Shown here piece after piece: positions 1-13,906 of a stretch of 13,906 bases of DNA. Location: positions 1 through 13,906 of the forward strand of contig VBHV01000106.1 of NCBI GenBank assembly GCA_005881995.1, given 5' to 3'. The translations under genes and the position numbers were made by a program. The DNA is from Chloroflexota bacterium. GTDB taxonomy: Bacteria > Chloroflexota > Ktedonobacteria > Ktedonobacterales > Ktedonobacteraceae. The notes beneath the pieces were generated by a model. It saw only the letters and a list, made by a program, of their open reading frames with translations. It was not told the DNA's origin and ran no database searches. How positions within the stretch are numbered: the stretch's first letter is position 1; every line of letters begins with the position of its first letter.

Positions 1-2
1 AG

Positions 3-428
3 AAAGGCGGCGTACTGGCGCTGGCGGTAGCAATTTTAGTCCCGGGCGTGCGCGGAGCCGCCGTAGTCGCAAGCGGGCTGGCTGACGTAGGGTTTACCAC
101 CTTTGTAATCGGACTGTCGCTGGGGAGCATCGTGTTCCTGAGCCTGCATTTCTTCCTGGGCTACCTGGGAGGATCAGCCCTGTCTGCCATCGGGCGTTTC
201 CTTCCATCGACAACAGTGATTATCCTGGTTCTCGCCCTGCTCGTAATTGTCTATCTATTATGGGTAGTCGCTTCACGCTGGCAGAAAGCGGCGCGCGCCG
301 AATTAGAGGCCGCGCAACAGAATGCGGCAGCCCTTGAGGTCTGGCATGAAGGTATATGCCCGGTATGTTTAGCCTTATACGCTGCGAATCAACTGCACAC
401 GTATACACGAGATCAGTTGAGCGTGTAA
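3..428 (+). CDS. DedA/VTT-family membrane protein, C-terminal fragment (5' end outside window)
   Basis: The reading frame is open from the left edge to TAA at 426-428, so only the C-terminal ~141 residues are visible. The fragment has a VPGVRG motif followed by an AxGLA segment, a long hydrophobic stretch ending in LGYLGG, then another hydrophobic helix (about ILVLALLVIVYLLWVV) and a charged tail. PGxR...AGLA...GY.GG is the usual C-terminal signature of DedA (SNARE-associated/VTT) proteins, which sit in the inner membrane and include proposed polyprenyl-phosphate and phospholipid flippases. The tail after the last helix is alanine- and glutamate-rich and contains an unusual CPVC motif near the end (GICPVCLALY). 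An internal ATG at 48 exists, but it falls inside the conserved domain and is unlikely to be the start. The fold assignment is fairly likely; the substrate is unknown. A complete second family member lies at 11222-11902. Confidence 0.62.
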   Translation, partial: KGGVLALAVAILVPGVRGAAVVASGLADVGFTTFVIGLSLGSIVFLSLHFFLGYLGGSALSAIGRFLPSTTVIILVLALLVIVYLLWVVASRWQKAARAELEAAQQNAAALEVWHEGICPVCLALYAANQLHTYTRDQLSV

Positions 429-465
429 CATTTGTGCTTTGAGAAGGGAAGGATAGACCAGTTAG

Positions 466-1056
466 ATGTCCACGACATTCACCTTGAACCCTGAGCGGGT
501 TGCCTACTTCGAAGCAGCTGGCTGGAAAGCCTATTACGATCATAAGTGGATAAAGATGCTGCGCCTGATCGTCGAACTCTGCCAGGAGCAGTTTCGCATT
601 CCATTCCCCGTGTCCCTGCTAGCCGCCTATTACACCACCCGCGCATCGCTAGCCTGGGCGCCGGTTGAGCATGATGAGCGCAAAGTTTTTGCCTACCTGG
701 AAAAGTTCTATCGCGTAGCCCGGCGCTATTCTGGACTATCCTACGACATCAAACGGGTAGCAACCCTTGAGTTGCAGTATTTTGATGTGCATCGACGCTT
801 ATCGGGCAACCCGGAGAAAGAGGAATTTTTACAGACCCTGGTAGCATTGCACAGCGCCATTTTTGGACTTACACCCGAAGAGGCGCGAGAATCGGCAGAG
901 TGGCGCCTGCTCGCAGCCAACACCGTCGATCTTATCACCAATAAAAACTCGACCGACGTTGCAGGGGACTGGATCAAACTGGAAGAATATTTACGCCACT
1001 GCTATCGCTCAATTCAGCAAGCGCGCACTAAAGATGCGGCTATCAGTGCTAACTGA
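466..1056 (+). CDS. Hypothetical soluble alpha-helical protein, 196 aa
   Basis: I do not recognise this protein. It begins with ATG at 466, 37 bp after the preceding stop. An AAGGGAAGGA purine tract at 444-453 could serve as a somewhat distant ribosome-binding site. The sequence has no signal peptide or membrane helix, is rich in aromatic residues in the first half (several Tyr/Trp pairs such as AYYDHKW and LAAYYTTR), and looks mainly alpha-helical with alternating charged and hydrophobic residues. A single Cys near residue 39 and another near 179 do not form a recognisable metal site. Codon choice and composition resemble the neighbours. The short gap suggests co-transcription with the upstream DedA-like gene. 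It converges on the HD-GYP gene, whose stop lies 31 bp downstream. No function is proposed. Confidence 0.75.
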   Translation: MSTTFTLNPERVAYFEAAGWKAYYDHKWIKMLRLIVELCQEQFRIPFPVSLLAAYYTTRASLAWAPVEHDERKVFAYLEKFYRVARRYSGLSYDIKRVATLELQYFDVHRRLSGNPEKEEFLQTLVALHSAIFGLTPEEARESAEWRLLAANTVDLITNKNSTDVAGDWIKLEEYLRHCYRSIQQARTKDAAISAN

Positions 1057-1087
1057 GCCATCCATGTCATGCGCAAACCGTTTGTAC

Positions 1088-1873
1088 TCAATGACTTGCT
1101 GGATATGATTGCTCAACTTGTGTCCAACCCTCGGTCATACTATTGCCCGCGCAAAACAGTTTGACCAGGCGCGGATCAAATTGTGTTCCCGCGCACCTGT
1201 AGAGTTCTTCACACGCCTGAATCGACGTTCGCTGCGCTTGATAGTCGCGGTTTGAAGTCATAGCATCGAACGCGTCCGCAATAGCAATGATGCGCGCTCC
1301 CAGTGGAATCGACTCTCCCTCCAACCCGTCGGGATACCCTCCGCCGTCCCAGCGTTCGTGATGATGATAGACCAGGGGCACAACCTTGTTCATCGGCCTA
1401 TAAATGCACAGTATACGCGCGCCATAGGCTGGATGTTTTTTCATAAGCTCGTATTCTGCATATGTGAGGGGTAATGGTTTCTCCAGAATGACGTTGTCGA
1501 TGCCAATCTTTCCAATATCATGAAAAAATGCCGCCAGCGCAATCGTCAGCACCTCTTCTTCCGAGAGATCAAGCACGCGGAGAAGACATAAAGCAAGCGA
1601 AAGTACCCGCTGTGAATGGTCATACAGTTGTTCGTTCTTCGAGTGTAAGCGTGCAGAAAGCGAGGTGAGTACTTCCAGAAAACGCTGGTTGAGCGCGCGG
1701 CGAACTTTGCGTTCAAAGCGCATCGCTGGCGCGCCCGGGGATGTTAGCCTTTTCGATCTGAATGCGGTATCTCTGTGTAGCCCGGGGTGATCGGCATGCG
1801 GAGGCAAAAGGGAAACGTCTCCCTCAAGCGGTGCGTCAACGCCGGTACCTTCATTGGTAACATGCGTACTCAT
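1088..1873 (-). CDS. HD-GYP domain phosphohydrolase (probable cyclic-di-GMP phosphodiesterase)
   Basis: This 261-aa protein has a complete HD-GYP domain from about residue 62 to the C-terminus. Visible motifs are His86 in YDHSQRV, the His118-Asp119 pair in FHDIGKIGI with Lys122, KKHP with His147, HHHERWDGGGYPDGL at 170-184 (the GYP signature is 179-181), Asp200 in IADAFDAM and the closing RDYQ segment. These are the metal-binding and signature residues of enzymes that hydrolyse c-di-GMP to pGpG or GMP, so activity is plausible. The first ~60 residues are Gly/Pro-rich and look disordered; there is no receiver, PAS, GAF or membrane domain, so no visible sensory input. The ATG start at 1873 is supported by AAGGGG on the minus strand (1881-1886) with a 7-nt spacer. 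The gene stands alone and is transcribed away from rdgB. A broader HD phosphohydrolase role cannot be excluded. Confidence 0.93.
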   Translation of the reverse strand: MSTHVTNEGTGVDAPLEGDVSLLPPHADHPGLHRDTAFRSKRLTSPGAPAMRFERKVRRALNQRFLEVLTSLSARLHSKNEQLYDHSQRVLSLALCLLRVLDLSEEEVLTIALAAFFHDIGKIGIDNVILEKPLPLTYAEYELMKKHPAYGARILCIYRPMNKVVPLVYHHHERWDGGGYPDGLEGESIPLGARIIAIADAFDAMTSNRDYQAQRTSIQACEELYRCAGTQFDPRLVKLFCAGNSMTEGWTQVEQSYPASH

Positions 1874-1918
1874 AGGTCATCCCCTTTCAACTGGGCGCAG
1901 GATGATAGTGGATACTTT

Positions 1919-1924
1919 ATTATA
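1919..1924 (-). promoter_or_regulatory. Candidate -10 element for the HD-GYP gene
   Basis: On the minus strand this hexamer reads TATAAT, a perfect sigma-70-type -10, and would start transcription about 38 nt before the HD-GYP ATG. At the expected 17-bp distance upstream there is only GAAAGT-like sequence, so no good -35 element supports it. Confidence 0.35.
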
Positions 1925-2078
1925 TAGACGCTTTACAAGGGACTTTCTTGTAATTTCTTATGTCACATTTATTCATGTAGTACCTGTGTATATTAGTACG
2001 TCTCATTGATGCAAAAAGTGGCAACAATTGGGACAGGAATAGGACTAATGGGGGAGTAGAGAAGCAACCTCTAAAAAC

Positions 2079-2107
2079 TCGACAACGTACAAGGGATATG
2101 GTAATAT
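2079..2107 (+). promoter_or_regulatory. Candidate promoter for rdgB and the exonuclease gene
   Basis: TCGACA at 2079-2084 (five of six matches to TTGACA) is followed after 17 bp by TAATAT at 2102-2107. TGG directly before the -10 (2099-2101) gives an extended -10. The predicted start near 2114 would leave a leader of roughly 130 nt before the rdgB ATG. The arrangement fits a sigma-70-type promoter, but the -10 matches consensus at only four positions. Confidence 0.45.
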
Positions 2108-2246
2108 AAGGGCCAATATCGTAGGGGCATATTTCCTCCTGGGAGCAAGCGCACCGGCGCAAAAAAATGCAAGGATAGCTGTCTGCTCATGCTTCATACA
2201 TGCATGTTTGCGTGGGTCTGGCTGTTCTTACGTCTAGAAAGAACCA

Positions 2247-2852
2247 ATGCGAACCTTGTTGCTGGCGACAACCAACCAACATAAGTTGGAAGAGTATAAC
2301 GCCATCTTCTCGCATCTGCCCGTAATCTTACGGTCACTACGCGAGGTTCCCTTAGAGATGGATGTGGAGGAAACCGGCCAGACCTTCGCCGAAAACGCGC
2401 GCATAAAAGCGCTCGCCTATGCTCAGGCGACAGGAATGCTGAGCCTCGCTGATGATTCTGGCCTGGAAATAGATGCGCTTGGCGGCGCTCCGGGAATTCT
2501 CTCCGCCCGCTTTGCGGGGAGAGATACCCCTTATCAAGAGCGCTTCCGCCTTATTTTGGAGCAGTTGAAAGGCCTGACAGGAGCGCAGCGCGCGGCACGT
2601 TTCCGCTGCGCCATCGCGCTGGCTGAACCCTCTGGCTATTGTCGCGTAGTGGAGGGCGTCATTGAGGGGGTGATCGCTGATCGGCCACGCGGGGCACATG
2701 GCTTTGGCTATGACCCCATATTCCTGGTACCTGAACTTGGGAAAACAATGGCTGAATTGACGCCCGAACAGAAAAATCGTATCAGTCATCGTGGGCGCGC
2801 GGCCCAGTTGGCCCGTGTTCTGCTTGAAATTTGGCCCTATCTCCATCGGTAG
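2247..2852 (+). CDS. rdgB: RdgB/HAM1 non-canonical purine NTP pyrophosphatase
   Basis: The 201-aa product is a full-length member of the Ham1/RdgB (inosine triphosphatase) family. These cytosolic enzymes hydrolyse dITP, XTP/dXTP and ITP to the monophosphate plus pyrophosphate, keeping deaminated purines out of DNA and RNA. Family motifs are present: TTNQHKLEE at 8-16 (substrate loop with Asn10 and Lys13), ETGQTFAENARIKA at 42-55, ADDSGLEIDALGGAPGI at 68-84 (metal-binding acidic residues), HGFGYDPIF at 151-159 and ISHRG at 179-183 (base recognition). Length is typical. The ATG at 2247 is chosen because residues 3-13 are the conserved N-terminal strand and loop; the upstream purines (AGAAAGAA) make a weak ribosome-binding site. 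Only 47 bp separate it from the downstream exonuclease gene on the same strand, so an operon concerned with nucleotide and DNA quality is likely (inference). Confidence 0.95.
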   Translation: MRTLLLATTNQHKLEEYNAIFSHLPVILRSLREVPLEMDVEETGQTFAENARIKALAYAQATGMLSLADDSGLEIDALGGAPGILSARFAGRDTPYQERFRLILEQLKGLTGAQRAARFRCAIALAEPSGYCRVVEGVIEGVIADRPRGAHGFGYDPIFLVPELGKTMAELTPEQKNRISHRGRAAQLARVLLEIWPYLHR

Positions 2853-2899
2853 TTCGCTTGTTCGTAGAGAGATGACAGACGCAAGGAACAAGAACGTTT

Positions 2900-5800
2900 A
2901 TGGCAAAAAAGCCTCCTATCCGCGTGGCGCTTGACCTGGAAACGACAGGGTTGCATGCAGAACAGGATGCCATTCTTGAGGTCGCGGCCATCAAGTTTCA
3001 AGGCACGATGGTTCTTGACAAAATGGAGACACTGGTTGCGCCTGGGCGTTCCATTCCTTTTCGCGTGCAGCGGCTCACCGGCATTACCCCCCAGAAAATC
3101 GCGGACGCCCCCGCCTTCGAGTCCATTGCCGGGCAGTTACAACAGTTCTTAGGAGAGTATCCCATCGTTGGCCACAGCATTCCTTTCGATGTCGGCTTCT
3201 TACGCCGCCGCGGCCTCGTGCGCAACAACGCCCTGATCGACACCTTTGAACTGGCCACCGTTCTGTTACCCTCTCTCTCCAGCTATAACCTGGGTCAGGT
3301 CGCCCTTGCATTAGGCGTACCCGTCGCACCTGGGCGGCACCGTGCGATGGTAGATACCATCCTGGCAATGGAAGTATTTTTAGCCCTGCATCGCCTGCTC
3401 CAGGCAGTGGATACGCCTATTCTCAAAGACCTGGCACATCTCGATGCGCCGCGTACCTGGCCCCTGCTGGGCTTCTTTCGCCAGGAATGGCGCGACCGTA
3501 TGGACCAGGATGGACTGCAGCCCGGCTCCCTGCGGGGCAACCTGGGTGACCGCTTCGCTGCTCAGTTGGGGATGGACCCGCGCATCTTATCCTTCGCAAT
3601 GGCGCGCCAGGTCGGAGTCCCCGCTGAAGAGGAGCAGCCAGGAGCTGGCGAGCAAAGCGATGGAGCGATCCCGGTGCTGGCAAACGGCAACGGCGCGCCG
3701 CAGGATAGTGTTCCCTCCCTGGAGGTACTGAGTGAAGCGCCCATCGTGAGTGCCCTGCAGACATTAGTGGAAGTCATTCCCGAAGAAATACCCCAGATGG
3801 GTAGCCCTGAGCCAGCGGAGGAAGAGCGACCAGGCAGCCAGCACCCGCAGCAACCCCTACAAGCCGGATATCAGACGGCCTATAGCGCCATACGGCAGAC
3901 CCTCTATGAACGAACTCAGCTCCTCGTGGAAGTGACGGTGGGCGCCAATGACTATACTCCCGCCTTGCTGCCCGCCCTTGAATGGTTAAGTGACGGCGCG
4001 CATCCTTCTGAAGCCACTAGCACTCCTCGCTGTCTGGTGATTGCCTGTGCAAACCAACAGGGAGCGCGTCGTTTAACTGAGACCGTTTTGCCGCGTTTGC
4101 AGGCGTCGCTGAAAACGTCGTTGCCTGTAGCCTACCTGGCTGAACGTGGCGGCTATCTGTGTGTGCATCGCTGGTTTGGCTCGGCCCTGCGCCGCACCAG
4201 TGGTGAATTGTCGGCGGAGCAGGCGCGCGGATTGGCAAAACTGGGACTGTGGGCGCAGCAAACCCTCACAGGAGAACGCAGTGAATTAACCCTCTTGCCC
4301 CAGGAAATAGCAGCGTGGGAACGTATCTCCTCGGGCGTCGAGCGCGTCTCGCTTACACTGCCGGATGGACGCACAGAAACCCCTTATCAGCGTTGCCTCT
4401 ATCGCAAAAATGGCTACTGCTTTGTCGGTCGTGCCGAAGAGCGCGTCAAAGCGGCAAGCATCGTGGTCACCACCCACGCCGGGTTGCTTGATGATCTCTC
4501 TTCTCCACGTTCCCTGCTCAGTGGCGTCACACACCGTTTGATTCTCGATGCAGACCTGTTGGAGGAAGAGTCCGCGCGCTGGAGCAGCGTCGAACTTGAT
4601 TACACACGCCTGCTTGAACTCCTGAATACCATTGGGGCTGAACTGCCCAATGGACGCTACCAGGGGTTGCTGGCGCTGGCCGCGCCCGCTTTGCGTGAAA
4701 ACGGTCCGGGGGGTCTTTCAGCAACACCCACCGTGGAAAAATCTGCCCTTGATGCACGTATGCTTTCATGGTTTCAGGCATTGCGGCAGGCGCGTACAGC
4801 CGTTGATACTCTGTTCAGCGCATTGGGACATCTACTACAGGAAGGAATCAACGGGGGCTCGCGCGATAAGAGCAAGCAGGAGAATCTTGGCCGTGGAGGG
4901 CGTGCCATCGAGCGCATCGATCAACCGTTGCGGCTGACGGCGCAGATGCGCAACATGGCAAGCGGGATGGAAGTAGAGCACACCTGGCAGCAAACCGCCC
5001 AACGTCTCCAGGCGGTCATCAATTTCGTACACGAAGCGGAAAAGATCATGCTGGCGACCCGGCGCAGCCGTCACCGCCTCGACGCGGGCAGCAGTGACGA
5101 TGAATCGCTCGCCTGGGAACTGGCCGAGCTTGCCCGGCGCCTGCTTGAGCAGAAGCAGTTGGGGCAGCGCGCTTTCATGCAGGGCAATGCGGCAGGTGAA
5201 GAAGACCGCATCGTCTACTGGCTCCGCGTTCCCCCCGCGCCTCCTCCCTTTGCGCAACAACGCCTGGTCGAGCCTGCGGCTGTGCAGTCCCTACCGCAAA
5301 CGCACGCGCCTGAAAGCGTGCCAGTACTGCATGCCCAGGATGTGCAGACTCCAGCTTTCATGAAACAACATATTCTCACCCCTGGTGTGAGCAATATCTT
5401 CGCGGGAGTTGCTCTCTCCGTTGACCATAATTTTTCATTCTATCGTGGACGCTATGGGCTGGATGCTGATGTCTGCCCGGCGCTCTCGGTAGTCACCGAG
5501 CATCACGAACAAACCCTGCTTTATCTGCCCAATGACGTGCCAGAGCCGAACGCGCCGCAGTACCAGCGACACCTGGATGACGCCATCACGCAGCTTGCTA
5601 CTTCTCTGGATGGTCAGCTCGTCGTCCTGTTTACCTCGTATGCCGCTCTGCGCAGTTCCTACGCAGCGGTCAAACCACTCCTGGAAGCGCGTGGGATACT
5701 AGTCTTAGGACATGGCGTCGATGGCTCGCCGCGCCAGCTCTGGCAGATGTTCTCCGATCAAGAACGTGTGGTTCTGCTTGGCACAGGCAGCTTTTGGGAT

Positions 5801-6148
5801 GGCACCGACGAAGTCAGCCGCCCACCCGCTTGTATCCTGGTGGCTCGCCTGCCCATGCCGGTTCTCAACGACCCGCCCATCGCGGCCCGCGCCGAACACT
5901 ATTCCGATCAACTCCACCAGGTGACGGTGCCCATGGCCTCCCTGCGCATGCGCCGCGCCCTCAATCGCTTAGCATGGAGCGGCGACAAACGCAATGCCGT
6001 CGTGCTATTTGATCGCCGCATCATTTCAAAAGAGTACGGCGCGACCGTCCTGCATACCCTCCCCCGCTGTTCACAACGCCAGGGCGCCATCTCCCACATG
6101 CCTGAAATTGTACTCGACTGGTTGACGGCTACCGGCTCCTGGGAGTAA
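2900..6148 (+). CDS. DEDDh exonuclease fused to a catalytically degenerate DinG/XPD-like helicase body
   Basis: This 1082-aa protein starts with a DnaQ/DNA polymerase III epsilon-type 3'-5' exonuclease domain (about residues 7-165) with every catalytic residue: Asp12 and Glu14 in LDLETTG, Asp97 in GHSIPFDVGF, His147 and Asp152 in HRAMVDT. A linker (about 235-320) leads to a DinG-like SF2 helicase region with DinG order and spacing but broken ATPase motifs. The Walker A position (343-358) has Asp351-Tyr352 where GK(S/T) is expected, the DEAH box is DADL at 550-553, and motif VI (1018-1026) lacks the Gln and the arginine-finger Arg. Motif V (GSFWDGTD, 963-970) survives. Three Cys (421, 499, 507) align with iron-sulfur cluster ligands of DinG; a fourth is missing. 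The frame is uninterrupted for 3.2 kb, arguing for selection. Exo-DinG fusions are known in Firmicutes, including the S. aureus protein reported as a nuclease without helicase activity. AAGGA at 2891-2895 is a weak, close ribosome-binding site. Likely a DNA/RNA 3' exonuclease with a scaffold or nucleic-acid-binding module. Confidence 0.88.
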   Translation: MAKKPPIRVALDLETTGLHAEQDAILEVAAIKFQGTMVLDKMETLVAPGRSIPFRVQRLTGITPQKIADAPAFESIAGQLQQFLGEYPIVGHSIPFDVGFLRRRGLVRNNALIDTFELATVLLPSLSSYNLGQVALALGVPVAPGRHRAMVDTILAMEVFLALHRLLQAVDTPILKDLAHLDAPRTWPLLGFFRQEWRDRMDQDGLQPGSLRGNLGDRFAAQLGMDPRILSFAMARQVGVPAEEEQPGAGEQSDGAIPVLANGNGAPQDSVPSLEVLSEAPIVSALQTLVEVIPEEIPQMGSPEPAEEERPGSQHPQQPLQAGYQTAYSAIRQTLYERTQLLVEVTVGANDYTPALLPALEWLSDGAHPSEATSTPRCLVIACANQQGARRLTETVLPRLQASLKTSLPVAYLAERGGYLCVHRWFGSALRRTSGELSAEQARGLAKLGLWAQQTLTGERSELTLLPQEIAAWERISSGVERVSLTLPDGRTETPYQRCLYRKNGYCFVGRAEERVKAASIVVTTHAGLLDDLSSPRSLLSGVTHRLILDADLLEEESARWSSVELDYTRLLELLNTIGAELPNGRYQGLLALAAPALRENGPGGLSATPTVEKSALDARMLSWFQALRQARTAVDTLFSALGHLLQEGINGGSRDKSKQENLGRGGRAIERIDQPLRLTAQMRNMASGMEVEHTWQQTAQRLQAVINFVHEAEKIMLATRRSRHRLDAGSSDDESLAWELAELARRLLEQKQLGQRAFMQGNAAGEEDRIVYWLRVPPAPPPFAQQRLVEPAAVQSLPQTHAPESVPVLHAQDVQTPAFMKQHILTPGVSNIFAGVALSVDHNFSFYRGRYGLDADVCPALSVVTEHHEQTLLYLPNDVPEPNAPQYQRHLDDAITQLATSLDGQLVVLFTSYAALRSSYAAVKPLLEARGILVLGHGVDGSPRQLWQMFSDQERVVLLGTGSFWDGTDEVSRPPACILVARLPMPVLNDPPIAARAEHYSDQLHQVTVPMASLRMRRALNRLAWSGDKRNAVVLFDRRIISKEYGATVLHTLPRCSQRQGAISHMPEIVLDWLTATGSWE

Positions 6149-6338
6149 TATTCCTTCGCCTCGATTGCTTATATCGTGTATACCCAATCAATAGCACCGG
6201 CGTTAAAACCAGCAGCGCCAACGGGCCAATCGTCGTGAAAAATACTGTGAAAGGAGGCATCAAGAGCGACCCTCCTATAACTGCAATAATGGGGAAAAAA
6301 TAGCTTGCTGCGTTACGGCTCTCCGGGGTATCCTCCAT
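6129..6338 (-). CDS. Putative small two-helix membrane protein, 69 aa
   Basis: This unrecognised small frame encodes a polar N-terminus (MEDTPESRNA), a hydrophobic stretch at about residues 12-34, a second at about 35-53 with prolines between, then a strongly basic tail (RYKQSRRR), which would place the tail in the cytoplasm by the positive-inside rule. The minus-strand ATG is preceded by GGGAGGATGAGG, giving a purine-rich Shine-Dalgarno sequence with GAGG about 5 nt from the start. The stop lies 20 bp inside the 3' end of the convergent exonuclease gene. The coherent topology and good ribosome-binding site argue for a real gene; short length and lack of a known family argue caution. Confidence 0.5.
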   Translation of the reverse strand: MEDTPESRNAASYFFPIIAVIGGSLLMPPFTVFFTTIGPLALLVLTPVLLIGYTRYKQSRRRNITPRSR

Positions 6339-6454
6339 ACAATCCTCATCCTCCCAACTTCAAACCCAGGCGCGCACAACGCGCGTCCCCCTATTTTCAT
6401 TCTACCTGTTTTTACAAGAAGCCGGCAGTTGAAGTAAACCGCAACCACAACATC

Positions 6455-6483
6455 CAATAATATAACCGCATCTATGTTATAAT
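6455..6483 (+). promoter_or_regulatory. Extended -10 promoter for the GAF histidine kinase gene
   Basis: TATAAT at 6478-6483 is a perfect -10 and is preceded by TGT at 6475-6477, making an extended -10 (TGnTATAAT). The -35 position (6455-6460, CAATAA) is poor, as often seen when the extended -10 is present. Predicted transcription starts near 6490, about 55 nt before the GTG start. Confidence 0.6.
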
Positions 6484-6545
6484 AGCCGATATTGATAAAC
6501 AAATATCTGTGACCGCAGCCGATGAGCAAAAATGAGGGAAGTTGA

Positions 6546-8021
6546 GTGGATCGACTTGATACATCTCTAGATGATTACCAGCATATTACCCGTGGTTTAG
6601 CGAGGCAACTGGAAACAAACCCTGAGCAACTTCGCGACGTGCTCCAATATATTATCGCTGTAGGCTCCACTTTGCGACTGAAATTGGATGTGGATACCCT
6701 GCTAAAAGATGTCGCTGAAGCCGCCTGTAAGGCGCTGCGTTTTCGCTATTCCGCGCTGTACCTGGCCGACGATCTGGGATATTTTCGCGTGCGCGCGACA
6801 TCCGGCATTAGTGAAGAGGATGAAGCCTACCTTTATAACCACCCGCTCCCCGATGCCTTTGCCGCCTTGCTTATCAACGAAGACTTTCGCATCAGCGACT
6901 CGTATTTTATTCCTGCCGAGTCCCCCATCTGGCAGAATCGCGAGTTCGCGAGCTATTTTGTGGTCATCGATGAAGATAAGCCACTGACACCCGTCTCTCC
7001 GCGCCGAACTCCAGCCCCGTCCCCGGATATATGGCTCCAGGAAGATTTACTGGTGGTACCCCTGGTGAGCAGTGATAATATGCTGCTGGGTTTTTTGACC
7101 CCAGATGCGCCCTTGAATGGCAAGCGCCCAACCGTCGAGATCATGGCGCTTTTCGAGCTATTCGCAAACCAGGCCGCGGTAGCTATCGAGGGTGCGCGTC
7201 TCTATGCCGAGTTACGTGATGCGCTGAAAAAGGCGCAGGAATCCGAGCGCATCAAAAACCATTTCCTCATGACCGCCTCGCATGAACTGCGCACCCCTTT
7301 AACCGCTATTCAAGGCTATATTGAACTGCTCTGCTCCTATAGTGACTCGTTGGATGACACTACAAAAACACGCTTCATTCATAACGCTCGGCGCTCCTGT
7401 GATGAACTGGTCTTGCTGCTGGGCAACGTTATGGATGCCAGCCGCATCGATCAGGACCGGGTCATGCTCAAGCTGGGGCCGGTGCGGGTAGTGCAGGCAG
7501 TCCAGATGATCCTGGAAATTCTAGAGCCACTCATCGCGCGCGAAAGCCGTACTGTGAAGATCAATATCCCTGATGAGTTCGTTGCCTGGGTGGATGATCT
7601 GCGCCTGCGCCAGGTGCTCTTAAATCTGGTGGGGAACGCTTTGAAATATACGCCGCCAGGGACAGACCTGGAGATTCGCGCCGAATGCACAGCCTGGAAC
7701 GAACTCTCCCGGCGTATACCTGCGCTCAACCGGCAGCTGCTCATCCCTCCATCCGGGCAATTTGTGGTGATCGCCATTCGCGACTGGGGGCCAGGTATTG
7801 CGCTGCAGGATCAGCCCCAGTTGTTCAGCAAGTTCATGCGGCTGACAGACGCCATCAATAGCGCGCAGCGAGGAGCCGGGCTGGGACTCTACCTCTGCCG
7901 CCAGCTTACAGGAGCCATGGGTGGATATGTCTGGATGGAGAGCGCCGGTATAGCAGGCGAAGGCTGCACGTTTTTTGTCGCTCTCCCCTTGCGAGAGGAT
8001 GAGCCACTCTCAGATGAGTGA
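6546..8021 (+). CDS. Soluble GAF-domain sensor histidine kinase
   Basis: The 491-aa product has a short helical N-terminus (1-45), a GAF-like sensory domain (about 46-220, ending ELFANQAAVAIEGARLY), a helical linker, a HisKA dimerisation domain with the phospho-acceptor His246 in ASHELRTPL, and a HATPase_c domain. Its N box is LRQVLLNLVGNALKY (354-368, with Asn360 and Asn364), G1 is RDWGPGIA (412-419) and G2 is GAGLGLYL (443-450). All catalytic motifs are intact, so ATP-dependent autophosphorylation is expected. No signal peptide or membrane helix is present, so it should sense a cytoplasmic cue. A Pro/Ser-rich insert (PVSPRRTPAPSPD, about 149-161) interrupts the GAF domain. Two features support the GTG start: GAGGGAA at 6534-6540, and the first sensible start after the promoter. 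No response regulator lies in the window, so it appears to be an orphan kinase. Confidence 0.93.
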   Translation: MDRLDTSLDDYQHITRGLARQLETNPEQLRDVLQYIIAVGSTLRLKLDVDTLLKDVAEAACKALRFRYSALYLADDLGYFRVRATSGISEEDEAYLYNHPLPDAFAALLINEDFRISDSYFIPAESPIWQNREFASYFVVIDEDKPLTPVSPRRTPAPSPDIWLQEDLLVVPLVSSDNMLLGFLTPDAPLNGKRPTVEIMALFELFANQAAVAIEGARLYAELRDALKKAQESERIKNHFLMTASHELRTPLTAIQGYIELLCSYSDSLDDTTKTRFIHNARRSCDELVLLLGNVMDASRIDQDRVMLKLGPVRVVQAVQMILEILEPLIARESRTVKINIPDEFVAWVDDLRLRQVLLNLVGNALKYTPPGTDLEIRAECTAWNELSRRIPALNRQLLIPPSGQFVVIAIRDWGPGIALQDQPQLFSKFMRLTDAINSAQRGAGLGLYLCRQLTGAMGGYVWMESAGIAGEGCTFFVALPLREDEPLSDE

Positions 8022-8029
8022 GCCTCAAT

Positions 8030-8058
8030 TTGACGGCTTTGATGCTCTATGTTACCAT
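8030..8058 (+). promoter_or_regulatory. Promoter for the 116-aa unknown gene
   Basis: TTGACG at 8030-8035 (five of six matches to the -35) is followed by a 17-bp spacer and TACCAT at 8053-8058. TGT immediately upstream of the -10 gives an extended -10. It starts 9 bp after the histidine kinase stop, so the downstream gene has its own transcription start about 38 nt before its ATG. Confidence 0.55.
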
Positions 8059-8102
8059 AGCTTCTGGGGCTACCTTGCCCATATCCAGGAGGAGAGAGCA
8101 AA

Positions 8103-8453
8103 ATGAACTTATATGAACAATTGGTAGTGGTACGTGAGCGTCTGGAGGGTATCGGCGCGCATGATAATAGTATGGATCTGGTGGAGAAGCTCTTACGCAA
8201 AGCTGAACCTGCCAGGGGCGACAAAACGAACATCACCCAGGTACAGGTGCTGCGCCACATGTTGCGCATGCCCGAAGTCATCGATGACTACAACGTCTAC
8301 AACGACCTGCAAGAACTGCTGAGCGAAAGGGACGAGATGGAGGTCAGCAGGAACGAGGATGCGGCTCCTGCGGCGTATGTAGACACGGAACGGCATCCAA
8401 AGCCAAAGTCATTCTACAAAGCCAAAAAGGAACGAGAGAAAAAGAAAGGCTAG
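8103..8453 (+). CDS. Hypothetical small protein with basic C-terminal tail, 116 aa
   Basis: I do not recognise this protein. The first ~77 residues look helical and amphipathic (NLYEQLVVVRERLEGIG; VQVLRHMLRMPEVIDDYNVYNDLQELL). They are followed by an acidic, alanine-rich linker and a very basic end (KPKSFYKAKKEREKKKG) that could bind nucleic acid or ribosomes. There are no Cys residues, signal peptide or membrane segments. The start is firm: AGGAGGAGAG at 8087-8096 lies 6 nt before ATG at 8103. It has its own promoter 45 bp upstream and is convergent with pspA, whose terminator U-tract is encoded on the opposite strand of this gene's Lys-rich codons. The strong ribosome-binding site and separate promoter suggest good expression. 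Confidence 0.82.
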   Translation: MNLYEQLVVVRERLEGIGAHDNSMDLVEKLLRKAEPARGDKTNITQVQVLRHMLRMPEVIDDYNVYNDLQELLSERDEMEVSRNEDAAPAAYVDTERHPKPKSFYKAKKEREKKKG

Positions 8454-8475
8454 CCCGGAGTGAGAGGCTAGCCTT
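8434..8475 (-). terminator. Intrinsic terminator of pspA, embedded in the 3' end of the convergent gene
   Basis: AAGGCTAGCC at 8446-8455 pairs with GGCTAGCCTT at 8466-8475, a 10-bp stem with a 10-nt loop. Read on the minus strand, the stem is followed by a T-rich tract (TCTTTTTCTCTC from 8445 downward), as expected of a Rho-independent terminator for pspA, whose stop is 26 bp away. On the plus strand the same stem is followed only by ATCCTTTGC, so it would terminate the 116-aa gene poorly. The stop codon TAG of that gene lies in the stem. Confidence 0.7.
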
Positions 8476-8501
8476 ATCCTTTGCTATTGCGGCGGAATGG
8501 C

Positions 8502-9278
8502 TTATAAGCCATCATCGGCATCATTTGATGCGTTTTGAGGGAGCTGTCTCTGCTGCGCGTTCGGCCCACCCAGTTGCATCTGTTGTTTCAAGGCGTGTAA
8601 CTGCGCATCAACATTTTGTTCTGAGGATATTTTGTGCAGCTCGCGTTCGAGCGGATCACCGGAGCCCGCTCCCAACAGCCCCTGGTCGCCAAGCGCGCCC
8701 TGCTCGATCAGGGTGTCCATTGCTTCAGCGCGCGCCTGCATCGTCAATACCTTATCTTGCGCTCGCTGCATCGCGAGATTCATATCGGACATTTCTTCAG
8801 AAATTCCCGTCACGGCCTCGTTGATCTTCACCTGCGCCTGCGCCGCGTTATACTGCGCCTTGACCATCTCTTTCTGCGTGCGGAACGCTTCTACACGCGC
8901 GGTGACGGTGCGCTCCATCGAGATCAACTTCTCTTCCTGCGCCCGTAACTGGGCGATCTGCTGTTCGTAACTATTGATCTGGATCAGAATCGCCTCTTTC
9001 CGTTGCAGCGCCATACGCGCCAGGTCTTCGCGATTGGCTTGCAACGCCTGCATTGCCTGCGCATCCAGCTTATTGGTCTTCTCTAGCAGCTGCGACTGCT
9101 GCAATTCCAGGCGTTTTTCATTCGTCACCACGTCGGCAATAGAACGGCGCAGGTGCTGCAATTGCTCCAATTGCTTGCTATACGAATAGTCCATGACCTG
9201 GCCAGGGTCCTCAGCTTTATCCAGCGCGGCATTGGCCCGTATACGAAAAAGTGTCGCGAGACGTGAGAAAATGCCCAT
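8502..9278 (-). CDS. pspA: PspA/IM30 (Vipp1) family membrane-stress protein
   Basis: The 258-aa product belongs to the PspA/IM30 family, bacterial relatives of ESCRT-III that assemble into rings or rods on the inner face of the cytoplasmic membrane and protect it under stress. It begins with the typical amphipathic helix MGIFSRLATLFRIRANAALDKAEDPGQVMDY. Helical, Gln/Glu/Arg-rich coiled coil follows (about 25-190), including a KMVKAQ-like segment (EMVKAQYNAAQAQ), then an acidic Gly-rich hinge and a C-terminal helical segment (about 210-235) with a Gln/Asn-rich tail. I place the start at ATG 9278 because the family begins with MGIF and GGAGG lies 5 nt upstream; a GTG at 9290 would overlap that ribosome-binding site. 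No pspB, pspC or pspF is present. It is transcribed alone, with its own promoter and terminator. Confidence 0.94.
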   Translation of the reverse strand: MGIFSRLATLFRIRANAALDKAEDPGQVMDYSYSKQLEQLQHLRRSIADVVTNEKRLELQQSQLLEKTNKLDAQAMQALQANREDLARMALQRKEAILIQINSYEQQIAQLRAQEEKLISMERTVTARVEAFRTQKEMVKAQYNAAQAQVKINEAVTGISEEMSDMNLAMQRAQDKVLTMQARAEAMDTLIEQGALGDQGLLGAGSGDPLERELHKISSEQNVDAQLHALKQQMQLGGPNAQQRQLPQNASNDADDGL

Positions 9279-9352
9279 TTGATCCTCCACTCAAGAAAGG
9301 TGCAAGGGTGTGGGTGTCCCCACCTCCTCCCCTCTCTAAAACATTAATAAAC

Positions 9353-9380
9353 ATCATATCATATCTACCAGAATCTTCAA
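9353..9380 (-). promoter_or_regulatory. Candidate pspA promoter
   Basis: On the minus strand TTGAAG (9375-9380) is followed by a 16-bp spacer and TATGAT (9353-9358); a second TATGAT overlaps it at 9358-9363. The leader of about 65-70 nt contains a purine-rich stretch (GAGAGGGGAGGAGG) and a small GTGGG/CCCAC hairpin (9310-9323). No Shine-Dalgarno-linked upstream ORF is evident. Confidence 0.45.
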
Positions 9381-9387
9381 AAAAGCC

Positions 9388-9416
9388 TTGACTTTTCCCT
9401 TGCAATCGGCTATAAT
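9388..9416 (+). promoter_or_regulatory. Strong sigma-70-type promoter of tRNA-Gly
   Basis: TTGACT at 9388-9393 and a perfect TATAAT at 9411-9416 are separated by an ideal 17 bp. Predicted initiation near 9423 gives a 5' leader of about 29 nt, to be removed by RNase P. The -35 hexamer is only 7 bp from the -35 of the divergent pspA promoter. Confidence 0.8.
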
Positions 9417-9451
9417 CCCCACTGTTAGCAGACAACTTACACATCATAGAC

Positions 9452-9523
9452 GCGGGTTTGGTGTAGTGGTAACATGCGACTTTCCCAAAGTTGAGATCAC
9501 GGGTTCAAATCCCGTAACCCGCT
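9452..9523 (+). tRNA. tRNA-Gly (anticodon CCC)
   Basis: The cloverleaf folds fully. The acceptor stem GCGGGTT (9452-9458) pairs with AACCCGC (9516-9522). The D stem GTGT/ACAT has an AGTGGTA loop with the GG pair. The anticodon stem CGACT (9477-9481)/AGTTG (9489-9493) encloses loop TTCCCAA, placing anticodon CCC at 9484-9486. A 5-nt variable loop follows, then T stem ACGGG/CCCGT with loop TTCAAAT. The discriminator base is T at 9523, normal for bacterial tRNA-Gly, and CCA is not encoded (CCC follows). It reads GGG codons and is transcribed as a single-gene unit. Confidence 0.96.
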
Positions 9524-9529
9524 CCCGCT

Positions 9530-9560
9530 ACGACCTCTCAATTGAGAGGTCGTATTTTTA
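9530..9560 (+). terminator. Rho-independent terminator of tRNA-Gly
   Basis: ACGACCTCTCAA (9530-9541) and TTGAGAGGTCGT (9542-9553) form a perfect 24-bp palindrome, giving a stem of about 10 bp with a short AT loop, followed by ATTTTTA. It lies 7 bp after the tRNA. On the minus strand there is no T-tract after the stem, so it is unlikely to be an efficient terminator for the convergent transporter gene. Confidence 0.88.
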
Positions 9561-9580
9561 TTCTGATTCTCTTTCGCCTA

Positions 9581-10918
9581 TCAGCCCTCTCCATGCAGCT
9601 GCTTTTGCATGCGCTGCATATCGCGATCCACCGTTTTCAGACCGAACAGGCAGACCAGCCCGGCAAGAAAGAGGAAAGTCGGCGCGGTCAGGATCAATGC
9701 CGTCCCTAATGACACATTGTTGGCAATCGCACCAATCACAGATGGCGCCGCCGCGTCGCCCAGCAGGTGGGCAAGCAGCAATGAAAGACCCAGCGCGGTA
9801 GCGCGCATCAATGGCGGGATGACATCCTGAATCACGGCATTGAGCGGCCCGGTGCAGAAATTGAGCGAGATGGCAGCAATCACAAACACGGCGATGAACA
9901 GTGGGAGTGTATGAATCAAAAGTGCGATCAGCACAAGCGGTGCCCCCACCAGGAAACCCAATGTTGCGACGAATAAACGACCCTCCGGGCGGCGGCGTTG
10001 GGCATAATCCGCCAGCCAGCCACCGACAACGGTGCCAATCAGTCCGCTGGAGACCAGCACCGCACCTGAAATGAGTCCAGCCTGGCCGAGTGAGAGCTGA
10101 AAGGTATCCACAAAGTAGGACGGCAGCCAGAACGAGGTGCCACCTATCGTGAAGAAGCTGAAGACCAGTGCGCAAACCAGTACCCAGTAGGTGGGAATCG
10201 CGCGTAGTTTTTTCACCGATCCCCAGAAGTCTTTCCCGATGCCTGCATGCCCAAGTTCGGCTGCTGTCTCCCCTACTTCTTTATCCTCATCGTCGCTGTC
10301 AAACACACCACGTCGTGGTTCTACCATGCGCCAGGCCAGGAATGCCGCTATCAAACCTGGAATACCAACTACGAAGAATGCATAACGCCAGCCCAGAGTA
10401 TCAGCGATCAGCCCACCCATCGTAAAACCGATGGCGGCTCCCAGTAAGGTGCCTGCTGACCAGTAGGAGAGAATGCGCCCGCGCTGGTTCTTTGGGAAGT
10501 AATCACCCAGCAGTGAGAGCGAGGCTGGTGCATAGCCAGCCTCGCCAATGCCCAGCACCGAGCGCACGGTGAACAACTGGAGAAAGTTTCGGGTGACACC
10601 GGCGATAACCGTCGCAACGCTCCAGATGCCAACACAGAGAGCGACGATATTTTTCCGTATGCCTCGATCTGCCAAAACTCCTAGTGGCAAGGTAGCCAGT
10701 CCATAGACCAATAGGAACGACGAACCAAGCAGGCCCTCTTGAAAAGGTGTCAGCCCTAAATCCGTCCTTATTTTCGGAAGGACGGCGGGAAGCACGTAAC
10801 GGTCTGCATAATTCAACACGTTGATGATCAGCAGGATAGTAAAGGCAAAACGCGCCTGACCCCGCGTGGGTCGAAAGGGAACTTTGGCCTTAGATGATGC
10901 CGAAGTGGTGGTAGCCAT
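9581..10918 (-). CDS. MFS transporter, Spinster-like
   Basis: The 445-aa product is a 12-helix major facilitator superfamily permease of the inner membrane. A ~22-residue basic cytoplasmic N-terminus precedes TM1, which ends in NYADRYVLPAVLP (36-48). The TM2-TM3 loop carries motif A (GVLADRGIRKN, 80-90), TM4 contains the conserved Arg119, and GIGEAGYAPASLSLLGDYFP (123-142) closely matches the NY.DR and GIGEAGYxP signatures of Spinster-type transporters. An acidic central loop (about 200-240) separates the two six-helix halves. Eukaryotic Spinster proteins move lysophospholipids or sphingosine phosphate; the substrate of bacterial relatives is mostly unknown, so I do not assign one. The ATG at 10918 has only a weak purine-rich ribosome-binding site (GAGAGAAAG). 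It is monocistronic and converges on the tRNA-Gly unit. Confidence 0.9.
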   Translation of the reverse strand: MATTTSASSKAKVPFRPTRGQARFAFTILLIINVLNYADRYVLPAVLPKIRTDLGLTPFQEGLLGSSFLLVYGLATLPLGVLADRGIRKNIVALCVGIWSVATVIAGVTRNFLQLFTVRSVLGIGEAGYAPASLSLLGDYFPKNQRGRILSYWSAGTLLGAAIGFTMGGLIADTLGWRYAFFVVGIPGLIAAFLAWRMVEPRRGVFDSDDEDKEVGETAAELGHAGIGKDFWGSVKKLRAIPTYWVLVCALVFSFFTIGGTSFWLPSYFVDTFQLSLGQAGLISGAVLVSSGLIGTVVGGWLADYAQRRRPEGRLFVATLGFLVGAPLVLIALLIHTLPLFIAVFVIAAISLNFCTGPLNAVIQDVIPPLMRATALGLSLLLAHLLGDAAAPSVIGAIANNVSLGTALILTAPTFLFLAGLVCLFGLKTVDRDMQRMQKQLHGEG

Positions 10919-11221
10919 ATAGTACGCTTTCTCTCAATTCTTCATTCATTTTTCATGTAAACAGTTTTTATCTTTTTTTGTGCTTTATCCCAGTGAACTT
11001 ATTATAACCTATGAGCTACTATAAGTCAGTACGTCAAAAGGATGAGCAGGTTGCAACTCACATCCAGTTGGCACTATTGATCCATAGCAGATCCGGGCTG
11101 TTGTGAAACCATAGAGAGTAGCCGTTCGTCTTGAATCAGAAGAAAAACAGTCGCTTCCAGCGTCTACATATGTGAAGATATCAATAGAGAAGTGTAATAA
11201 TCCGGGAGAAGGGCGGTCAAT
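10919..11221. other. Intergenic region between the MFS transporter and DedA genes
   Basis: This divergent 303-bp AT-rich region carries the transporter promoter described separately, a T-rich stretch at about 10964-10979 within the transporter's leader, and the DedA ribosome-binding site at its right end. I found no convincing plus-strand promoter for dedA. A minus-strand open frame at 11009-11251 has no recognisable composition, crosses the dedA start and is not called as a gene. Confidence 0.55.
11001..11029 (-). promoter_or_regulatory. Candidate promoter of the MFS transporter gene
   Basis: On the minus strand CTGACT (11024-11029) is followed by 17 bp and a perfect TATAAT (11001-11006). 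The predicted leader to the ATG at 10918 is about 75 nt. A TTGACG at 11032-11037 just upstream is too far (25 bp) to act as the -35 for this -10. Confidence 0.55.
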
Positions 11222-11902
11222 TTGGACCTGGCAATACATGTCTTTCGACACACAAATCCAATCATATTCTACCTCATAGTCGCGATAATACTGCTATTGG
11301 AAAGCAGTGGCATACCCATCGCGAACAATACACTGCTGTTGTTTACCGGCGCGCTGGCATCCTTCGGACACCTGAATATCCTGGTGCTCGCCATTGCTGC
11401 CCTTATGGGGAGCATCTCAGGCGCCTGTCTCGCTTATGTAATCGGCTTGCGAGGAGGGAGGCGCTTCCTGTTTCGTGTGTCAAACCGGCTGCATATTGAT
11501 GCACAAAAGATAAATAAGGCCGAACGCTGGTTTCACAGGACAGGTGCGCGCATGATCTTTCTCTCGCGCGTAACACCTTATATCCGCCCCTTTGCGTGCT
11601 TCCCTGCTGGCATGACACGCATGCCCTTTCGTCAGTTCTTTGTGGCTGCTTTAAGCGGCTCTATCCTCTGGTGCGTTACCGTCCTCTCCATTGGCTGGAC
11701 ACTTGGCCGCAATTGGAGGGTGGCCTACAGTTTCATACAGACCTACACCTTGCTGACCATAGGCTTACTCGCCCTGGCAATCGCCGCCTTTATCCTCATC
11801 AAATACGCCATGCGACGCCACCAGCGCAGTCAAACAGAAGCCGCCTCAGACGAAGAGTCTGATATCGAACGCCAGGACACCCGTGACCTGCTCGAAGTCT
11901 GA
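11222..11902 (+). CDS. DedA/VTT-family inner-membrane protein
   Basis: This 226-aa protein is a complete DedA (SNARE-associated, VTT domain) family member. Hydrophobic segments lie at about 12-28, 34-47, 51-75, 135-160 and 172-195. Family motifs are Glu27 in LLESSGIPIANNTLL (25-39), the Gly-rich GSISGACLAYVIGLRGG (63-79), FLSRVTPYIRPFACFPAGMTRMPFRQF (113-139, with Arg116, Pro119, Arg122 and AGM) and GWTLGRNW (158-165). DedA proteins are implicated in membrane homeostasis, and some are reported to recycle polyprenyl-phosphate or phosphatidylethanolamine carriers; this one's substrate is unknown. TTG at 11222 is taken as the start because GAAGGGCGG lies just upstream, an in-frame TAA at 11198 excludes a longer form, and no ATG occurs before the conserved N-terminal motif. 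The tail after the last helix is acidic. It converges on serA with an 18-bp gap. Confidence 0.9.
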   Translation: MDLAIHVFRHTNPIIFYLIVAIILLLESSGIPIANNTLLLFTGALASFGHLNILVLAIAALMGSISGACLAYVIGLRGGRRFLFRVSNRLHIDAQKINKAERWFHRTGARMIFLSRVTPYIRPFACFPAGMTRMPFRQFFVAALSGSILWCVTVLSIGWTLGRNWRVAYSFIQTYTLLTIGLLALAIAAFILIKYAMRRHQRSQTEAASDEESDIERQDTRDLLEV

Positions 11903-11920
11903 TCTGGTTCACCCTCATCC

Positions 11921-13630
11921 CTACAGCTTCACCAGGGTCAACCCAAAGATATCCCCCGCTCCACCAATCTCATTCAGCGCCCAGCCCGGTATCGGATCAT
12001 CGACTGAAATGATCATCAGGGCCGTTTCACGCGGGCGCTGCTCATCACCGGTGTGCGGCGTGCGCACGATCGGGCCAACATCCATATGACGGATATTCAC
12101 TTTGGCCTTGCCCAGTACAGTCCCAACGCGCCCGATCATCCCTGGCTGATCAGGATTGAGACAAAACAGGATATATCCTTCCGGCACGAACTCCGTCCAG
12201 TAGCGGCCAACCTTCACGATGCGTGGCTCGCCCTGCATGACCGTTCCGCTCAGCACATCAACATACTCATCGCCGGAGCCCGGTTTGCCTGCGAAAGAAG
12301 AAACATGACCGTTCGCGCTCAGCACATGTAGAGTAATCAAATTCGTGAACGCGGTCGAAACCGTAGACTTCTGCTCGATAATCTCCAGCCCGCGCTGCTT
12401 CGCCAGCAACTGCGCGCTAATTATATTGACGTGCGCGTCCGAAACCGATTCCAGCAGTCCTTTGATGAGCGCGGCCTGCAAGGGGCGCAGGTCATAGTTG
12501 GCAATATCACCGCTGCAGGACAACTCGATCTGGTTGAGCGGGCCAGGCTGCAGCTGCGTGTAGAGACGACCCATCTGCTCCACCAGTCGCATATAAGGTT
12601 GGAGTACCTTGAGCGTCTCCGGCAGGATCAGCGGTGCGTTAACAGCCGCGCGTGGGAACCCTCCGCGCAAAACCGCCACAATCTGCTCCACCACGTCGAT
12701 AGCCACCCCCACCTGTGCCTCTTCCGTCGAAGCTACCAGGTGCGGCGTGGCGATTACGCGCTCGTGCGCCAGCAGTTGTCGCAACACCTCGTCATCGCGA
12801 ACCGGTTCCTGGCTGAAAACATCGAGCGCCACTCCCGCCAGGCGATTCTCATCGAGTGCGTCAAGCAGCGCCTCTTCGTCGATCAACCCGCCACGCGCGC
12901 AGTTAATCAGCCGCGCTCCCGGCTTGAGCAGGTTGAGTTCGCGCGCCCCTATCAGCCCTCGTGTACCCTGTGGCCCGCTCGTTAGAGAGGTATGCAGCGT
13001 CACAAAATCGGCCTGTTGTAATACCTCATCCAGGCTCATCATTTGAATGTCGAGCTTGCGCGCCTGTTCAGGAGCGACATAGGGATCAAATGCTATTACC
13101 TGCATCGCTAAACCCTGGGCGCGCTGCGCAACCTCTTTGCCCACCTTGCCCAGGCCAATCACGCCCAGCGTTTTATTGCGTACCTCGACCCCCAGAAAAC
13201 GGCTTTTCTCCCATTTCCCCGCCTTCATGCTGCTATTAGCGCCAGGAATGTGTCTGGCCAGCGCCATCAACATGGCAATCGTGTGTTCGGCTGCCGCGAT
13301 GATGTTGCCCGTGGGTGAGTTCACAACCATAATGCCGTGGCGTGTCGCCGCCTCGATATCAATATTATCAACGCCTACCCCCGCCCGTCCCACAATCTTA
13401 AGGTTCGCCGCGGCGCCCAGCACCTCGGCTGTCACCTGCGTTTCGCTGCGCACAATCAATGCGCTATAGCTCCCAATGCGCGCCAGTAATTGTTCCGGCT
13501 TGAGCCCTACCTCTACATCGACCTGCGCTTCTGGCAACTCTTTGTGCAGCAGATCGATACCCTCCTGCGCGATCCGATCGGCCACGAGTATGCGCATAGT
13601 CTCTGCCCCGTTTCCCTGTATTTCACCCAT
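11921..13630 (-). CDS. serA: D-3-phosphoglycerate dehydrogenase, long ACT-domain form
   Basis: The 569-aa product is a long-form SerA, which oxidises 3-phosphoglycerate to 3-phosphohydroxypyruvate with NAD+, the first step of the phosphorylated serine pathway. A D-2-hydroxyacid dehydrogenase core (about 12-330) contains the Rossmann motif GLGKVG (159-164) and the catalytic set Arg246 (NCARGGLID), Glu275 (SQEP) and His297 (TPHLVAST). An intervening ASB-type domain (about 340-475) and a C-terminal ACT domain (about 486-569, FCLNPDQPGMIGRVGTVLG) follow, the usual site of serine feedback control. The normally conserved Gly after TPHL is Val299, and the ACT domain has an extra polar loop (TPHTGDEQRPRE, 524-535). 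The ATG at 13630 has AGAGAGGA about 10 nt upstream; Met12 (13597) matches the usual family N-terminus (MRILVADRIAQEGI) and is an equally possible start. No other serine gene lies nearby. Confidence 0.95.
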   Translation of the reverse strand: MGEIQGNGAETMRILVADRIAQEGIDLLHKELPEAQVDVEVGLKPEQLLARIGSYSALIVRSETQVTAEVLGAAANLKIVGRAGVGVDNIDIEAATRHGIMVVNSPTGNIIAAAEHTIAMLMALARHIPGANSSMKAGKWEKSRFLGVEVRNKTLGVIGLGKVGKEVAQRAQGLAMQVIAFDPYVAPEQARKLDIQMMSLDEVLQQADFVTLHTSLTSGPQGTRGLIGARELNLLKPGARLINCARGGLIDEEALLDALDENRLAGVALDVFSQEPVRDDEVLRQLLAHERVIATPHLVASTEEAQVGVAIDVVEQIVAVLRGGFPRAAVNAPLILPETLKVLQPYMRLVEQMGRLYTQLQPGPLNQIELSCSGDIANYDLRPLQAALIKGLLESVSDAHVNIISAQLLAKQRGLEIIEQKSTVSTAFTNLITLHVLSANGHVSSFAGKPGSGDEYVDVLSGTVMQGEPRIVKVGRYWTEFVPEGYILFCLNPDQPGMIGRVGTVLGKAKVNIRHMDVGPIVRTPHTGDEQRPRETALMIISVDDPIPGWALNEIGGAGDIFGLTLVKL

Positions 13631-13671
13631 CTAAGCCATGTCCTCTCTACTACCAGGTTCTATTAATGATG

Positions 13672-13755
13672 GCCAGGGCGACCGCGAGGGTCGCCCCTAC
13701 AATACGAAACTGTTGCCAGGGCGACCGCGAGGGTCGCCCCTACAATACGAAACTG
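13672..13755 (+). repeat. Tandem pair of 41-bp palindromic intergenic repeats
   Basis: Two identical 41-bp units (13672-13712 and 13715-13755) are separated by TT. Each runs from GCCAGGGCGACC to ACGAAACTG and contains an internal palindrome with arms GGGCGACC and GGTCGCCC around a 5-nt GCGAG loop, then CCTACAATA. They lie 42 bp upstream of the serA start. This resembles REP/MITE-type non-coding elements; no protein is encoded in them. Confidence 0.9.
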
Positions 13756-13764
13756 CCTATCTTA

Positions 13765-13882
13765 CTCGAAAACTGTATATTGTAGGGGCGACCCTCGCGG
13801 TCGCCCTGGCCATCTTCCAACAATCATTCATAGGCCCTGCTCGATAACCGTATATTGTAGGGGCGACCCTCGCGGTCGCCCT
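13765..13882 (-). repeat. Two further copies of the palindromic repeat in inverted orientation
   Basis: Inverted copies are at 13765-13810 and 13840-13882. Both begin CTCGA(A/T)AAC(T/C)GTATATTGTAG and contain the same 8-bp palindromic arms with a CTCGC loop. The 33 bases at 13778-13810 are the exact reverse complement of the beginning of the direct units. The flank beside the AATA end (GTATA versus ACGAAACTG) differs between the two orientations. A partial arm (GGTCGCCCT) recurs at 13892-13900 near the window edge, so the array may continue. Confidence 0.88.
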
Positions 13883-13906
13883 AGTCTCCCTGGTCGCCCT
13901 GATCGT

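Follow-up and report, generated by a model that had tools for sequence, protein, structure and literature searches.

A class-wide ExoDinG family of Ktedonobacteria with a complete exonuclease centre and erased ATPase motifs

The locus and its predicted fold

The window (the whole stretch of 13,906 bp that was analysed, from contig VBHV01000106.1 of a Ktedonobacteraceae genome) carries on its forward strand an intact frame of 1082 codons, as the initial annotation had described, and encodes an exonuclease-DinG fusion (ExoDinG) in which three ATPase motifs are erased. The features are as follows, with residues numbered along the window protein.

2247..2852, forward strand: RdgB/Ham1-type nucleotide pyrophosphatase gene, 47 bp upstream of the ATPase-dead ExoDinG gene
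2900..6148, forward strand: ATPase-dead ExoDinG, 1082 aa, ATG start (open reading frame, Pfam and structure prediction)
2924..3379, forward strand: DEDDh 3'-5' exonuclease domain, residues 9-160 (D12, E14, D97, H147, D152)
3617..3859, forward strand: low-confidence linker, residues 240-320 (pLDDT <65 in ten-residue blocks)
3929..3955, forward strand: erased Walker A, residues 344-352, EVTVGANDY (EAGTGTGKS in intact relatives)
4160..4420, forward strand: Fe-S-like region, residues 421-507 (C421, C499, C507 and H423 invariant, second Cys gone)
4544..4555, forward strand: erased DEAH box, residues 549-552, LDAD (many deeper-branching members have LDAH)
5588..6064, forward strand: second motor domain, PF13307, residues 897-1055
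5954..5977, forward strand: erased motif VI, residues 1019-1026, RALNRLAW (QGFGRLIR in intact relatives)

Pfam matches over cut-off were PF00929 (RNase_T/DEDDh, residues 9-160) and PF13307 (Helicase_C_2, residues 897-1055), whereas the DEAD or DEAD_2 half, which Pfam recognised in the motif-intact relative L091, gave no match in the window protein at E up to 1. The helicase fold that had been proposed for the body was recovered by structure prediction through a match to S. aureus DinG, and the predicted structure and the sequence together describe a DinG/XPD motor body with an arch and a domain at the Fe-S position. Over the whole query this match had a Foldseek TM-score of 0.57-0.58, with an rmsd exceeding 10 A, and the domains may therefore be arranged differently from those of S. 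aureus DinG. Among the best 120 of 723 matches, identity to the window protein was 67-99%, and the named ones were Ktedonobacteraceae or carried generic product names. The label "ATP-dependent DNA helicase DinG", which some sources use for proteins of this kind, is probably wrong.

Exonuclease site and ATPase motifs

We compared 197 rows of the ATPase-dead family with 135 rows of motif-intact ExoDinG, the latter being the best 120 matches of L091 plus 15 Chloroflexota loci. All rows were chosen by similarity to a dead or an intact query (the best 120 of 723, of 727 and of 7989 matches, with 12 and 15 loci added), so these counts alone cannot show that intact members are absent, a point on which the class-genome search, the tree and the per-genome motif reading bear instead. 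The five DEDDh catalytic residues, which the initial annotation had listed as present, were kept throughout the family (D12 in 193, E14 in 194, and D97, H147 and D152 in all 197 rows), and the few missing residues were alignment gaps. By these five residues the domain is that of an ExoDinG exonuclease.

The motor motifs gave the opposite picture in the two sets. Position 351 was Lys in 135/135 intact rows and in none of the 197 family rows, where Asp was found in 140; position 352 was Ser or Thr in 134/135 intact rows, while the family had Tyr in 130 rows and Ser or Thr in six. The replacement of Lys-Ser/Thr by Asp351-Tyr352 was thus read correctly from the window, and the GxGK[S/T] Walker A of DinG/XPD helicases is absent. 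In motif VI, positions 1019, 1022 and 1026 were Gln, Gly and Arg in every intact row; the family had Arg (137) or Gln (52), Asn (164) or Gly (33), and Trp (197 of 197), so that QGxGR occurred in 135/135 intact and 0/197 family rows. The reported erasure of motif VI (Arg1019, Asn1022 and Trp1026 in the window protein) therefore held across the family, with Arg1026 in no row, and QxxGRxxR is replaced by a motif with W1026 in all 197 rows and in 40/40 class genomes read. The DEAH box is likewise erased, as had been claimed, although not at 550-553 (DADL): two ungapped alignments (MAFFT, and a profile against S. aureus DinG) placed it one residue earlier, at L549-D550-A551-D552, which converts the Mg-binding Asp to Leu, the catalytic Glu to Asp and the His to Asp. 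Neither Asp549 nor Glu550 occurred in any family row, Leu549 stood in 191/197 and Asp550 in 196/197, and the His position kept its His in 53/197. A gapped reading, D-[E deleted]-A-H, was dropped because both alignments were ungapped and kept A551, L554 and E555 in register.

These changes suggest that ATP or nucleotide binding has been lost. A rebuilt P-loop (GANDYTP) might conceivably serve a non-canonical ATPase or hold another nucleotide ligand, since the predicted strand 340-346, loop 347-352 and helix from 353 retain the P-loop layout, GxxDY is the commonest form of the Walker loop in the family, and D550 is kept at the position of the catalytic Glu. We consider this very improbable, however, because the loop is not conserved in the deeper branches and the lysine is found at 351 in none of the 197 rows. 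The near or full invariance of L549, D550 and W1026 indicates that the site may have acquired a new use.

Fe-S-like site and DNA-contact residues

The Fe-S site has four cysteines in intact ExoDinG rows and in DinG/XPD Fe-S helicases, whereas the ATPase-dead family keeps three and has lost the second. C421, H423, C499 and C507 were each present in 197/197 family rows, and by class genome C421 and H423 were present in 42/42 and C499 and C507 in 41/41 of those read. H423 lies two residues after C421, where intact rows have Arg in 126/135 and His in 1/135, and no other position within 415-519 had Cys in more than 20 of the 197 family rows. A swap of the Cys ligand for His at H423 is our guess from this conservation.

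Five DNA-contact residues of the second motor domain have been named for S. aureus DinG (PMC12345164). The equivalents of three are kept (R983 in 197/197, R1040 in 197/197, Y1046 in 194/197), and two are changed: F804 corresponds to M986 in 136/197 rows (still Phe in 58), and F823 to L1005 in 138/197 (Gln in 55). With two of the five altered, strand binding may differ.

The invariant C421/H423/C499/C507 set and the arch could also mean that the body is mainly a platform for docking a protein or a metal, which directs the exonuclease to a partner (candidates being the separate DinG described below, the replisome or the ribosome) and binds the strand little. Further residues invariant only in this family, including W948 and W1026, fit such a platform, as does the reported action of Listeria DinG on immature rRNA (PMC12774634). 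Against it, R983, R1040 and Y1046 are almost invariant and the gene neighbourhood shows no partner besides the rdgB pairing, and we regard this reading as possible but rather unlikely.

Distribution, clade and selection

The family was found in 47/47 Ktedonobacteria class genomes, in G274 as the exonuclease part only and in G245 only up to the Walker A region. In a GTDB scan, a single-sequence query gave no loci and an alignment query gave 27, which include Ktedonobacter, Dictyobacter, Thermosporothrix, Thermogemmatispora, Tengunoibacter and Ktedonosporobacter. Wherever they could be read in the 27 loci, the motifs were dead (Walker A in 24, DEAH in 23, motif VI in 22); L021 and L022 were left out for their stops, and L018, L025 and L026, in which a contig end cuts the gene, for individual motifs. 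A locus was available for reading in 43/47 class genomes (G213, G237, G267 and G309 having no clean one), and of those read Lys351 was found in 0/40, Asp549 in 0/41, Glu550 in 1/41 and Arg1026 in 0/40, all of the last having Trp. The single Glu550 (G189/L062, a sequence type also seen in L018) lacks the preceding Asp. In the deeper loci, whose identity to the window protein is 35-42%, the Walker loop is wholly scrambled and the DEAH box is often LDAH. Close relatives with intact GKT and DEAH motifs, which would have spoken for a lesion of one strain, were thus not seen among the readable class loci of the family, and a strain-specific lesion was rejected because the motif loss is common to the relatives and the family is present in 47/47 class genomes.

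The 18 dead rows in the tree formed one clade with support of 100/100; the midpoint root of the tree serves for drawing only, and a long-branch warning applies to the joining of L085 with the DinG rows. One well-supported clade is what a single loss of the motor in an ancestor of the sampled Ktedonobacteria would produce. Outside the class, the DinG family was read at 37 loci of other Chloroflexota genomes. In L073-L087, L091 and L092, GxGK[S/T] was present in 16/17 (L073 has GKG), DEAH or DEGH in 17/17 and the exonuclease motif by pattern in 15/17; in L143-L162, of which L143 is close to L091, the corresponding counts were 18/20 (the other two being L155 and L160), 20/20 and 15/20.

Among 11 close pairs, dN/dS (NG86) ranged over 0.014-0.088 in the exonuclease and over 0.047-0.128 in the body, and the sequences indicate purifying selection on both. 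A decaying gene or an assembly artefact devoid of function could account for three motifs lost together and for the two of the 27 loci without a straight translation, and we give it almost no weight: the family is class-wide, 25/27 loci have no internal stop (three of these are cut by contig ends), and dN/dS is low. The ExoDinG region of the two exceptions, L021 and L022 (Dictyobacter kobayashii and one MAG), has 24 and 19 stops, which are either sequencing errors or a true lesion. With such conservation across the class, the observed motif pattern cannot be due to chance and, as this soil bacterium shares the erased form with its whole class, the dead motor appears to be a retained design rather than the result of gene damage. 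Judged from these alignments, the family is a real, conserved, class-wide pseudohelicase branch of ExoDinG.

Comparison with known DinG proteins

S. aureus DinG was reportedly called a nuclease without helicase activity by McRobbie in 2012. The initial annotation used it as a helicase-less precedent, which is outdated, as ATP-driven 5'-3' unwinding is now reported, which works best at 1-2 mM ATP and is inhibited above that range (PMC12345164), and the ATPase-dead family thus goes further than its precedent. In that report the S. aureus protein (PDB 8zef, 9ii8) has no Fe-S cluster, whereas the family keeps three of four cysteines and lacks the motifs. B. subtilis DinG is described as an ssDNA-stimulated ATPase, whose ATPase-deficient K290A form still cuts (PMC12525004), and Listeria DinG E465A is likewise described as retaining exonuclease activity (PMC12774634); natural loss of the ATPase is therefore compatible with a working nuclease. 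Within the same phylum, Chloroflexota ExoDinG (for example L091 and P0135) has the same domain order but, unlike the dead family, retains GKS, DEAH, QGFGRLIR and all four cysteines of the Fe-S site.

Among the ten DinG subgroups named in the consulted part of a review (PMC11981726), none is exonuclease-bearing and ATPase-dead. Cyanobacterial sDinG is described there as DinG-like without conserved ATP-binding residues, similar to the present family, and as consisting of MD1, MD2 and arch only, with neither exonuclease nor Fe-S domain, whereas ATPase-dead ExoDinG has the exonuclease and the region at the Fe-S position and so falls outside that subgroup. The pExoDinG subgroup also has the Exo-DinG layout with one half inactive and is the mirror image, its exonuclease being predicted dead and its ATPase site intact; the complete exonuclease centre separates the present family from it. 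The review files one protein of Ktedonobacterales bacterium SCAWS-G2 as ExoDinG, and its consulted part does not mention the lost ATPase motifs; strain SCAWS-G2 of Ktedonosporobacter rubrisoli corresponds to L005 of our set, in which all three motifs are dead. Utp25, a yeast ribosome-assembly factor, is also called a pseudohelicase (PMC9539457). In a literature search, no title among the matches listed dealt with an ATPase-dead ExoDinG. As far as the reports on S. aureus, B. subtilis and Listeria were consulted, they disagree on whether ATP is helpful, inhibitory or without effect, and a lineage without motor motifs whose fold is under selection is a natural experiment on the role of the helicase body in ExoDinG.

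The second DinG, rdgB and a proposed mechanism

A further PF13307 protein scoring at least 114 bits was present in 41/47 class genomes and in 12/12 genomes of a smaller check, while the dead proteins score 50-87 bits on this profile. The six genomes with no further strong DinG (G043, G109, G221, G260, G267, G274) reflect either incomplete assembly or real absence. We read 27 loci of the second DinG and found a DEAH box in 27/27, motif VI by pattern in 26/27 and a GK P-loop in 27/27, with GxGK[S/T] in 23/27 and GKA or GKG in L036, L129, L137 and L140. The exonuclease motif was found by pattern in none of the 27, although the pattern also missed the exonuclease of L041; for L035, L032, L037 and L028 (the last cut by the fetched stretch) its absence was taken from Pfam. 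In a phylum sample, at least two PF13307 matches were seen in 31 of the 37 class genomes with any and in 7 of 193 others (Fisher p 1e-25), counts made by eye that include weak matches, with a p value that ignores shared ancestry. In the class, loss of the motor coincides with the presence of a second DinG; both may date from one ancestor, and so may be one event and not many. We rejected the idea that the second DinG is a duplicate of the dead gene, since it forms a 100/100 clade of its own which does not adjoin the dead clade. B. subtilis similarly has an exonuclease-bearing DinG and an exonuclease-less paralogue, YpvA, in one cell, as reported in PMC12525004.

Three of the second DinG proteins carry an N-terminal Ser/Thr Pkinase domain (L035:1945-5115, residues 41-260; L032:2542-5964, residues 121-367; L037:2324-5497, residues 49-281), whereas the consulted part of PMC11981726 places a kinase-like domain of SCAWS-G2 at the C-terminus. 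Two further proteins of about 1850 aa with two Walker A motifs, L041:2704-8265 (Tengunoibacter) and L040:3000-8525 (Dictyobacter arantiisoli), are Exo-DinG-RecQ fusions in which an exonuclease and a DinG C-domain are joined to a second helicase, a DEAD/Helicase_C protein of RecQ type (RecQ_Zn_bind matched only below cut-off); the class therefore does not lack motif-bearing exonuclease-DinG proteins altogether.

The rdgB gene lies upstream on the same strand in 27/27 scanned GTDB loci and in 9/13 deeper loci, the misses (G085, G052, G021, G149) forming one basal clade; L070 and L072, whose contigs end at the gene, were left out of this count. None of the 17 intact loci showed it within the roughly 0.7-1.1 kb available upstream. 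In the window, the gap of 47 bp suggests that rdgB and ExoDinG likely share a transcript. A functional partnership was considered and kept as an association only, because rdgB is absent in the four basal genomes.

We propose, with a probability of about 70%, that this class-wide family acts as an ATP-independent 3'-5' exonuclease on a helicase fold that holds the strand. By its residues the protein would degrade single-stranded DNA and/or RNA from the 3' end and would neither bind nor burn ATP. Together with the arch and the Fe-S-like domain, the two motor domains would hold the strand in a fixed channel, whose lining R983, R1040 and Y1046 still match, and this channel may feed the 3' end to the exonuclease, while ATP-driven unwinding would be left to the separate DinG of the same cell. 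Trimming should then stop at a duplex and ignore ATP. The non-motor scaffold for an exonuclease suggested by the initial annotation is thus the best-supported reading, although that annotation had overlooked the second DinG, the pairing with rdgB, the correct register of the DEAH box, and His423 with the three conserved cysteines of the Fe-S region. More tentatively, the ancestral exonuclease-helicase may have lost its motor permanently and ExoDinG may have been split into two machines, an ATP-blind exonuclease on a frozen channel beside rdgB and a separate DinG, in several cases kinase-fused, to which unwinding was passed, with a re-liganded metal site of three Cys and one His replacing ATP as the control input.

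Elsewhere in the window, a 196-aa frame (466-1056) and a 116-aa frame (8103-8453) have no Pfam match at E up to 1, and a tRNA-Gly (CCC) gene lies at 9452-9525. The 116-aa product is 71-82% identical in many Ktedonobacteria loci, where PspA, on the opposite strand, often comes next.
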